DNA of 64,000 nucleotides from Tsuneonella amylolytica (lineage in GTDB: Bacteria; Pseudomonadota; Alphaproteobacteria; Sphingomonadales; Sphingomonadaceae). The position numbers were made by a program, and so were the translations under genes. The notes under the pieces were generated by a model that worked only from the letters and a program-made list of their open reading frames with translations, was not told the origin of the DNA and did no database searches. The stretch covers positions 248,001 to 312,000 of the forward strand of contig NZ_CP032570.1 of NCBI RefSeq assembly GCF_003626915.1, in the 5' to 3' direction. Shown one piece after another: positions 1 through 64,000 of this stretch. Numbering within the stretch: the stretch's first letter is position 1; each line of letters opens with the position of its first letter.

Positions 1-1
1 G

Positions 2-460
2 AGCGCGCCGCGCGTGATGCCGGTGGGCCGGCTCGACATGAACACCGAAGGCCTGCTGCTTCTCACCAACGACGGCGAACTGAAACGCGCGCTTGAACTG
101 CCCGCGTCGAACGTGCCGCGCACCTACCGCGTCCGCGCTTTCGGGGAGATCACCCAGGCGCAGCTCGACGACCTGATCGAGGGGGTGGAGATCGACGGAG
201 TCCGCTACGGCAAGATCGAGGCGGACCTGGAAGGTGCGGCCCGGAGCGGAAAGGGCGGCCGCAACCAGTGGATCGTCATGACCCTGACAGAAGGCAAGAA
301 CCGGGAGGTGCGCCGCGTGCTCGAACACCTCGGCCTGCAAGTCAGCCGCCTGCTCAGGGTCGGATACGGTCCGTTCAACCTCGGCGATCTGCCGCGCGGC
401 GCAGCGGTCGAGATCGCGCAGGCGCAAGTCGAGAAGCTGCGCAAGTCGCTCCGCTCGTGA
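2..460 (+). CDS. rluB: 23S rRNA pseudouridine synthase, RluB/RsuA family (5' truncated)
   Basis: Large-subunit rRNA pseudouridine synthase, C-terminal catalytic part only; the frame is open from base 2, so the S4 domain and true start lie outside the window. The motif GRLDMNTEGLLLLTNDG carries the catalytic Asp of the RsuA/RluB/RluE/RluF family, and the later stretch with EGKNREVRRVLEHLG is the family's second conserved block. It is followed 22 bp later by rsmD, so two rRNA-modifying enzymes are probably co-transcribed. RluB rather than RluE/F is inferred from overall resemblance; the missing N-terminus prevents a firm assignment. Confidence 0.85.
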   Translation, partial: SAPRVMPVGRLDMNTEGLLLLTNDGELKRALELPASNVPRTYRVRAFGEITQAQLDDLIEGVEIDGVRYGKIEADLEGAARSGKGGRNQWIVMTLTEGKNREVRRVLEHLGLQVSRLLRVGYGPFNLGDLPRGAAVEIAQAQVEKLRKSLRS

Positions 461-482
461 CGGTGCCGGTGAGGTCTCTGGC

Positions 483-1028
483 ATGAGGATCGTCGCGGGC
501 GAGTGGCGCGGGCGGAAGCTGGTGGCGCCGAAAGGCGACGCGACGAGGCCGACGGCAGACCGGACGCGCGAAACCGTGTTCAACATGTTGACCAGCCGCA
601 TCGGCGATTTCCAGGGGCTCTCCGTCGCCGATCTGTTCGCCGGCTCGGGCGCGCTGGGGCTGGAGGCGCTCTCGCGCGGTGCGGCATCGTGCCTGTTCGC
701 GGAGCAGGACGACGCGGCGCTCAAGACCATCCGCGCCAACATCGATGCGCTGGGAGCGCGAGCCCGCACGGAGGTGCGGGGCGGATCGGTAATGGCATTG
801 GGGGCGGCCCACGCCGCTTATGACCTGATCCTGCTCGACCCGCCCTATGGCACCGGTGCGGCGTCGGTCGCGCTCGACCGGCTGCTGCGGCTCGGTTGGA
901 TCGGCGAAGGCACCTGGATCGCGGCCGAGACAGGCGGCACCGAAACGGTCGATGTCGCGGGTCTGACCCTCGAAGTCGAGCGCAAGGTCGGCAAGGCGAA
1001 GCTCTCCCTGCTGCGCCGCGCGAACTGA
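483..1028 (+). CDS. rsmD: 16S rRNA (guanine966-N2)-methyltransferase RsmD
   Basis: S-adenosylmethionine-dependent methyltransferase that modifies G966 of 16S rRNA during small-subunit assembly. The 181-residue length is normal for the family. It begins with the typical MRIVAGEWRGRKL, has the SAM-binding motif DLFAGSGALGLEALSRGA near residue 50 and the N-amino-methyltransferase motif LDPPYGTG near residue 118. It starts with ATG 22 bp after the rRNA pseudouridine synthase. A strong hairpin follows the stop and separates it from the convergent gene. Confidence 0.95.
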   Translation: MRIVAGEWRGRKLVAPKGDATRPTADRTRETVFNMLTSRIGDFQGLSVADLFAGSGALGLEALSRGAASCLFAEQDDAALKTIRANIDALGARARTEVRGGSVMALGAAHAAYDLILLDPPYGTGAASVALDRLLRLGWIGEGTWIAAETGGTETVDVAGLTLEVERKVGKAKLSLLRRAN

Positions 1029-1058
1029 AACTCACCGGTCGGCGTAGTCCCGACGCAG

Positions 1059-1086
1059 GAAGGGCGCCCCTTTCGGAGCGCCCTTC
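1059..1086. terminator. Bidirectional hairpin between convergent genes
   Basis: A perfect 9-bp stem (GAAGGGCGC at 1059-1067 with GCGCCCTTC at 1078-1086) closes a 10-nt loop. It lies between the stop of rsmD and the stop of the minus-strand gene ending at 1112, so it can serve both. U-tracts are weak on both sides. Confidence 0.6.
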
Positions 1087-1111
1087 ACGTTTCACCGGTT
1101 CAGGCGAAACC

Positions 1112-1774
1112 TCAGTTCATCGGCTTCTTGCCCGGCATCTCGCTGGCGGGCTGGCCCGGCCAGTAGTTCAGCGGGCGGGTGCCGGTCTTGTTCTTTTCCC
1201 ACGAATTGATGCAGCCATCCTGCTGGTTCTTGGTGCAGACCGGAAGGTCGGCGGCATTCGTCAGGTTGGCCGAGGCTGTCGACGAAGCGGGGGTGGTCTG
1301 AACGACCTCACCGGCGACGAAACGCGGGCTCATCGTGCTGGCGCTGGCGGACGCGGTCGTGGCGGCCATGGCCGTGTTCGACGCGTTCGACGACGGCATC
1401 GTGCCCGAGCTCGTGTTTCCGGTCGCGCCCGTCGCGCCCGAAGCGGGCATACCGGCCATCTGCCGCTCGATTGCGGTCCAGGCCTGGACGCGCTGTTCCG
1501 GCGTCATGCCGTAGACGCGCGCACGCTGTTCGTCCGTCAGGACCCACCAGCCGTCGGCCTGCGTCGGGGTCAGCGTCCAGTAGTAGGTCTGGTAGGTGCT
1601 GGGCCAGGCAGTGTACATCGTCTGGCGCTCGGCGGGCCAGCCGTCGTACATCGTCTGCTGGGCGTCGGTCATCACATAGGCGTTACCGGCGGCATCGACC
1701 GCCATGGTCGTCTGGGCGGCGGCGGGGACGGCAAGAGCCAGTGCGGCGGCACCGGCGAGGATCAGCTTGTTCAT
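1112..1774 (-). CDS. Exported hypothetical protein, Ala/Thr/Ser-rich
   Basis: A 220-residue protein of unknown function. Residues 1-21 (MNKLILAGAAALALAVPAAAQ) form a clear Sec signal peptide with an AxA cleavage site, so it should be periplasmic or surface-exposed. The middle has a Tyr/Trp-rich stretch (repeated WP...YQ and WTLTP segments, residues ~35-90) and then a low-complexity Ala/Thr/Ser linker. The C-terminal part has Cys in CTKNQQDGC, which could form a disulfide, and ends in a Pro/Lys/Met-rich tail. I recognise no catalytic motif. The initiator ATG is preceded by a purine-rich stretch. Confidence 0.75.
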   Translation of the reverse strand: MNKLILAGAAALALAVPAAAQTTMAVDAAGNAYVMTDAQQTMYDGWPAERQTMYTAWPSTYQTYYWTLTPTQADGWWVLTDEQRARVYGMTPEQRVQAWTAIERQMAGMPASGATGATGNTSSGTMPSSNASNTAMAATTASASASTMSPRFVAGEVVQTTPASSTASANLTNAADLPVCTKNQQDGCINSWEKNKTGTRPLNYWPGQPASEMPGKKPMN

Positions 1775-1857
1775 CGGGTTTCTCCGTGTTGTCTGTCGGC
1801 TGCTCTACGCGTTGGGCGGTATGGCGGTTCCGGCCCGCCCTTGCGCACGCCCTCCAT

Positions 1858-1872
1858 GTTCCCTAGCTGTTC
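1858..1872 (+). promoter_or_regulatory. LexA (SOS) box upstream of uvrD
   Basis: GTTC (1858-1861), seven bases, GTTC (1869-1872): an exact match to the alphaproteobacterial LexA consensus GTTC-N7-GTTC. It ends 6 bp before the GTG start of the UvrD helicase, so bound LexA would block transcription or initiation. The same motif precedes recA and uvrA in this window, which makes a chance match less likely. Confidence 0.75.
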
Positions 1873-1878
1873 GCCCCA

Positions 1879-4179
1879 GTGACCTCGCCCGACCCCGCCC
1901 TTCCCGCCATCACGGACCTTCCCGCCTACGCGGCGAACCTCAACGCGCCGCAACAGCAAGCCGTTCTGACGACGGAAGGCCCGGTATTGATGCTGGCCGG
2001 CGCCGGCACGGGCAAGACGGCGGCTCTCACCGCACGGCTCGCACACCTCGTCGCGATGCGGCTCGCGTGGCCGAGCGAGATCCTGTGCGTCACGTTCACC
2101 AACAAGGCGGCCCGGGAGATGCGCGAGCGTGTCGGCCGCCATATCGGACAGGCGGTGGAAGGCATGCCGTGGCTCGGCACCTTCCACTCGATCGGCGCCA
2201 AGATGCTGCGTCGCCACGCCGAACTCGTCGGGTTGCAGTCGAACTATACGATCATCGATACCGACGACCAGATCCGCCTGCTGAAGCAGCTGATCACCGA
2301 AAACGACGTCGACGAGAAGCGCTGGCCCGCACGCCAGCTTGCCGGACTGCTCGATCGTTGGAAGAACCGCGGGCTCAATCCCGGCGATCTCGATGCTGTC
2401 GAGAACGAGGCTTACGCCGATGGGCGCGGGCAGCAGTTCTACACGCTGTATCAGGATCGGCTGAAGGCGCTGAACGCCTGCGATTTTGGCGACCTGCTCC
2501 TGCACATGCTGAACATCTTCCGCCGGGAAACCCAGGTGCTGCGGCACTACCAGCAGCGCTTCAAGTACATCCTCGTCGACGAATACCAGGATACCAACCA
2601 GGTCCAGTACCTGTGGCTCCGCCTGCTCGCGCAGGAGCGCAAGAACATCTGTGTGGTCGGCGACGACGATCAGTCGATCTATTCGTGGCGCGGGGCGGAA
2701 GTCGCGAACATCCTGAAGTTCGAGAAAGACTTCCCCGGCGCGGCGGTGATCAAGTTGGAACAGAACTACCGCTCCACCCCCGACATCCTCGCAGCGGCCA
2801 GCGGCCTCATCAACGCGAACAGCGAGCGGCTCGGCAAGACTCTGTGGACCGAGTTGAACCACGGCGAGAAGGTCCGCGTCATCGGCGTGTGGGACGGGCC
2901 CGAGGAAGCGCGCCGCGTGGGCGAGGAGATCGAGCGGCTGGAGCGCGAGGGCGCCGGGCTCGACCAGGTCGCGATCCTCGTACGTGCACAATATCAGACG
3001 CGCGAGTTCGAGGACCGCTTCATCCAGATCGGCATGAACTACCGCATCGTCGGCGGCTTCCGGTTCTACGAACGCGCCGAAATCCGCGATGCGCTCGCCT
3101 ACCTGCGCGTGATCGCGCAGCCGGCCGACGACCTGGCGTTCGAGCGCATCTACAACCAGCCCAAGCGCGGGCTCGGCGCAAAGACGCTGGAGCAGATGCA
3201 CCGGCACGCCCGCGCCACCGGCTTGCCGCTGGCCGCCGCCTCGCTCCAGCTCGCCGACAGCGACGAACTACCGGCGCGCGCGCGCGGGACCATCGCCCAG
3301 TTGATGGGCCACTTCCTGCGCTGGCGCGACATGGCTGAAACAACCTCGCCGGCCGAACTCCTGCGCACGGTGCTCGCGGAAAGCGGCTACGACGCGATGC
3401 TCAAGGCCGACCGCAGCGCCGAAGCAGCCGGCCGCGCCGACAACCTCAGCGAACTCGCGCGGGCGATGGAAGAGTACGACACGCTGCAGGATTTCCTCGA
3501 ACACGTTGCGCTGGTGATGGACAACGACCGGAACGATGGCGGGGAAAAGGTCACGATCATGACCATTCATGCCGCCAAGGGGCTGGAGTTCGATCACCTG
3601 TTCCTGCCCGGGTGGGAAGAAGGCGTCTTCCCCAGTCAGCGCGCGCTCGACGAGGGCGGTCTCGCCAGCCTAGAGGAAGAGCGACGCCTTGCCTACGTGG
3701 CTATTACCCGTGCGCGGCAGCGCTGTACGATCATCCACGCGGCCAACCGCCGCATCTACGGGCAATGGACGAGCTCCATCCCGAGCCGCTTTGTCGGCGA
3801 GCTGCCTAAGGATCATATAGAAGAAGAGACGACGCTCACCGGCGGCGCCAGCCTCTGGCGCGCGCAGATGAGCGAGCACGACGATCCCTTTGCGCACCTC
3901 GCCCGGGAGCAGCCCGCGCGCACGATGACGCGCGGGCCCGGATGGCAGCGCGCACTGACCAGCGGCTACGACCCCGCCCCCGCGCGCATCAAGGAAACGA
4001 CGCGCAGCGCCGCGAGCTTCGCGGCGAAGCCGCGCGCCGACATCGCGGTCGGCCAGCGGGTCTTCCACGACAAGTTCGGATATGGCGAAGTTCTGGGACA
4101 GGAAGGCAACAAGCTCGAGATCGAGTTCGAGCAGGCCGGACGCAAGCGTGTGATCGACAGCTTCGTCACCGCCGCCTGA
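1879..4179 (+). CDS. uvrD: ATP-dependent DNA helicase UvrD/PcrA
   Basis: Superfamily 1A 3'-5' DNA helicase acting in nucleotide excision and mismatch repair and in removal of recombination intermediates. All SF1 motifs are present in order: Q motif LNAPQQQAV (~21-29), Walker A AGAGTGKT (40-47), motif Ia FTNKAA, Walker B VDEYQDT (~235), motif III VVGDDDQSIYSWRGA, motif IV NYRST, and VTIMTIHAAKGLEF plus VAITRAR near the end. The 766-residue length and basic C-terminal tail fit UvrD/PcrA. GTG is the best start because it lies just after the LexA box and before the conserved Q motif. The adjacent LexA box indicates DNA-damage induction. Confidence 0.95.
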   Translation: MTSPDPALPAITDLPAYAANLNAPQQQAVLTTEGPVLMLAGAGTGKTAALTARLAHLVAMRLAWPSEILCVTFTNKAAREMRERVGRHIGQAVEGMPWLGTFHSIGAKMLRRHAELVGLQSNYTIIDTDDQIRLLKQLITENDVDEKRWPARQLAGLLDRWKNRGLNPGDLDAVENEAYADGRGQQFYTLYQDRLKALNACDFGDLLLHMLNIFRRETQVLRHYQQRFKYILVDEYQDTNQVQYLWLRLLAQERKNICVVGDDDQSIYSWRGAEVANILKFEKDFPGAAVIKLEQNYRSTPDILAAASGLINANSERLGKTLWTELNHGEKVRVIGVWDGPEEARRVGEEIERLEREGAGLDQVAILVRAQYQTREFEDRFIQIGMNYRIVGGFRFYERAEIRDALAYLRVIAQPADDLAFERIYNQPKRGLGAKTLEQMHRHARATGLPLAAASLQLADSDELPARARGTIAQLMGHFLRWRDMAETTSPAELLRTVLAESGYDAMLKADRSAEAAGRADNLSELARAMEEYDTLQDFLEHVALVMDNDRNDGGEKVTIMTIHAAKGLEFDHLFLPGWEEGVFPSQRALDEGGLASLEEERRLAYVAITRARQRCTIIHAANRRIYGQWTSSIPSRFVGELPKDHIEEETTLTGGASLWRAQMSEHDDPFAHLAREQPARTMTRGPGWQRALTSGYDPAPARIKETTRSAASFAAKPRADIAVGQRVFHDKFGYGEVLGQEGNKLEIEFEQAGRKRVIDSFVTAA

Positions 4180-4224
4180 GGCGCCGCCGCCATTTCGCCG
4201 TCGAGCCTCTCGGCGCCTTCTTTC
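4179..4224 (+). terminator. Probable terminator after uvrD
   Basis: AGGCGCC at 4179-4185 pairs with GGCGCCT at 4212-4218, followed by TCTTTCTT. The loop is long (26 nt) but contains secondary GC pairing, and the position directly after the stop codon supports the call. Confidence 0.4.
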
Positions 4225-4232
4225 TTAACATC

Positions 4233-4257
4233 GGAACGCAGTGCCCGACCCGGCGTT
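4233..4257 (+). promoter_or_regulatory. Candidate EcfG-type (general stress) promoter
   Basis: GGAAC (4233-4237), 16 bases, CGTT (4254-4257) matches the GGAAC-N16/17-CGTT promoter of EcfG, the general stress sigma factor of alphaproteobacteria. It points at the glycine-zipper lipoprotein whose ATG is 71 bp downstream. About one such exact match is expected by chance in a window this size, so the intergenic position is the main support. Confidence 0.4.
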
Positions 4258-4328
4258 GGGAGTCCCGGACGGGGGAGCGATTGGTCGCGAGCGAAGCGGC
4301 TCGTGCAAAAAACAAAAGGGAATACGCC

Positions 4329-4928
4329 ATGAGAATGACTCTCCTTGTGCTCGCCGCAGCTGCTCTGCCCCTCGGCGCCTGCACCTCGTACAACAACGAC
4401 AGCACGCTGCGCAGCGCCGGAACCGGTGCCGCGATCGGTGCGGCCGGCGGTGCCGGCATCGCTGCCATCGCGGGCGGCAACCTGCTGACCGGCGCGGCGA
4501 TCGGCGCGGCCGTTGGCGGTCTCAGCGGCGCGGTCTGGGCCGACCGCAACAACGACGGCCAGACCGATGGCTACACCTACAACGGCCAGTACTACGAAGG
4601 CGCGCCGGCCGGTTACACCGGGAACTCGGCGGGCTACGACACCGCCTACGCAACGCCTGCCCGTCAGTGCCAGAACGTCGGCAGCACTGCGCTGAAGACC
4701 GGTGCGGCCGGCGCAGCCGTGGGTGCTGGTGCCGGTGCCCTGATCGGCGGTCTCGGCGTGCTCGAAGGCGCGGCGATCGGTGCGGCCGTCGGCGGCCTCG
4801 GCGGCGCGGTCTGGGCCGATTCGAACAACGACGGCTGCGTGGACGGCTACATCCGCGAGGGCCAGTACTACTCCGGTTCGCCTGTCGTTCAGCCGACGAA
4901 CACCACGTATACCGGCGAACGAGGCTAA
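4329..4928 (+). CDS. Glycine-zipper lipoprotein with duplicated EF-hand-like loops
   Basis: A 199-residue envelope protein. It starts at ATG 4329 because the first residues form a lipoprotein signal ending in the lipobox LGAC (Cys18). Two tandem units follow, each a Gly/Ala-rich glycine-zipper membrane segment (GAAIGAAGGAG... and GAAVGAGAGALIGG...) leading into WADRNNDGQTDGY or WADSNNDGCVDGY. Those loops fit the Dx(D/N)xDGxxD calcium-binding pattern of EF-hand-like motifs. Units are joined by a Tyr-rich linker (residues ~78-110). Calcium binding is inference; the family role is usually described as envelope-associated. The L,D-transpeptidase gene begins 6 bp after the stop, so the two may form an envelope operon. 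Confidence 0.8.
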   Translation: MRMTLLVLAAAALPLGACTSYNNDSTLRSAGTGAAIGAAGGAGIAAIAGGNLLTGAAIGAAVGGLSGAVWADRNNDGQTDGYTYNGQYYEGAPAGYTGNSAGYDTAYATPARQCQNVGSTALKTGAAGAAVGAGAGALIGGLGVLEGAAIGAAVGGLGGAVWADSNNDGCVDGYIREGQYYSGSPVVQPTNTTYTGERG

Positions 4929-4934
4929 CAGAAT

Positions 4935-6290
4935 ATGGCGAGCGTCATGAATACCGTACGAAACACCGTCGGCCGAGTGACGCTCGCCGCTTGCACGGGC
5001 GCGCTGCTGGTTTGCAGCGCGCCCGCGTTTGCCGCCCCCGCCAGTTCCGATCTGGCCGTCCGATCGGAAATCGCGCGCAAGGCCGACGACCTCTCTGCAT
5101 TCTACCGCGCTCGCGGCGACAGGCCGCTGTGGATCGCGCCCGACGGGCGGGTCAGCGGTGCGGTCGACAATCTTCTAGCGCGGCTGGAGAGCGCCCAGTT
5201 CGACGGGCTCGCCCCACGCACCGTGCGCAACCTCGACACCCGCAATCTGCGCCGCGCGCTCGACCGTGCCCAGCGCGGCGACCCCAAGTGGGTGGCTCGC
5301 GCCGATGTCGCCGTGTCCGAACTGTTTGCCAGCTACGTCCGGGCTATGCGCGGCGCGAGCCACTCGGAAATGATTTACGAAGGACCCGCGCTGGCACCGA
5401 TCGTGCCGACTGCCGTATCGGTCCTCGACGCCGCCGCCCAGGCACCTTCGCTCGACGCTTACGTGCGCGAGATGGGCTGGATGCACCCGCTCTATGCGCC
5501 GCTTCGCGATGCGATGAACACGCGCCTCTATGACGAAACGAGGCGCGCGACGATCTGGGAAAACCTCGATCGTATCCGCGCGCTGCCGGCGACCCCGGCG
5601 GATCGCTATGTCCTCGTCGACGCGGCCAGCGCGCGGCTCTGGATGTACGAGAACGGCAAACCGGTCGATTCGATGAAGGTCGTGGTCGGCAAGTCGGAAT
5701 CGCAGACCCCGGCGATGGCCGGTTTCCTGCGCTATGCCATCGTGAACCCGTACTGGAACGTACCGACCGATCTCGTTCAGACCGGCACGGCGAACCACGT
5801 GCTGAAGAACGGCGTCGGATACCTGCGGAAGAACGGCTACGAAGTTCTCTCCGGTTTCGACGATGGCGCCACCGTGATCGATCCCAAGACGATCGACTGG
5901 CGTGCAGTCGCCAACGGCACCGCCCCCGCCCCGCGCGTTCGGCAGAAGCCGGGCGGCAGCAACTTCATGGGCGCAGTGAAGTTCGAATTCCCCAACGCGC
6001 AGGGCATCTATTTGCATGATACACCCGAACGCGCGCTGCTGAAGGCGGACGATCGCCAGTTCAGCAACGGCTGCGTCCGGCTGGAGGATGCCGAGCGGTT
6101 CGGTAAATGGCTGATGGGCACTTCGATCGCAAAGCGGGCCAAGGCGCCCGAGCAAAGGATCGATCTGCCCACGCTGGTGCCCGTCTACATAACCTATCTC
6201 ACCGCGCTGCCCGGAGAGAAGGGCATCGTCTTCCGCGACGATGTCTACGGCCGCGACAAGAGCCGGACCATGATGGCCTACGGCGGTTGA
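4935..6290 (+). CDS. L,D-transpeptidase (YcbB/LdtD-like), exported
   Basis: Periplasmic enzyme predicted to form 3-3 cross-links in peptidoglycan. Residues 1-33 form a signal peptide ending in AFA. The YkuD catalytic domain fills the C-terminal half: the His of HDTPERALLK (~361) and the catalytic Cys of FSNGCVRLEDAERFG (~380) are present, and the ending VYITYLTALPGEKGIVFRDD resembles the C-terminus of YcbB. The central region (NPYWNVPTDLV) is also typical. ATG 4935 or the in-frame ATG 4947 could be used; both keep the signal. It is probably translated together with the lipoprotein 6 bp upstream. Its stop codon abuts the stop of the convergent TonB gene. Confidence 0.88.
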   Translation: MASVMNTVRNTVGRVTLAACTGALLVCSAPAFAAPASSDLAVRSEIARKADDLSAFYRARGDRPLWIAPDGRVSGAVDNLLARLESAQFDGLAPRTVRNLDTRNLRRALDRAQRGDPKWVARADVAVSELFASYVRAMRGASHSEMIYEGPALAPIVPTAVSVLDAAAQAPSLDAYVREMGWMHPLYAPLRDAMNTRLYDETRRATIWENLDRIRALPATPADRYVLVDAASARLWMYENGKPVDSMKVVVGKSESQTPAMAGFLRYAIVNPYWNVPTDLVQTGTANHVLKNGVGYLRKNGYEVLSGFDDGATVIDPKTIDWRAVANGTAPAPRVRQKPGGSNFMGAVKFEFPNAQGIYLHDTPERALLKADDRQFSNGCVRLEDAERFGKWLMGTSIAKRAKAPEQRIDLPTLVPVYITYLTALPGEKGIVFRDDVYGRDKSRTMMAYGG

Positions 6291-7001
6291 TCACCGCATC
6301 CGGCGGGTCGACCAGGTAAAGTCCGTCTGCAGGTATGTCTCGACCGGCTTCCCGGCCTCGTCGGTCGCGGGCTGGAAGCGGTAACGTTCGACGAACAGAC
6401 GGCACGTCAGGTCGTCGAAGATCGCGTGACCGCTCGATTTCACAACATTGCACCTGTCCACGCGCCCGTCGGTGCGTACGCGGAAGCCGATGACGACCGT
6501 TCCTTCTAGCCGGGCAGAGCGCGCGGCACGCGGATAGTCGCTGTCGCGCAGGGCGCCGGCGATCCGCCGTGCAGGTGTGTCCACGGCCCCCTGCCCCCCG
6601 CCACCGGTTCCTCGTCCCACACCCCCGGCGCCTTGCCCGCTACCGGTCTCGCCCGCACCGCTCGCTACAGCGCGACCCTCGCCCGCGGCCGCCGCCGCGG
6701 GCCGGGATGAGAGGGGGACCGCAGCCGCGGGTGCCTCGACGGGAAGCGCGGCCTTCTGCGGAGCTTCCGGGGCTGGCGCAGCGGCCGGCGCATCTTCCGC
6801 GGTATTCTCGACCGGGGGCGGCGGTGGAGGTTGCGGCGGCAAGTCCACCGACACGGTGATGCTGGGCAAGGCTTCGCGCGGTTCGGGTACCGAAGCGGCG
6901 AACGACAGACCCCAGATCAGACCGGCCGCCAGGAGGGCATGGATGCCCAGCGTCGCGCCGATTGCAGCTAGCCGGTTATCTGGTTGCCGAACGTATGCCA
7001 T
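6291..7001 (-). CDS. TonB-family energy transducer protein
   Basis: A 236-residue inner-membrane-anchored protein with TonB architecture: an uncleaved N-terminal membrane helix (residues ~12-35), a Pro-rich spacer (PPQPPPPPP around residue 55), a Gly/Ala low-complexity stretch, and a C-terminal TonB domain containing DYPRAARSARLEGTVVIGF and VKSSGHAIFDDLTCRL. Such proteins couple the proton motive force to outer-membrane receptors, but neither ExbB/ExbD nor a receptor gene is nearby, so its partner cannot be named. It is convergent with the L,D-transpeptidase with no base between the two stops. Confidence 0.85.
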   Translation of the reverse strand: MAYVRQPDNRLAAIGATLGIHALLAAGLIWGLSFAASVPEPREALPSITVSVDLPPQPPPPPPVENTAEDAPAAAPAPEAPQKAALPVEAPAAAVPLSSRPAAAAAGEGRAVASGAGETGSGQGAGGVGRGTGGGGQGAVDTPARRIAGALRDSDYPRAARSARLEGTVVIGFRVRTDGRVDRCNVVKSSGHAIFDDLTCRLFVERYRFQPATDEAGKPVETYLQTDFTWSTRRMR

Positions 7002-7100
7002 CGCAAGCAGGGAAACGCAGCAAAACCCGGATAGGCTCCGCAGCGCCGAGCCCCATCGAACAGGCTACCGCGACCCCGGATGGCCGCGGCCGAACGGGAT

Positions 7101-8504
7101 TCAGTTGAAACCCTGAGACAGGAAACCGGGTACCGGACCGTTCCATTCGCCCGGTGCGCTGGGCAGGCCGTCGTCGCGGTCGAAGCGGCGCGCCGGACGA
7201 TCCCGCTCGGATCGGCCCGACCTTGCACTGTCGTCGCGCGTCGATCGTTCTTCGGGCCGGCTGTCGCGGTCTTGCTCGCGTTCGCGGCGGCGCGGCTTGC
7301 TTTCGGGGCGGTCCTCGCGCCGGGCCGTGTCGTGATTTTCCGGCGCGGGCCGCGCCTCGGGTTCGGGCGCCTTCAGTTCGACGCGCACGTCGCTCTTGCC
7401 GAAAACCGAAACCGGCGCGCCGGTCAGCTTCTCGACGTTGGCGATCGCTTCGGCGTCTTCCTCGGACACGAAGGTGAATGCCCGCCCCTTGGCGCCCGCG
7501 CGACCGGTGCGGCCGATGCGGTGGACGTAGTCGTCGGGGTGCCAGGGGGTGTCGAAATTGAAGACGTGGCTCACGCCCTTGATGTCGAGCCCGCGGGCCG
7601 CGACATCGCTGGCAACGAGGATGTTGACGTCGCCCGACTTGAACCGCTCGAGTTCCTTGAGACGACTCGACTGGTCCATGTCGCCGTGGATTTCGCTGGA
7701 GGCGAACCCGTGGCGCTGCAGGCTCTTGTTGAGTTCGCGCACCGTCGTCTTGCGATTGGCAAAGATGATCGCCGTCTCGACCAGGTCGTTGTTGAGCAGC
7801 CAGCGCAGCGTCGAACGCTTGTCGCGCGATTTCACCGGCACCTTGAACGCGGTGATGTTCTCGTTGGTGGAGGCGCGCCGGCTGACCTCGATCCGCTTGG
7901 GATTGGTGAGGAACTTCTTCGCAAGGCTCTCGATCGGCTTCGGCATCGTGGCCGAAAACAGCATCGTCTGCCGGGTTTCGGGAAGCTTCGAACAAATGAA
8001 CTCGATGTCGGGGATGAACCCCATGTCGAGCATCCGGTCCGCTTCGTCGATGACGAGAAGCTCGCATCCCGTGAGCAGAATCTTGCCGCGCTCGAACAGG
8101 TCCATCAGGCGGCCGGGCGTGGCGATCAGGATGTCGACGCCTTCGTTCAGCGCCTTGAGCTGGTCGCCCATTTGTACGCCGCCGATCAGCAGCGCCATCT
8201 TGAGATCGTGGTTCGTGCCGTATTTCTCGAAGTTCTCGGCGACCTGCGCGGCGAGTTCGCGCGTGGGTTCGAGGATCAGCGAGCGCGGCATCAGCGCGCG
8301 GCGGCGGCCGTTCGCCATGATGTCGATCATCGGCAGCACGAAGCTGGCGGTCTTGCCGGTGCCGGTCTGGGCGATGCCGATGATGTCCTTCATCATCAGG
8401 ACCGGCGGGATCGCCTGCGCCTGGATCGGCGTGGGTTCGGTATAGCCGGCGGATTCGACGGCTTTGAGCAGTTCGGGGGATAGGCCGAGGTCGGCGAAGG
8501 TCAT
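7101..8504 (-). CDS. DEAD-box ATP-dependent RNA helicase (RhlE-like)
   Basis: RNA helicase core with all motifs: F upstream of Q (FADLGLSPELL), Q motif PTPIQAQAIP (~24-33), Walker A AQTGTGKT (~45-52), PTRELA, TPGRLMD, VIDEADRMLDMGF (DEAD), SATM, and the C-terminal HRIGRTGRAG. From about residue 375 the protein becomes an Arg/Glu/Asp-rich disordered tail, as in RhlE-type helicases that assist ribosome assembly or RNA decay. The 467-residue length fits. The 126-bp gap upstream should hold its promoter. The specific RhlE subgroup is an inference from the tail and motif wording. Confidence 0.93.
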   Translation of the reverse strand: MTFADLGLSPELLKAVESAGYTEPTPIQAQAIPPVLMMKDIIGIAQTGTGKTASFVLPMIDIMANGRRRALMPRSLILEPTRELAAQVAENFEKYGTNHDLKMALLIGGVQMGDQLKALNEGVDILIATPGRLMDLFERGKILLTGCELLVIDEADRMLDMGFIPDIEFICSKLPETRQTMLFSATMPKPIESLAKKFLTNPKRIEVSRRASTNENITAFKVPVKSRDKRSTLRWLLNNDLVETAIIFANRKTTVRELNKSLQRHGFASSEIHGDMDQSSRLKELERFKSGDVNILVASDVAARGLDIKGVSHVFNFDTPWHPDDYVHRIGRTGRAGAKGRAFTFVSEEDAEAIANVEKLTGAPVSVFGKSDVRVELKAPEPEARPAPENHDTARREDRPESKPRRREREQDRDSRPEERSTRDDSARSGRSERDRPARRFDRDDGLPSAPGEWNGPVPGFLSQGFN

Positions 8505-8630
8505 GCAGTCTCGATTTTTGAGAGGATTCGGCGGGCGGAGCGCCCGTTCGCAACGTGCGCATCACGCCCGCCACGATCCGCGCGCGGGCCTGCCCGCACA
8601 GACGGGAAAAGTCAAGGTTTCAGCGGGCGC

Positions 8631-9185
8631 TCAGTCGGAAACGGCGACGAGCTGGCGCATCCGGCCGAGCGCGCAGTTAGCCCCGGCCCGCGAATGGAGC
8701 TTGTCGCGGTCGACGCAGAGCATGCCGTCCTTGCTCCGCTCGACGTAGAAACCGGAATAGAAATCGCGGGCGTTGCACGCCTTTTCGAGGCTGGCCGAGA
8801 TCAGCCGGCGGTCGCGCATGAACAGCAGCAGCCGCCCGCCGGCATCGGGCCGGACCGCGGCGATCCCCGCCACCGGCACGCACTTGCCCATCTTGCGTTC
8901 GGTCAACCGCGGCGGGACCGACATCTGCGGCATTTCGGCGAACATTGCCGGACGCATCGATGAACTCGCCGGCGCGATCCGGATGACGACACGCTGTTCG
9001 ATGCGGACCTGCTGCGCGGCCGGGACGGCGGCGGCGTCGATCGTGTTGAGTGCTTCGCCCTTCGCGGATTCGATCCGCTCCACCCGCGGAAGCAGCGCCG
9101 TATCGGCGTCGGACGACGGCGAAGCCCCGCCGGGAAGCGGGGCCAGCAGCGCGAGCGGCGCCAGGAGGAAGAGCGATGCGTGCAT
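8631..9185 (-). CDS. Exported hypothetical protein with conserved cysteines
   Basis: An unrecognised protein of 184 residues. ATG 9185 is chosen over two upstream TTG codons; it gives a signal peptide (MHASLFLLAPLALLAPLPGGA). The mature protein has four Cys residues (in KMGKCVPV, EKACNARD, GMLCVDRD and GANCALG) that could make two disulfides, in line with a periplasmic location. The C-terminal half reads like a small globular domain (LLLFMRDRRLISASL). No neighbour suggests a function. Confidence 0.7.
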   Translation of the reverse strand: MHASLFLLAPLALLAPLPGGASPSSDADTALLPRVERIESAKGEALNTIDAAAVPAAQQVRIEQRVVIRIAPASSSMRPAMFAEMPQMSVPPRLTERKMGKCVPVAGIAAVRPDAGGRLLLFMRDRRLISASLEKACNARDFYSGFYVERSKDGMLCVDRDKLHSRAGANCALGRMRQLVAVSD

Positions 9186-9280
9186 CAACAAGCGATCCGG
9201 GCTCTGCGCTTAGCCGCCCCGGTTGAATACCGGCTTAATCCCTCGCGCCGGGGCCGCAAGATGTGGCAAGGACACCGCCG

Positions 9281-10729
9281 ATGACCACGCACGATGCATT
9301 CCTGTCCGAAGCCGCCGACCTCCTCGGCCCGCGCGGGCTGACTCGCGATTCCGACCTCCTCGCCCCCTGGCTCACCGACTGGCGCGGCCGGTTCACCGGT
9401 GCGGCGCTGGCGATGGCATCACCCGCCAGCACGGCCGAAGTGGCCGCCTTGGTCAAACTCTGCGGCCGTCACGGGATCCCCGTGGTTCCGCAAGGCGGCA
9501 ACAGCGGCATGTGCGGCGGCGCGACGCCCGACGGCGCGGGCACTGCCCTCCTCCTCTCGCTGCGCCGTATGGACACGATCCGCTCGTTCGATCCGGATGC
9601 GCGCCAGGTCGTCTGCGAGGCGGGCGTGATCCTCCAGACCCTGCACGAAACCGCTGCGACGAAGGACCTGCGCTTCCCCCTCACCCTAGGCGGGAAGGGA
9701 TCGGCCACGATCGGCGGCCTCGTTTCGACCAATGCCGGCGGCACGCAAGTGCTGCGCCACGGGACGATGCGCGCGCAGGTGCTCGGCCTCGAGGCCGTGC
9801 TGGCCGATGGCTCGGTTTTCTCCTCGCTCGTTCCGCTCAAGAAAGACAATCGCGGTTTCGACCTCAAGCAGCTCCTCATCGGATCGGAAGGAACGCTCGG
9901 CATCGTCACCGCCGCGACGCTGCGCCTGCTGCCCGCGATCGCCGACCGTCGCGTGCTATGGGCCGGTGTCGAATCGCTCGAGACGGCACGTGCGCTGCTG
10001 CTCCACGCGCAGGACATGGCCGGCGATGCGCTGGAGGGGTTCGAGGTTCTGGCACAGGACACGCTCGACGACGTGCTGCACCACATGCCGGCGGCGCGTG
10101 CGCCGCTCGGCGGCCGGCATCCCTGGCACGCGTTGATCGAACTCGTCGCGGAAGGGTCAGCGGCCGATCGCCTGCCGGACCTTGCCGAAACTCTCCTCGC
10201 CAGCGCGCTCGAGAAAGGCCTGCTCGAAGATGCGGCGATTGCCGCCAACGAAACACAGGCCGAAGCCTTCTGGGCCTTGCGCGACGCGATCGCCCCGGCG
10301 GAGCGCGAGAAGGGACCGGCGGTCCAGCACGACATTTCGGTCGCGGTCGAACGGATGCCCGCGTTCGTCGCAGAGGCGGTGCCCGCGATCGAGGCCGCAT
10401 GGCCCGGAACCCAGGCGATCGGGTTCGGCCACCTTGGCGACGGGAACATCCACTTTCACGTGATCGCCCCGCCCGGCGTCGATGCGCTCGCATGGCAAAG
10501 CGGCGACGGCAAGGCGATCAGCGAGCAGGTCTACGACATCGTCCATGCGTTCGACGGTTCGATCAGCGCCGAACACGGCATCGGCCAGCTGAAGCGCGAC
10601 ACGCTGGCCCGGCTCGGCGACCCCGCGTCGCTGGCGATGATGCGGGGCGTGAAGGCCGCGCTCGACCCTGCCGGCCTGCTCAACCCCGGCAAACTGGTGC
10701 CGCTTGCGCCTGCCGGGACGAACCCCTAA
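9281..10729 (+). CDS. FAD-binding 2-hydroxyacid dehydrogenase (GlcD/D2HGDH-like)
   Basis: Flavoprotein of the PCMH-type FAD-binding family that oxidises a D-2-hydroxyacid such as D-2-hydroxyglutarate or D-lactate. The N-terminal half carries the FAD-binding motifs PQGGNSGMCGGA, NAGGTQVLRHG and LIGSEGTLGIVTAATLRL; the C-terminal half has the substrate/metal motifs GFGHLGDGNIHFHV and SAEHGIGQLKR. The length (482 aa) fits D2HGDH-like enzymes. ATG 9281 has AAGGA 8 nt upstream, whereas the in-frame GTG 9263 has no good site. The exact substrate cannot be told from sequence. The SapC gene follows 73 bp downstream. Confidence 0.88.
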   Translation: MTTHDAFLSEAADLLGPRGLTRDSDLLAPWLTDWRGRFTGAALAMASPASTAEVAALVKLCGRHGIPVVPQGGNSGMCGGATPDGAGTALLLSLRRMDTIRSFDPDARQVVCEAGVILQTLHETAATKDLRFPLTLGGKGSATIGGLVSTNAGGTQVLRHGTMRAQVLGLEAVLADGSVFSSLVPLKKDNRGFDLKQLLIGSEGTLGIVTAATLRLLPAIADRRVLWAGVESLETARALLLHAQDMAGDALEGFEVLAQDTLDDVLHHMPAARAPLGGRHPWHALIELVAEGSAADRLPDLAETLLASALEKGLLEDAAIAANETQAEAFWALRDAIAPAEREKGPAVQHDISVAVERMPAFVAEAVPAIEAAWPGTQAIGFGHLGDGNIHFHVIAPPGVDALAWQSGDGKAISEQVYDIVHAFDGSISAEHGIGQLKRDTLARLGDPASLAMMRGVKAALDPAGLLNPGKLVPLAPAGTNP

Positions 10730-10802
10730 AGCGCGCGCTTCCCGGCCAGCGGACCATCGCGCCCGCGCGCCACAGACATATCCAGCCCACCGGAGACGCT
10801 CG

Positions 10803-11594
10803 ATGGCGACCGCGCCGCAACCCAGCCTGCCCCTGTTCTATCAGGACCTCATGCCGCTCAACAGCCGCGACCATGCGAAGTGGCATACGAAGTCGATGGA
10901 CGCAATCAAGTGGGCGGCGGGCCACCACGCCATTCCGCTGACGGTCGAGGAATTCATTCCCGCGCAGCGCGATTTTCCCATCGTGTTCAGCTCGGGCGAG
11001 AACACCGTTCCCCTCGCGCTTATGGGTCTCAACGAAGGCGTGAACGTCTTTCTCGACGACGACGGCAAGCCGGTCGGCGAATTCTACCTTCCCGCCTACG
11101 TGCGCCGCTACCCCTACCTCCTCGCCAGGCTCACGCCCGAAGCGGAAGAGCTGTCGCTGTGCTTCGACCCGACGTGCGACGCGCTCGGCGAATTCGAGGA
11201 CGGCAACGCGCTGTTCGATGCCGACGGCAACCCGGCCGAACCGGTGAAGATGGCGCTCGAATTCTGCGACAACTTCGAACAGGCCGGCGCCAAGACCCAG
11301 GCCTTCATCGAGGAAATCCAGAAGCACGACCTGCTGATGGACGGCGAGATCGCCATCACCCGCGACGAAGAGCCCGGGAACCCTTATGTCTACCGCGGCT
11401 TCCGCATGATCAACGAGGAAAAGCTGCGCGGCCTCGACGCCCAGACGATCAAGCAGTGGACCGAGAACGGCATCATGCCGATCCTGTTCGCGCACCTGAT
11501 GTCGCTCGACATGATGCGGGTCATCTTCCAGCGCCAGTTCGAACAGGGCAAGGCGCCGCAGCAGACCCAGCAGGTCGTCGACGCCCCCGCGTGA
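10803..11594 (+). CDS. SapC family protein
   Basis: A 263-residue protein of the SapC family, named after an S-layer-associated gene of Campylobacter but widespread in alphaproteobacteria, where its role is unclear. Family features are the N-terminal FYQDLMPLNSRDH, then FPIVFSSGENTVPLALMGL, the LPAYVRRYPYLL block and a C-terminal IMPILFAHLMSLDMM segment. There is no signal peptide or membrane helix, so it looks cytoplasmic. In this order the neighbourhood (dehydrogenase upstream, small RNA downstream) does not clarify its task. Confidence 0.82.
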   Translation: MATAPQPSLPLFYQDLMPLNSRDHAKWHTKSMDAIKWAAGHHAIPLTVEEFIPAQRDFPIVFSSGENTVPLALMGLNEGVNVFLDDDGKPVGEFYLPAYVRRYPYLLARLTPEAEELSLCFDPTCDALGEFEDGNALFDADGNPAEPVKMALEFCDNFEQAGAKTQAFIEEIQKHDLLMDGEIAITRDEEPGNPYVYRGFRMINEEKLRGLDAQTIKQWTENGIMPILFAHLMSLDMMRVIFQRQFEQGKAPQQTQQVVDAPA

Positions 11595-11667
11595 CCCGAT
11601 CGCCGCCGGGGGCGCGCGCGGCGTACGACACGCGGCGAACCGCCCCTGGCACGCGACCGGACGGGTC

Positions 11668-11696
11668 TTGAAACAGGTTCGGCGAGGGACTACTTT
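11668..11696 (+). promoter_or_regulatory. Sigma70-like promoter of the small RNA
   Basis: TTGAAA (11668-11673), a 17-nt spacer and TACTTT (11691-11696) make a good housekeeping promoter. It predicts transcription from about 11703, towards the conserved small-RNA body and its terminator. Confidence 0.55.
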
Positions 11697-11702
11697 CGCC
11701 TT

Positions 11703-11804
11703 ACCCGGTTCGCGCTTCCCTCATGGCCGGATCGGGTTGGTACACTGCGGTGTACCTCCTCCCTGAACCTTGGCCACCTGGTGCATCGCACCAGGTGGTT
11801 TTTT
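11703..11804 (+). ncRNA. Small trans-acting RNA, probable suhB/MmgR (alpha-r8) type
   Basis: A ~100-nt intergenic transcript unit in the 235 bp between SapC and the convergent amidohydrolase gene. It has its own promoter, a hairpin GGTACAC...GTGTACC near 11737-11757, an exposed CCTCCTCCCTGAACCTTGG stretch (anti-Shine-Dalgarno-like), and a perfect 11-bp intrinsic terminator. This arrangement, and as I remember it the CTCCTCCCTGAACC core, match the alphaproteobacterial suhB/MmgR RNA family, a trans-acting regulator in rhizobia. The family name rests on recall and should be tested with the Rfam suhB model; that an sRNA is encoded here is better supported than its name. Confidence 0.65.
11774..11804 (+). 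terminator. Intrinsic terminator of the small RNA
   Basis: CCACCTGGTGC (11774-11784), loop ATC, GCACCAGGTGG (11788-11798), then TTTTTT. An 11-bp perfect stem with a U-tract is the strongest plus-strand terminator in the window. Confidence 0.9.
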
Positions 11805-11829
11805 CTTGCCTCTCGGGGTTTACCGCCCC

Positions 11830-12789
11830 CTATTCCGCCGCCAGCGGCAGCCTGTCGTTGCCGCGGCGGGCGACCTCTTCCGCCAAGTCGCTTACCAATC
11901 CCGACAGCAGCCGTGCCACCCCGGCGAAACGGCCGCTGGGCTCGGCAAGGCGTGCGTCGAGGTAAGTCGTGCGGCACACTTCGATCTGGAGCGCGTGGAT
12001 ACCCCGCGCCGGCTTGCCGTGCCGGTCGAGCACGTACCCGCCCGCATAGGGCCGGTTGTGCGCCGCCGGTCGGCCGTGCCGCGCGAAATAGTCGATCGCG
12101 GCGGTGGCGATGCTCCTGTCGCAACTGGCGCCGAACCGGTCGCCGATCACGAACCGGCTGCCCGCCCCCTCGTCCGCGGGCCCATCCGCCCCCCCGTCCG
12201 CCCGTGCCTTCAATGGCGGCATCGAATGCAGATCGATCAGCAGCGCAGCGCCCCATCTGTCCCGCAAAGTCTCCAGCGCCCCTGCCAGCGCGGCATGATA
12301 TGGAGTGTGGATCTCATCGATCCGCTTACCGAGATCGGCGGCCGTCAGCCGCCCCTTCCATATCTCGCCCAGCCCCTGCAAACGGCGCGGCACGAGGCCC
12401 AGCCCGCCCCGCGCGCGGCGGTTGGCGAGCGAGTGGCGCGTCCGGGTTCCGGCGGGCGGACCCTCCACCACCATCGACCAGTCCATGTCGTCGGGCGAAC
12501 GGTTGAGATCGATCATGGCGCGCGGGGCGTGCGCCACGAGCAGCGCGGCGCCGGTGGCGGCGGCGACCGCGCGGGCCAGATGATCGACGTGGCGATCTTC
12601 CAGCCGCAGCGCCGCGAACTGCGGATCGCGCATGCGTTCGACGATGGCGGGCGTGTATTCGCGTCCCCCGTGCGGGGCGGCGACGAGAACCGGCAGCGGG
12701 CTTCCTTCGGACTGGAACATGGTGAACGCCGGACTCGCGGTGCCCGGTATCGTCCCGCCCTGATTTGGCGCTTGCAAGACCCCGTCCAT
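11830..12789 (-). CDS. N-formylglutamate amidohydrolase family protein
   Basis: Zn-dependent hydrolase family that removes formate from N-formyl-L-glutamate, the last step of one histidine degradation route, although many members have unknown substrates. Recognisable blocks are PVLVAAPHGGREYTP near the N-terminus, DRHVDHLA, LLVAHAPRAMIDLNR, LLIDLHSMPP and a C-terminal LQIEVCRTTYLD. I chose ATG 12789, which leaves a short GGTIPGTASPAF lead; upstream ATG 12843 and downstream ATG 12720 are also possible. No hut genes are nearby, so a role in histidine use is not shown by context. The cell-cycle regulator gene is divergent with about 100 bp between starts. Confidence 0.8.
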   Translation of the reverse strand: MDGVLQAPNQGGTIPGTASPAFTMFQSEGSPLPVLVAAPHGGREYTPAIVERMRDPQFAALRLEDRHVDHLARAVAAATGAALLVAHAPRAMIDLNRSPDDMDWSMVVEGPPAGTRTRHSLANRRARGGLGLVPRRLQGLGEIWKGRLTAADLGKRIDEIHTPYHAALAGALETLRDRWGAALLIDLHSMPPLKARADGGADGPADEGAGSRFVIGDRFGASCDRSIATAAIDYFARHGRPAAHNRPYAGGYVLDRHGKPARGIHALQIEVCRTTYLDARLAEPSGRFAGVARLLSGLVSDLAEEVARRGNDRLPLAAE

Positions 12790-12885
12790 CAGGACCGGGA
12801 ATACCCGCGTACGGCCGTGTGTCAAAGCTGGCCGATGGTCCATCGCGCCAAAGATTTCTTAATCGCAGCGTGGTAAAGGCGCGTG

Positions 12886-13275
12886 ATGAACACGATGACC
12901 CCGATCCGCATCCTCCTCGCCGAAGACGAGGACGCGATGCGCACCTATCTCGCGCGCGCGCTTGAGAACGCCGGCTACGAAGTGGTCGCGGTCGATCGCG
13001 GCACCGACGCGATTCCGCATCTCGAATCGGACCAGTTCGACCTGCTTTTATCGGACATCGTGATGCCGGAAATGGACGGCATCGAACTCGCCCAGAGGTG
13101 CAACGAACTGTCGCCAGGCACGAAGGTCATGTTCATCACCGGCTTTGCCGCCGTCACGCTGAAGGCCAGCCGCGAACAACCGCGCGCCAAGGTTCTGTCG
13201 AAACCCTTCCACCTCAAGGACCTGGTGCTCGAAGTGGACCGCATGTTCGGGACCGAAGCTGCGGCGAGTATCTGA
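12886..13275 (+). CDS. cpdR: Single-domain response regulator CpdR
   Basis: A stand-alone receiver domain (129 aa). Acidic pocket EDED (13-16), phospho-acceptor Asp in LLLSDIVMPEMDG (D57), switch Thr in FITGFAA and Lys in LSKPFHL are all present, and there is no output domain. In Caulobacter, CpdR phosphorylated through CckA-ChpT controls polar localisation and activation of ClpXP, and so destruction of CtrA and other cell-cycle proteins. ATG 12886 is preceded by AAAGG at good spacing; GTG 12883 and ATG 12895 are alternatives. Its upstream kinase CckA lies elsewhere in this window. Assignment to CpdR rests on size and motif wording. Confidence 0.85.
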   Translation: MNTMTPIRILLAEDEDAMRTYLARALENAGYEVVAVDRGTDAIPHLESDQFDLLLSDIVMPEMDGIELAQRCNELSPGTKVMFITGFAAVTLKASREQPRAKVLSKPFHLKDLVLEVDRMFGTEAAASI

Positions 13276-13330
13276 TCGGCCGCATTGACCACTTGCGGTT
13301 CGCGAAACGGCTCGCTAATGGGCCCGCCTG

Positions 13331-13349
13331 CCCCGGATCACATCCGGGG
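13331..13349. repeat. Short palindromic repeat (REP-like)
   Basis: CCCCGGAT-CAC-ATCCGGGG, a perfect 8-bp palindrome between cpdR and the tRNA gene. Nearly the same unit occurs beside the uvrA 3' end (52339-52357), so it is probably a dispersed element; it might also act as a terminator for cpdR, though no U-tract follows. Confidence 0.6.
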
Positions 13350-13365
13350 GTTCGCTCGATGGTGT

Positions 13366-13440
13366 GGGCGTATAGCTCAGTGGTAGAGCACTATGTTGAC
13401 ATCGTAGGGGTCGCAAGTTCAATCCTTGCTACGCCCACCA
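13366..13440 (+). tRNA. tRNA-Val(GAC)
   Basis: A 75-nt tRNA with the CCA end encoded. Acceptor stem GGGCGTA (13366-13372) pairs with TACGCCC (13430-13436). The D arm is GCTC...GAGC, the anticodon stem CTATG/CGTAG encloses the loop TTGACAT with anticodon GAC (valine), and the T arm is GCAAG-TTCAATC-CTTGC. A strong hairpin follows 13 bp downstream. Confidence 0.97.
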
Positions 13441-13453
13441 TCGAATAAGCCCG

Positions 13454-13480
13454 AAGGCGCCGCGAAAGCGGCGCCTTTCG
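13454..13480 (+). terminator. Terminator after tRNA-Val
   Basis: AAGGCGCCGC (13454-13463), loop GAAA, GCGGCGCCTT (13468-13477), then TCG. A perfect 10-bp stem capped by a stable GNRA tetraloop. Confidence 0.75.
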
Positions 13481-13556
13481 CGTTTGGGGGCCCCACCTTG
13501 CGCCCTCCTGCCGCCGTGCTAGAGCGCGGCCAACCTTTTCAGACAGCAGGACGCAC

Positions 13557-14780
13557 ATGGACAAGATCAAGGTGAAGAACCCCGTCGTCGAGATCGATGG
13601 CGACGAGATGACCCGGATCATCTGGGAATGGATTCGCGAGCGGCTGATCAAGCCCTACCTCGACATCGACCTCCACTACTACGACCTCTCGGTCGAGAAG
13701 CGTGACGAGACCGACGACCAGATCACCGTCGATGCGGCCAACGCCATCAAGCAGCACGGCGTGGGCGTGAAGTGCGCCACGATCACGCCGGACGAGGCGC
13801 GGGTCGAGGAGTTCAGCCTCAAGAAGATGTGGAAGAGCCCCAACGGCACGATCCGCAACATCCTGGGCGGTGTGGTCTTCCGCGAACCGATCGTGATCGA
13901 CAACGTGCCGCGGCTGGTGCCCGGCTGGACCGATCCGATCGTGGTCGGCCGCCACGCCTTCGGCGACCAGTACCGCGCCACCGACACGCTCATCCCCGGC
14001 CCCGGCAAGCTGCGGCTGGTCTTCGACGGCGAGGACGGCACGAAGATCGATCTCGACGTGTTCGATTTCCCCAGCGCCGGGATCGCGATGGCGATGTACA
14101 ACCTCGACGACAGCATCCGCGACTTTGCCCGGGCGAGCTTCAACTACGGGCTCAACCTCGGTTGGCCGGTGTACCTCAGCACCAAGAACACGATCATGAA
14201 AGCCTACGACGGGCGCTTCAAGGATCTGTTCGAAGAGGTCTACAACACCGAGGGCTTCGCCGAGAAGTTCAAGGAAAAGGGCATCCACTACGAGCACCGC
14301 CTGATCGACGACATGGTCGCATCCGCGCTCAAGTGGTCGGGCAAGTTCGTGTGGGCGTGCAAGAACTACGACGGCGACGTGCAGTCCGACGTCGTGGCGC
14401 AGGGCTTCGGTTCGCTCGGCCTGATGACCAGCGTGCTCATGGCGCCCGACGGCAAGACCGTGGAGGCCGAGGCGGCGCACGGTACCGTCACCCGCCACTA
14501 CCGCCAGCACCAGCAGGGCAAGGCGACCAGCACCAACCCGATCGCCAGCATCTTCGCCTGGACCCGCGGCCTCATGTACCGCGGCCAGTTCGACGACACG
14601 CCCGACGTGGTGCGGTTCGCCGAGACGCTGGAGCAGGTCTGCATCCGCACCGTGGAAAGCGGCAAGATGACCAAGGACCTCGCGCTCCTGATCGGCCCGG
14701 AACAGGCTTGGATGACGACCGAGCAGTTCTTCGAGGCGATCGTCGAGAACCTCGAGACGGAAATGGCGAACTGGGGCTGA
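13557..14780 (+). CDS. icd: NADP-dependent isocitrate dehydrogenase
   Basis: Catalyses oxidative decarboxylation of isocitrate to 2-oxoglutarate in the TCA cycle, producing NADPH. The 407-residue protein is of the eukaryote-like (type II, homodimeric) class common in alphaproteobacteria: it starts [20 protein letters not shown], has [13 protein letters not shown] (substrate binding), the metal-binding DDMVA near residue 252, and [12 protein letters not shown] for NADP binding. ATG 13557 follows a purine-rich site. It is a monocistronic unit with its own promoter region after the tRNA terminator and its own terminator downstream. Confidence 0.96.
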
Positions 14781-14815
14781 AACCATCGCTCCGCTCGCTC
14801 ATTGACTGAGCATTG

Positions 14816-14850
14816 GGACCGGGTCGGCCTGAGGCTGCACCCGGTCCTTT
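14816..14850 (+). terminator. Terminator after icd
   Basis: GGACCGGGT (14816-14824) pairs with ACCCGGTCC (14839-14847), followed by TTT. A 9-bp perfect stem directly downstream of icd. Confidence 0.75.
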
Positions 14851-14875
14851 CGTATTTGCCGAACCGAGGGATATC

Positions 14876-16533
<1,658 letters not shown>

Positions 16534-16537
<4 letters not shown>

Positions 16538-17955
16538 CGCAGCGCGGCGCGTGCTCGCGTTCCCGGTACGGGCACATGCGGTATCTCGCCGCGCCGGGTT
16601 ACCTTCGACAGCACACCTTCCAGCAGCGGCGTCATCGCACCGAGGCGACGCGCCTTGATCACGACGTCCCACAGGGGCTCGAACTTCTTCCAGCCGGCCT
16701 CGTAGGCGAAATGTTTCAGCGTATGCTTGGCGGTCCGATGGCTCAGCGCCCCACGCGCGATGTTCGTCCAGCCGTAGAAGTCGCGGTAGGCGCGCCGGTA
16801 TCCCGCCTCGAGCGCGGCCGCGGTCAGCCTGGCGGGGCGAAAGACCGCGTGCCGGGTATCGTAGAGGTCCCAGTTCTCGCTCGTGATACGTCCCTGCGCG
16901 GTCAAGTCCCGGTGGAGTTTGGTGCCGGGATAGGGCGTCTGCACATGGAAAGTCGCCGTGGTCACGCCGTGCCGCACCGCCCAGTCGACCGTGCGATCGA
17001 ACACGTCGGGTCCGTCGTCGTCCATCCCGAATACGAAACTGCCGTTGATCATGATACCCAGGTCCGACAGGCGCCGGGTCACGGCTGCATAGTCGCGGGC
17101 GAGGTTCTGTTTCTTGTTGCAACCGCGCAGGTTGTCGGGGCTGAAGGTCTCGAAACCGACGAAAAGACTGCGCAGGCCCGCCTCTGCCGCTTTTTCGATC
17201 AGATCGCCGCGCAGCACGCTGTCGACCGTGGCTGCACCCTGGAACAGCCGGTCCATGCCGCGCATGCCTTCGAACAAGCCCTCGGCGAACCGCCGATCGC
17301 CGAGCAGGTGGTCGTCGAGGAAATAGAGGTGCCTGCCCGGCAGTCTCTCGATCTCGCGCAGGGCCTCGTCCACTTTCTGGGTATAGAAACCCCGGCCGCC
17401 CGCGAAGAACGCATCCTTGTAGCAGAACGAGCAGTGCTGCGGACATCCCCGAGTGACGACGATCGAGTTGGGCACGAGATAGAGATGTCGCTTGATGAGA
17501 TCGCGGCGAACCGCCGGAATGCCTTCGATCGTCCGGCCCCCGTCCGAAATGTACCGCGCGCTGGCATGCCCGGCCCGCCAGTCGCGCAGGAAGCAGGGAA
17601 ACGTCTGTTCGCCCGGCCCCACGAATACGGTGTCGGCATGGCGCGCAGCCTCGTCAGGCAGCGAGGTGACGTGCAGCCCGCCAAGGACGACGTAGCATCC
17701 TTTCGCGCGGTAGTGGTCGGCGATGGCATAGGCCCGGTATGCGTTGGTGATGTAAACCTGGATCACGACCAGATCGGGCTCATCGTCGGTCTGGAGACGC
17801 TCGACATGATCGTCGACGAGTTCGACATCCCAGTCCGGCGGCAGGAACCCGGCCAGCGTGGCCAGCCCGAGCGGCGGGAACAGTGAATACTTGATCGGCC
17901 TGAACAGCGGGCTTTTCGCCTCGGTCAGGGCGGGAAGGATCATCTTAACGTGCAT
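16534..17955 (-). CDS. B12-binding-domain radical SAM protein
   Basis: A 473-residue enzyme with an N-terminal cobalamin-binding-like domain (LVVIQVYITNAYRAY, VVLGGLHVTSLPDEA) and a central radical SAM domain whose CPQHCSFC (~168) supplies the three Cys ligands of the [4Fe-4S] cluster. Further family motifs are HLYFLDDHLLGD and GLRSLFVGFET. Such proteins do methylations or rearrangements in lipid, pigment or natural-product pathways (hopanoid methylases HpnP/HpnR and BchE share this layout). No pathway genes are adjacent, so the substrate is open. It overlaps the convergent GNAT-hydrolase gene by 4 bp. Confidence 0.85.
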
Positions 17956-18303
17956 CGCTCGCTCTCCTGTCGTGGGAGACCATCAATGCCCGGCCGCTCG
18001 GTGAATGGCATGAGTGGGGGCTGAGAGTTCGCTGAAATCGCCGCGTCCTGCCCGCAACAAAACTGCCCTTCCGCGGCTCCATCCCCGGCAAAAGAACAAT
18101 TGGTTTTCCTACCGCCGCCGGTTCGCGCTAGCACCCCGCACGATGATGCCGTTCGCCACCTTTGCCCTGCTCCCTGTCCTGGTCCGGCCCTCGAAAGTGG
18201 AAGGTGACAAAGGCGACGGGCAATTCGGGCGTTTTACGGATGGGATGGGCACCGGCGTGGTTTCGAAAGACATCCCCGGTTCGTGTGACACGGGGCGCGC
18301 GCG
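17956..18303. other. Divergent intergenic region, no gene seen
   Basis: The 348 bp between the divergent radical SAM and antiporter genes hold no reading frame with a credible start and codon use, and no RNA gene that I recognise. It should contain the promoters of both flanking genes; I could not fix their elements. Confidence 0.5.
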
Positions 18304-20067
18304 GTGACGGAAGGTTTGACCCAGTCGGAAACCTTGTCCGATGCGCTCGTGATCCTCGGTGCCGCGGGAATCGTCATTCCCCTGTTTCACCGGTTCCGCA
18401 TCACGCCGGTCATCGGGTTCATCCTCATCGGTGTGCTGGTGGGACCGTTCGGCCTCGGTAGGCTCGTGCCGCAGGCGCCGTGGCTCTACCATGTGACGAT
18501 CACCGACCCCGAGGCGCTGGAGCCGTTCGCCGAATTCGGCATCATCTTGCTGCTGTTCACGATCGGGCTCGAGCTGTCGTTCAACAGGTTGTGGGACATG
18601 CGGCGGCTGGTTTTCGGCCTCGGTGCGCTGGAACTCATCCTGATCGGGGCGCTGCTGGCGCTGGTACTGGCGGCCACCGGCGTCGGCACGACCGCAGCGA
18701 TGGCGCTGGGCTTCGCGCTGGCCCTCAGTTCCACCGCCATCGTGCTGCCCATCGCGGGGACGACCAGCCCGGTCGGAAAAGCCGCGCTGTCGATGCTGTT
18801 GTTCGAGGACATCGCGATCGTCCCGATGATCTTCATCCTTGGCGCGCTTGCCCCCTATGCCCAGGCCGACGGGGTGGAAGGGCTGATCGGCACGCTGTGG
18901 CAGGGGCTGCTGGTGGTCGGCGCGCTGCTCGTCGTGGGCCGCCTCGCGCTTCCCCGCCTCTTCGCGCAGGCCGCCCGCACGAAGAGCCCCGAACTGTTCC
19001 TCGCCGCAAGCCTGCTGGTCGTCATCGGCGCGAGCCTGGCGACCGCGGCAACCGGCCTGTCGCCCATCGTCGGCGCGCTGATCGCCGGGCTGCTCATCGC
19101 GGAGACCGAGTACCACGGCGAGGTCGAGGGGATCATCGAGCCGTTCAAGGGCCTCGCGCTCGGCATCTTCCTCATCACCGTCGGCATGGGCCTCGACCTC
19201 GCCGTCGTCTGGGCGAACCTGTGGGCGATCGCGGGTGCCGTGGCCGGCGTGGTGGCATTGAAGGCCGTGGTGACGGGCCTGCTCCTGCGGCTGATGGGTG
19301 CCCGGCGCGGGACGGCCGCGGAAACCGGCCTGCTGATGGCGAGTCCCAGCGAGACGACGCTGATCGTCCTGTCGGCCGCCACCGCCGCCCTGCTCGTCGA
19401 CCGCGAAACGGCGCAGTTCTGGCAGATCGTGACCGCCATCGGCCTCACCATCACGCCGCTTCTCGCAAAGATCGGGCGGACGGTCGGCCAGCGGGTCGAA
19501 CCGCTGCCGCTGGCGGAAGAGGACATGCGCGACGAATCGCGCGTCATCATCGTCGGTGCGGGCCGCGTGGGCCGTCTGGTGGCGGACATGCTGACCGTTC
19601 ACGGCAAGCCCTACATCGCGATCGACAGCGATGCCGACCTCGTCGATCGCGCGCGGCGCGAGGGCTACCGGGCGACATTCGGCGACGCGGCGCGCGAGGC
19701 TGCGCTCGACCGGCTCGGCATCGACAACGCGCTGGCGGTCATCCTGACCATGGACGAGCCGGTCCTTGCCCAGCGGCTCGTATCGAAATTGCGCAAGGAA
19801 TACCCCGACCTGCCCATCATCGTGCGCGCGCGCGACCTGTCCTATGCCACCGCCCTCTACCGGGCCGGTGCAAGCCATGCGGTGCCCGAAACGCTCGAAA
19901 GCTCGCTGCAACTGAGCGAGGCGGTCCTCGTCGACTTGGGCGTGGCGATGGGGCCGGTGATCGCCTCCATCCACGAAAAACGCGACGAGTTCCGCATCCA
20001 GATCCAGGAGGACGCCGCGCTCGCCCACAAGCCCAAGCTGCGAACCGGGCCGGCAGACGCAGGATAG
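18304..20067 (+). CDS. Kef-type cation:proton antiporter with TrkA-N domain
   Basis: CPA2-family monovalent cation/H+ antiporter or K+ efflux protein in the inner membrane. About residues 15-395 contain a dozen hydrophobic helices with the family motif GFILIGVLVGPFGLG and EFGIILLLFTIGLELS. Residues ~415-530 are a cytoplasmic TrkA-N (RCK) domain with the nucleotide-binding motif VIIVGAGRVGRLVADML and acidic IAIDSD. The length (587 aa) matches KefB/KefC, but no KefF/KefG accessory gene is adjacent. GTG is the start, just after a purine-rich stretch. A small hydrophilic protein follows 39 bp later. Confidence 0.88.
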   Translation: MTEGLTQSETLSDALVILGAAGIVIPLFHRFRITPVIGFILIGVLVGPFGLGRLVPQAPWLYHVTITDPEALEPFAEFGIILLLFTIGLELSFNRLWDMRRLVFGLGALELILIGALLALVLAATGVGTTAAMALGFALALSSTAIVLPIAGTTSPVGKAALSMLLFEDIAIVPMIFILGALAPYAQADGVEGLIGTLWQGLLVVGALLVVGRLALPRLFAQAARTKSPELFLAASLLVVIGASLATAATGLSPIVGALIAGLLIAETEYHGEVEGIIEPFKGLALGIFLITVGMGLDLAVVWANLWAIAGAVAGVVALKAVVTGLLLRLMGARRGTAAETGLLMASPSETTLIVLSAATAALLVDRETAQFWQIVTAIGLTITPLLAKIGRTVGQRVEPLPLAEEDMRDESRVIIVGAGRVGRLVADMLTVHGKPYIAIDSDADLVDRARREGYRATFGDAAREAALDRLGIDNALAVILTMDEPVLAQRLVSKLRKEYPDLPIIVRARDLSYATALYRAGASHAVPETLESSLQLSEAVLVDLGVAMGPVIASIHEKRDEFRIQIQEDAALAHKPKLRTGPADAG

Positions 20068-20106
20068 ATCGCGCCGTTCGACCGTTGGGAAAGGGAAGGA
20101 GACTGA

Positions 20107-20289
20107 ATGATGTCAGACAAGACCAACCCTGCCGACGCCAGCGAACAACCGAAAAACCCCGCCAACCAGACGGGCGAGGAGTTCGGCAGCGTGAAAGGCC
20201 AGCAGCGGACCGATCACAACACAAAGGTGACCGACACCCCGCGCGGAAGCGAGACGGAAACCCGCAATTCCAGCAACCAACGGGGCTGA
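20107..20289 (+). CDS. Small hydrophilic protein, probably disordered
   Basis: A 60-residue protein rich in Asn, Thr, Gln, Glu and Lys, with no hydrophobic segment. Translation is supported by an excellent AAGGAG site (20096-20101) before ATG 20107 (or ATG 20110). It lies 39 bp after the antiporter gene and may be co-transcribed. I recognise no family; the composition recalls small stress-protective disordered proteins, which is only a suggestion. It converges on alaS with 6 bp between stops. Confidence 0.65.
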   Translation: MMSDKTNPADASEQPKNPANQTGEEFGSVKGQQRTDHNTKVTDTPRGSETETRNSSNQRG

Positions 20290-20295
20290 TGACCC

Positions 20296-22959
20296 TCAGG
20301 CGTTCTGCGAAGCGAGCGCGGCCTTGACCGCCGCGATCGCTTCGGCGCCCTTGCTGCCGTCGGGACCGCCGCCCTGCGCCATGTCCGGACGGCCGCCGCC
20401 TCCCTTCCCGCCCAGCGCCTCGACCCCGGCACGCACGAGATCGACCGCGCTGATATGCCCGGTGAGGTCGTCGGTGACAGCCGCCGCGATGGCGGCCTTG
20501 CCTTCGTAGACCGCCACGATCGTGGCCACACCCGACCCGAGCCGCGACTTGGCCTCGTCGAGTAACCCGCGCAGCGCCTTCGCTTCCAGCCCGTCGATGA
20601 CCTGGCCGCTAAACTTGATACCGCCGACGTCCTCGTCCGCCGGACCTGCTGCCGCGCCGCCGCCGCCGCCAAGAGCCAGCGCCCTCTTCGCGTCCGCCAA
20701 TTCGCGCTCGAGCCGCTTGCGTTCGTCGAGCAACGCCGCGAGCCGCGCCGGTACTTCTTCGGGAGCTGCCCGGATCGCGGCGGCGGCGTCCTTCAGCGCG
20801 TCTTCGCGGCCGACAAGCCACTGCCGCGCCGCCTCGCCCGTCAGCGCTTCGATGCGCCTGACGCCGCTCGACACCGCGCTTTCCGACACGATGCGGAACA
20901 GTCCGATGTCGCCCGTCGCCCGCACGTGCGTGCCGCCGCACAGCTCGACCGAATAGTTGCGACCTTCTTCGCCGGCGCGGCCCATGCTCAGAACGCGCAC
21001 TTCGTCGCCGTACTTTTCGCCGAACAGCGCCATCGCTCCTGCGGCGATCGCATCGTCGGGCGACATCAGGCGCGTGGTGACGATCTCGTTCGCACGGATC
21101 TCGGCGTTCACCTTGGCCTCGACCGCCGCGATGTCTTCCGCGGTGAGCGGCTTGGGATGCGAGAAATCGAAGCGGAAGCGATCTTCCGCCACCAGCGAGC
21201 CTTTCTGCGTCACGTGCTCGCCAAGCCGGTGTCGCAGCGCCGCGTGCGCGAGGTGCGTCGCCGAATGGTTGGCGCGGATCCGGTCGCGGCGATCCGCGTC
21301 GACCCAAAGATGGACCGTGTCGCCCAGCTTGATCTCGCCCGCCGCAATCGTGCCCATATGCGTGTGCAACCGTCCGAGCGGCTTGCCGGTATCTTCGACT
21401 GCGATCTTGAGGCCATCGGGGGCCGTGATCGTCCCGGCATCGCCGGCTTGGCCACCGCTTTCACCGTAGAACGGCGTCTGATTGGTCAGCACGGTCACGG
21501 TCTCGCCGGTCCTTGCCGCCTCGACTTCGACGCCGTCGACGACGAGCGCGATGACGCGGCCTTCGCCCTCGGTCGCGGTGTAGCCGGTGAACTCCGTGCC
21601 ACCCTCGCGCTCCGCTATGTCGAACCACAGCTCGCCGTCGGCAGCCTGCCCGCTGCCCTTCCACGCAGCGCGGGCGGCCGCCTTCTGCTGCGCCATGGCG
21701 GCATCGAACCCCTCGCGGTCCACGGTGAGACCGCGGCTGCGGAGCGCGTCTTCGGTGAGATCGTACGGGAAGCCGTAAGTGTCGTAGAGTCGGAAGGCGG
21801 TGCCGCCGTCGAGTTCGCCCCCTTCGGCCATGTCGCCCGTCGCTTCGTCGAGCAGCTTGAGGCCGTTCGCCAGGGTACGGCGGAACTGGGTCTCCTCGCG
21901 CTCCAGCGTCTCCTCGATCAGCGGCTGCGCCCGGCCGAGTTCGGGGTAGGCTTGGCCCATCTCCGCGACGAGTGCGGGCACGAGACGATGCATCAGCGGC
22001 TCGCTCGCGCCGAGCAGGTGGGCGTGGCGCATCGCGCGGCGCATGATGCGGCGCAGAACGTAACCACGACCCTCGTTCGACGGCATCACTCCATCGGCAA
22101 GCAGGAAGCTCGTCGAACGCAGGTGATCGGCGATGACCCGGTGACTGGCGAGCGCATCGCCGTCCGCAGACGAGCGGACGGCCGCTTCGCTCGCCGCGAT
22201 GAGCGCGCGGAAGGTGTCGGTGTCGAATACGTTGCGCTGGCCCTGCAGCACGCTGGCAATGCGTTCGAGGCCCATGCCGGTGTCGATGCTCGGGCGCGGG
22301 AGATCGCCGACGATGTTCTCGGCTTCCTGCACATACTGCATAAAGACGAGGTTCCAGATCTCCACGAACCGGTCGCCATCCTCGTCGGGAGAGCCCGGGG
22401 GGCCGCCCGGCACGTCTTCGCCGTAATCGTAGAATATCTCGGAGCACGGCCCGCACGGCCCATCGGGACCAGCGGCCCAGAAATTATCCTTCGTGGCGAT
22501 GCGGATGATCCGCTCGTCGGGCAGGCCGGCGATCTTCTTCCACAGATCGTAAGCCGCGTCGTCGGTATGATAGACGGTCGCCGTCAACCGGTCCTTGGCG
22601 AGGCCGAGTTCCTTGTGAACGAACCCCCAGGCAAGCTCGATCGCGCGTTCCTTGAAGTAGTCGCCGAAGCTGAAGTTTCCGAGCATTTCGAAGAACGTCA
22701 GGTGACGGGCGGTATAGCCGACGTTGTCGAGATCGTTGTGCTTCCCCCCGGCCCGGACGCACTTTTGGCTGCTCGCGGCCGTGGGCGCCGGCGGGGTTTC
22801 GAGACCCGTGAAGACGTTCTTGAACGGCACCATGCCGGCCGCGACGAACATCAGTGTCGGGTCGTTGTAGGGAACGAGCGGAGCGCTCGGCATCACGCGG
22901 TGGCCGGCATCGCCGAAGTAGTCGAGGAAGGCGTGGCGAATATCGTTCGTGGAGTTCAT
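20296..22959 (-). CDS. alaS: Alanyl-tRNA synthetase
   Basis: Class II aminoacyl-tRNA synthetase charging tRNA-Ala; cytoplasmic and essential. ATG 22959 is chosen because [15 protein letters not shown] is the usual beginning; an upstream in-frame ATG would add 15 atypical residues. The catalytic domain has [15 protein letters not shown] and the motif GMGLERI; the editing domain has its zinc-site motifs HSATHLAH (~561) and CGGTHV (~671); the C-terminal Gly-rich segment leads into the DHHA1 domain ([15 protein letters not shown]). The length of 887 aa is normal. The methyltransferase gene ends about 100 bp upstream. Confidence 0.97.
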
Positions 22960-23062
22960 GGCGTCGAGGCAGGTAATGGTCGCCGGGCACCGCGACAAGC
23001 GCATAAAGGCGGTCGATCCGTGCCGTGAAAGCGATCAGTCCACTCTCTGTGAGGAAGCGCGA

Positions 23063-23890
23063 TCAAACTGAGACCAATCGGGCACTCACTATCCAAGCAG
23101 AGGCTGGGAACGAGATGGTACCGTCGATGCACCGTTCGGTCAGCAGAGATCGCAGACGATTGTCGAAGTCCTCGCGCTCGCTTCCCTTCAATTCTGAAGC
23201 GGCACGTGCGGCTGGACCGATGGACTTGAAGAAGGTTGCGGCATCTTGCAGCGCATCGTCGCCAGCCCCCGCGACGTAAGCGAAGTCGACGGGCTCAAAC
23301 TCGACCCCCTCCCATCCCGCTTCGGCTAGGATCCGTTCGACGCGGTCGGGGTTGGCGAACGCGAACGGTCCGGGCTCATCTGATTGCGACGATGGTGCAT
23401 CGGTGGTGGTCAGGTTCGCGATCTTGGTCGCCCATGGGTTGTGCTCGCGATTTCGGAAACACGAAAAGACGAGGCGGGCTGAGGGGGCGGCGATGCTGGC
23501 GAGATGCGAGAACGCTCCAACGGGATCGGCGAAGGACATGACCCCGTGCCGCGAGACCAGTAAGTCTGGAGCAAAGCCGTCCCGGCGCCAGGTTGCTGCG
23601 TCGGCGACTTCGAAGGAAATGTTGGGCAGTTCGCCGGTACGCTCCCGCGCGGCGGCGACGAGGGGTTCGGAAACGTCAAGGCCGAGGACTTCGGCGGACG
23701 GGTACATGCGGGCGAGAGCGAGCGACAGTTCGCCGGCGCCGCAACCGATGTCGAGCACTTGCCGCGGTCGTTCATCGACGAGGACGGCAAGCAAGCGTTC
23801 GGTGAGGGGGGCGAAGCTGCGGTCGGTGCGGGGCCATTCTTCGGCCCATTTGCGGCCTACGCGGCCTTCCCATTCGGTGCGGTCGGTCAT
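23063..23890 (-). CDS. Class I SAM-dependent methyltransferase
   Basis: A 275-residue methyltransferase of unknown substrate. The SAM-binding core is clear: VLDIGCGAGELSLALA (motif I, ~42-57), EVLGLDVSEPLVAAAR (motif II), EVADAATW and FAPDLLVSRHGVM. The rest resembles ubiquinone/menaquinone-type or small-molecule methyltransferases. ATG 23890 gives MTDRTEWEGRVGRKWAEEW, a typical start; the frame is open 15 codons further upstream. Its base composition is slightly less GC-rich than the neighbours (for example near 23160-23230), which may hint at a later arrival. Confidence 0.82.
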   Translation of the reverse strand: MTDRTEWEGRVGRKWAEEWPRTDRSFAPLTERLLAVLVDERPRQVLDIGCGAGELSLALARMYPSAEVLGLDVSEPLVAAARERTGELPNISFEVADAATWRRDGFAPDLLVSRHGVMSFADPVGAFSHLASIAAPSARLVFSCFRNREHNPWATKIANLTTTDAPSSQSDEPGPFAFANPDRVERILAEAGWEGVEFEPVDFAYVAGAGDDALQDAATFFKSIGPAARAASELKGSEREDFDNRLRSLLTERCIDGTISFPASAWIVSARLVSV

Positions 23891-23960
23891 GGCATTAAGT
23901 TGACGAAATACATGCGGACGGCAACCGCCGATCAAAGTCCAACATGGCCCGAAAACCGGA

Positions 23961-23999
23961 AAAGCCGGCGACGCGTGGGGGGACGCGGTCGCCGGCTTT
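23961..23999 (-). terminator. Terminator of recA
   Basis: A 12-bp perfect stem (AAAGCCGGCGAC at 23961-23972 with GTCGCCGGCTTT at 23988-23999). Read on the minus strand it is followed by TTTTCCGG, giving a U-tract for the recA transcript. Confidence 0.85.
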
Positions 24000-24043
24000 A
24001 TGGGTTGCCTGCCGGGCGGGGGGATGCCCGGAAGGATTGAGGA

Positions 24044-25114
24044 TCAGTCGTCGGAGTCCGCGTCCGGGCCCGTCATCATCTCCTCGGCGACCTGGTCGGT
24101 CCGGCCGCGGATCGCGGCTTCCAGCCTGTCGCAAACTTCGGAATTGTCCTTGAGGTATGTCTTGGCGTTCTCGCGGCCCTGGCCGATCCGGATCGAATCG
24201 TAGCTGAACCACGAGCCCGACTTCTCGACGATGCCGGCCTTGACCCCGAGATCGAGGATTTCGCCGATCTTCGAAATGCCTTCGCCGTACATGATGTCGA
24301 ATTCGACCTGCTTGAACGGCGGGGCGACCTTGTTCTTGACGACCTTCACGCGGGTCGAGTTGCCGATGATGTCGTCGCGGTCCTTGATCTGCCCGGTGCG
24401 GCGGATGTCGAGGCGAACCGAGGCGTAGAACTTGAGCGCGTTACCGCCCGTCGTCGTCTCGGGATTGCCGTACATCACGCCGATCTTCATGCGGAGCTGG
24501 TTGATGAAGATCACCATGCACTTCGACCGGTTGATCGAGCCGGTGAGCTTGCGCAGCGACTGGCTCATCAGGCGGGCCTGGAGGCCGACGTGGCTGTCGC
24601 CCATCTCGCCCTCGATCTCAGCCCGGGGGACCAGCGCCGCCACCGAGTCGACGACAAGCACGTCCACCGCGTTCGAGCGCACCAGCGTGTCGGTGATCTC
24701 GAGCGCCTGTTCGCCGGTATCGGGCTGCGAGACGATCAGTTCGTCGATGTTGACGCCCAGCTTCTTGGCATAGACCGGGTCGAGCGCATGTTCGGCGTCG
24801 ACGAACGCGGCGGTGCCGCCGTTCTTCTGCGCTTCGGCGATGACGTGGAGCGCGAGCGTGGTCTTGCCCGAGCTTTCCGGCCCGTAGACCTCGATCACGC
24901 GGCCTTTCGGCAGGCCGCCGACGCCGAGCGCGATGTCGAGCCCGAGCGAACCGGTCGAAATCGATTCGACCTGCATCGCTTCCTTCTGGCCCAGCTTCAT
25001 CGCCGAACCCTTGCCGAACGCGCGATCGATCTGTGCGAGCGCCGCGTCGAGCGCCTTCTGACGGTCCGTATCCACTGACTTGCCCTCTACCAACTTGAGA
25101 TTCGCAGCCGCCAT
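24044..25114 (-). CDS. recA: Recombinase RecA
   Basis: DNA-strand-exchange ATPase that also triggers LexA self-cleavage in the SOS response. The 356-residue protein has Walker [15 protein letters not shown] (~77-90), the Walker B region [17 protein letters not shown]-binding loop L1 around [12 protein letters not shown] and loop L2 around [19 protein letters not shown], and the acidic C-terminus DADSDD. ATG 25114 starts [12 protein letters not shown], the usual alphaproteobacterial beginning; the frame is open 29 codons further upstream. A LexA box lies about 90 bp upstream and a strong terminator follows. Confidence 0.98.
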
Positions 25115-25203
25115 GACACACCCTTTCGCGCTTTGCCTAGGCCCCCGGGCAATCCGGCGGCCACCTGTCGTCCGAAAAGCGATGTATCCCCTTTGTTCCA
25201 TGA

Positions 25204-25218
25204 GAACAAGAGTGGAAC
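25204..25218 (-). promoter_or_regulatory. LexA (SOS) box of recA
   Basis: GAAC (25204-25207), seven bases, GAAC (25215-25218), equal to GTTC-N7-GTTC on the minus strand. It lies 90 bp upstream of the recA start within the 135-bp gap to the next gene, the expected place for the recA operator. Confidence 0.85.
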
Positions 25219-25249
25219 GAAAATATTTCCAACAAGCGAATCCGGCGAA

Positions 25250-26971
25250 TTATTCGTCGATGATCGTCCATTCGAGAGTGCGCCGCCCGCCCGCCGGGAC
25301 GACGACCTCCACGATCCGTGCGCCGTCCTTCACCGTTACGCCGCGCAGGCCTGCAATGTGCGCCGCGCTGCCGCCGAGTTGCACCCGCACCCGTACCGGC
25401 GACCGGTTGGCGTTCGTCGCGATTGCCTGCATGGCGACCCGCTCTCCGGGCTTGCGCTCGCGCTCCGGGTCGGCCCGCGCGCACGACAGGTACACCTGCG
25501 CGCTGGTCCCAATCTCGAGCTCCACGTCCTGCCCGTCGGCATAATCGCGCAGCCGCTGCTCGCCCACCAGCAGCTCGCCCTCGGGCGTGCTCTCGAACAC
25601 GGTGAGGCCCCCCGTGGGGAGCGCCCGCCCCAGCCCGTGCGCGCGGTCGTTGACGGTCGCGAGGAGGATGCCGGCGGGCTGCGGTTCGTCAGTCACGGCC
25701 CACGGCCCGCATTCGCCCGCGTAGAGCAGCCGCCCGGTGACCGCGTCCTCGTCGAGAAAGGCGACCTGCTTCTGGCTTTTCGCCGCCAGGTCCACGCGCT
25801 CTGGCACCCGGTAGAGCTTGAGGTCCGCCAGGTCTTCCTCGCTCGCGACCATCGCCGCCCGCGAAACGCGCGAGCCGGTCACGACTATGGCGCTGCCGAT
25901 GTCCTGGGCGGAAACCGGCGCCGCCATCATTGCCGGCGGGGGCGGCGGCGGCGGCGGCGGCGGATACACCCCGTCGCGGGGCACCGGGGATCCCGCCGCG
26001 GTGCTGCCGATGGGATAGCAGACCAGTTGCAGCGGCCGGCCCTCGGGCGGGTCGGCCAGCGCGGCATAGTCGCTGGTGACCTGCAGCCGCCCCGCGACCG
26101 CCATCAGTTCGGCATCGGGAAAGGACTGGCCGTTGTCGTTCACCAGCGTCAGCCAGCTGGTCAGCCGCATCCGGAGGTCATCCGCCCCTCGCCCCTCGGC
26201 CAGCGTCGCGACATAGTGCGCCTGCCAGTCGAAGCCCCACGACAGGTAGGTGAGCGTGACGGTGTAGGTGCCGCCCGCCGGGCTTGCGGTGTCGATCGAA
26301 TAGACGGGCCCCGCCGAAAGCCCGGCCGGCACCCGGTCGAAGGTCAGCCGCTCGGGCAGCCCGGAACAGCGGACCGCCTCGTAACCCGCCGCCGTCTGCA
26401 GCACGAGCCCGCCGTCCGCGCGCGTGCGCACGACCGCCGCCTCGCTGCTCTCCCGCCCCGTGGCGGGATCGGTGCGCGTGATCCTTACTCGGTTGCCGAG
26501 CGTGCCGTCGACGAGGGCGCCGGGGCTGAGGAGGTCGGCGTTGCGGTTCTTCTCGATCGTGCCGCCGGGCAGGCCGGTGACGATGGCGGTCACCGCGACC
26601 ATCCCTTCCGAGACACCTTCGAACCGGATCGTCGATTCGCCGGGCGGGAGGGTGACGCGGCGGGTCTCGCTGATCATCGCGAAGCCGCGGGGCATATCGG
26701 CGTCCATCGCCGCTTCGGGATCGCGGTTCGGATCGCGATAGACGGTGATCGACAGCCTGTCGGGCGCGGAAGCATCGACCGCCTCGCGGGCGAGCGCGGC
26801 CGTCGCGCTCGTCGCCAGCAGCAGCGCGCCGAGCGCAAGATAGCCCCTCCCCTTCAGGGGAGGGGTTGGGGTGGGGACCGTCCTGTCGGGCCGGGGCGCG
26901 GCGATCGCGACAGGCCCCACCCCCTGCCCCTCCCCTGGAGGGGAGGGGTGAGGAAGCGAGCGGGCGGCCAC
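25250..26971 (-). CDS. DUF4139 domain protein with repeat-split signal peptide
   Basis: A ~573-residue exported protein related to the gene directly upstream; both share the DUF4139 fold (conserved YRVPERVDLAAKSQKQVAFLD, and YLSWGFDWQAHYVATL). The function of the family is unknown. There is no ATG near the signal peptide: GTG 26971, 2 nt after the upstream stop, is in frame and gives VAARS, then ~38 residues encoded by a dispersed G/C-rich repeat (LPHPSPPGEGQ ... TPPLKGRG), then the hydrophobic core YLALGALLLATSATAALA. A poly-Pro run (PPPPPPPPPP) occurs near residue 345. The start is uncertain; export may be altered by the insertion. Confidence 0.75.
   Translation of the reverse strand: MAARSLPHPSPPGEGQGVGPVAIAAPRPDRTVPTPTPPLKGRGYLALGALLLATSATAALAREAVDASAPDRLSITVYRDPNRDPEAAMDADMPRGFAMISETRRVTLPPGESTIRFEGVSEGMVAVTAIVTGLPGGTIEKNRNADLLSPGALVDGTLGNRVRITRTDPATGRESSEAAVVRTRADGGLVLQTAAGYEAVRCSGLPERLTFDRVPAGLSAGPVYSIDTASPAGGTYTVTLTYLSWGFDWQAHYVATLAEGRGADDLRMRLTSWLTLVNDNGQSFPDAELMAVAGRLQVTSDYAALADPPEGRPLQLVCYPIGSTAAGSPVPRDGVYPPPPPPPPPPAMMAAPVSAQDIGSAIVVTGSRVSRAAMVASEEDLADLKLYRVPERVDLAAKSQKQVAFLDEDAVTGRLLYAGECGPWAVTDEPQPAGILLATVNDRAHGLGRALPTGGLTVFESTPEGELLVGEQRLRDYADGQDVELEIGTSAQVYLSCARADPERERKPGERVAMQAIATNANRSPVRVRVQLGGSAAHIAGLRGVTVKDGARIVEVVVPAGGRRTLEWTIIDE
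26843..26948. repeat. Dispersed G/C-rich inverted-repeat element, copy 1
   Basis: A ~106-bp palindromic element. Each arm has a smaller palindrome (CCCCTCCCCTTCAGGGGAGGGG on the left, CCCCTCCCCTGGAGGGGAGGGG on the right) next to a GGGGTGGGG or CCCCACCCC tract. The arms continue into CCTGTCG (26882-26888) and CGACAGG (26908-26914), so the whole can fold into one long hairpin. It lies in the open frame at the start of the downstream DUF4139 gene. A second copy with the same layout is at 49676-49776. Confidence 0.8.
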
Positions 26972-26973
26972 GC

Positions 26974-28500
26974 TCAGTACCGGGTCTCGTACGTGACGCG
27001 CACCTCGCGCCGACCGTTGGCAGGCACTGTGACGAGATACTTGCGGGTGTCGGCATTCACCTGCTCGCCCATGGCATCCTCGCTCACGATGCGGAAGTCG
27101 CGCGCCCAATACCCGGGGTCGAGGCCGCCTTGCGTCAGTTCCACCTCTACGGGCACGGACTTGGCGTTGGTGAAGGTATAGCGCATCGTCGTGCGCCAGT
27201 ATTCCACCGCGCGCTCCGCAGTCACCTCGCGCACGGAGCCGTCGCCGGAGATGACGCGGTAGCGCGCGCTGCGCTGGTACTCGTCGCCGGTTATGCGATC
27301 GCGGCTCACGACCTCGGCCTGGACGAACACGTCGAAAGCATCGCCGGTGGTCAGCGTCAGCGCGCTGCCCATCGGGGTGTGGCCGATCGTGCTCTCGCCC
27401 ACGAACTGCGGCGTGCCCTGCCGGTCGCGCTGGTAGAACCGCACCGTCCCGGCGGGCAGTGCATCGCCCAGCCCCTGATCGCGCGCGGTGGAAAAGCCGA
27501 TCGCGCTCGACACGTTTACCGGCTGGTCGTCGCTCGCGAGCCAGCCGATCGATCGCGCGTAGACTTTCTTCGCGGGCACGGCCTGCACGTCGAGGAAGCT
27601 CACCTGCTTGGTCTGCGCGTTGGCGATCGTGGTCCGTCCGGGCAGCGGGTAAAGGTAGTAATCGCCCAACTGTTCGCGGTCGGCGGTCTGAGTCCCGGGG
27701 ACCATGCGTCCCGGGCGCGGAGGCGGCGGCGGGGGGTAGCCGCGCCCGGCATAGCGCCCGCCGCTTGCCTGCGGGCTGCCGGCGACGAGCACGGTATCGG
27801 CATCGTGGAACGTCGTGCCGGTGCGGTTGGTCAGCGTCACCCAGCCCTGCATATCGGTCGTGCCTTTGGCCTCGTCGTAGAGCGCGACGTAGTCGGCGGC
27901 CCAGCCGAGCCCGCCGGTGAGGTAGCGAATCGAGGCGGGGCGCGTGCCGCCGCGGTCGCTGTCGACCGTTACCGACAGGGTCGGGCGCGCGCGCAGGTTC
28001 GGCGGCACGCCGTCGAAGATCACGCGGGTCGGCAGCCCGTCGTCGCGCAGCACCTCGATCCTCTCGCCGATGCGCACGACTACCCCGCCCGCGGTCGACA
28101 GCACCGTTGCACGCTCCCGCATCTCGGCGCCCGTGGCGGGATTGGTGCGGACCAGCGTGACCGTCTGGCCGATCGCCTTTTCCATCAGCTTGGTGGGGGT
28201 CAGGATGTCGAAGTCGAAGTTCTGTTCGACGATGCCCGCGCCGGCGGTGTTGAAGCTCAGCGTTTCGGGCCGGATCTGCGCGGACACATCGGGAAACTCG
28301 ATCCGGCTGCGCCCGTTGGCGATGGCCAGCTGGCGCACGTCCTGCACCAGCGCGATGTCGTTGTTGTAGATCGTGACGGCGAGGTCGCCCTGCGCGGTGG
28401 ACGCCGTCTCGCTGCCGGTGTCGATCGTCTGCGCGGTTGCCGGCGATGCGACGGCCAGACCGATGGCGGCGGCCCCGAACGCGTGGATGGTGCTGCGCAT
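26974..28500 (-). CDS. DUF4139 domain-containing exported protein
   Basis: A 508-residue protein with a standard signal peptide (residues 1-23, ending ATA) followed by the DUF4139 architecture: an N-terminal beta-rich part (LAVTIYNNDIALVQDVR), the VIFDGVP and YLTGGLGWAADYVALY blocks, and a C-terminal beta domain (YTFTNAKSVPVEVEL ... VTVPANGRREVRVTYE). It is a paralogue of the next gene, which starts 2 nt after its stop, so they are almost certainly one operon. No enzymatic motif is visible. The intact signal peptide here contrasts with the interrupted one in the partner. Confidence 0.8.
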   Translation of the reverse strand: MRSTIHAFGAAAIGLAVASPATAQTIDTGSETASTAQGDLAVTIYNNDIALVQDVRQLAIANGRSRIEFPDVSAQIRPETLSFNTAGAGIVEQNFDFDILTPTKLMEKAIGQTVTLVRTNPATGAEMRERATVLSTAGGVVVRIGERIEVLRDDGLPTRVIFDGVPPNLRARPTLSVTVDSDRGGTRPASIRYLTGGLGWAADYVALYDEAKGTTDMQGWVTLTNRTGTTFHDADTVLVAGSPQASGGRYAGRGYPPPPPPRPGRMVPGTQTADREQLGDYYLYPLPGRTTIANAQTKQVSFLDVQAVPAKKVYARSIGWLASDDQPVNVSSAIGFSTARDQGLGDALPAGTVRFYQRDRQGTPQFVGESTIGHTPMGSALTLTTGDAFDVFVQAEVVSRDRITGDEYQRSARYRVISGDGSVREVTAERAVEYWRTTMRYTFTNAKSVPVEVELTQGGLDPGYWARDFRIVSEDAMGEQVNADTRKYLVTVPANGRREVRVTYETRY

Positions 28501-28578
28501 GACGTTCCCCCTGACACTTCGCCGGGCAAGCGAATGTAACTATGTATCGTGGGAGAGTGCCTCAGCCCGCCAAGCCGG

Positions 28579-31020
28579 TCAACCCCGCGCCGCGCCGAGG
28601 ACCGCGCCGACCTTGTCGGAGATGTCCTGCACGCTGAACGGCTTCGCGATGAAGTGCATGTCGGCGATGTCGATGTCGCGCCGCAGCTGTTCCTCGGCAT
28701 AGCCCGACATGAACAGGACCGGCAGGTCGGGGTGAAGGCGGCGGATCGCCTTGGCCATCGCGGGGCCGTCCATCCCCGGCATCACGACGTCGCTGACGAC
28801 GAGGTCGAAGGTGCCGCCGTTCGCCACCGCGGCCAGGCCGTCCTCGCCGTCGCTGCAGGCGGTTACTTCGTAGCCTGCGCGGACGAGCGCGCGTTCGGCG
28901 ACGGCGCGGACCATGTCCTCGTCCTCCACCAGCAGCAGCTTGCCCCCACCCGACCATTGCGCGGCCGGTTTGGCCTCGACCTTCGCCTTGCGTGGCACTT
29001 CGCCGTGGTGGACCGGCAGGTACACGCTGAAGCGCGCGCCGGCGCGGGCGCCGTGGGTGGCGGGCATGTTGTCGGCGAAGATGAAGCCGCCCGACTGCTT
29101 GACGATGCCGTAGACGGTGGACAGCCCGAGGCCGGTCCCGCCGAGCATGGCGCCGCCGCGCCCCTCCTTGGTGGTGAAGAACGGCTCGAAGATCTTGGCC
29201 AGGTGTTCCTCCGGGATGCCGCCGCCCGAATCCTGCACGACCAGCACGGTGTAGTCGCCTTCCGGCAGGATTTCGGAGCCCATCTTGCGCACGTCGCGGG
29301 CGGTGACCCGGCGGGTGGCGATCGACAGCTTGCCGGTGCCGTCGCCGCGCGACTGCATGGCATCGCGCGCATTGGCGGCGAGGTTCACGATGACCTGCTC
29401 CAGCTGCTGCGGATCGGCGCGCACCGCGCCCAGTTCGCGGTCGTGGTGCACCTTCAGTTCGATCTTCTCGCCCAGCAGGCGCTTCAGGAGCTGGCTGACC
29501 TCGCTCACCACATCGGGCAGCTGGAGCACTTCGGGCCGCAGGGTCTGCTGGCGGCTGAAGGCGAGAAGCTGGCGGGTGAGCGCGGCGGCGCGGTTGGAAT
29601 TCGCGCGGATCTGGTTGATGTCGTCGTAGTCGCTGTCGCCCGGCGTGTGGCGCAGCAGCATGAGGTCGCAAGTGCCGATCACCGCGGTCAGCACGTTGTT
29701 GAAGTCGTGCGCCACCCCGCCCGCCAGCTGGCCGACGGCCTGCATTTTCGTCGCCTGCGCGACCTGGCGCTTCAGTCGCGCTTCCTCGGTCGTGTCGACC
29801 AGGCTGAGGAGCGTCGCGGCATCCCCCAATCCGCGCACGCCCGCGATGCCGAGACTGACCGGCTCGTCGGGCGATCCGCGCAGGCGCACGGCCATGTCGG
29901 TCGAACTTGCCGGTCCCTTGCCGAAACGCCGCACCGCGTCGACGATCGCGGCCTTGTCCTCGCGCACCACGAGATCGCTCGGAAACTGCGGCAGCGCGAT
30001 CCCCTCGATCCCGGCGGCGCGGCGGAAGGGCGCGTTGGCGAACAGCATCCGCCCGTCGCGGTCGGTCATCGCGAGACCCAGCGGCAGCGCGCCCAGCAGA
30101 GCCTCGAGCTGCGGGGTCGCCGCGCCGCCCGCAGGCTCCGCCGCCCCGCCCAGCCCGATCCCCGCATCGAGCAGCAGCATCAGCCCGGCAGATTCGTCCG
30201 CACCCGGCGCGCGCGGGTCGGTCGCATCGCCGAGCGGCACGTGGATCAGCGTCTGCGGATTACCGCGCCGCCCCTCGCGCGCGAAATAGATGCGCTCGCG
30301 CTCGTCGGCGCGCAGCAGCGTGGCGAAGTCCTGCCCGGCCAGCGTGGCCGACGCATCGCCCGCTGCACGCAGGGCGAAGCCGCCGGAGGCCGCACGCACC
30401 AGCCCGTCGGGCGAGACGACCGCCGCTTCCACTCCGCTGCGCGACAGGAGCGTCCCCAGCGTGCCCGCGATCGAGCGCGCGACGTCGGCCACGAAATCCT
30501 CGTCGGCCAGCCCTTCGAACCGCCAGACGAGGTAGTCGTCGCCCCGCCCCGCGCGCTCGGCCCGGGCCGACCATGCCGCCGAGCCGTCGGCGCTTTCGAT
30601 CCGGCCGGTCTCCCCCGCCCCTTCGCGCCAGGCCTCACGCACGGCGCGCGACAGCGCCTCCAGCCCGGCGCGGTCGAGCGTCAGGTTCGGCGGCGCGGTG
30701 CCGGGCCCGAACCAGTCAGTGTAGGTGCGGTTGGCGCAGACCAGCCGGTTCGCCCGGTCGACGATGGCGACGCCTTCGCGCGGGCGCTCGATGGCGGCCA
30801 CGGTGACCGACCAGTCGGGCGGCGCGAGTTCGTCGCTGCGGCCCGCCGGGCGCAAGCGGACGAGCGCGGCGATGCCGGCGAGCAGAACGGCCACGCCGCC
30901 CAGGAATCCCAGCGGCGCCGCGATGCCGCCGGTCGCCAGCCACAGCGCAGCCGCCGTGACGACCGCCGCCCCGGCCAGCACCGCATAGAGCCGGGAAGGC
31001 GCCGCAGCGTCGATGGTCAC
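28579..31020 (-). CDS. cckA: Cell-cycle hybrid histidine kinase CckA
   Basis: Membrane-bound hybrid kinase that phosphorylates ChpT, and through it CtrA and CpdR. GTG 31020 overlaps the stop of the DUF2062 gene (GTGA). Two N-terminal membrane helices (~10-60) precede PAS-like regions (~80-400). The HisKA H-box [14 protein letters not shown] (~435), N-box [12 protein letters not shown]-boxes [11 protein letters not shown] and [14 protein letters not shown] complete the kinase. A C-terminal receiver has the Asp of [12 protein letters not shown] (~741) and Lys of IAKPFS. Length (813 aa) is larger than Caulobacter CckA, mostly in the sensory region. CpdR, a downstream target, is encoded at 12.9 kb. 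Confidence 0.92.
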
Positions 31021-31586
31021 TCCTGCCCCTCCAGCACCGCCGCGCGGCGGGCGTGCAGCCGGCGCGCACGCCTGGTCGCGACGATATGCCGCCAGACCCA
31101 GCCGGAGACGACAAAGCTGACCGCCGAGGCGATGATCGCGATCACCACGAGGCCGAAGCCCGTGACCAGCGTCGCCCCGGTCAGCCACTGGACCATGTCG
31201 CCGAATTCGCTGTGCTCGATGGCGGAATTGACCGGCGCGACGATGGTCGCCGCATCCACCCGCAGCATCCACGATCCCACCTTGTAGGCCAGCACCCAGA
31301 TAAGCGGCGTCGTCACCGGATTGGTCACGAACGTCGTCAGCGCGGCGACCGGCACGTTGGCGCGGATCGGCAGGCACAGCAGCGCGGAGAACAGGATCTG
31401 GGCGAAGGGCAGGATGATGCCCACGAGCATACCGAGCGCGACGCCTCGCGGCACCGACCGGCGCGTGAAGCGCCACAATTCGGACCGCAGGACGCGGCTG
31501 GCGAAGGGGCGGATCCACCGGCTCCGCTCCATCTGTTCGCGGGTCGGGAGATTGCGCTGTATCCAGGCGGAGGCTTTGCCGAACAT
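31017..31586 (-). CDS. DUF2062 domain-containing membrane protein
   Basis: A 189-residue inner-membrane protein. After an amphipathic N-terminus it has the DUF2062 signature PRGVALGMLVGIILPFAQ with three or four helices; the conserved NPVTTPLIW (~90) identifies the family. A final Arg-rich tail follows the last helix (~140-165). The function is unknown. It starts 38 bp after smpB and overlaps cckA by 4 bp, so it links the two genes in one transcription unit; association with CckA is a possibility but only from context. Confidence 0.88.
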   Translation of the reverse strand: MFGKASAWIQRNLPTREQMERSRWIRPFASRVLRSELWRFTRRSVPRGVALGMLVGIILPFAQILFSALLCLPIRANVPVAALTTFVTNPVTTPLIWVLAYKVGSWMLRVDAATIVAPVNSAIEHSEFGDMVQWLTGATLVTGFGLVVIAIIASAVSFVVSGWVWRHIVATRRARRLHARRAAVLEGQE

Positions 31587-31624
31587 CGATTCGCCGCTGT
31601 CCTAGGGGCTGGCGAAGGCCACGG

Positions 31625-32107
31625 CTAGCCGCGCTCGCGCAGCAGCCGCGCCTTGTCGCGCTTCCAGTCGCGATCCTTGATCGTGGCGCGCTTGTCCTGT
31701 GCCTGCTTGCCCTTCGCGAGAGCCAGTTCGACCTTCGCGCGGCCCGTTTTGTTGAAGTAGATCGACAGCGGCACCAGCGTCATGCCCTTGCGCTCCACCG
31801 CCCCCGTCATCTTGGCGATCTCGCGGCCGTTGAGCAGCAGCTTGCGCGGCCGCTTGGGCTCGTGATTGTTGCGGTTGCCGTGGCTGAATTCGGGCACGTT
31901 GGCGTTGACCAGCCATACCTCGCCGCCGCGGATCTCGGCGTAGCTGTCGGCGATCGTCGCCTCGCCCGCACGCAGGGACTTCACCTCGGTGCCGGTGAGC
32001 ATCAGCCCGGCCTCGAACTTGTCCTCGATGAAATAGTCGAACCGCGCGCGCCGGTTCTCGGCCACGGTCTTCTGCTTGTCGAAGGTTTCGGGTTTGGGGC
32101 GGGCCAT
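31625..32107 (-). CDS. smpB: SsrA-binding protein SmpB
   Basis: Binds tmRNA and brings it to stalled ribosomes in trans-translation. The 160-residue length, the start with [23 protein letters not shown], the motif [10 protein letters not shown] (~40), [12 protein letters not shown] and the basic C-terminal tail ([16 protein letters not shown]) are all diagnostic. In many bacteria dapA and smpB are close neighbours; here a hicAB module lies between them. Confidence 0.97.
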
Positions 32108-32147
32108 TGTGTCGCGGACCTAGTGTCCGCGCGTTAATTGGCAAGCG

Positions 32148-32411
32148 TCAAGCGGACTGTTTCACGGGAATTTGCGAAGTCAGATCAACTGCATCTTCTT
32201 CTAACCAGCACTCGATGGCATCGTAAATGGCTGCCAAGGCTTCCTGCGGTGTCTCCCCGTCCGCAATGCAGCCCCGTAATTCGGGAGCGTACGCGACAAA
32301 CCCACCGCCAAGGCGCTCGATAAGCGGCTCAACATAGACCCGATAATCGCGGACGTCGGCTTGACGAGGTAGCCGCGTGCGACTGGGGGCTTCAAAAAAA
32401 CGCATACGCAT
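32148..32411 (-). CDS. hicB: Antitoxin, HicB family
   Basis: An 87-residue HicB-type antitoxin. The core DYRVYVEPLIERLGGGFVAYAPELRGCIADGE has the partial RNase H-like fold typical of HicB, where GGGFVA..PELxGCxxxGxTxxEA is conserved. The C-terminus (ECWLEEDAVDLTSQIPVKQSA) is too short for a full DNA-binding domain, so autoregulation may be indirect. It starts 4 nt after the toxin stop, as is usual for hicAB pairs in toxin-first order. The first ~20 residues are unusually basic and a start further in is possible. Confidence 0.85.
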   Translation of the reverse strand: MRMRFFEAPSRTRLPRQADVRDYRVYVEPLIERLGGGFVAYAPELRGCIADGETPQEALAAIYDAIECWLEEDAVDLTSQIPVKQSA

Positions 32412-32415
32412 GACC

Positions 32416-32652
32416 TTATCCCAGCTTGTCGATCATCTCTACGAGCAGGAGGATGTATACCGATTTAATGGGTTTGCGGGCGGGGATTGTCAATTTGCCG
32501 TCGATTGCCGGGTGTTCAACCTTGAAGTGCGATCCCCGCTTGGGAGATTTACAAGCCAAACCGTAGGCTCGACAAACTGCAACGACATCATCGATCTGCC
32601 AGTCTCGCGGATTGGCCCGCATCCTTTCGAGCAATTTCTCTGCACGAGCCAT
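32416..32652 (-). CDS. hicA: mRNA interferase toxin, HicA family
   Basis: A 78-residue HicA-like toxin, an RNA-cleaving dsRBD-fold protein. The family signature KSPKRGSHFKVEHP holds the catalytic His (GSH), followed by KLTIPARKPIKSVYILLLVEMID. It is slightly longer than canonical HicA because of the N-terminal MARAEKLLERMRANPRDW helix, a variant seen in chromosomal pairs. It lies 9 bp after dapA and 4 bp before hicB. The lower GC content around 32160-32580 compared with dapA and smpB suggests acquisition. Confidence 0.85.
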   Translation of the reverse strand: MARAEKLLERMRANPRDWQIDDVVAVCRAYGLACKSPKRGSHFKVEHPAIDGKLTIPARKPIKSVYILLLVEMIDKLG

Positions 32653-32661
32653 GTCGCAGCC

Positions 32662-33543
32662 CTAAACCAAACCCGCATGCTCCAGCGCGGCGTCGACCTC
32701 CCTCTTCGCCGCGTCGCTGCATTCGACCAGCGGCAGGCGGACCGCCGGGCTGATTTCGGGGAAAACCCGGCTGAGAGCGTACTTGACCGGCGCGGGGCTG
32801 GCATCTTCGAACATGGCGTAGTGCAGCGGATAGAGCCGGTCGTTGAGATCGCGCGCGCGGGCCAGATCGTTGGCGGCGCACGCCTCCTGGAATTCAGCGC
32901 ACAGCGCCGGGGCGACGTTGGCGGTGACCGAGATGCAGCCGACCGCGCCTGCCGCGTTGGCCGGCAGCGACAATTCGTCGTCGCCGGACAGCTGGCAGAA
33001 GTCCTTGCCGATCCCCATCCGGTGATCGACCACGCGGGAAAGGTCGCCGCTCGCATCCTTGATGCCGACGATCTTGCCCGGGTACTTCTTGGCGAGCGCG
33101 CAGACCGTTTCGGGTTCGATGTCGGTCACGGTGCGGCCCGGCACGTTGTAGAGCACAATCGGCAGGTCGCAGTGTTCGGCAAGGTAGCTGAAATGCGCCA
33201 TAAGCCCGGCTTGCTTGGGCCGGTTGTAATAGGGCGCCACGCACAGCGCGGCGGCGGCGCCGGCCTTCTTGGAAAAGTTCATGTGGAGCAGCGCGTTCAT
33301 CGTGTCGTTGCTGCCGCACCCCGCGATCACCGGCACGCGGCCGGCGGCCTGTTCGACGCAGACCTCGATCACGCGGTGATGTTCGGCGTTGGACAGGGTC
33401 GATGCCTCGCCCGTCGTGCCGCACGGGACCAGCGCCTTCGAGCCGCTGTCGATCTGCCAGTCGACGAGCTTGCGGAACGCGCGTTCGTCGAACGACCCGT
33501 CGCGAAAAGGAGTCACAAGAGCGGGTATCGAGCCACTGAACAT
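32662..33543 (-). CDS. dapA: 4-hydroxy-tetrahydrodipicolinate synthase
   Basis: Condenses pyruvate with aspartate semialdehyde in lysine/diaminopimelate synthesis. The 293-residue protein shows MFSGSIPALVTPFRDG at the start, the substrate motif PCGTTGEASTLS (~42-53), the catalytic Tyr in IVLYNVPGRT (~137) and the Schiff-base Lys in GIKDASGDLSRV (~165). ATG 33543 is the natural start. It heads the minus-strand run that continues with hicA, hicB, smpB, DUF2062 and cckA. Confidence 0.97.
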   Translation of the reverse strand: MFSGSIPALVTPFRDGSFDERAFRKLVDWQIDSGSKALVPCGTTGEASTLSNAEHHRVIEVCVEQAAGRVPVIAGCGSNDTMNALLHMNFSKKAGAAAALCVAPYYNRPKQAGLMAHFSYLAEHCDLPIVLYNVPGRTVTDIEPETVCALAKKYPGKIVGIKDASGDLSRVVDHRMGIGKDFCQLSGDDELSLPANAAGAVGCISVTANVAPALCAEFQEACAANDLARARDLNDRLYPLHYAMFEDASPAPVKYALSRVFPEISPAVRLPLVECSDAAKREVDAALEHAGLV

Positions 33544-33646
33544 TGCGGTAGCGCCTTTGGCTGGCCCATAGCGGCCGCGAAGGGGGGTGCCTCCGCGTGC
33601 CTCGGGTAGATATCATTCAGCGCCTGATAAGGAGCCGGTGACCAGA

Positions 33647-35629
33647 ATGTCCAGCATGGTCGGTAATCAATTCAAATCGCTTCGTTTCATTGCCCTTGCC
33701 GCGCTGGCGGGCACGTCTCCGCTGGCAGCGCAGGTCTATACGTCGCCCGGTGACGCCGGGCGCGCCTCGATGGTCGCGATGCAGCCCACGCAGGCCGCCG
33801 CATCTGTGTCGCGCTGGCAGCAGTTGACCGCCAGCGACCGGATGGGCTTCGCCGACTACGCGGGCTTCGCGCTCGCCTATCCTGCTTACCCTCGCATGGA
33901 GCTGATCCGCGGCAACGCGGAAAAGGCGCTGGAACGCGATGCGCCCGGGCCCGAGCAGGTGGTCGCCTACTTCGACCGGTTCGAGCCGATCACGAACCCG
34001 GCACGGGCGCGCTATGCCCTCGCGCTGTCGAACATGAACCGCCCCGAAGCCCGCGAGATCGCGCGTGCCGCGTGGCGCGGGGGACGGATGAGCAGCCCGG
34101 CCGAAGCCTATCTCACCGGCATGTTCCAGGGCGCCTTCACCCCCGAAGATCACGACGAGCGCATGCGTTCGCTGCTGTGGCAGGGCGAGGCGGAGGCCGC
34201 CGCCCGCCAGATCGGGTTCACCAGCCCCGCCAACCGCAACCTGTTCATGGCGAGGCTCTCTTTGCTGCAGGGGTCGGACCCGGCGAGCATAGGTCTGGCC
34301 ACGCCCGCCGGGGCGACCGCCGATCCGGGCTACGTCTACAACCTTGCGCGCTATTATCGCCGGAGCGGCCAAGGCAATCGCGGGCAGCAGCTGCTCGCCA
34401 CGCGCGCGCCGTTCGTCCGCCCGCCGTTCGATGCGCAAGACATGGTCACCGAGATGCTGACGCAGGCCAAGAGTGCGTCGGCCAGCACCGCCGCGGCGAT
34501 CGCGAGCAAGGTCGACGACCTGTTCGTGGCCGGCACCGACATTTCGGGCCTCAGCTACAAGCTGCGCGACGACTATACCTCGCTGATGTGGCTCGGCGGC
34601 ACGAAGGCGCTGTGGTCGATGGGCGACGGCAACCAGGCCGCGCCGCTGTTCTACCGCTATGGCAACGCCGCGCGCACGCCGCAGACGCGCAGCAAGGGGT
34701 TCTATTGGGCCGGCAACGCCTCCGCCCGGGCAGGCAACCAGGCCGAGGCCAACCGCTATTTCGAGATGGCAGCGAAGTATCCCGAATTCTTCTACGGCCA
34801 GCTCGCGCTCGAACGGCTGGGCCGGCCGCTGCCGAACTTCCAGCGAGTCTCGCTGACCACCCCCACGCCGCAGCAGGTCGCCGCGTTCAACGCCAGCCCG
34901 CTCGCCGCCGCGATCCGCGCGACGGCGCGCAACGGCACCGACTGGCGGACCGAGCGGTATTTCTTCGTCGCGCTGGCCGATGCGGCGCAGGATGCGGCGC
35001 AGATGCAGCTCGTCGCCAACCTGGCGCGCGAGCTGGGGCTGGAAGAACTGGCCGTCGTGGCTGGGCGCAGCGCGCCGGAACGCGGGATCGAAGGCTTTAC
35101 ACGGGTGGGTTTCCCGGTCGTCCAGATTCCGGCGGGCAGCGACTACACGATGGTCCACGCCATCGCCCGGCAGGAAAGCGAATTCGACCGCGACCGGGTG
35201 AGCCATGCCGGCGCGCGCGGTATCATGCAGCTGATGCCGGGCACCGCCAACGAGCAGGCCGGCAAGATGGGCATGGCCTACATGTCGTCGAGCCTCACCG
35301 GCGATCCGCAGTACAACATTCGCCTCGGCGACGGGTATTTCGCCCGGATGATGGACTACTACGGCGGCAGCTATCCGCTGGCGGTCGCGGCGTACAATGC
35401 GGGCGCGGGCAACGTGAACAAGTGGCTGCGCGCGAACGGCGATCCGCGACAGGGCGGCATCGACTGGCTGCGCTGGATCGAGGAGATACCCATCTTCGAG
35501 ACGAAGAATTACGTCCAGCGCGTGCTCGAGAACGCGGTCGTCTACGAAGCGCTGCATCCCGAGCGGATCAAGTACGGCGCGCAGCCCAAAACGATCTCGC
35601 AGTTCGTCGGCAAGCGCAGCCCCGGCTGA
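33647..35629 (+). CDS. Soluble lytic murein transglycosylase
   Basis: Periplasmic peptidoglycan lyase of the Slt70 type. A signal peptide (FIALAALAGTSPLAAQ) is followed by a long helical superhelix region (~60-480) and a C-terminal SLT domain: catalytic Glu in IARQESEFDRD (~508), GARGIMQLMPGTA, and AVAAYNAGAGNVNKWL. The length is typical. The start is not certain: AAGGAG at 33629-33634 is 3 nt from GTG 33638 and 12 nt from ATG 33647; either gives a workable signal. The gene is divergent from dapA. Confidence 0.9.
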   Translation: MSSMVGNQFKSLRFIALAALAGTSPLAAQVYTSPGDAGRASMVAMQPTQAAASVSRWQQLTASDRMGFADYAGFALAYPAYPRMELIRGNAEKALERDAPGPEQVVAYFDRFEPITNPARARYALALSNMNRPEAREIARAAWRGGRMSSPAEAYLTGMFQGAFTPEDHDERMRSLLWQGEAEAAARQIGFTSPANRNLFMARLSLLQGSDPASIGLATPAGATADPGYVYNLARYYRRSGQGNRGQQLLATRAPFVRPPFDAQDMVTEMLTQAKSASASTAAAIASKVDDLFVAGTDISGLSYKLRDDYTSLMWLGGTKALWSMGDGNQAAPLFYRYGNAARTPQTRSKGFYWAGNASARAGNQAEANRYFEMAAKYPEFFYGQLALERLGRPLPNFQRVSLTTPTPQQVAAFNASPLAAAIRATARNGTDWRTERYFFVALADAAQDAAQMQLVANLARELGLEELAVVAGRSAPERGIEGFTRVGFPVVQIPAGSDYTMVHAIARQESEFDRDRVSHAGARGIMQLMPGTANEQAGKMGMAYMSSSLTGDPQYNIRLGDGYFARMMDYYGGSYPLAVAAYNAGAGNVNKWLRANGDPRQGGIDWLRWIEEIPIFETKNYVQRVLENAVVYEALHPERIKYGAQPKTISQFVGKRSPG

Positions 35630-35638
35630 TCCTGCCGG

Positions 35639-36115
35639 ATGGGGGGCGACAATCCGATCAGTCCGGCGGGCCTTGCCGCGCTCAAGGCGCGCTACGACCA
35701 CCTGCTGGGCATCGAGCGGCCGGCGATCGTCGAGATCGTGAGCTGGGCCGCCGGCAACGGCGACCGCAGCGAGAACGGCGATTATCTTTACGGTCGCAAG
35801 CGCATGCGCGAGATCGACCGCGAGCTGGCGCACATCGCGCGCCGGATGAAACGGGCGCGCGTGGTGGACCCCGCCGCCCAGCCCGACAAGTCGCGCGCGT
35901 TCTTCGGCGCCACGATCGAACTGGCGGACGAGGACGACGCGCGGCGCACGGTCACGCTGGTGGGCGACGACGAGCAGGACGCCGGCGCGGGCCAGATCGG
36001 CTGGTCGAGCCCGCTCGCCCGGGCCCTGCGCGGAGCCGCCGTGGGCGACCTTCGCACCGTGCGTCTGCCCGCCGGCGAACGGGAGTGGGAAGTCCTCGCG
36101 ATTTCCTACCCGTGA
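35639..36115 (+). CDS. greB: Transcription elongation factor GreB-like
   Basis: Rescues backtracked RNA polymerase by stimulating transcript cleavage. The N-terminal coiled coil carries GNGDRSENGDYLYGRKRMREIDREL, with the acidic tip residues (D and E in GDRSENGDY) that place Mg2+ in the polymerase active site; the GreB-type wording YLYG..R..EIDR is present. The C-terminal FKBP-like domain is shorter and more divergent (TIELADEDDARRTVTLVG ... IGWSSPLARAL). It lies 9 bp after the transglycosylase stop. A GreA-family variant is the alternative. Confidence 0.85.
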   Translation: MGGDNPISPAGLAALKARYDHLLGIERPAIVEIVSWAAGNGDRSENGDYLYGRKRMREIDRELAHIARRMKRARVVDPAAQPDKSRAFFGATIELADEDDARRTVTLVGDDEQDAGAGQIGWSSPLARALRGAAVGDLRTVRLPAGEREWEVLAISYP

Positions 36116-36190
36116 GATTTTTTCGCAGCCGCGTGTAAGAAGCCGGTTCCCAGTTCGACTATACCTTCATCAATGGAGGGAAACCGAACG

Positions 36191-36721
36191 GTGCACATGA
36201 CGCTCACATCACAGGACGGGTCCTACCGCGCCGCAGCCGAGCAATTCGGCGGCGCGATCGCCCGGCTGGCGCGCGGATACGAGGCGGACCCCGGTCTTGC
36301 CGACGACCTCGTCCAAGACATCCACGCCGCGCTCTGGCGCAGCTTCGCCTATTTCGAGGGGCAATGCTCGGTGCGCAGCTGGGTCTACCGGATCGCGCAC
36401 AACACCGCCGTCAGCCACGTCCAGTCGCGGATGCGGCAAGGTCGCGGCGGGCTGGTCTCGCTGGAGGACATCGAACCGGTTGCATCCGACATCGATACCG
36501 AGGCTACTGCCGACGCCAGCCAGACCTCGACCCGCCTGATGGCGACGATCCACCGCCTCGCCCCCGCGGACCGCCAGGTCATGCTGCTCTATCTGGAAGA
36601 CCTGACCGCTGCCGAGATCGGCGAGGTGACTGGCCTGTCCGCCGCCGCGGTCGCCACCCGCATCCACCGCATCAAGGGCCTGCTCGCCCGCCAGTTTTCG
36701 ACCCAGGAGGACAACCGATGA
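36191..36721 (+). CDS. ECF-family RNA polymerase sigma factor
   Basis: An extracytoplasmic-function sigma factor of about 176 residues. Region 2 has LADDLVQDIHAALWRSFAYFEGQCSVRSWVYRIAHN and region 4 has LAPADRQVMLLYLEDLTAAEIGEVTGLSAAAVATRIHRIK, a clear helix-turn-helix for the -35 element. GTG 36191 is preferred because GGAGGG lies 10 nt upstream; ATG 36173 and ATG 36197 are alternatives. The next gene overlaps it by 4 bp (ATGA) and encodes a membrane protein, the usual place for a regulator of the sigma factor. Confidence 0.88.
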   Translation: MHMTLTSQDGSYRAAAEQFGGAIARLARGYEADPGLADDLVQDIHAALWRSFAYFEGQCSVRSWVYRIAHNTAVSHVQSRMRQGRGGLVSLEDIEPVASDIDTEATADASQTSTRLMATIHRLAPADRQVMLLYLEDLTAAEIGEVTGLSAAAVATRIHRIKGLLARQFSTQEDNR

Positions 36722-37305
36722 CCCCGGAGGATTTCGCTCGCACCGCATGGCAGTCCGCCCCGTCCGCTGCGGCAGCAATGCCCTCGCTCGACGAAGTGCG
36801 CGGCCGCTCGGACCGTTTCCGCCGGACGATCGCCCGGCGCAATGCCATCGAATACGCGGCCGGTGCATTCGTGATCGCGGCCTTCAGCGTCATCGCCGCC
36901 CTCATTCCGCTCCCTCTCATGCGGATCGCGTCGGTGATGATCGTGGCGGGTGCGATCATCATGCTCGTGCAGCTTCGCCGGCGCGGCAGCAACCTCGATG
37001 CCGGGGCGCAAGCGGGCGTGCTGCCGGTTCTCGTGCACCAGCGCGCGGCGCTCGTCCGCCAGCGCGAAGCCCTCGACGACGTGTTCGCCTGGTATATCGC
37101 GCCATTCCTGCCTGGCATGGTGCTGTTCTTCGCCGCGCCGGTGCTGGCCGATCCGCCCGCCATCGGCACCGAGGGGTTCTACCGGGCGGTGGGATCGTTC
37201 GTTGCGCTCGTCGCGATCACCGTGGGCGTCTGGCGCCTGAACAAGGTGGCAGCCCGCGATCTGCAGCGGCAGGTCGAGGAGATCGACGCGTTGCTTGCCG
37301 ACTAG
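36718..37305 (+). CDS. Membrane protein coupled to the ECF sigma factor
   Basis: A 195-residue protein with four predicted membrane helices (about residues 43-62, 65-80, 120-140 and 150-170). A cytoplasmic N-terminus of ~40 residues comes first and a charged C-terminal helix last (DLQRQVEEIDALLAD). It starts inside the sigma gene's stop (ATGA), so translation is coupled. By position it is a candidate anti-sigma factor, but I do not see the zinc-binding HxxxCxxC motif of ZAS-type anti-sigmas, so the role is inferred. Confidence 0.75.
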   Translation: MTPEDFARTAWQSAPSAAAAMPSLDEVRGRSDRFRRTIARRNAIEYAAGAFVIAAFSVIAALIPLPLMRIASVMIVAGAIIMLVQLRRRGSNLDAGAQAGVLPVLVHQRAALVRQREALDDVFAWYIAPFLPGMVLFFAAPVLADPPAIGTEGFYRAVGSFVALVAITVGVWRLNKVAARDLQRQVEEIDALLAD

Positions 37306-37339
37306 CGCATCCCCGCCGACACTTGCTAGGAGGGCGACC

Positions 37340-37840
37340 GTGCGAACGGTCGCCCTCTTTTGCTGTGTCGCCTTCGCCGCGCTCGCCGCCGTCCCCCTCG
37401 CCGCGAAGGACAGCCTCGGGATGTTCGGACAATGGGGCGCGTTCCGCGATCCCGGTGCCGGGCGCTGCTATGCCATCGCGGTCCCGCAAAAGAGCCGGGC
37501 CGCGCGCGAGACCGAGCCGTTCGCGAGCGTCGGCACCTGGCCGGGGCGCGGCGTGCGGGGCCAGTTCCAGGCGCGGTTGTCCCGCAAGCTGGCGGACAAG
37601 CCAGGCGTCACGCTCTCGCTCGGGGGCAGGCGCTTCGCCCTCGTCGGCGGCGGGACCGACGCGTGGGCGGCCGACAAGGCGATGGACGCCGCGATCCTCG
37701 CGGCCATGCGGTCCGCACGTGCGATGACGGTGAGTGCCCGCGACACCCTCGGCCGGCGCTTTTCCGACAGCTACGCACTCGACGGCGCGGCGACCGCCAT
37801 GGACGCGGCCAGCGTCGGCTGCGCGCGCGTGCGCCGCTGA
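37340..37840 (+). CDS. Exported hypothetical protein
   Basis: A 166-residue protein with a signal peptide (VRTVALFCCVAFAALAAVPLAAK). GTG 37340 is supported by TAGGAGGG ending 6 nt upstream. The mature part contains MFGQWGAFRDPGAGRCYAIAVP, a Gly-rich middle and GCARVRR at the end; its two Cys (GRCYA, GCARV) could form a disulfide. The opening is faintly like the invasion-associated locus B family (W..F...C...), which I would not press. It ends at a hairpin shared with the convergent barrel gene. Confidence 0.7.
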   Translation: MRTVALFCCVAFAALAAVPLAAKDSLGMFGQWGAFRDPGAGRCYAIAVPQKSRAARETEPFASVGTWPGRGVRGQFQARLSRKLADKPGVTLSLGGRRFALVGGGTDAWAADKAMDAAILAAMRSARAMTVSARDTLGRRFSDSYALDGAATAMDAASVGCARVRR

Positions 37841-37847
37841 TACGAAA

Positions 37848-37871
37848 AGGGCGGAGCCGAAGCCCCGCCCT
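37848..37871. terminator. Bidirectional terminator
   Basis: AGGGCGG (37848-37854) pairs with CCGCCCT (37865-37871) between two convergent genes. Upstream A-run (GAAAAGG) provides a U-tract for the minus strand. Confidence 0.6.
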
Positions 37872-37896
37872 CTCCGTCGTTACCGATCGCCAAGGA

Positions 37897-38568
37897 TCAG
37901 AAGCGGATGCCCGCCGTCGCCACGACCTGATGACGGTCGGTGTCGATGTTGAAGCGGCTCGAGTCCGGCGTGTTGCCTTCGAAGTCGATCTCGGCTTCCG
38001 AGTACTTCGAGTAGCGGTATTCCGCGCCGATGTAGGCATTGCGGCTGACCGCGAACTCCGCGCCGGCACCCAGACGGTAGCCGTCGGTGTCGAACTTTCC
38101 GTCGAGAGTGGTCGTGCCGTCCGTACCGATCAGGTTGTAGCGCTGGTTGGTGTAGCCGCCCTTGACGTAAACCATCGTCGACGGGCTGGTTACGTAACCG
38201 AGACGCGCACCGACGTAGATTTCGTTATCGGCCTTCACGTTGCCGAGATTGAAAACGGTCGGCTGGGCGTTGTTGTAGTCGCGGCCCGCGCTGCTGCCCG
38301 AGAAGCTGGCTTCGGCGCCGAGGCGGAAGTTGGGGCTGACGGGGGCGTCATAACCCGCGACGACACCGTAGGTCACGCCGTCGATCGACTGCTTGATGTC
38401 GCGGCTGGTGTCGATGTCCTCACTGCTGCCGGTGCGGATGTGGTCGTAGCCGACCTCGCCACCGACGCGCACGCCGCTGAACGGGATCTCGGCGGCGGTC
38501 TGAGCCATCGCGGGGGTGGCAACAGCCATCATCGAGGCAGCGGCGAGCACAGCAAACTTGGTATTCAT
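37897..38568 (-). CDS. Outer-membrane beta-barrel protein (porin/Opa-like)
   Basis: A 223-residue outer-membrane protein. ATG 38568 starts a signal peptide MNTKFAVLAAASMMAVATPAMAQ; an in-frame upstream ATG is too far. The mature part alternates amphipathic beta strands (GVRVGGEVGYDHI, YGVVAGYDAP, FRLGAEASFSG, IYVGARLGYV, MVYVKGGYTN, YRLGAGAEFAV, AYIGAEYRYSKY) and ends in VVATAGIRF, a terminal Phe recognised by the BAM complex. About eight strands suggest an OmpA/OmpW/Opa-type barrel; no peptidoglycan-binding domain is present. Confidence 0.85.
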   Translation of the reverse strand: MNTKFAVLAAASMMAVATPAMAQTAAEIPFSGVRVGGEVGYDHIRTGSSEDIDTSRDIKQSIDGVTYGVVAGYDAPVSPNFRLGAEASFSGSSAGRDYNNAQPTVFNLGNVKADNEIYVGARLGYVTSPSTMVYVKGGYTNQRYNLIGTDGTTTLDGKFDTDGYRLGAGAEFAVSRNAYIGAEYRYSKYSEAEIDFEGNTPDSSRFNIDTDRHQVVATAGIRF

Positions 38569-38733
38569 GGTATTCTCCGTCTTTTCACCGGGCGGGTAGG
38601 CAGCGCCATCCACCCTGGACCCGTTCAACGGAGCTGAACGGGGGGAGTTTCATGAACCTCACATAACGAGATTTATGTTGTATTCCGGTCACATGTGCTT
38701 CGACCAACCGCGGGAAACCCGCGACGAACGTTA

Positions 38734-38758
38734 GGAACAGCTTCGCAGAAAGTGCGTT
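38734..38758 (+). promoter_or_regulatory. Candidate EcfG-type promoter upstream of rlmN
   Basis: GGAAC (38734-38738), 16 bases, CGTT (38755-38758). It is an exact fit to GGAAC-N16/17-CGTT and lies in the 295-bp intergenic region 38569-38863, otherwise AT-richer than its surroundings and without a gene. It would transcribe rlmN with a ~100-nt leader. Confidence 0.35.
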
Positions 38759-38863
38759 CGCGTGTTGCGCGTGCGCGACAGAATGTAACTGTCACGAGCA
38801 ATTCCTCAGCACAAACCTGGGCTGGAACCGCTAACCTTTGCCGATCCCGGCGTCGCGGCCTAT

Positions 38864-40117
38864 ATGCCGGGCATCATGTCCGACACCGCCCTCATGCCCA
38901 TTCCGGGTCACGTCGACCCCGTGCCCGTCGCCCGCGACATCACGCCCCGTGCCGACGGCCGCGTCGATCTTCTCGGCCTGCCCCGTTCGCGCATCGCGGA
39001 TCTGTTCGCCGAGGCCGGACTGGACGCCAAGGCGGCCAAGCTTCGCGCCAAGCAGGTCTTCCATTGGCTCTATCACCGCGGCGTGACCGAATTCGCGGCG
39101 ATGACCGATATCGCCAAGACGATGCGGCCTTGGCTGGCTGAACGCTTCGTCGTCGGCCGGCCCGAAGTCGTCGAGGCGCAGCATTCGACCGACGGCACGC
39201 GCAAGTGGCTACTGCGCACCGCCGACGGGCACGAATTCGAGATGGTCTTCATTCCCGATGCCGATCGCGGGACCCTGTGCGTCTCCAGCCAGGTCGGCTG
39301 CACGCTCAACTGCCGGTTCTGCCACACCGGGACGATGAAGCTGGTGCGCAATCTCACCCCGGGCGAGATCGTGGGCCAGGTCATGCTGGCGCGCGATGCG
39401 CTGGGCGAATGGCCCAAGGGGAGCATGGCCGGACTGGAGGACGCGGAGGATGCCGGACACTATTCGTCCGACGGACGGCTGCTCACCAACATCGTGATGA
39501 TGGGCATGGGGGAACCGCTCTACAATTTCGACAACGTGCGAGATGCGCTGAAGCTGGTGATGGACGGCGACGGACTGGCGCTCAGCAAGCGGCGGATCAC
39601 GCTTTCGACCAGCGGCGTCGTGCCGATGATGGACCGCTGCGGCGAGGAGATCGGGGTGAACCTCGCGGTCTCGCTCCATGCCGTCACCAAGGACGTGCGC
39701 GACGAGATCGTACCACTCAACCGCAAGTACGGCATCGACGAACTGCTGTCGGCCTGCGCCGCCTATCCTGGTGCGAGCAATGCGCGGCGGATCACCTTCG
39801 AATACGTGATGCTCAAGGACAAGAACGACAGCGACGACGACGCACGCGAGCTCGTCCGCCTGATCCGGCTGTACGATCTGCCTGCCAAGGTGAACCTCAT
39901 CCCGTTCAATCCGTGGCCGGGCGCGCCCTACGAATGCTCGACCCCGGAGCGCGTGAAGCGCTTTTCCGAGATCGTTTTCGAGCACGGCATCAGCGCTCCG
40001 GTCCGCACCCCGCGCGGCCGCGACATCGATGCCGCCTGCGGCCAGCTCAAGACCGCCGCGGAAAAGAAGAGCCGCGCCGAGAGGGACCGCGAGGCGGCAG
40101 CAGCGGAGACGGCTTGA
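38864..40117 (+). CDS. rlmN: 23S rRNA (adenine2503-C2)-methyltransferase RlmN
   Basis: Radical SAM methyltransferase modifying A2503 of 23S rRNA and A37 of some tRNAs. The cluster-binding motif [11 protein letters not shown] (~146-156) is intact. Other family motifs are [24 protein letters not shown] and STSGVVP. The resolving Cys of [12 protein letters not shown] near the end is also present. ATG 38864 and ATG 38876 are both possible starts. The stop overlaps the TTG start of the MOSC gene, so the two are translationally coupled. Confidence 0.96.
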
Positions 40118-40764
40118 TCGTCGAGGCGATCTGCGCCGGGCGGGCGGCAGCGCTTCCCGGCGGCAAGCGCAGCGCCATCGCCAAGGTGCCTCTGGCGGGC
40201 CCGGTGGCGATCGGCACAGGCGGGATCGCCGGCGACGAACAGGTCGACCGCAGACATCACGGGTGGCCGGCGATGGCGGTCCACCTCTATCCTGCAGGTC
40301 ACTACGACTGGCTGCGCGCGGTCGCCGGCGATCCGCCCGCTCTGGCCGGCCCGGGCAGCATGGGCGAAAACCTCTCGGGCCGCGGGCTCGACGAAGCGGA
40401 CGTTCGGATCGGCGACCGTTTCCGCCTCGGCACCGCGTTGCTGGAGGCGAGCCAGCCGCGCCAACCATGCGCGACCATCGAACGGCACCTCGCGTGCAAG
40501 GGGGTGGTCAAGGCGATCGTCGAGAGCGGCCGCTGCGGCATTTTCTTCCGCGTGCTCGAACCCGGCATTGCGCAGGCGGGCGATCGGCTCGAACTGACAG
40601 AAAGCGGGTCGGAAGGCTGGAGCATCCGCCGTGCGTTCTTCCTCGTCTATGGTGGCGGACGCCCCGACCGGGCCGAACTCGACGAGCTCGCCGCCCTGAC
40701 CGCTGTGTCGGACAGGCTGGTCCGCGACATCGAGCGGAAGCATCCGCGTCCCGCCCTCCGATAA
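40114..40764 (+). CDS. MOSC domain-containing protein (YiiM-like)
   Basis: A 216-residue protein of the MOSC fold, found in molybdenum-cofactor sulfurases and in the YiiM family that reduces N-hydroxylated compounds. Visible features are [49 protein letters not shown] and the key Cys in [17 protein letters not shown] 40114 within the rlmN stop (TTGA) is the only start that keeps the conserved N-terminus. The Mo-enzyme gene at 43.3 kb is not in the same transcription unit but offers a thematic link. Confidence 0.85.
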
Positions 40765-40869
40765 GGTCGCTTCGTCCCGCCATTTCTTCTTACAACGGGC
40801 CATTCATCGCACGTTGGGCGGACTCTCCGCAGACCGGTTCTAGATAGAAACAGAACCGAGGGACCTCCC

Positions 40870-41262
40870 ATGAAGAAGACCATGCTCGTCATCGCCGCCG
40901 CCGGCCTCACCCTGCCGATGGCCGCGCCGGCCGCCGCCGACCCGCCGCGCTGGGCCCCCGCCCACGGCAAGCGCGCCAAGGATGCACAGCGGCATTACCA
41001 GCAGCGCTATGCGCAGCAGGCCTACCAGCCGCGGTACTACACCTCCAATCAGGGCACGCAGTACTGGGCGGGCGACGATGGTCGCTACTACTGCAAGCGC
41101 TCGAACGGTACGACCGGTCTCCTGATCGGTGCTGCCGGCGGCGCACTCCTCGGTCGCACGATCCTGAGCGGCGGCGACCGTACGCTGGGCACGGTCATCG
41201 GTGCCGCGGCCGGTGCGCTGCTCGGCCGCCAGCTCGATCGCGGCGAGGTTCGCTGCCGCTGA
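40870..41262 (+). CDS. Glycine-zipper 2TM-type exported protein A
   Basis: A 130-residue envelope protein. A signal peptide (MKKTMLVIAAAGLTLPMAAPAAA) precedes a basic, Gln/Tyr-rich stretch, then the motif YWAGDDGRYYCKRSNGTTGLLIG and a glycine-zipper segment (GAAGGALLGRTI ... GAAAGALLGRQL). The Cys of YYCKRS and the C-terminal RCR could pair. It shares its distinctive middle and end with the next gene, so the two arose by duplication. It has its own downstream hairpin. The function is unknown. Confidence 0.82.
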   Translation: MKKTMLVIAAAGLTLPMAAPAAADPPRWAPAHGKRAKDAQRHYQQRYAQQAYQPRYYTSNQGTQYWAGDDGRYYCKRSNGTTGLLIGAAGGALLGRTILSGGDRTLGTVIGAAAGALLGRQLDRGEVRCR

Positions 41263-41286
41263 TCGAACCGATCCATTCGAAAGACG

Positions 41287-41321
41287 AAGCGCGTCGCTCC
41301 CTCGGGAACGGCGCGCTTTTT
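41287..41321 (+). terminator. Terminator after glycine-zipper protein A
   Basis: AAGCGCG (41287-41293) pairs with CGCGCTT (41312-41318), followed by TTT. Confidence 0.65.
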
Positions 41322-41461
41322 CGTTCGGTTCGTCGCCGCGGATTTTCGGTTCGTCCCGGATTCGGCGATACAACGATGCGTTCATCTGAGGTTGGGGACC
41401 CGCGAGCCACTTCGGACGTCGACACACCGAACCTGTGATCAATGAGGGAAAGGAAGACCCC

Positions 41462-41782
41462 ATGAAGAAGATGATGTTTGCTCTCGCCGCCACGAGCCTC
41501 GCGATCCCCGCCGCTCCCGCGCTGGCCCACAACACCGGCTATCGCCACAGCCACAATTACGAAAACGGCGTGAACTACTGGCAGGGCGACGACGGACGCT
41601 ACTACTGCAAGCGTTCGAACGGTACGGTCGGGCTGCTCGTGGGCGGTGCCGCCGGTGCCCTCGTGGGTCGCGCGATCGACACCCAGGGCAGCCGGGCCAC
41701 CGGCACGATCCTCGGCGCTGCCGCCGGCGCGCTTCTGGGCCGCGAAATCCAGAAGCGCCGCGCAGAGGCGAAGTGCCGCTGA
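41462..41782 (+). CDS. Glycine-zipper 2TM-type exported protein B (paralogue)
   Basis: A 106-residue paralogue of the preceding gene. Its signal peptide (MKKMMFALAATSLAIPAAPALA) is followed by a His/Tyr-rich linker, the shared YWQGDDGRYYCKRSNGTVGLLVG motif, a glycine zipper (GAAGALVGRAI ... GAAAGALLGREI) and KCR at the end. ATG 41462 is chosen over an upstream GTG because the signal peptide begins there. The gap of 200 bp between the paralogues includes a terminator, so each probably has its own promoter. Confidence 0.82.
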   Translation: MKKMMFALAATSLAIPAAPALAHNTGYRHSHNYENGVNYWQGDDGRYYCKRSNGTVGLLVGGAAGALVGRAIDTQGSRATGTILGAAAGALLGREIQKRRAEAKCR

Positions 41783-41811
41783 CCGATATCCGGTTCCTTT
41801 GGCCAACGAGA

Positions 41812-41848
41812 AAAGGCGCGTCGTCCACCGGGCGGCGCGCCTTTCGCT
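41812..41848 (+). terminator. Terminator after glycine-zipper protein B
   Basis: AAAGGCGCG (41812-41820) pairs perfectly with CGCGCCTTT (41836-41844). A downstream TTTT lies five bases later. Confidence 0.7.
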
Positions 41849-41875
41849 TTTGCACGGGCGCGCCGATGTGCTTTG

Positions 41876-42670
41876 ATGGCGCGGATGGCTGACGGCTCCC
41901 CTCCCCGCCCCGCAGTGCTGGTGACCGGCGGCGCCCGGCGCATCGGTGCCGCGATTGCTCGCGGGTTCGCGGCGGCAGGCTGGCATGTCGTGATCCACTA
42001 CGGCCATTCCGCGCGCGAGGCCGAGGCGCTGGCCGCCGAACTACCCCATGCCAACGCGGTGCACTGCGACCTCGTCGACGGAAACGCGGCGGCCGAATTC
42101 GCGGCCATGCTGGCCGAGCGCCTGCCCGACTGGCGGGTGCTGGTGAACTGCGCGGCCGTGTTCGAGCCCGACACCGCCGAGCGGATGGAGATGGACGTGT
42201 TCCGCCGCGCGTTGCGCGTGAACGCCGCCAGCCCCGCCAAGCTGGCGCAGACCTTCCTCGCCAGGGCGAAATCGAACGGCGGCAAGCGGGTGATCGACAT
42301 TACCGACCAGAAGCTCGCCAACCCGAACCCGGACTTCTTCAGCTACACCATGAGCAAGCACGCGCTTGCGAGCACGGTGACGATGCTGGCGATGGCGCAG
42401 GCGAACCCCGACGACCGCGTCTACGCGCTCGCGCCCGGGGCCATCCTGCCCAGCCACGACCAGAGCGCAGCGGAAGCCGAGGTGAGCCACCGGCTCAATC
42501 CCCTCGCCCGCCGCACGGGCGAGAACGAGATCGTCGAGGCGTGCCTGTGGCTCAGCGAAGGATGGCTTGCGAGCGGCGAGACCCTCTATATCGACAGCGG
42601 CCAGCACCTCCTCGCGCAGCCGCGCGACGTGATTTTCCTGGCGCGCGAGAAAGGCGTAACCGGCGCATGA
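41876..42670 (+). CDS. SDR-family oxidoreductase, pteridine-reductase-like
   Basis: NAD(P)-dependent short-chain dehydrogenase of about 264 residues. The cofactor motif VLVTGGARRIGAAIARGFA and the catalytic YTMSKHA are clear; RR after GGA and the VIDITDQKLANPNPDF wording recall pteridine/dihydromonapterin reductases (FolM/PTR1). ATG 41876 or 41885 may be used. The stop overlaps the cytochrome b gene (ATGA), so it is in an operon with the Mo-oxidoreductase pair; a role in pterin chemistry of the Mo cofactor would fit, but that is inference. Confidence 0.82.
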   Translation: MARMADGSPPRPAVLVTGGARRIGAAIARGFAAAGWHVVIHYGHSAREAEALAAELPHANAVHCDLVDGNAAAEFAAMLAERLPDWRVLVNCAAVFEPDTAERMEMDVFRRALRVNAASPAKLAQTFLARAKSNGGKRVIDITDQKLANPNPDFFSYTMSKHALASTVTMLAMAQANPDDRVYALAPGAILPSHDQSAAEAEVSHRLNPLARRTGENEIVEACLWLSEGWLASGETLYIDSGQHLLAQPRDVIFLAREKGVTGA

Positions 42671-43338
42671 AACGACACGCCCTGTCGACCCGTCTATGGC
42701 ACTGGGTGAACCTCGTCTGCGTGGTGATCCTGTTCATGAGCGGGCTCAACATCTCGAACGCGCACCCGCGGCTCTACTGGGGGAAGTGGGGCTTCGACGC
42801 TGCCGACGCATGGCTGATCGTACCGCGCTTTCCCGAATGGTCGACCATTCCCGGCTACTACAGCCTGGCCGGAGCGCGCGACTGGCACACGCTGATGGTC
42901 TGGCCGTTTGCGCTAGGCCTGCTGATGATGTGGATCGCGATGCTCGCAAACCGGCATTTCAAGCGCGACCTGATGACGACGAGGGAGGAATGGCGCTGGA
43001 GCGCGATCCGCCGCGACATCGCCAAGCACCTCCGGCTCGACTTCCACCACGAGGGGTCGAAGCTCAATTTCCTGCAGAAGCTCACCTACGGCCTCGTGCT
43101 GGGCGTCATCCTGCCTGGTATGATCGTGACCGGCATGGGCATCAGCCCGGGGATGGAGCCCTATCTCGCGCCGCTCATCGAACTGGTCGGCGGTCGCCAG
43201 TCGATGCGGTCGCTGCACTTCATCTGCGCCTGGGCGCTGTTCGGCTTCTTCGTCCTGCACGTCGTGCTGGTGCTGCTGTCGCACCCGCTCAAGCAGATGC
43301 GGGCGATGATCACGGGAGGGCGCGAAAATGCAGCGTAG
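42667..43338 (+). CDS. Cytochrome b/b6 domain membrane protein
   Basis: A 223-residue cytochrome b561-like protein. Helices near residues 10-30, 75-95, 140-160 and 185-210 include histidines likely to ligate haem (RLWHWVN, DWHTLMVW, SLHFICAWALFGFFVLHVVLV). It begins within the stop of the SDR gene and overlaps the Mo-oxidoreductase by 11 bp. This pairing implies it carries electrons between the membrane pool and the Mo enzyme, comparable to YedZ with YedY although the sequence family differs. Confidence 0.85.
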   Translation: MKRHALSTRLWHWVNLVCVVILFMSGLNISNAHPRLYWGKWGFDAADAWLIVPRFPEWSTIPGYYSLAGARDWHTLMVWPFALGLLMMWIAMLANRHFKRDLMTTREEWRWSAIRRDIAKHLRLDFHHEGSKLNFLQKLTYGLVLGVILPGMIVTGMGISPGMEPYLAPLIELVGGRQSMRSLHFICAWALFGFFVLHVVLVLLSHPLKQMRAMITGGRENAA

Positions 43339-44062
43339 GGGGCTTCTCGCGGGGGCCGCGGCGTTCCTGGCCGCCGGGTGTTCCAAGGTCGCCGAGAGCA
43401 GTCCGGGCCGTTCGCTGTTCGAGACGGCGGGCCGCTGGCATCGCGGCGCACAGCGCGTCTTCGGCGATGCGCTGGTGACCGAATATGCGAAGGCCGACAT
43501 CTCCCCATTCTTCCGCGGTAACGGCTCTACCGGCGTCGATACGCCCGAATACGCCGCGCATCAGGCGGCCGGCTTTGCCGACTGGCGGCTGGAGGTGACC
43601 GGCCTCGTCGATACGCCGCTGTCGTTCAGCCTCGACAACATCCGCAAGCTGCCGCAGCGCACCCAAATCACCCGGCACGATTGCGTGGAGGGGTGGAGCG
43701 CGATCGGCCAATGGACCGGCCCGCAGCTCGCCACCATCCTCAAAGGGGCGGGCCTGAAGCCAGAGGCGCGCTACATCGTGTTCCGCTGCGCCGACACGCT
43801 GTCGGGCGCGCGGTATTACGAGAGCATCGACCTCGACGACGCGTTCCACCCGCAGACGATCATCGCGCACAGCCTGAACGGCGAACCGCTGCCCGTCATA
43901 AACGGCGCGCCTCTGCGCCTGCGGGTCGAACGGCAGCTCGGCTACAAGCACGCAAAGTACCTGACCGGGATCGAGGCGGTTGCCAGTTTCGCCGACATCG
44001 CCGGCGGCAAGGGCGGGTACTGGGAGGATCGCTCCGACTACCAATGGTACGCCGGGATCTGA
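43328..44062 (+). CDS. Molybdopterin-dependent oxidoreductase (sulfite-oxidase fold)
   Basis: A 244-residue exported Mo enzyme. The N-terminus MQRRGLLAGAAAFLAAGC contains a twin-arginine pair and a lipobox-like LAAGC, suggesting Tat export with possible lipid anchoring. The Mo-coordinating Cys lies in ITRHDCVEGWSAIGQWTGP (~120), and the family block ADTLSGARYYESIDLDDAFHPQT follows. It lacks the dimerisation domain of sulfite oxidase, like YedY/MsrP and related short forms. Physiological substrate is unknown. It is the last gene of the SDR-cytochrome b-Mo enzyme operon. Confidence 0.87.
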   Translation: MQRRGLLAGAAAFLAAGCSKVAESSPGRSLFETAGRWHRGAQRVFGDALVTEYAKADISPFFRGNGSTGVDTPEYAAHQAAGFADWRLEVTGLVDTPLSFSLDNIRKLPQRTQITRHDCVEGWSAIGQWTGPQLATILKGAGLKPEARYIVFRCADTLSGARYYESIDLDDAFHPQTIIAHSLNGEPLPVINGAPLRLRVERQLGYKHAKYLTGIEAVASFADIAGGKGGYWEDRSDYQWYAGI

Positions 44063-44159
44063 CCGGGCCCAGCTGTCGCCGCCCGCTTGCGCCGAACTGA
44101 CGGCGCGCGCATGACGCTGTCCGATCGCGCCCGGCGTTGCGGAACAGGGAACATCGGAT

Positions 44160-45428
44160 ATGGCCATCATCGACCGCGTGCTTGGCAGGATGGTCGAGCA
44201 CGGCGTCCTCGAAGTAGTCCACCCCGATGGCCGCGTGGTGCGACTGGGCGAGCCGGCGGACGGCTTTCCCGAGGTCCGGGTGCGCTTCGCCGACCACAAG
44301 GTCGCGCGCGACATACTGCTCGATCCGCGGCTCGGCGCGGCGGAGGCGTTCATGGACGGGCGCCTGCTGATCGAGCGCGGCGACGTGATGGACCTCGTCG
44401 GATTGCTGCGAAAGAACAACCGCTGGGACCACGGCAAGGAGCTGTCCCCTCCCACGCTTCGACGTCGGCTTACGAACCGCTTCGCTGCGACTTTCGAAGC
44501 GATCAACCGGCAGTCATCGTCTAAGCGCAACGTTGCCCATCACTACGACATCGGCAACGACCTGTACGAACTGATGCTCGATGGCGACCACCTCCAGTAC
44601 TCGTGCGCGTACTGGCCGCGCCCTGACATGACCCTGGAGGAAGCGCAGACGGCCAAGCTCGCGCATATCGCGGCCAAGCTCGCCCTCTCGCCGGGCCAGC
44701 GCGTGCTCGACATCGGCTGCGGCTGGGGCGGCATGACGATCTATCTCGCCCGGCACGTCGATGTCACCGTGACCGGCATCACGCTCAGCGAGGAACAGGC
44801 GGCGCTGGCCCGCCAGCGGGTGGCGGCGGCCGGGGTGGCGGACCGGGTCTTCATCGAACTCGTAGACTACCGCGACCTTGCCGGGCGCGGCGACACGTTC
44901 GACCGGATCGTCTCGGTGGGCATGTTCGAACACGTCGGCGTGCCGCAGTTCGAAACGTTCTTCCGCAGCTGCGCCAACCTGCTCGCACCCGACGGGGTCA
45001 TGCTGCTCCATTCGATCACTCGCTTCGGCAAACCGGGAAAGACCGACGCCTTCACCCGCAAGTACATCTTTCCCGGCGGCTACATCCCCGCTCTCAGCGA
45101 AACCCTCTCCGCGAGCGAGAAGGTCCGCCTGATCGCCACCGACATCGAAATCCTGCGCCTGCATTATGCCAGGACGCTGCGCGAATGGTACGCCCGCATC
45201 GTCGCCAACCGGGAAACCATCGAGAAGACCTACTCCCCTCGGTTCTACCGCATGTGGACCTTCTACCTTGCCGGCGCGACCGCCTCGTTCGAGAGCGGGG
45301 GCATGGGCAATTTCCAGATCCAGTACGTCCGCGACCGCCACGCACTACCCATTACTCGCGACTACATCGCGGCGAAGGAAACCGTCCTGCTAGACGACAG
45401 CGCCGTTGCGGCGGGCCCCCACGGCTGA
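44160..45428 (+). CDS. cfa: Cyclopropane-fatty-acyl-phospholipid synthase
   Basis: Transfers a methylene group from S-adenosylmethionine to unsaturated acyl chains of membrane phospholipids. The 422-residue protein has NVAHHYDIGNDLYELMLD (~125), YSCAYW, the SAM motif VLDIGCGWGGMTIYLA (~181), VSVGMFEHVG and KYIFPGGYIP. The N-terminal ~110 residues are the lipid-binding region. ATG 44160 follows a modest ribosome-binding site. It lies 37 bp ahead of argG. Confidence 0.94.
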   Translation: MAIIDRVLGRMVEHGVLEVVHPDGRVVRLGEPADGFPEVRVRFADHKVARDILLDPRLGAAEAFMDGRLLIERGDVMDLVGLLRKNNRWDHGKELSPPTLRRRLTNRFAATFEAINRQSSSKRNVAHHYDIGNDLYELMLDGDHLQYSCAYWPRPDMTLEEAQTAKLAHIAAKLALSPGQRVLDIGCGWGGMTIYLARHVDVTVTGITLSEEQAALARQRVAAAGVADRVFIELVDYRDLAGRGDTFDRIVSVGMFEHVGVPQFETFFRSCANLLAPDGVMLLHSITRFGKPGKTDAFTRKYIFPGGYIPALSETLSASEKVRLIATDIEILRLHYARTLREWYARIVANRETIEKTYSPRFYRMWTFYLAGATASFESGGMGNFQIQYVRDRHALPITRDYIAAKETVLLDDSAVAAGPHG

Positions 45429-45464
45429 TACCGGCGCGCCCGCAATCAGCGGAGCTGCGCCCCA

Positions 45465-46679
45465 ATGTCCGACATCAAGAAGGTCGTCCTCGCCTACAGC
45501 GGCGGGCTCGACACCAGCGTGATCCTCAAGTGGCTGCAGGTCACCTACAACTGCGAGGTCGTCACCTTCACCGCCGATCTCGGACAGGGCGAAGAACTGG
45601 AGCCGGCGCGCGCCAAGGCGAAGCTGATGGGCGTGCCCGACGAGCACATCTACATCGACGACCTGCGTCAGGAATTCGTGCGCGACTTCGTGTTTCCGAT
45701 AATGCGCGCCAACGCCCGATACGAAGGAGACTACCTGCTCGGCACCAGCATCGCCCGTCCGCTCATTTCCAAGCGCCTCATCGAGATCGCCCGGGAAACC
45801 GGCGCCGACGCGATCGCCCACGGCGCGACCGGCAAGGGCAACGATCAGGTGCGTTTCGAGCTGTCGGCCTACGCGCTCGATCCCGACATCAAGGTCATCG
45901 CCCCGTGGCGCGAATGGGATCTCACCAGCCGCACCGCGCTGATCGCCTGGGCCGAGGCGCACCAGATTCCCGTGCCGAAGGACAAGCGCGGCGAGAGCCC
46001 GTTCTCGACCGACGCGAACCTCCTTCACACCTCGTCCGAAGGCAAGGTGCTCGAGGATCCGTGGGAGGAGACGCCCGACTACGTCTATTCGCGCACCGAC
46101 GATCCCGAGAACGCGCCTGATACGCCCGAGTACATCACGCTCGACTTCGAGCGGGGTGACGGCACGGCGCTGAACGGCGAGGCGATGAGCCCGGCGACCC
46201 TGCTCGCTGCGCTCAACGATCTCGGCCGCAGGCATGGCATCGGACGGCTCGATCTCGTCGAGAACCGCTACGTCGGCATGAAGAGCCGCGGCATGTACGA
46301 AACGCCCGGCGGCGAGATCTACGCCCGTGCGCACCGGGGTATCGAGCAGATCACCCTCGACCGCGGTGCCGCGCACCTCAAGGACGAGCTGATGCCCAAG
46401 TACGCGGAGCTCATCTACAACGGGTTCTGGTTCTCCCCGGAACGCGAGATGCTGCAGGCGGCCATCGATCTCAGCCAGGAGAAGGTCGGCGGCACCGTTC
46501 GCCTCAAGCTCTACAAGGGCAACGCGAGCGTGGTGGGGCGCAAGTCCGCCAATTCGCTCTATTCGGAACGGCACGTCACGTTCGAGGACGACGCCGGAGC
46601 TTACGACCAGACGGATGCGCAAGGCTTCATCAAGCTCAACGCACTGCGGCTACGGCTGCTGGCGCAGCGCGATCGCTGA
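45465..46679 (+). CDS. argG: Argininosuccinate synthase
   Basis: Joins citrulline and aspartate with ATP in arginine synthesis. The 404-residue protein begins with the PP-loop motif [16 protein letters not shown] (~10), and contains [16 protein letters not shown], the citrulline-binding [18 protein letters not shown] and [15 protein letters not shown]. It is complete. Downstream there is no simple terminator directly at the stop; a non-coding structured region begins instead. Confidence 0.97.
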
Positions 46680-46779
46680 AATTTAGTTACGCCCTGCCCG
46701 CTTGCGGTAGAATGTTGAGTTATCCACTCGCGTCCACAGCGTAATCGGCACCTGGGGGATAACTCGGACGCGGTCCGCT

Positions 46780-47240
46780 TGCGAGACTCGGCGCGGCACC
46801 GCACATTCAGGTCATCGGAAGGGAGCGGAAGCAACCGGACGGACGAACCTTCGGGTTCTGAAAGTCCAGCTGATTTCGCAAACGACCGTGATGGCGGCAG
46901 CTGTCCACGCGATCCTCGCAAGAAGAACGCGAAGCTCCGCAGCCATCGACCGGACTTTCCCGGTCCACTGCCGAGGAAGCGACGCAAGAGGGCTTCGGCC
47001 CAATCGCAGCGCAACCGTTCGAGGCAGCGGACCAGCAGCGGAAGACCGGTCTCGGAACCGCCCTGCACACGGAAAGGACTTCGGTCAGGACCGATCGCAC
47101 GGAGGAACCGGATGCCGGTGCGCGCGCCGGTGACAGCGCCGGAAGACTTCGGTCGGACGGCAACGGCACTGGGCGCCAAGTCCCCTTCGGGGGCCACGCG
47201 CCGGTGAGAGTGGGGTCGACCTTCGGGTCGGCCCCATTTG
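46780..47240 (+). ncRNA. Candidate large structured RNA downstream of argG
   Basis: The 744 bp between argG and rlpA lack a credible gene but are full of nested complementary segments on the plus strand. Examples: GGAC/GTCC around GAACC-TTCG-GGTTC (46841-46867); GATGGC/GCCATC (46890/46942) enclosing AGCT/AGCT and CGCG/CGCG; GGTCC..TGCC/GGCA..GGACC (46962/47033) enclosing GCGA/TCGC and GGGC-TTCG-GCCC; and CACT.GGCGC/GCGCC.GGTG (47167/47206) enclosing CCCC-TTCG-GGGG. Six hairpins end in UUCG tetraloops. The last is a terminator. It is not recognisable as RNase P RNA, tmRNA or 6S RNA. The 5' end is a guess. Confidence 0.5.
47211..47240 (+). terminator. Terminator of the structured region
   Basis: TGGGGTCGACC (47211-47221), loop TTCG, GGTCGGCCCCA (47226-47236), then TTTG. 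An 11-bp stem with one G-U pair. It marks the 3' end of a transcript that is either a long argG 3' UTR or a separate RNA. Confidence 0.75.
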
Positions 47241-47423
47241 CATTCCGGCCTCGAGCCAAGCGAATCGATCTTCTGCGTAAGGCTTCAGCGAAGCGGTCGG
47301 GAACCTTTCATCCAGCCAAACGTGGTTAACTTCGGGTAGGCCACGGCGAATTGTGGCGACTCCGGGGCGAGGCGAGGAACCGGGGGTGCCGCTGGGGCCG
47401 AATCCTCCGTAGACCCCTCGCCC

Positions 47424-47948
47424 ATGGACGGACGCCCGAACATCTTCCGCCGCACGGCGCTGCGCGGTCTCGCACTTGCCGTTGCGATGGCTCTCCCCGC
47501 ATCTGCCGGCGCCCCTGCCTTAGCCGAAAGCGGTACCGGACGTTTCGAAACAAGCTTCTCCGCCGTGCCGGCGCCCTCGACCGCGTTCGTCGCTGTCGCC
47601 AGCGCGGTCGACATCGCCGCGATCGAACCTGCCGTCGAGGCCGAAGACGAGGGCCGCAGCATCGCGGGCGGCGTCGCCAGCTTCTACGCCGACAAGTTCA
47701 ACGGCCGCCGCACCGCCAGCGGGGAGGCGTTCAGCAACAGCGGCCTCACCGCCGCGCACCGCACCCTGCCCTTCGGCACCCGGCTGCGCGTGACCAACCC
47801 GTCGAACGGCAAGTCCGTCGTGGTCCGCGTCAACGATCGCGGTCCGTTTCACGGCAACCGCGTTCTGGACGTCAGCCGCGCCGCCGCCAGCGAGCTTGGC
47901 CTGGTCCAGCGCGGCAGCGGCCGCGTGGAGCTCGCCCTCCTCGACTGA
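47424..47948 (+). CDS. RlpA-family septal ring protein / lytic transglycosylase
   Basis: A 174-residue exported protein with the double-psi beta-barrel of RlpA. After a signal peptide (residues ~8-35, ending ALA) and a disordered Ala/Val-rich linker comes GVASFYADKFNGRRTASGEAF (~81-101), HRTLPFGTRLRVTNP and VVRVNDRGPFHGNRVLDVSRAAA, which include the Asp and Arg/His residues linked to lytic transglycosylase activity on denuded glycan. There is no SPOR domain, so septal targeting is uncertain. Confidence 0.88.
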   Translation: MDGRPNIFRRTALRGLALAVAMALPASAGAPALAESGTGRFETSFSAVPAPSTAFVAVASAVDIAAIEPAVEAEDEGRSIAGGVASFYADKFNGRRTASGEAFSNSGLTAAHRTLPFGTRLRVTNPSNGKSVVVRVNDRGPFHGNRVLDVSRAAASELGLVQRGSGRVELALLD

Positions 47949-47953
47949 TCGCG

Positions 47954-47975
47954 GAGCCGGGCGAGCACCCCGGCC
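47954..47975. terminator. Weak hairpin between convergent genes
   Basis: GCCGGG (47956-47961) pairs with CCCGGC (47969-47974) in the 30-bp gap between the stops of rlpA and the DUF2945 gene. Confidence 0.35.
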
Positions 47976-47978
47976 CGC

Positions 47979-48200
47979 TCAGTCGTCATTCGTCAGCGCG
48001 GATGGCTTGTGCGCGGCCTGCGCGCCGTCTTCAGTCTCGACAAGGTACTGCGGATCGTCCTCCGACGCGGCGACCTTGTGATCCTTGATGTGGGTCTCGC
48101 TGGTCAGCTTCTTCACGACCTTGCCGTGCGCGGTTCCGCCGCTGCTGTTCCACTTGACCTTGTCGCCCTTGCTGAAGGTCTTCTCGTCGCTGTCGGCCAT
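47979..48200 (-). CDS. DUF2945 (HVA1/TUDOR-like) small protein
   Basis: A 73-residue protein. The family pattern is clear: FSKGDKVKWNSSGGTAHGKVVKKLT, then KVAASEDDPQYLVETEDGAQAAHKPSALT. These small beta-barrel proteins are common in soil and marine alphaproteobacteria; their role is not established. ATG 48200 gives MADSDEKTF. It is divergent from the small membrane protein gene, sharing a 153-bp promoter region. Confidence 0.85.
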   Translation of the reverse strand: MADSDEKTFSKGDKVKWNSSGGTAHGKVVKKLTSETHIKDHKVAASEDDPQYLVETEDGAQAAHKPSALTNDD

Positions 48201-48353
48201 GTCCGGCGCGCTCCTGTCTGCTGACCCGTCCGGACAGTTCAAGCCGTGAGCGCGCCGCCCGGTTCCCGCGCCGTCACGCACTGACTTCCGCCTTTCCCCG
48301 GAAAGACTGCGCCTGCCGTGCGTTGGTCCGGCAGACGCGAAAGGAAATGCGAA

Positions 48354-48533
48354 ATGGGTGGAGATATCTGGAGCGTGGTGGTGATCGTCGGGCCGATCCT
48401 GCTGCTGGCGGCGTTCATCTTCGGTTGGTGGAGCAATCGCAACGCCAGCCGGCGCACGGTGGACGAGGCCGAGCGGGGCGCGGTTGAGCTGCGCCGCGAC
48501 ATCGAGGACGACGTGCCCCCGCCGAAAAGCTGA
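48354..48533 (+). CDS. Small single-pass membrane protein
   Basis: A 59-residue protein: a hydrophobic helix (WSVVVIVGPILLLAAFIFGWW, about residues 6-26), then an Asn/Arg segment and an acidic tail (DEAERGAVELRRDIEDDVPPPKS). AAAGGA at 48341-48346 is 7 nt before ATG 48354. The positive-inside rule puts the C-terminus in the cytoplasm. I recognise no named family. Confidence 0.7.
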   Translation: MGGDIWSVVVIVGPILLLAAFIFGWWSNRNASRRTVDEAERGAVELRRDIEDDVPPPKS

Positions 48534-48573
48534 CCGGAGCCGAGGGCCACTCCCCGCGACCGAGCGCACGCTA

Positions 48574-49833
48574 TCACGCCGCGGCATCCGGCGCTTCGGC
48601 ATAGTGCCACTCGTCCGGGTCCTGCCCCTCGAGCGGGGGGACGACGCACCACCAGCGATCCACCCCGGCTTCGAACGCGGCGACCTGCCAGTCCTCGACC
48701 TCGCAGGGGAGACAGCCGCGATAGCCCTTGATCGGCGGCGTGCCGGCCGGCCGCGCGTCTTCCATCAGGTTGATCCGGTCGAAGTACGTCAGGCCCTTCG
48801 GCGGGACCGCCGCGCCGTTCGGAGTATGGGAAAGGCCGTTCCACCCGCCTGACGGCTCGGTCGCGGTCCCCTCGGCCAGAGGGCTGTCACACCTGTCACA
48901 CAGTCCAGGGACGAATGTCCGGCCCCCTTCCCCGGCCCCCTCCTTCTCCCCATCGTGCCCCTCCCCGGACGCGCATGGGTCCCCCGGCAAGGCCGGTGCG
49001 GGATCGTCGGGCGGGACGTCGACCAGCGGCAGCGCGGCGCCGCAATCCTCGCACACCGGCGCGGGATCGTCCGCCCCCGCTTCCCAGCGCTCGAGCGCGC
49101 CCTCGAAATCCTCGGCGAAGGCGGCGGCGCGCGTGTTCTCGGTGAGTTTGTCGAGCCGCGCGAGGTGGGCGAGCAGCAGCCGCGCATCGTAGCGGACCCG
49201 CCGCCCGACCTCCTCGCCCCGGAACCACACAGCCTCCTCCACCCCGTCGAGCGCGCGGGAGGCGAGCACGTCCTCCGACACCGCCCGCGCCGCGACCAGC
49301 GCCGCATCCCACGCCCGCGCGAACGCCGCGCTGGCCCGCCGCTCGCGATAGACCGTCCGGTACGAGATTCCCGCCCGCGCCGAAGCGACCCGCACCACCC
49401 CGCACTCGGCGAGCAGGCGCAGGAACTCGGCCTGGCGAGCGCGGGTGAAGTCGGCGGCGGGTTCGATCGCTTCCTCCCCGGTACGGGGGAGCCGAAGGCG
49501 CTCCGAAGGAACAGCGGGACCATCCGCAGGATTCTGAAGGGGCACCGCCCGCTGGCGAGCCCCCTCCCCCCGCTCGTCCCGAGCCTGCGGAGCCACCACC
49601 GGCTCCCACCCCCGCCCCGCCGGAGACGCCAACCCCCGCGCCTGCCAGCTCTCGGACGGCGTGCCGGGCTTTTCCCCCGCCCCTTCAGGGGAGGGGGTCA
49701 GGGGGTGGGGCGTGTCAGGCTCACCGCCCGGATTACAACCCCCACCCCTCGATCCCCTCCCCTGAAGGAGAGGGGAAGTGTCGTCGGCAATCTCGCACGG
49801 CAGCGAGAACTGGTCGGGCGGCATGGCGGTCAT
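48574..49833 (-). CDS. HTH-containing hypothetical protein with embedded repeat
   Basis: A 419-residue protein of unknown function. Residues ~130-185 (FTRARQAEFLRLLAECG, VASARAGISYRTVYRERR, AFARAWDAAL) form a helix-turn-helix like those of phage terminase small subunits. Residues ~255-310 hold two CxxC pairs (CEDC, CDRC), possibly a zinc ribbon. The C-terminal ~75 residues are a separate block with GYRGCLPCEVEDW and WWCVVPP. Residues ~19-56 are encoded by a dispersed palindromic repeat. The start at ATG 49833 (or 49824) is tentative: translation could begin after the repeat. Confidence 0.65.
   Translation of the reverse strand: MTAMPPDQFSLPCEIADDTSPLLQGRGSRGGGCNPGGEPDTPHPLTPSPEGAGEKPGTPSESWQARGLASPAGRGWEPVVAPQARDERGEGARQRAVPLQNPADGPAVPSERLRLPRTGEEAIEPAADFTRARQAEFLRLLAECGVVRVASARAGISYRTVYRERRASAAFARAWDAALVAARAVSEDVLASRALDGVEEAVWFRGEEVGRRVRYDARLLLAHLARLDKLTENTRAAAFAEDFEGALERWEAGADDPAPVCEDCGAALPLVDVPPDDPAPALPGDPCASGEGHDGEKEGAGEGGRTFVPGLCDRCDSPLAEGTATEPSGGWNGLSHTPNGAAVPPKGLTYFDRINLMEDARPAGTPPIKGYRGCLPCEVEDWQVAAFEAGVDRWWCVVPPLEGQDPDEWHYAEAPDAAA
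49676..49776. repeat. Dispersed G/C-rich inverted-repeat element, copy 2
   Basis: About 100 bp with two arms, each a palindrome (CCCCTTCAGGGGAGGGG on the left; CCCCTCCCCTGAAGG on the right) beside GGGGGTGGGG or CCCCCACCCC. The layout and core sequence match the element at 26843-26948, whereas the ~30 bp between the arms differ. It lies wholly within the reading frame of the HTH protein and keeps the frame open. Confidence 0.8.
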
Positions 49834-49876
49834 GGGGGCGGTCCTTGGAGCTACGAAGCAGGACCGGGTTCTCTAT

Positions 49877-50221
49877 GCGCGCGAGAGGGGTGTAGGAAAA
49901 TGGTTTTCCCGCCACCTCGGCCTTTGTCACTGCTGGGACTGCCGCAAACATCATGGCGCGGTGTTCTAAGCCGCGGCAATCTTCCCGGCGGATGGGGTGC
50001 GCGTAACCGGCGAGACCCGCCACTGGATCCACCGCCACTTCTGCCCCACCTGCGGCGGATCGGTCGTAGCCCGCTGGGAGGACGAGATCGAAGTCCACCT
50101 CGGCACCCTCGACGAGCCGAGCCGCTTCACCCCGACCTACGAAAGCTGGACCGTGCGGCGGGAGGACTGGCTACCGACGTTTGCGGGGATGCGCGGGTTT
50201 GAAAGAAACCGCAACAGCTAA
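49877..50221 (+). pseudogene. Broken GFA-family (glutathione-dependent formaldehyde-activating-like) gene
   Basis: Two reading-frame pieces in the same frame spell one GFA-type protein: LCHCWDCRKHHGAVF, an in-frame TAA at 49967-49969, then AAAIFPADGVRVTGETRHWIHRHFCPTCGGSVVARW, continuing to the stop at 50221. The CxC..C and CPTCGG zinc ligands are typical. The usual N-terminal GxCxCG motif is missing. A single base change in a Tyr codon would explain the stop. It lies immediately upstream of the retron island and was probably damaged independently or by the same rearrangement. Confidence 0.75.
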
Positions 50222-50327
50222 ACACTTGCCACCACCGCCGCTCACCTATCGATCGCTCAACGATGCTCCACGATACGCCCATAGAGCCACGATCGGCCCA
50301 CTACAAATCGCTATGACTTCTTCCCTG
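50222..50327. other. Left edge of the low-GC island, no gene seen
   Basis: Between the broken GFA gene and the retron promoter the composition shifts from ~66% GC to markedly lower. No reading frame, RNA gene or recognisable integrase or transposase fragment is visible. The true island boundary is probably near 50220-50250. Confidence 0.4.
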
Positions 50328-50356
50328 TTGATCACGAGCCCTCTCCCGTCTAGCAT
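50328..50356 (+). promoter_or_regulatory. Sigma70-like promoter of the retron
   Basis: TTGATC (50328-50333), 17-nt spacer, TAGCAT (50351-50356). The predicted start of transcription, about 50363, coincides with the first base of the a1 repeat of the retron RNA. Confidence 0.55.
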
Positions 50357-50362
50357 GTCGGC

Positions 50363-50499
50363 GACCGTGGGCAGAACGTACTATTGAGAATCTCGATAGC
50401 TGAGTAGTAAGCAAGCAACGCTAGCTTCTCTGATGGGACTACTTGAAATATTTCTTTTACAATGTAACGCGACGTTACCGCGTAGGAGTGCCCACGGTC
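50363..50499 (+). ncRNA. Retron msr-msd RNA (Ec67-like)
   Basis: Candidate template/primer RNA of the retron. It is bounded by a perfect 11-bp inverted repeat: a1 GACCGTGGGCA (50363-50373) and a2 TGCCCACGGTC (50489-50499). The base after a1 is G (50374), the expected branching guanosine. The msr part holds a TACTAT/GTAGTA stem (50379/50404) and an AAGC/GCTT hairpin with a 7-nt loop (50413-50427). The msd part holds CTAC/GTAG (50439/50482) and GTAACG-CGA-CGTTAC (50464-50478). As I recall Ec67, its a1 also ends in GGCA-G and its a2 begins GGAGTGCC, as here. The reverse transcriptase starts 3 nt after a2. Exact msd limits are unknown. Confidence 0.75.
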
Positions 50500-50502
50500 A
50501 CA

Positions 50503-52212
50503 ATGCTAACCGATCTGAAAGATTGTACAACGAGAGCTGCATTAGCTTCAATTCTGGGTGTAGAAGCCAAGGAGCTGGCATACGTTTTATATAAGATTGA
50601 TCAGGGCTCCAAATATACATCATTTTGTATTAGTAAGAAAAATGGTGGTACCCGCCAAATTCAGGCTCCCATCCCTAAACTGCGTTTTATACAATCCAGA
50701 TTGCAGCAGATTTCAATGGCATGCTGTGATGACATTGCCGATTTAGGAATCTACAAAGGCAAGTTATCATTTGCGTTTCAAAAGGACCGCAATATCTTTG
50801 AAAACGCGCGACCACACGTCGGTAAGCGTTTTATTCTGAACCTAGACATCCGAGACTTCTTTCACCAATGCAACTTCGGAAGAGTTAGAGGATATTTTAT
50901 CCATTCCAAAGAATGGAAGCTTGATCCAGCAGTAGCCACTGTGATCGCTCAGATTGCTTGTGTGGACGAAGGTCTTCCTCAAGGGAGTCCGAGTTCCCCC
51001 ATTATCGCAAATCTATTGGGGCAAATTCTCGACGTCAGGCTTACGAGATTTCTTCATCCGCGTCGCTGCACATATACCCGTTATTGTGACGATATCACTA
51101 TATCAACAGATATGAGGGTATTCCCACGGGATGTCGCCGTTCAGGATGACAGCTGGCCTAGTGGCTGGGCTCTGGCCGCCCCTTTGGAGGACATTTTTGT
51201 ACGGGCAGATTTTCCGATCAATTACAATAAGCTGAGAATGTCATTTGACTGTTCCAAAAAGGTCGTAACGGGCCTCACTGTAAATCGCTTCCCAAATATA
51301 GATAGGAAGTTCTACCGAGATACGCGACTACTATTGGATCGTTATGCGCAAACCTCTTCTTGCAAATACATAGAATTTACGGGGAACTTTGGAAATAACT
51401 GTGATAACACAGAAACGAAAAACAAAAATCCTATTCTACGTTTAGGAGGCAGGCTCGCCTTCATACACCACATCAAAAGCCGTACATCGTTGATCGGATA
51501 CCCCGGAATCGTTCACCCTCAAAATCCTCAATTTTACGGCATGGTGCAGACTTACGCGTTTGCCAAGGACTTCGTCTTTAATAGTATTCCAACAGTAGTG
51601 ACTGAGGGTCCGAGTGACATCATCCACTTGAAGGCCGCGATCAGAGCGAACCCTGCGTGGGCGCCTCACATATTCGATTCAAAGGAAAACCGCTTTCTTG
51701 TGAAGTTTGCTAGACACGACGGATTATTTGCCACTGTACTTGGCATGTCGGGAGGCACTGGCAACATCGGAAGATTTCTCGATCTTTATTACTCCAGATT
51801 CAAGAGAATAAATTACAAAATCAGAACTCAACCGTCTGTCATTGTTGTGGATAACGACAAAGGTTCGCACGGAATTTTGAAACGACTTAGCAATATCCAC
51901 AAGATGAAACTCTCCACCGGCGATGGCCTCGTAGTCAAAAAGCTTCAGCCCTTTTTTTACATTTGCAAAACGCCCCAGCTCGCGGGAAAAGCTGAAACGG
52001 CGATTGAAGATCTGCTGCCGAGCGCGATAACGGGAATGGTGGTTGGCGGTAAAACCTTCGAGCCGGACACAAAGAAGTTTGAGTCATCCAAGAATTTTGG
52101 AAAGATTTTCCTTGCTAAGATGGTGGCCACCCAACACTCGGCGACTGCCTACGCAAACTTCCAGCAGTTCATCACCGGCTTAGACGACGCAGTCGCTGGG
52201 GTCGCTAAATAG
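50503..52212 (+). CDS. Retron reverse transcriptase fused to TOPRIM domain (Ec67-like)
   Basis: A 569-residue retron protein. It makes branched msDNA from the adjacent RNA; retrons act as anti-phage systems in which the RT and msDNA hold an effector in check, and here the effector is probably the fused TOPRIM nuclease. RT motifs: retron-specific NARPH (NAxxH, 101-105), LDIRDFF (114-120), LPQGSPSSP (158-166), catalytic YCDD (194-197; most retrons have YADD) and VTG (255-257). TOPRIM: catalytic TEGPSD (367-372) and VVDNDKG (448-454). ATG 50503 is chosen by comparison with Ec67; upstream GTG 50488 or TTG 50443 would run back through the RNA. GC content is far below the neighbours, indicating transfer. 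Confidence 0.92.
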   Translation: MLTDLKDCTTRAALASILGVEAKELAYVLYKIDQGSKYTSFCISKKNGGTRQIQAPIPKLRFIQSRLQQISMACCDDIADLGIYKGKLSFAFQKDRNIFENARPHVGKRFILNLDIRDFFHQCNFGRVRGYFIHSKEWKLDPAVATVIAQIACVDEGLPQGSPSSPIIANLLGQILDVRLTRFLHPRRCTYTRYCDDITISTDMRVFPRDVAVQDDSWPSGWALAAPLEDIFVRADFPINYNKLRMSFDCSKKVVTGLTVNRFPNIDRKFYRDTRLLLDRYAQTSSCKYIEFTGNFGNNCDNTETKNKNPILRLGGRLAFIHHIKSRTSLIGYPGIVHPQNPQFYGMVQTYAFAKDFVFNSIPTVVTEGPSDIIHLKAAIRANPAWAPHIFDSKENRFLVKFARHDGLFATVLGMSGGTGNIGRFLDLYYSRFKRINYKIRTQPSVIVVDNDKGSHGILKRLSNIHKMKLSTGDGLVVKKLQPFFYICKTPQLAGKAETAIEDLLPSAITGMVVGGKTFEPDTKKFESSKNFGKIFLAKMVATQHSATAYANFQQFITGLDDAVAGVAK

Positions 52213-52257
52213 CGCCGATCGGATTCGGTTATGCTGCGGGTATTGAGTCTCGCTGAG

Positions 52258-52338
52258 TTAAAGTGGCGCAGCCTTCTCCAGCATCGGCGCTAGATACCGC
52301 CCCGTGAAGCTCCGTGCATTTGCGGCCACGTCCTCCGG
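52258..52338 (-). pseudogene. Diverged duplicate of the uvrA 3' end
   Basis: Translated on the minus strand, this segment reads PEDVAANARSFTGRYL, then APMLEKAAPL and a TAA stop. It is clearly homologous to the C-terminus of the intact uvrA next door ([22 protein letters not shown]) but differs at several residues and extends 4 codons further. It has no upstream coding part. It is the remnant or import of another uvrA 3' end, located exactly at the junction between retron island and uvrA. Confidence 0.85.
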
Positions 52339-52357
52339 CCCCGGATCAAGTCCGGGG
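52339..52357. repeat. Short palindromic repeat (REP-like)
   Basis: CCCCGGA-TCAAG-TCCGGGG between the duplicated uvrA end and the real uvrA end. It is nearly identical to the palindrome at 13331-13349, and could be part of the original uvrA terminator or a target for insertion. Confidence 0.65.
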
Positions 52358-52373
52358 CAGGCTCGTTCCCGGG

Positions 52374-55283
<2,910 letters not shown>

Positions 55284-55293
55284 GGGCTGGCGT

Positions 55294-55308
55294 GTTCCGC
55301 AAACGTTC
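55294..55308 (-). promoter_or_regulatory. LexA (SOS) box of uvrA
   Basis: GTTC (55294-55297), seven bases, GTTC (55305-55308): an exact alphaproteobacterial LexA site 10 bp upstream of the uvrA ATG. Confidence 0.8.
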
Positions 55309-55743
55309 GCGCCGGTCAAGGCTGGGGAAGTAGCCTTGCACCGATTGCGCGCGGCCGACCGCGATGTGGTGTTTGCGACCACGACTGCAAGCAGAGTCTG
55401 ACTCTCATCCAGACCCCTACGGAAAGCGGATTTAATGCGCGACACCGGAACTCCGACAGCTTTTCGAATTTTGCGTAACCGGGACGCGCGCTGCCTCAAT
55501 CTTGAGTGGGGTCTAACGCGACTATCATGTTCGGACCGTTGTTGATGACGTATTGCATCTTTCTCCGAGAAAGCGGCATTCACCAGGTAAGTGTACGTAG
55601 CACCGCGAACGGTTATGGAACGCGCGAATAGTCTGCAGATTTTGTGTAATTTCGAACCGCCACAATCTTAGGCTAACCAAAAGCCCCACCGTTCATCATC
55701 GTCTTCATCGCAAACCTTCAGGACGGGACATCCGAAGAGGAAG
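55309..55743. other. Divergent intergenic region with long leader
   Basis: These 435 bp between uvrA and the autotransporter contain no credible gene or recognised RNA. The stretch 55490-55700 is AT-richer than its surroundings and probably holds the autotransporter promoter and a long untranslated leader; a GAAGAGG ribosome-binding site ends just before ATG 55744. Confidence 0.45.
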
Positions 55744-58377
55744 ATGAGGACCATGACTATCAAGTATTCCAGTATCCGCCACGCGATGATGGCCTCGGTC
55801 GCCCTGACCGGCATGACAGCCGTCTCCGTCCCCACCGTCGCTCAGGCGCAGGCACTGCAGCCGGTGGTGGACGTGTGTACCGGGCTAGAACTGAACGATT
55901 CGGTTCTTCAACAGGTGATCAACGGAACGGTCGTTCCCACGGCAAGCGCTGTCGAAAGCATCTACAATTCGCTGCTGACGGTCGCCATCGTGGCGCCGCC
56001 GCTGCTGTCGCTGAGCCCGCTGCGGCTCGGCATCGCAGATACCACCGCCGCACTCGCGAGCGGCGATCCCGTATCGCTGGCGGTTCTCGACACGAACGGC
56101 AATGTCGTCGCGCCGGGCAACTGCAACCTGACGGCCGACGGCTACGCCCTCAACACGCCGGGCGGCATCGCCATCGGCGGCAACCAGATCACCGGCCTGG
56201 GCGCGGGTACACCGGCGACTGCCGGCGAGCTCGACGCCATCGCCTTCGGTAACGGTGCGATCACCGCAGTCGGCGCGACAGGCGCGGTGGCCCTGGGTAC
56301 GAACGCGCGGGTGGACGTGGCAAACTCGGTCGCGCTGGGCGCCGGATCGATCGCCGATCGCGGGGCGCTGACCGGCTACACCGCGTACGGCATCACGGGT
56401 CCGGTCAATTCGGTCGGCAGCGTGTCGATCGGCGCTGCGGGTGCCGAGCGGCAGCTGACCAACGTCGCGCCGGGGACGGCCGCGACCGATGCGGCGACCG
56501 TCGGCCAGGTCCAAGGCGCGATCGCGGCGAACAACGCCGACGCCGTGCGCTACACCGATGCAACGCACACCACCGTCGCGCTCGACGGCCCGGGTGGCAC
56601 GCGCGTGACCGGGGTCGCAGCGGGCGCCCTGTCCGCCGGATCGACCGACGCGGTGAACGGCAGCCAGTTGTTCGCGACGAACCAGCAGGTCGCAGCGAAC
56701 ACCGGTAACATCACCACCCTGCAGGGGCAGGTCGGGACGAACACCACCGATATCGCCAATCTGCAGGGACAGGTGGGCACCAACACGACCAACGTCGCGG
56801 GCAACACGACGGCGATCACCAACCTGCAGGGCCAGGTCGGCACGAACACGACCGACATCGCCAATCTGCAAGGACAGGTAGGCACCAACACCACCAATAT
56901 CGCCGCCAACACCGCGAACATCGCCGGCAACACGACCGCCATCGCGAACGTGCAGGGCCAAGTCGGCACGAACACGACCAATATCGCGAACCTGCAGGCC
57001 GGCGTCACGGCGAACACCACCAACCTCGCGGCGCTCGACGATGCGGCGGTGAAGTACGACGATGCGACGCACGGCACGGTCACCTTCGACGGTCCGGGCG
57101 GCACGCGGCTCACGAACCTGGCGCAAGGGGCAGTGACGGCAACCTCGGCCGATGCGGTCACCGGCGCGCAGCTGTTCGCCACCAACCAGGCGATCGCCGC
57201 GGCGACCGGATCGCCTGGACTGGCGCTCACCTACGACGATGCCACGCTGGCGACGGCGACGCTCGGCGGGGCGGCGGGCACCACGGTCGATAACGTGGCG
57301 GCGGGTAACCTGGCCGCCGGTTCGATGCAGGCGGTCAACGGCAGCCAGCTCTTCGCGACGAACCAGCAGGTCGCCGCGAACACCGGCAACATCGGCGCCC
57401 TGCAGGGGCAGGTCGGAACGAACACGACCGACATTGCCACCCTCCAAGGACAGGTCGGCGCGAACACCACCAACATCTCGGCCGCGTACACACGGCTCGA
57501 CAATCTCGACGCGTCGGTGACGTCGATCGACGGCCGGGTCGCGAACAACACCTCCGCGATCACCAACATCGACGGCCGGGTGACCGCCAACACCACCCAG
57601 CTGGCGGCGGTGCAGGCGCAGGTCGACAACATCCCGGTGGGCTACGTCAGCAACGCCGACGGCATCACGCCAAGTGCGACACCGACCGATACCGCGGCGT
57701 TCGCCGGTGCTTCGGGCGGAACGGTGCGCGTCACCAACGTTGCAGACGGTACGCTGGCCGCCGGATCGACCGACGCCGTGAACGGCAGCCAGCTGGCCGC
57801 CACCAACGCGCAGGTCGCGCAAAACCGGGCCGACATCGTCACCATTTCGGCGACGATCGGGGCCGGCTCGGCCGCTCCGCTGCAGTACTCCAACGCAGGC
57901 ACGCCGACCGTCGCCAACGGCGGCACGCCCACGCAGGATGTGACGCTGGTGGGCGCGAACGCCGGCCAGCCGGTGCGGCTGCACAACGTCGCCAACGGCG
58001 TTGCGGGGACCGATGCGGTGAACCTGGGGCAGCTCCAGACGGCGATGACGCAGGTGCAGCAGCAGGTCGTGCAGGGCCTGAACAGCGCCAATGCCTACAC
58101 CGACCTGCGGATCGCCGAGATCGGGTTCGACCTGAAGGAGCTGCGGCAGGATGCGTTCTCCGGCACCGCGGCGGCGATGGCGATGACCGCCATTCCGCAG
58201 ACGATGACGGTCGGCGAATCGATGATCGGCGGTGCGGTCGGCCACTACCGCGGCGAGACCGCCTTCGGCTTCGGTTTCTCGACCACCGCGGGCGACCGGG
58301 TTGTGGTGAAGGCCAGCGGCACGATCGACACCAACGGAAAGGGCGGCGTCGCTGCCGGCGCGGGCTTCGCCTTCTGA
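55744..58377 (+). CDS. Trimeric autotransporter adhesin (YadA-like)
   Basis: An 877-residue surface protein. A signal peptide (residues ~10-38, ending AQA) leads to a YadA-head-like region (AVALGTNARVDVANSVALGAGSIADRG, ~180-205), typical of left-handed beta-roll repeats with necks (VGQVQ, VTGAQLF, AVNGSQLFATNQQVAANT). A long stalk of NTT..I..LQGQVGTNTTDIANLQGQ repeats (~320-430 and 540-640) should be a trimeric coiled coil. The C-terminal ~70 residues are the YadA anchor (AMTAIPQTMTVGESMIGGAVGHYRG ... GAGFAF) that forms the outer-membrane barrel. The head is small, so adhesion may depend on the stalk. Confidence 0.9.
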   Translation: MRTMTIKYSSIRHAMMASVALTGMTAVSVPTVAQAQALQPVVDVCTGLELNDSVLQQVINGTVVPTASAVESIYNSLLTVAIVAPPLLSLSPLRLGIADTTAALASGDPVSLAVLDTNGNVVAPGNCNLTADGYALNTPGGIAIGGNQITGLGAGTPATAGELDAIAFGNGAITAVGATGAVALGTNARVDVANSVALGAGSIADRGALTGYTAYGITGPVNSVGSVSIGAAGAERQLTNVAPGTAATDAATVGQVQGAIAANNADAVRYTDATHTTVALDGPGGTRVTGVAAGALSAGSTDAVNGSQLFATNQQVAANTGNITTLQGQVGTNTTDIANLQGQVGTNTTNVAGNTTAITNLQGQVGTNTTDIANLQGQVGTNTTNIAANTANIAGNTTAIANVQGQVGTNTTNIANLQAGVTANTTNLAALDDAAVKYDDATHGTVTFDGPGGTRLTNLAQGAVTATSADAVTGAQLFATNQAIAAATGSPGLALTYDDATLATATLGGAAGTTVDNVAAGNLAAGSMQAVNGSQLFATNQQVAANTGNIGALQGQVGTNTTDIATLQGQVGANTTNISAAYTRLDNLDASVTSIDGRVANNTSAITNIDGRVTANTTQLAAVQAQVDNIPVGYVSNADGITPSATPTDTAAFAGASGGTVRVTNVADGTLAAGSTDAVNGSQLAATNAQVAQNRADIVTISATIGAGSAAPLQYSNAGTPTVANGGTPTQDVTLVGANAGQPVRLHNVANGVAGTDAVNLGQLQTAMTQVQQQVVQGLNSANAYTDLRIAEIGFDLKELRQDAFSGTAAAMAMTAIPQTMTVGESMIGGAVGHYRGETAFGFGFSTTAGDRVVVKASGTIDTNGKGGVAAGAGFAF

Positions 58378-58421
58378 TCGGGTAACCCGGGGGAGGTCCT
58401 CACGTTCACTCGCCCCCGGGG

Positions 58422-58460
58422 AGGGCCGCGACGCTTCAATCGCAGCGCCGCGGCCCTTTC
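58422..58460 (+). terminator. Terminator after the autotransporter
   Basis: AGGGCCGCG (58422-58430) pairs perfectly with CGCGGCCCT (58449-58457), followed by TTTC; an inner CGC/GCG extends the hairpin. Confidence 0.8.
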
Positions 58461-58526
58461 GTATGTGGTCGTCCGAATGCACCCGGGCCTCTTGCCAAGC
58501 GGCGGCGTGTTGCCCACATAACACGC

Positions 58527-58748
58527 ATGCTCAACGTGCTTTCGATCATCACCGGCCTCATCGCGCTGGTCATCGTCATCCCCTCGCAGATCCCGCTTCT
58601 GGGCTGGGGCAACTGGTTCGCCCTGCCGCTTGCGGTCGTGGGCATCGTGCTCGGCGCGCTGTCGCGCAGCAATTCGGGCCGCAACCTGTCGATCGTGGTC
58701 TTCCTGATCGCGGTGATCCGCCTGTCGCTCGGCGGCGGGATCATCTAG
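58527..58748 (+). CDS. Small hydrophobic membrane protein
   Basis: A 73-residue protein consisting almost wholly of two or three membrane segments (MLNVLSIITGLIALVIVIPS; WFALPLAVVGIVLGALS; IVVFLIAVIRLSLGGGII). It resembles small DUF4190-like or phage-shock-like hydrophobic proteins only in general character; I cannot name a family. It overlaps the convergent mutY stop by 4 bp. Confidence 0.7.
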   Translation: MLNVLSIITGLIALVIVIPSQIPLLGWGNWFALPLAVVGIVLGALSRSNSGRNLSIVVFLIAVIRLSLGGGII

Positions 58749-59773
58749 TCCCGCCCGGCCCTCGCGCGGGCCGCGGCCTTCGCGAACAGGGTCGGCAGAC
58801 CGGCGTCCTCCAGCCGGTCGACGGGCCACCACTGGCCCTCCCCCGCCGGTTCTTCGCTCGGGGAGACCAGGACGGCCAGTTCGAGGTCGAAGTGGGTGAA
58901 GCCGTGGCGGACCGTGCCCGCATCGCGCCAATCGCCGGCCGGCGCGCCCGTGCCGTCGCCTCGCGCCGACCAGCCATCGTCCGGGAGCGCGCGCATCCCG
59001 CCCAGCATTCCCGTTCCGGGCCGGCGGACCAGCCACACCGCCCCGCCGCGTTCGATCCACAGTGCGGTGCCCTTGCGTTGCGGCTTCGCCTTTTTCGCCG
59101 GCTTGACCGGGAAGCGGGCGGGATAGCCAGTGGCGCGCCCTTCGCACCCTCCGGCCAGCGGGCACAGCAGGCAACGCGGATCGCGCGGCGTGCACACGGT
59201 CGCGCCAAGGTCCATCATCGCCTGCGCGAAATCGCCCGCGCGGGTATCGGGGGTGATGCTGTCGGTGCGTTCGCGGATCGCCCTGCGCGCCTGCGGCAGC
59301 GGCGTTTCGATCGCGAACAGCCGGGTCACCACCCGCTCCACATTGGCGTCGACGACCACGGCTCGCCGGCCGAACGCGATGGCGGCGACCGCGGCGGCGA
59401 TATAGGCCCCCACCCCCGGCAGAGTGCGCAGGCCCGTTTCGGTATCGGGAAAGCCGCCCGCCGCCGTGACCGCCTTCGCCGCGGCGTGGAGGTTGCGGGC
59501 GCGCGAGTAGTATCCCAGCCCCGCCCATGCCGCCATGACGTCGGGCTCCTCCGCCCCGGCCAGCGCCTGGACCGTGGGCCAGAGGGCCAGGAACTTCGCG
59601 TAATACGGCGCGACCGCGGCGGTGGTCGTCTGCTGGAGCATGACTTCGCTCAGCCACACACGGTATGGTTCTGGTGGCGGCTCGCCGGGCGGGCTGCGCC
59701 AGGGGAGGCTGCGCGCATGGCGATCGTACCACGCCAGCAGCGTCTCGCTCACAGTCAGGTCGCTGGCGCTCAC
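58745..59773 (-). CDS. mutY: A/G-specific adenine glycosylase MutY
   Basis: Removes adenine mispaired with 8-oxoguanine in base excision repair. The 342-residue enzyme has SEVMLQQTT with the catalytic Glu (~38), the helix-hairpin-helix LPGVGAYIAAAVAAIAFG followed by the catalytic Asp in VVDANVERV, and the [4Fe-4S] ligands in CTPRDPRCLLCPLAGGC. The C-terminal NUDIX-like domain recognises 8-oxoG. Start is GTG 59773 (MSASDLTVSETLL). It is divergent from the DciA-like gene with about 30 bp between starts. Confidence 0.95.
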   Translation of the reverse strand: MSASDLTVSETLLAWYDRHARSLPWRSPPGEPPPEPYRVWLSEVMLQQTTTAAVAPYYAKFLALWPTVQALAGAEEPDVMAAWAGLGYYSRARNLHAAAKAVTAAGGFPDTETGLRTLPGVGAYIAAAVAAIAFGRRAVVVDANVERVVTRLFAIETPLPQARRAIRERTDSITPDTRAGDFAQAMMDLGATVCTPRDPRCLLCPLAGGCEGRATGYPARFPVKPAKKAKPQRKGTALWIERGGAVWLVRRPGTGMLGGMRALPDDGWSARGDGTGAPAGDWRDAGTVRHGFTHFDLELAVLVSPSEEPAGEGQWWPVDRLEDAGLPTLFAKAAARARAGRD

Positions 59774-59802
59774 GGTTCGCCTATGGCATGGGCGCGGGCA
59801 GG

Positions 59803-60333
59803 ATGGAACGCACCCCGAAGCCCACCACGAAGCTCAAGGCGAAAGCATACGAGCGGCCGCGCGGCGGGCCTGCGAAATCGATCGCCGAGCTGACGCCGCA
59901 GGTCGGCCGCACCGCGTTCCGCCGCTACGGCTTCGTGCAGTCGAGCGTCGTCACCCGCTGGCCGGAAATCGTGGGCGAACATCACGCGAAAGTCTGCACG
60001 CCCGAGGCAATCCGCTTTCCCCCCGGGGAAAAGGCCGACGGCATCCTGCAGCTCGTCGTGCTGCCCGCCCATGCGCCGCTGATCCAGCACGTCATCCCCG
60101 AGATCATGGAGCGGGTGAACCGCTTCTTCGGCTACAAGGCAGTCGCGCGGGTCAAGCTGCGGCAAGGCGCGGTTAAGCCGCCGCCTGCCACCGCGCGCGC
60201 CGCTGCACCGCCGTCCCTGAAACCGGTGCCGATCGAGCTGGGCGAAAGCTTGCGCGACATCGGCGATCCGGAACTGCGCACGGTGCTTGAATCCCTGGCG
60301 CGGGCGCTGGGGCACAAGGAGGGTTCGACGTGA
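59803..60333 (+). CDS. DUF721 (DciA-like) protein
   Basis: A 176-residue protein of the DUF721 family, which includes DciA, a loader of the replicative helicase DnaB in bacteria without DnaC. Features: basic N-terminal tail, then a KH-like domain with SSVVTRWPEIVGEHHAKVCTPEAIRF and LQLVVLPAHAPLIQHVIPEIMERVNRFFGYKAVARVKL (given in parts), and a flexible C-terminus. ATG 59803 or 59788 may be used. It overlaps the DsbA-like gene by 4 bp (GTGA). Whether this copy is a true DciA is inference. Confidence 0.8.
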   Translation: MERTPKPTTKLKAKAYERPRGGPAKSIAELTPQVGRTAFRRYGFVQSSVVTRWPEIVGEHHAKVCTPEAIRFPPGEKADGILQLVVLPAHAPLIQHVIPEIMERVNRFFGYKAVARVKLRQGAVKPPPATARAAAPPSLKPVPIELGESLRDIGDPELRTVLESLARALGHKEGST

Positions 60334-61001
60334 AATTCCCGACCATCGCACTGGCCGCGACCGCGGCCCTTGCCGCCGTTGCCGCGCCGGCTGCCACGAA
60401 CTGGCTGACCGTCGTCGATACCAAGGGTGGCGGCCACGCGATCGGCAACCCCGCAGCGAAGATCAAGCTGACCGAGTTCGTTAGCTACACCTGCAAGCAC
60501 TGCGGCGATTTTGCGAAACAGGCGACCTCCGCGCTCGACGTCTATGTGGCCACCGGCAAGGTCCAGCTCGACGTGCGCCATGTCGTGCGCGATCCGGTCG
60601 ACCTCACCGTCGCGATGCTGGCGAACTGCGGCCCGGCGGCGAAGTTTCCGCGCAACCACGCCGCGCTGATGCTTGCCCAGCCGAAGTGGCTGCCGGTGGC
60701 GGAGAAGGCGACGTCGGCCCAGCAGTCGCGCTGGTACAACGGCCCCGGCCCCGCCCGCCGCCGCGCCATCGCGAGCGACCTGAAGCTCTACGACATCATG
60801 GCTCCGCGCGGGTACGATCGGATCGCGCTCGACAAATGCCTCAATGACGAGGCGATGGCCAAGCGCCTGGCCGACCAGTCGGTCGCCGACGACAAGAAGT
60901 GGAAAGTCGCCGGCACCCCCAGCTTCGCGATCGACGGCACGATGCTGTCCGGCACACATGCGTGGTCGATCCTCCAGCCGCAGCTCGACGCGCGGCTCTG
61001 A
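60330..61001 (+). CDS. DsbA-family thiol-disulfide protein, periplasmic
   Basis: A 223-residue exported thioredoxin-fold protein. The signal peptide (FPTIALAATAALAAVAAPAA) is followed by EFVSYTCKHCGDFAK with the redox pair CKHC (~55-58), an inserted helical domain with two more Cys, and the cis-Pro loop VAGTPSFAIDG. It begins in the stop of the DUF721 gene. A second DsbA-like gene lies 103 bp downstream; both precede smc, an arrangement I associate with sphingomonads. Oxidase rather than isomerase function is likely but no DsbB is nearby. Confidence 0.9.
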   Translation: MKFPTIALAATAALAAVAAPAATNWLTVVDTKGGGHAIGNPAAKIKLTEFVSYTCKHCGDFAKQATSALDVYVATGKVQLDVRHVVRDPVDLTVAMLANCGPAAKFPRNHAALMLAQPKWLPVAEKATSAQQSRWYNGPGPARRRAIASDLKLYDIMAPRGYDRIALDKCLNDEAMAKRLADQSVADDKKWKVAGTPSFAIDGTMLSGTHAWSILQPQLDARL

Positions 61002-61104
61002 CACGCGCCCTTGCATACTCGCCCATAGCTGTGGAAAGCGGCGCATTACGCTTCACCGCCCGCCCCGCAGGGGCTAGCCTCGACCGTCATTCGAAAGGAC
61101 GCCA

Positions 61105-61854
61105 ATGTTTCGTACCGCTTCCGTCGCGCTGATCGCCGCGCTCGCCCTCGCCGGGTGCGATTCCAAGGATGCCGCCGGCACCAGCGGCGAAGGCGAGATC
61201 GCGGAAGCCGCACCGGTCTCCGCGGTCGCCGCCCCGGCCGGGCAGCAGTGGTCGGAAGTCGCCTCGTTCACGCCCGAAGGCGGCGTCGTCGAAGGCAACC
61301 CGAACGCACCGATCAAGATCGTCGAGTACGCCAGCCACACCTGCGGCCACTGTGCAGACTTCGCTGCCGCCGCCGCAGAGCCGCTGCGCACGAAGTACAT
61401 CGACACCGGCAAGGTCAGTTACGAACTGCGCAACCAGATCCACGATCCGATCGACCTGACGTTCGCCGTCCTCGCGCGCTGCGCCGGGCCCGAGGCGTTC
61501 CATGCGCTGGCCGAACAGGGGTGGGCGAACTTGCCCGCGATCATCCAGCGCGCGCAGGCCAATCAGGCCCAGATCCTGGCCGCCAGCCAGGCGACCGGCG
61601 CCGCCCGTTTCGACGGCATTGCCAACGCGACCGGCCTCTACGAATTCTTCGCCCAGCGCGGCATCTCGCAGGACCAGGCGAAGACTTGCCTCGCCAAGAC
61701 CGACACGGCGACCCAGATCGCCAACAATTCGGACACCCAGTCCGAAGAACTGAACGTCACCGGCACGCCGACGTTCTTCATCAACGGCACCAACATCGGC
61801 ACCCACACCTGGGCATCGCTGGAACCGCTGATCCAGCGCGCCGGCGCGCGGTAA
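61105..61854 (+). CDS. DsbA-family thiol-disulfide lipoprotein
   Basis: A 249-residue paralogue of the preceding gene. It begins with a lipoprotein signal (lipobox LAGC, Cys18) and an acidic Ala-rich linker, then IVEYASHTCGHCADFA with the redox pair CGHC (~75-78) and the cis-Pro loop VTGTPTFFING. The lipid anchor should tether it to the membrane, whereas the paralogue is soluble. Additional Cys residues (ARCAGP, KTCLAK) occur in the helical insert, as in its neighbour. Confidence 0.92.
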   Translation: MFRTASVALIAALALAGCDSKDAAGTSGEGEIAEAAPVSAVAAPAGQQWSEVASFTPEGGVVEGNPNAPIKIVEYASHTCGHCADFAAAAAEPLRTKYIDTGKVSYELRNQIHDPIDLTFAVLARCAGPEAFHALAEQGWANLPAIIQRAQANQAQILAASQATGAARFDGIANATGLYEFFAQRGISQDQAKTCLAKTDTATQIANNSDTQSEELNVTGTPTFFINGTNIGTHTWASLEPLIQRAGAR

Positions 61855-61882
61855 TGGGCCGGCGGGGGGAGTAGGCGCGAGG

Positions 61883-64000
61883 GTGCAGATCCGGCGGCTC
61901 AAGCTCAGCGGCTTCAAGAGCTTCGTCGAGCCGTCGGAACTGCGCATCGAACCCGGCCTGACCGGCGTCGTCGGCCCCAACGGTTGCGGCAAGTCCAACC
62001 TGCTGGAAGCGATCCGCTGGGTCATGGGCGAGAATTCGCCCAAGGCTATGAGGAGTTCGGGGCGCTCGGGCGGCATGGAGGACGTGATCTTCGCCGGCAC
62101 CGCGCAGCGCCCGCCGCGCGACTTTGCCGAAGTCGTCCTGTCGGGCCTCGACGACGATGACGAGGACCTGGAGGTCGTCCGCCGGATCGAGCGCGGTGCG
62201 GGCAGCGCCTACCGCCTCAACGGCAAGGACGTGCGGGCGAAGGACATCGCGCTGACGTTCGCCGACGCGGCGACCGGCGCGCATTCCCCCGCCCTCGTCA
62301 GCCAGGGCAAGATCGCGCAGGTCATCGCGGCGAAACCCACCGAACGGCGCATGATGCTGGAGGAAGCCGCCGGGATCGCCGGCCTCCACGTGCGGCGCCG
62401 CGATGCCGAGGGCAAGCTCAGGCAGACCGAGGCGAACCTCGCCCGCCTGGAAGACCTGATGGCCGGCCTCGACAGCCAGATCGCCTCGCTGCGGCGGCAG
62501 GCCAAGCAGGCCGAACGCTACAAGGCGCTGTCGGACGAGATCAGGGTGGCCGAGGCGCGGCTGCTGTTCGCCCGCTGGCGCGATGCGGCGGCGGCGGCCG
62601 AGCGCGCGCGCGGCGAGGCGAAGGCGGCGGACATGGCGGTCGCCGCCGCGCAAGCGGCTGCCGGCGAACGACAGGCCGCGCAGAAGCGGGCGGCCGAAGC
62701 TCTCGCCGAAGTGCGCGACGAACTCGCCGACCGCCGCGACGATGCGAGCGCGCACGGACACCGGATGGCGGCGCTGACCACCCAGCTCGAGGCGGCCGAA
62801 CAGCGCCTTGCGGACCTCGATCGCCAGCGGACCCGGCTGGAGGAAGACCGGGGCGATGCCGACCGGATGACGAAGGACGCCGCCGAAGCGCTGGCCCGCC
62901 TGGAGAAGGACCTTGCCGTCGGGGCAGCCGCCCTTGCGGCTGACGAGGCGCGGCGGCCTGCGCTGGCGGCGAAGCTCGACGATGTCGACCGGGCGGGCCG
63001 CGCGGCAGAACTTGCCCTGGCGAAGGCCACCGCCGACCACGCCGGCGTGGAAGCCGACTGGCGCGTCGCCGAAGCCGAAGTCGCGCAAGGGGCGGCACGG
63101 ATCGCGCGGCTCGAGGGCGAAGCGCGGCGGCAGGACGAGGCGCGCGCCGCGCTGACCGCCGCCGGCGATCCGGTCGCTGCCGTCGAAGCCGCCGCAAAGG
63201 AAGCCGCTGCCGCAGCCGATGCGTTGGCGGCGGCACGCGTGCGTCTCGAGACAAAGCGGGCAAGCAAGGACAGCCTGCAAACAGCGCGTGACGAGGCAGC
63301 CAGCACCCTGGCGGCGGCGCGTGCCGAACTGGCCGGGCTCGACCGTGAATACCAGGCGCTCGACCGCGACCGGCAGGCCCGCGCGAAGGCGGCGGCGGGG
63401 CGCAAGGGCCTTGCCACCGCGCTCGACAGGGTGCGCGCGGCGCCCGGATACGAACGCGCGCTCGCCGCCGCGCTGGGGCGCGATGCGAAGACCCCGCTGG
63501 GCGATGTGCCGGAACGGTCCGGCGGCGAGGGACGCTTCTGGACCGGGTCCGATGCGCCCACACCCGTCGCGGATGCGCTGGCGAACCATGTCACCGACTG
63601 CCCGCCGCAGCTCGCCGCGCGGCTGGCGCTGGTCCATGTGGCCGATGCCGACGACGGCCGCGCCCTCGCCCCCGGCGAATGGTTGGTCACCCGGGCAGGC
63701 GCGCTGCGCCGGTGGGACGGGTTCGTCGCCCGGGGCGAAGGCGCGGCGGAGGCGGCGCGGCTGGAGGCCGAGAACCGCCTTGCCGAACTCGAAACCCTGC
63801 TGCCGCCCCGCCGCGCGGCGCTGGCTGCAGCCGAGGCGGCGCAGGCGCTCGCGCAGGACGAGCTTTCGACCCTGCAGCGCGAACTCGTCGCCGACGAACG
63901 CGCGGTGCAGGTGGCGGCCGAAGAGGAACGCTCCGCCCTGCGCCGGATGGATCAGGCCGAAGCGGCGCGCGAACGCCACGCGGCGCGGCTGGAGGAACTG
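61883..64000 (+). CDS. smc: Chromosome segregation protein SMC (3' truncated)
   Basis: Condensin ATPase that organises and segregates the chromosome. Only the N-terminal 706 codons are in the window and the frame is open to its end. GTG 61883 starts VQIRRLKLSGFKSFVEPSEL, then Walker A GVVGPNGCGKSNLLEAIRW (~30-48) and the Q-loop/ADEAA region LVSQGKIAQVIAAKPTERR. A long Ala/Glu/Arg-rich coiled coil begins near residue 170, and the hinge region appears near residue 520-590 (GRKGLATALDRVRAAPGYE, ALAAALG). The gene follows the DsbA-like lipoprotein by 28 bp. Confidence 0.95.
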   Translation, partial: MQIRRLKLSGFKSFVEPSELRIEPGLTGVVGPNGCGKSNLLEAIRWVMGENSPKAMRSSGRSGGMEDVIFAGTAQRPPRDFAEVVLSGLDDDDEDLEVVRRIERGAGSAYRLNGKDVRAKDIALTFADAATGAHSPALVSQGKIAQVIAAKPTERRMMLEEAAGIAGLHVRRRDAEGKLRQTEANLARLEDLMAGLDSQIASLRRQAKQAERYKALSDEIRVAEARLLFARWRDAAAAAERARGEAKAADMAVAAAQAAAGERQAAQKRAAEALAEVRDELADRRDDASAHGHRMAALTTQLEAAEQRLADLDRQRTRLEEDRGDADRMTKDAAEALARLEKDLAVGAAALAADEARRPALAAKLDDVDRAGRAAELALAKATADHAGVEADWRVAEAEVAQGAARIARLEGEARRQDEARAALTAAGDPVAAVEAAAKEAAAAADALAAARVRLETKRASKDSLQTARDEAASTLAAARAELAGLDREYQALDRDRQARAKAAAGRKGLATALDRVRAAPGYERALAAALGRDAKTPLGDVPERSGGEGRFWTGSDAPTPVADALANHVTDCPPQLAARLALVHVADADDGRALAPGEWLVTRAGALRRWDGFVARGEGAAEAARLEAENRLAELETLLPPRRAALAAAEAAQALAQDELSTLQRELVADERAVQVAAEEERSALRRMDQAEAARERHAARLEEL

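Follow-up and report, generated by a model that had tools for sequence, protein, structure and literature searches.

The gap between argG (45465-46679) and rlpA (47424-47948) of Tsuneonella amylolytica holds a predicted non-coding RNA gene of about 428 nt, preceded by a block of promoter-like sites. All coordinates refer to the window, that is, the whole stretch of 64,000 nucleotides that was analysed. In order along the + strand, the features of the gap are as follows.

46720-46727, + strand: DnaA-box-like site 1, TTATCCAC, exact in 45 of 57 species against 0.05 expected from shuffles
46730-46737, + strand: DnaA-box-like site 2, GCGTCCAC (consensus TTGTCCAC), 10 bp past site 1
46755-46762, - strand: inverted DnaA-box-like site 3, GGGGATAA (consensus GTGGATAA)
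46778-46784, + strand: -35-like element CTTGCGA, with CTTG conserved in the promoter alignment
46785-46789, + strand: GANTC (GACTC), a putative CcrM methylation or GcrA site
46802-46807, + strand: -10-like region CACATT (family consensus GCGCAgnTTC), from the promoter alignment, position inferred
46812-47239, + strand: predicted non-coding RNA gene, based on homology, lengths, covariation and strand evidence
46845-46858, + strand: 5' hairpin GAACC-UUCG-GGUUC, with two-sided compensatory changes
47102-47239, + strand: conserved 3' domain with covariation, the basis of covariance model R1
47115-47130, + strand: hairpin CCGGUG-CGNG-CGCCGG, the most conserved sequence of the RNA
47138-47161, + strand: variable hairpin with a covarying 3-bp closing stem, GCC/GGC here and others elsewhere
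47167-47206, + strand: long stem CACUGGGCGC...GCGCCGGUG, with an inner UUCG hairpin at 47182-47193
47210-47239, + strand: Rho-independent terminator GUGGGGUCGACC-UUCG-GGUCGGCCCCAUUU

A preliminary description had proposed a large structured RNA at 46700-47245. The RNA itself is borne out by conservation and covariation, and its boundaries are corrected here to 46812-47239, where the 3' end is fixed by the terminator and the 5' end is inferred. When both strands of the argG-rlpA gap were read, no convincing gene was found. Frames without a stop codon, 142 and 198 codons long, might suggest a protein-coding gene on either strand, for example at 46779-47207, but chance frames of such size arise in GC-rich sequence. 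Across 57 homologues, the longest stop-free frame on the + strand ranges from 58 to 163 codons, mostly within shuffled expectation, and the compensatory changes described below track stems. Because frame length is not conserved and stays near shuffled values, we rejected the coding reading, to which we now give essentially no credence; the original statement that the region lacks a convincing reading frame agrees with the absence of a conserved frame in the homologues.

The locus is strongly conserved. A DNA search of 60 relatives recovered it in all 10 Tsuneonella relatives, as well as in six other genera of the family, and a covariance search with R1 in 398 family genomes gave roughly 125 strong matches. 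The R1 scores are bimodal, running from 156 down to about 53 bits and then dropping to weak, chance-like matches below 36 bits, and the RNA is nearly always present in a single copy per genome. In a set of 298 genomes of the order, all of the matches listed fall in the same family. Carriers include Qipengyuania, Erythrobacter, Altererythrobacter, Croceibacterium, Aurantiacibacter, Pelagerythrobacter, Porphyrobacter and Tsuneonella. The predicted class is frequent in the Erythrobacter group, and traces of it extend to other genera of the family. A lack of conservation in relatives, which would have refuted the initial proposal, did not occur. Four argG loci from R1-negative genomes also keep the layout or parts of it, with the box array in L280, L282 and L283 and a similar terminator in L280, L281 and L282, which suggests that the RNA family is probably older than R1 detects.

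Across 57 homologues the RNA measures 413-584 nt, and every one of them terminates in an intrinsic terminator. The terminator proposed earlier is confirmed at 47210-47239, with a stem that covaries among species and a loop that is UUCG in Tsuneonella and mostly AGCAAU in other genera. The six UUCG-capped hairpins reported before are likewise all present, with exactly six CUUCGG loops (46849, 46993, 47079, 47147, 47185 and 47221) in the argG-rlpA gap against 0.34 expected, a number that none of 2000 dinucleotide shuffles reached.

Compensatory changes support the proposed helices. In alignment A1 (17 species), for which 35 base pairs were placed by hand, 95.3% of cells are paired and 12 of the 35 pairs show two-sided changes, amounting to 43 cells against 13.7 in shuffles. 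The second alignment, A3, consists of 40 species left out of model building; here 22 of the 35 pairs carry two-sided changes (130 cells against 37.0 shuffled, matched by 0 of 500 shuffles), and pairing reaches 93.6%, compared with only 36-43% when the partners are slid by 1-3 columns. Since A3 was fitted to the model, it is biased towards the structure, but such a bias would hardly produce so many kinds of pair; one position in helix 4, for instance, is paired as CG, GC, UA and AU. The 5' hairpin was assessed separately and has 32 two-sided cells against a shuffled mean of 13.9 (maximum 24 in 500 shuffles), although its listing came from a search that favours pairing. It sits at a nearly constant distance from the inferred start across species, its loop interchanges UAAC, GCAA, GAAA and UUCG in relatives, and UGAAA comes next. 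The covariation sought for the proposed RNA was therefore found in both alignments and, independently of them, in this hairpin. When the 57 full bodies were aligned with MAFFT and scanned for covariation, most of what was recovered were the 3' helices, as the middle of the RNA aligns poorly, and RNAalifold found little in the segment preceding the 3' domain. In one clade (L093, L097, L107, L116 and L121), the long 3' stem has lost the inner hairpin, which makes it a naturally occurring minimal form of the 3' domain.

Two strand-specific signals place the RNA on the + strand. G-U pairs account for 144 cells against the 31 A-C cells that the opposite strand would require, and CUUCGG occurs 143 times in the 57 homologues against 11.5 expected, an excess of about 12-fold on the + strand, whereas its reverse complement CCGAAG is not enriched (15 against 20.9 expected). 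The terminator and its U-run lie on the same strand. Folding energy is less informative: the z-scores are modest (-2.8 for 46812-47239 and -2.5 for the whole stretch), and the opposite strand is more extreme, at -4.7. Folding energy alone is therefore insufficient proof, and the case for a structured RNA is established by conservation and covariation instead. Taken as far as sequence can show, we regard a structured RNA gene with the structure given here as nearly certain.

This RNA corresponds to no known family that we could identify. The 4227 models of Rfam 15 gave no match in the argG-rlpA gap at gathering thresholds, and relaxing the search to E values up to 10 yielded only chance matches far below threshold; the Rfam check put forward at the outset has thus been carried out and matched no family in the region. 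The original failure to recognise RNase P RNA, tmRNA, 6S RNA or SRP RNA also stands. The sole genome matches to tmRNA (RF01849) and 6S RNA (RF00013) lie elsewhere, at 2,498,894-2,499,238 and 2,680,865-2,681,036, and RNase P and SRP RNA are excluded by the Rfam scan of the window only. Like 6S RNA and tmRNA, the RNA downstream of argG is structured, single-copy and of a similar order of size, but those two are encoded at 2.681 Mb and 2.499 Mb of this genome. OLE, GOLLD and ROOL, whose functions are unclear, are free-standing RNAs of hundreds of nucleotides with many conserved helices that came from comparative genomics. The present RNA is also free-standing and large, with many conserved helices; however, no Rfam model matches it, and its distribution and context differ from theirs. 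Our literature search found no description of an RNA beside argG, although many subscription papers were outside its coverage. With no Rfam model and no description found in the literature, we regard the RNA family as new.

The block upstream of the RNA has a fixed architecture. In nearly all species, the order is GASTTATCCAC, tandem GTCCAC with a 10-bp step, inverted GTGGATAA, CTTG, GANTC and GCGCAgnTTC. The tandem arrangement of sites 1 and 2 is recognised in 55 of 57 species, and site 3 occurs as GTGGA[TA]AA in 53 of 57 against 0.07 expected; the spacing from site 1 to the inverted site is 31-33 bp in 53 of 55 and identical in most species. GANTC, which mostly reads CGACTC, is found at -27 in 43 of 57 species and within 45 bp in 51 of 57, where about 8-9 would be expected, while about 10% of species lack it in the promoter, and in more it is displaced from its usual position. 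The -10 element is weak or degenerate, and the start site is an estimate. The conserved block implies that the RNA has its own promoter, which is not experimentally proven, together with its own predicted terminator.

An RNA hairpin at 46716-46765 was considered and rejected. The preliminary description had read this inverted repeat as an RNA stem, which is probably wrong: it lies upstream of the inferred start, and in many species its arms, TTATCCAC facing TTTTCCAC between flanks that carry G/C mismatches, change independently of each other, which is how separate DNA sites behave. The arms were tabulated without statistics; as they are not strictly co-varying, the most likely reading of the block is DNA bound by protein rather than a stem of the RNA.

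The relation to argG bears on whether the RNA is a separate gene. According to tblastn, argG directly precedes the RNA in each of the 57 aligned species and is encoded on the same strand, and in this genome no strong terminator separates the two. Both observations would fit a long structured 3' UTR of argG, cotranscribed with it and either influencing the stability of argG mRNA in cis or giving rise to an sRNA derived from the 3' UTR. Against this, the conserved promoter-like block separates argG from the RNA, and in the distant genus represented by G011 argG is separated from the array and its RNA by a 152-aa gene. For these two reasons we regard the RNA as an independent gene and the 3' UTR as quite unlikely, so that of the two options left by the preliminary description, a new RNA class is supported by the lack of an Rfam match and the 3' UTR is disfavoured. 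That the RNA stays beside argG in nearly all species could nonetheless hint at a local role.

The identity of the proteins acting at the promoter is inferred from sequence. The 8-mers of the boxes fit DnaA boxes, and 8 of the 9 bases of TTATNCACA match in most species, but the ninth base is usually C or T in place of the A of a strong DnaA box. Exact 9-mer boxes are present in some members and in distant genera, and the distant members L280 and L282 carry the exact 9-mer TTATCCACA within the same array; the boxes TTGTCCACA and CTGTCCACA at the probable oriC of this genome, upstream of hemE, also speak for DnaA. Given the ninth base, the sites could belong to a different protein. The genome encodes GcrA, and with a GANTC in the promoter the sequence criterion for the GcrA/CcrM regulon is met, in the absence of binding or expression data. 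GANTC is scarce, with 68 occurrences in the 64-kb window, fewer than base composition would suggest, which is consistent with CcrM sites being under selection and is to be expected where the site is in use. Action of DnaA and the GcrA/CcrM system at this promoter is an inference, and, with expression itself inferred, we lean only modestly towards cell-cycle control of the RNA.

The ninth base also leaves room for a different explanation, in which the RNA is of a housekeeping or ribonucleoprotein type, a scaffold or a ribozyme, and its promoter answers to another regulator, the boxes not being those of DnaA. Large size, multiple domains, helices capped by UUCG and GNRA loops, and single-copy retention would all suit such an RNA. 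However, the exact TTATCCACA boxes in distant members and the GANTC site point to replication control, and the known housekeeping RNAs that were tested (tmRNA and 6S) are located elsewhere. We consider this explanation doubtful, though it cannot be set aside.

Similar box combinations are rare elsewhere. The tandem box pattern occurs only once in the 2.79-Mb genome. Across 385 genomes of the class, the array pattern was found in three cases outside the family, and the pattern read backwards in none outside it. The three cases (L284, L285 and L286), from alphaproteobacteria, carry a similar array of TTATCCACA, GTGGATAA and GANTC in other contexts; their neighbours, roughly read, do not settle which protein binds. 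In the window, TTATCCACA at 51846-51854 (- strand) and ATATCCACA at 51893-51901 (+ strand) lie about 40 bp apart, 5 kb from the RNA gene; the genome has only three exact DnaA 9-mers, the box at 51846-51854 among them.

A cluster of this kind could be taken for a DNA element. In Escherichia coli, DARS and datA are non-coding loci outside the origin in which DnaA boxes cluster at close spacing. The cluster downstream of argG is also non-coding, closely spaced and off-origin, and its three rigidly placed boxes, unique in the genome, would fit a locus that binds DnaA and modulates its activity, transcription being of secondary importance. It differs from DARS and datA in that a conserved promoter-like block and then an RNA gene follow directly downstream, and a DNA element would not need the RNA-specific covariation of the 430-nt body, the strand-specific loop excess or the terminator. 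We therefore hold this possibility to be highly improbable.

A reading of the RNA locus as oriC was rejected, as the locus lies at 0.295 Mb, far from hemE at 1.504 Mb and from the GC-skew minimum, which sampling of 20 genome stretches placed between about 1.5 and 2.0 Mb; these positions put the locus nearer the terminus than the origin. The region upstream of hemE is the usual place of oriC in Caulobacter. In this genome it carries TTGTCCACA and CTGTCCACA, and the stretch (about 15200-15520 of L276, or about 1.5052-1.5055 Mb of the genome, G000) is AT-rich, with DnaA-like boxes and several GANTC sites. From these features alone, it is the probable oriC.

Taken together, the reading we favour, with reasonable but far from complete confidence, is a new RNA family with a cell-cycle-linked promoter of the DnaA/GcrA-CcrM type, whose RNA acts in trans; expression, regulation and trans action are all inferred. 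In this model, the RNA would be transcribed from its own promoter, formed by the three rigidly spaced DnaA-box-like sites, CTTG, GANTC and a degenerate -10. DnaA and the GcrA/CcrM system would couple its transcription to chromosome replication, with the promoter firing either in line with the methylation state that the replication fork leaves behind or at high DnaA activity. The intrinsic terminator would end the RNA, and the finished molecule, whose target is unidentified, would most likely be a regulatory or protein-binding RNA that works in trans.

A cell-cycle-linked ncRNA is not in itself a new idea in this class of bacteria. CcnA of Caulobacter crescentus is a cell-cycle ncRNA located at the replication origin that binds the 5' UTRs of ctrA and gcrA (PMC8959179). 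The likeness to the RNA described here is conceptual: CcnA is an alphaproteobacterial ncRNA tied to the cell cycle and the CtrA/GcrA/CcrM circuit, and for the present RNA such a tie is inferred. Comparison with the CcnA sequence was limited to Rfam. In contrast to CcnA, which lies at the origin, the RNA downstream of argG is about 1.2 Mb from the probable origin, large and highly structured.

Bacteria have few large structured RNAs, several of which have proved to be ribozymes, riboswitches or RNP machines. With roughly 125 strong matches, compensatory changes and no Rfam match, the usual bar for a new RNA family is met, and many carriers are cultured, among them Tsuneonella, Qipengyuania, Erythrobacter and Croceibacterium. 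Whether it is an undescribed class of large structured RNA that is transcribed in the replication programme and serves as an RNA component of cell-cycle control is, in our judgement, evenly balanced. Sphingomonadales (cluster E) are known to have a cell-cycle circuit different from that of Caulobacter (PMC2877005). The promoter predicts the timing of RNA synthesis, and the RNA could open up RNA-level control of replication or division in Sphingomonadales.
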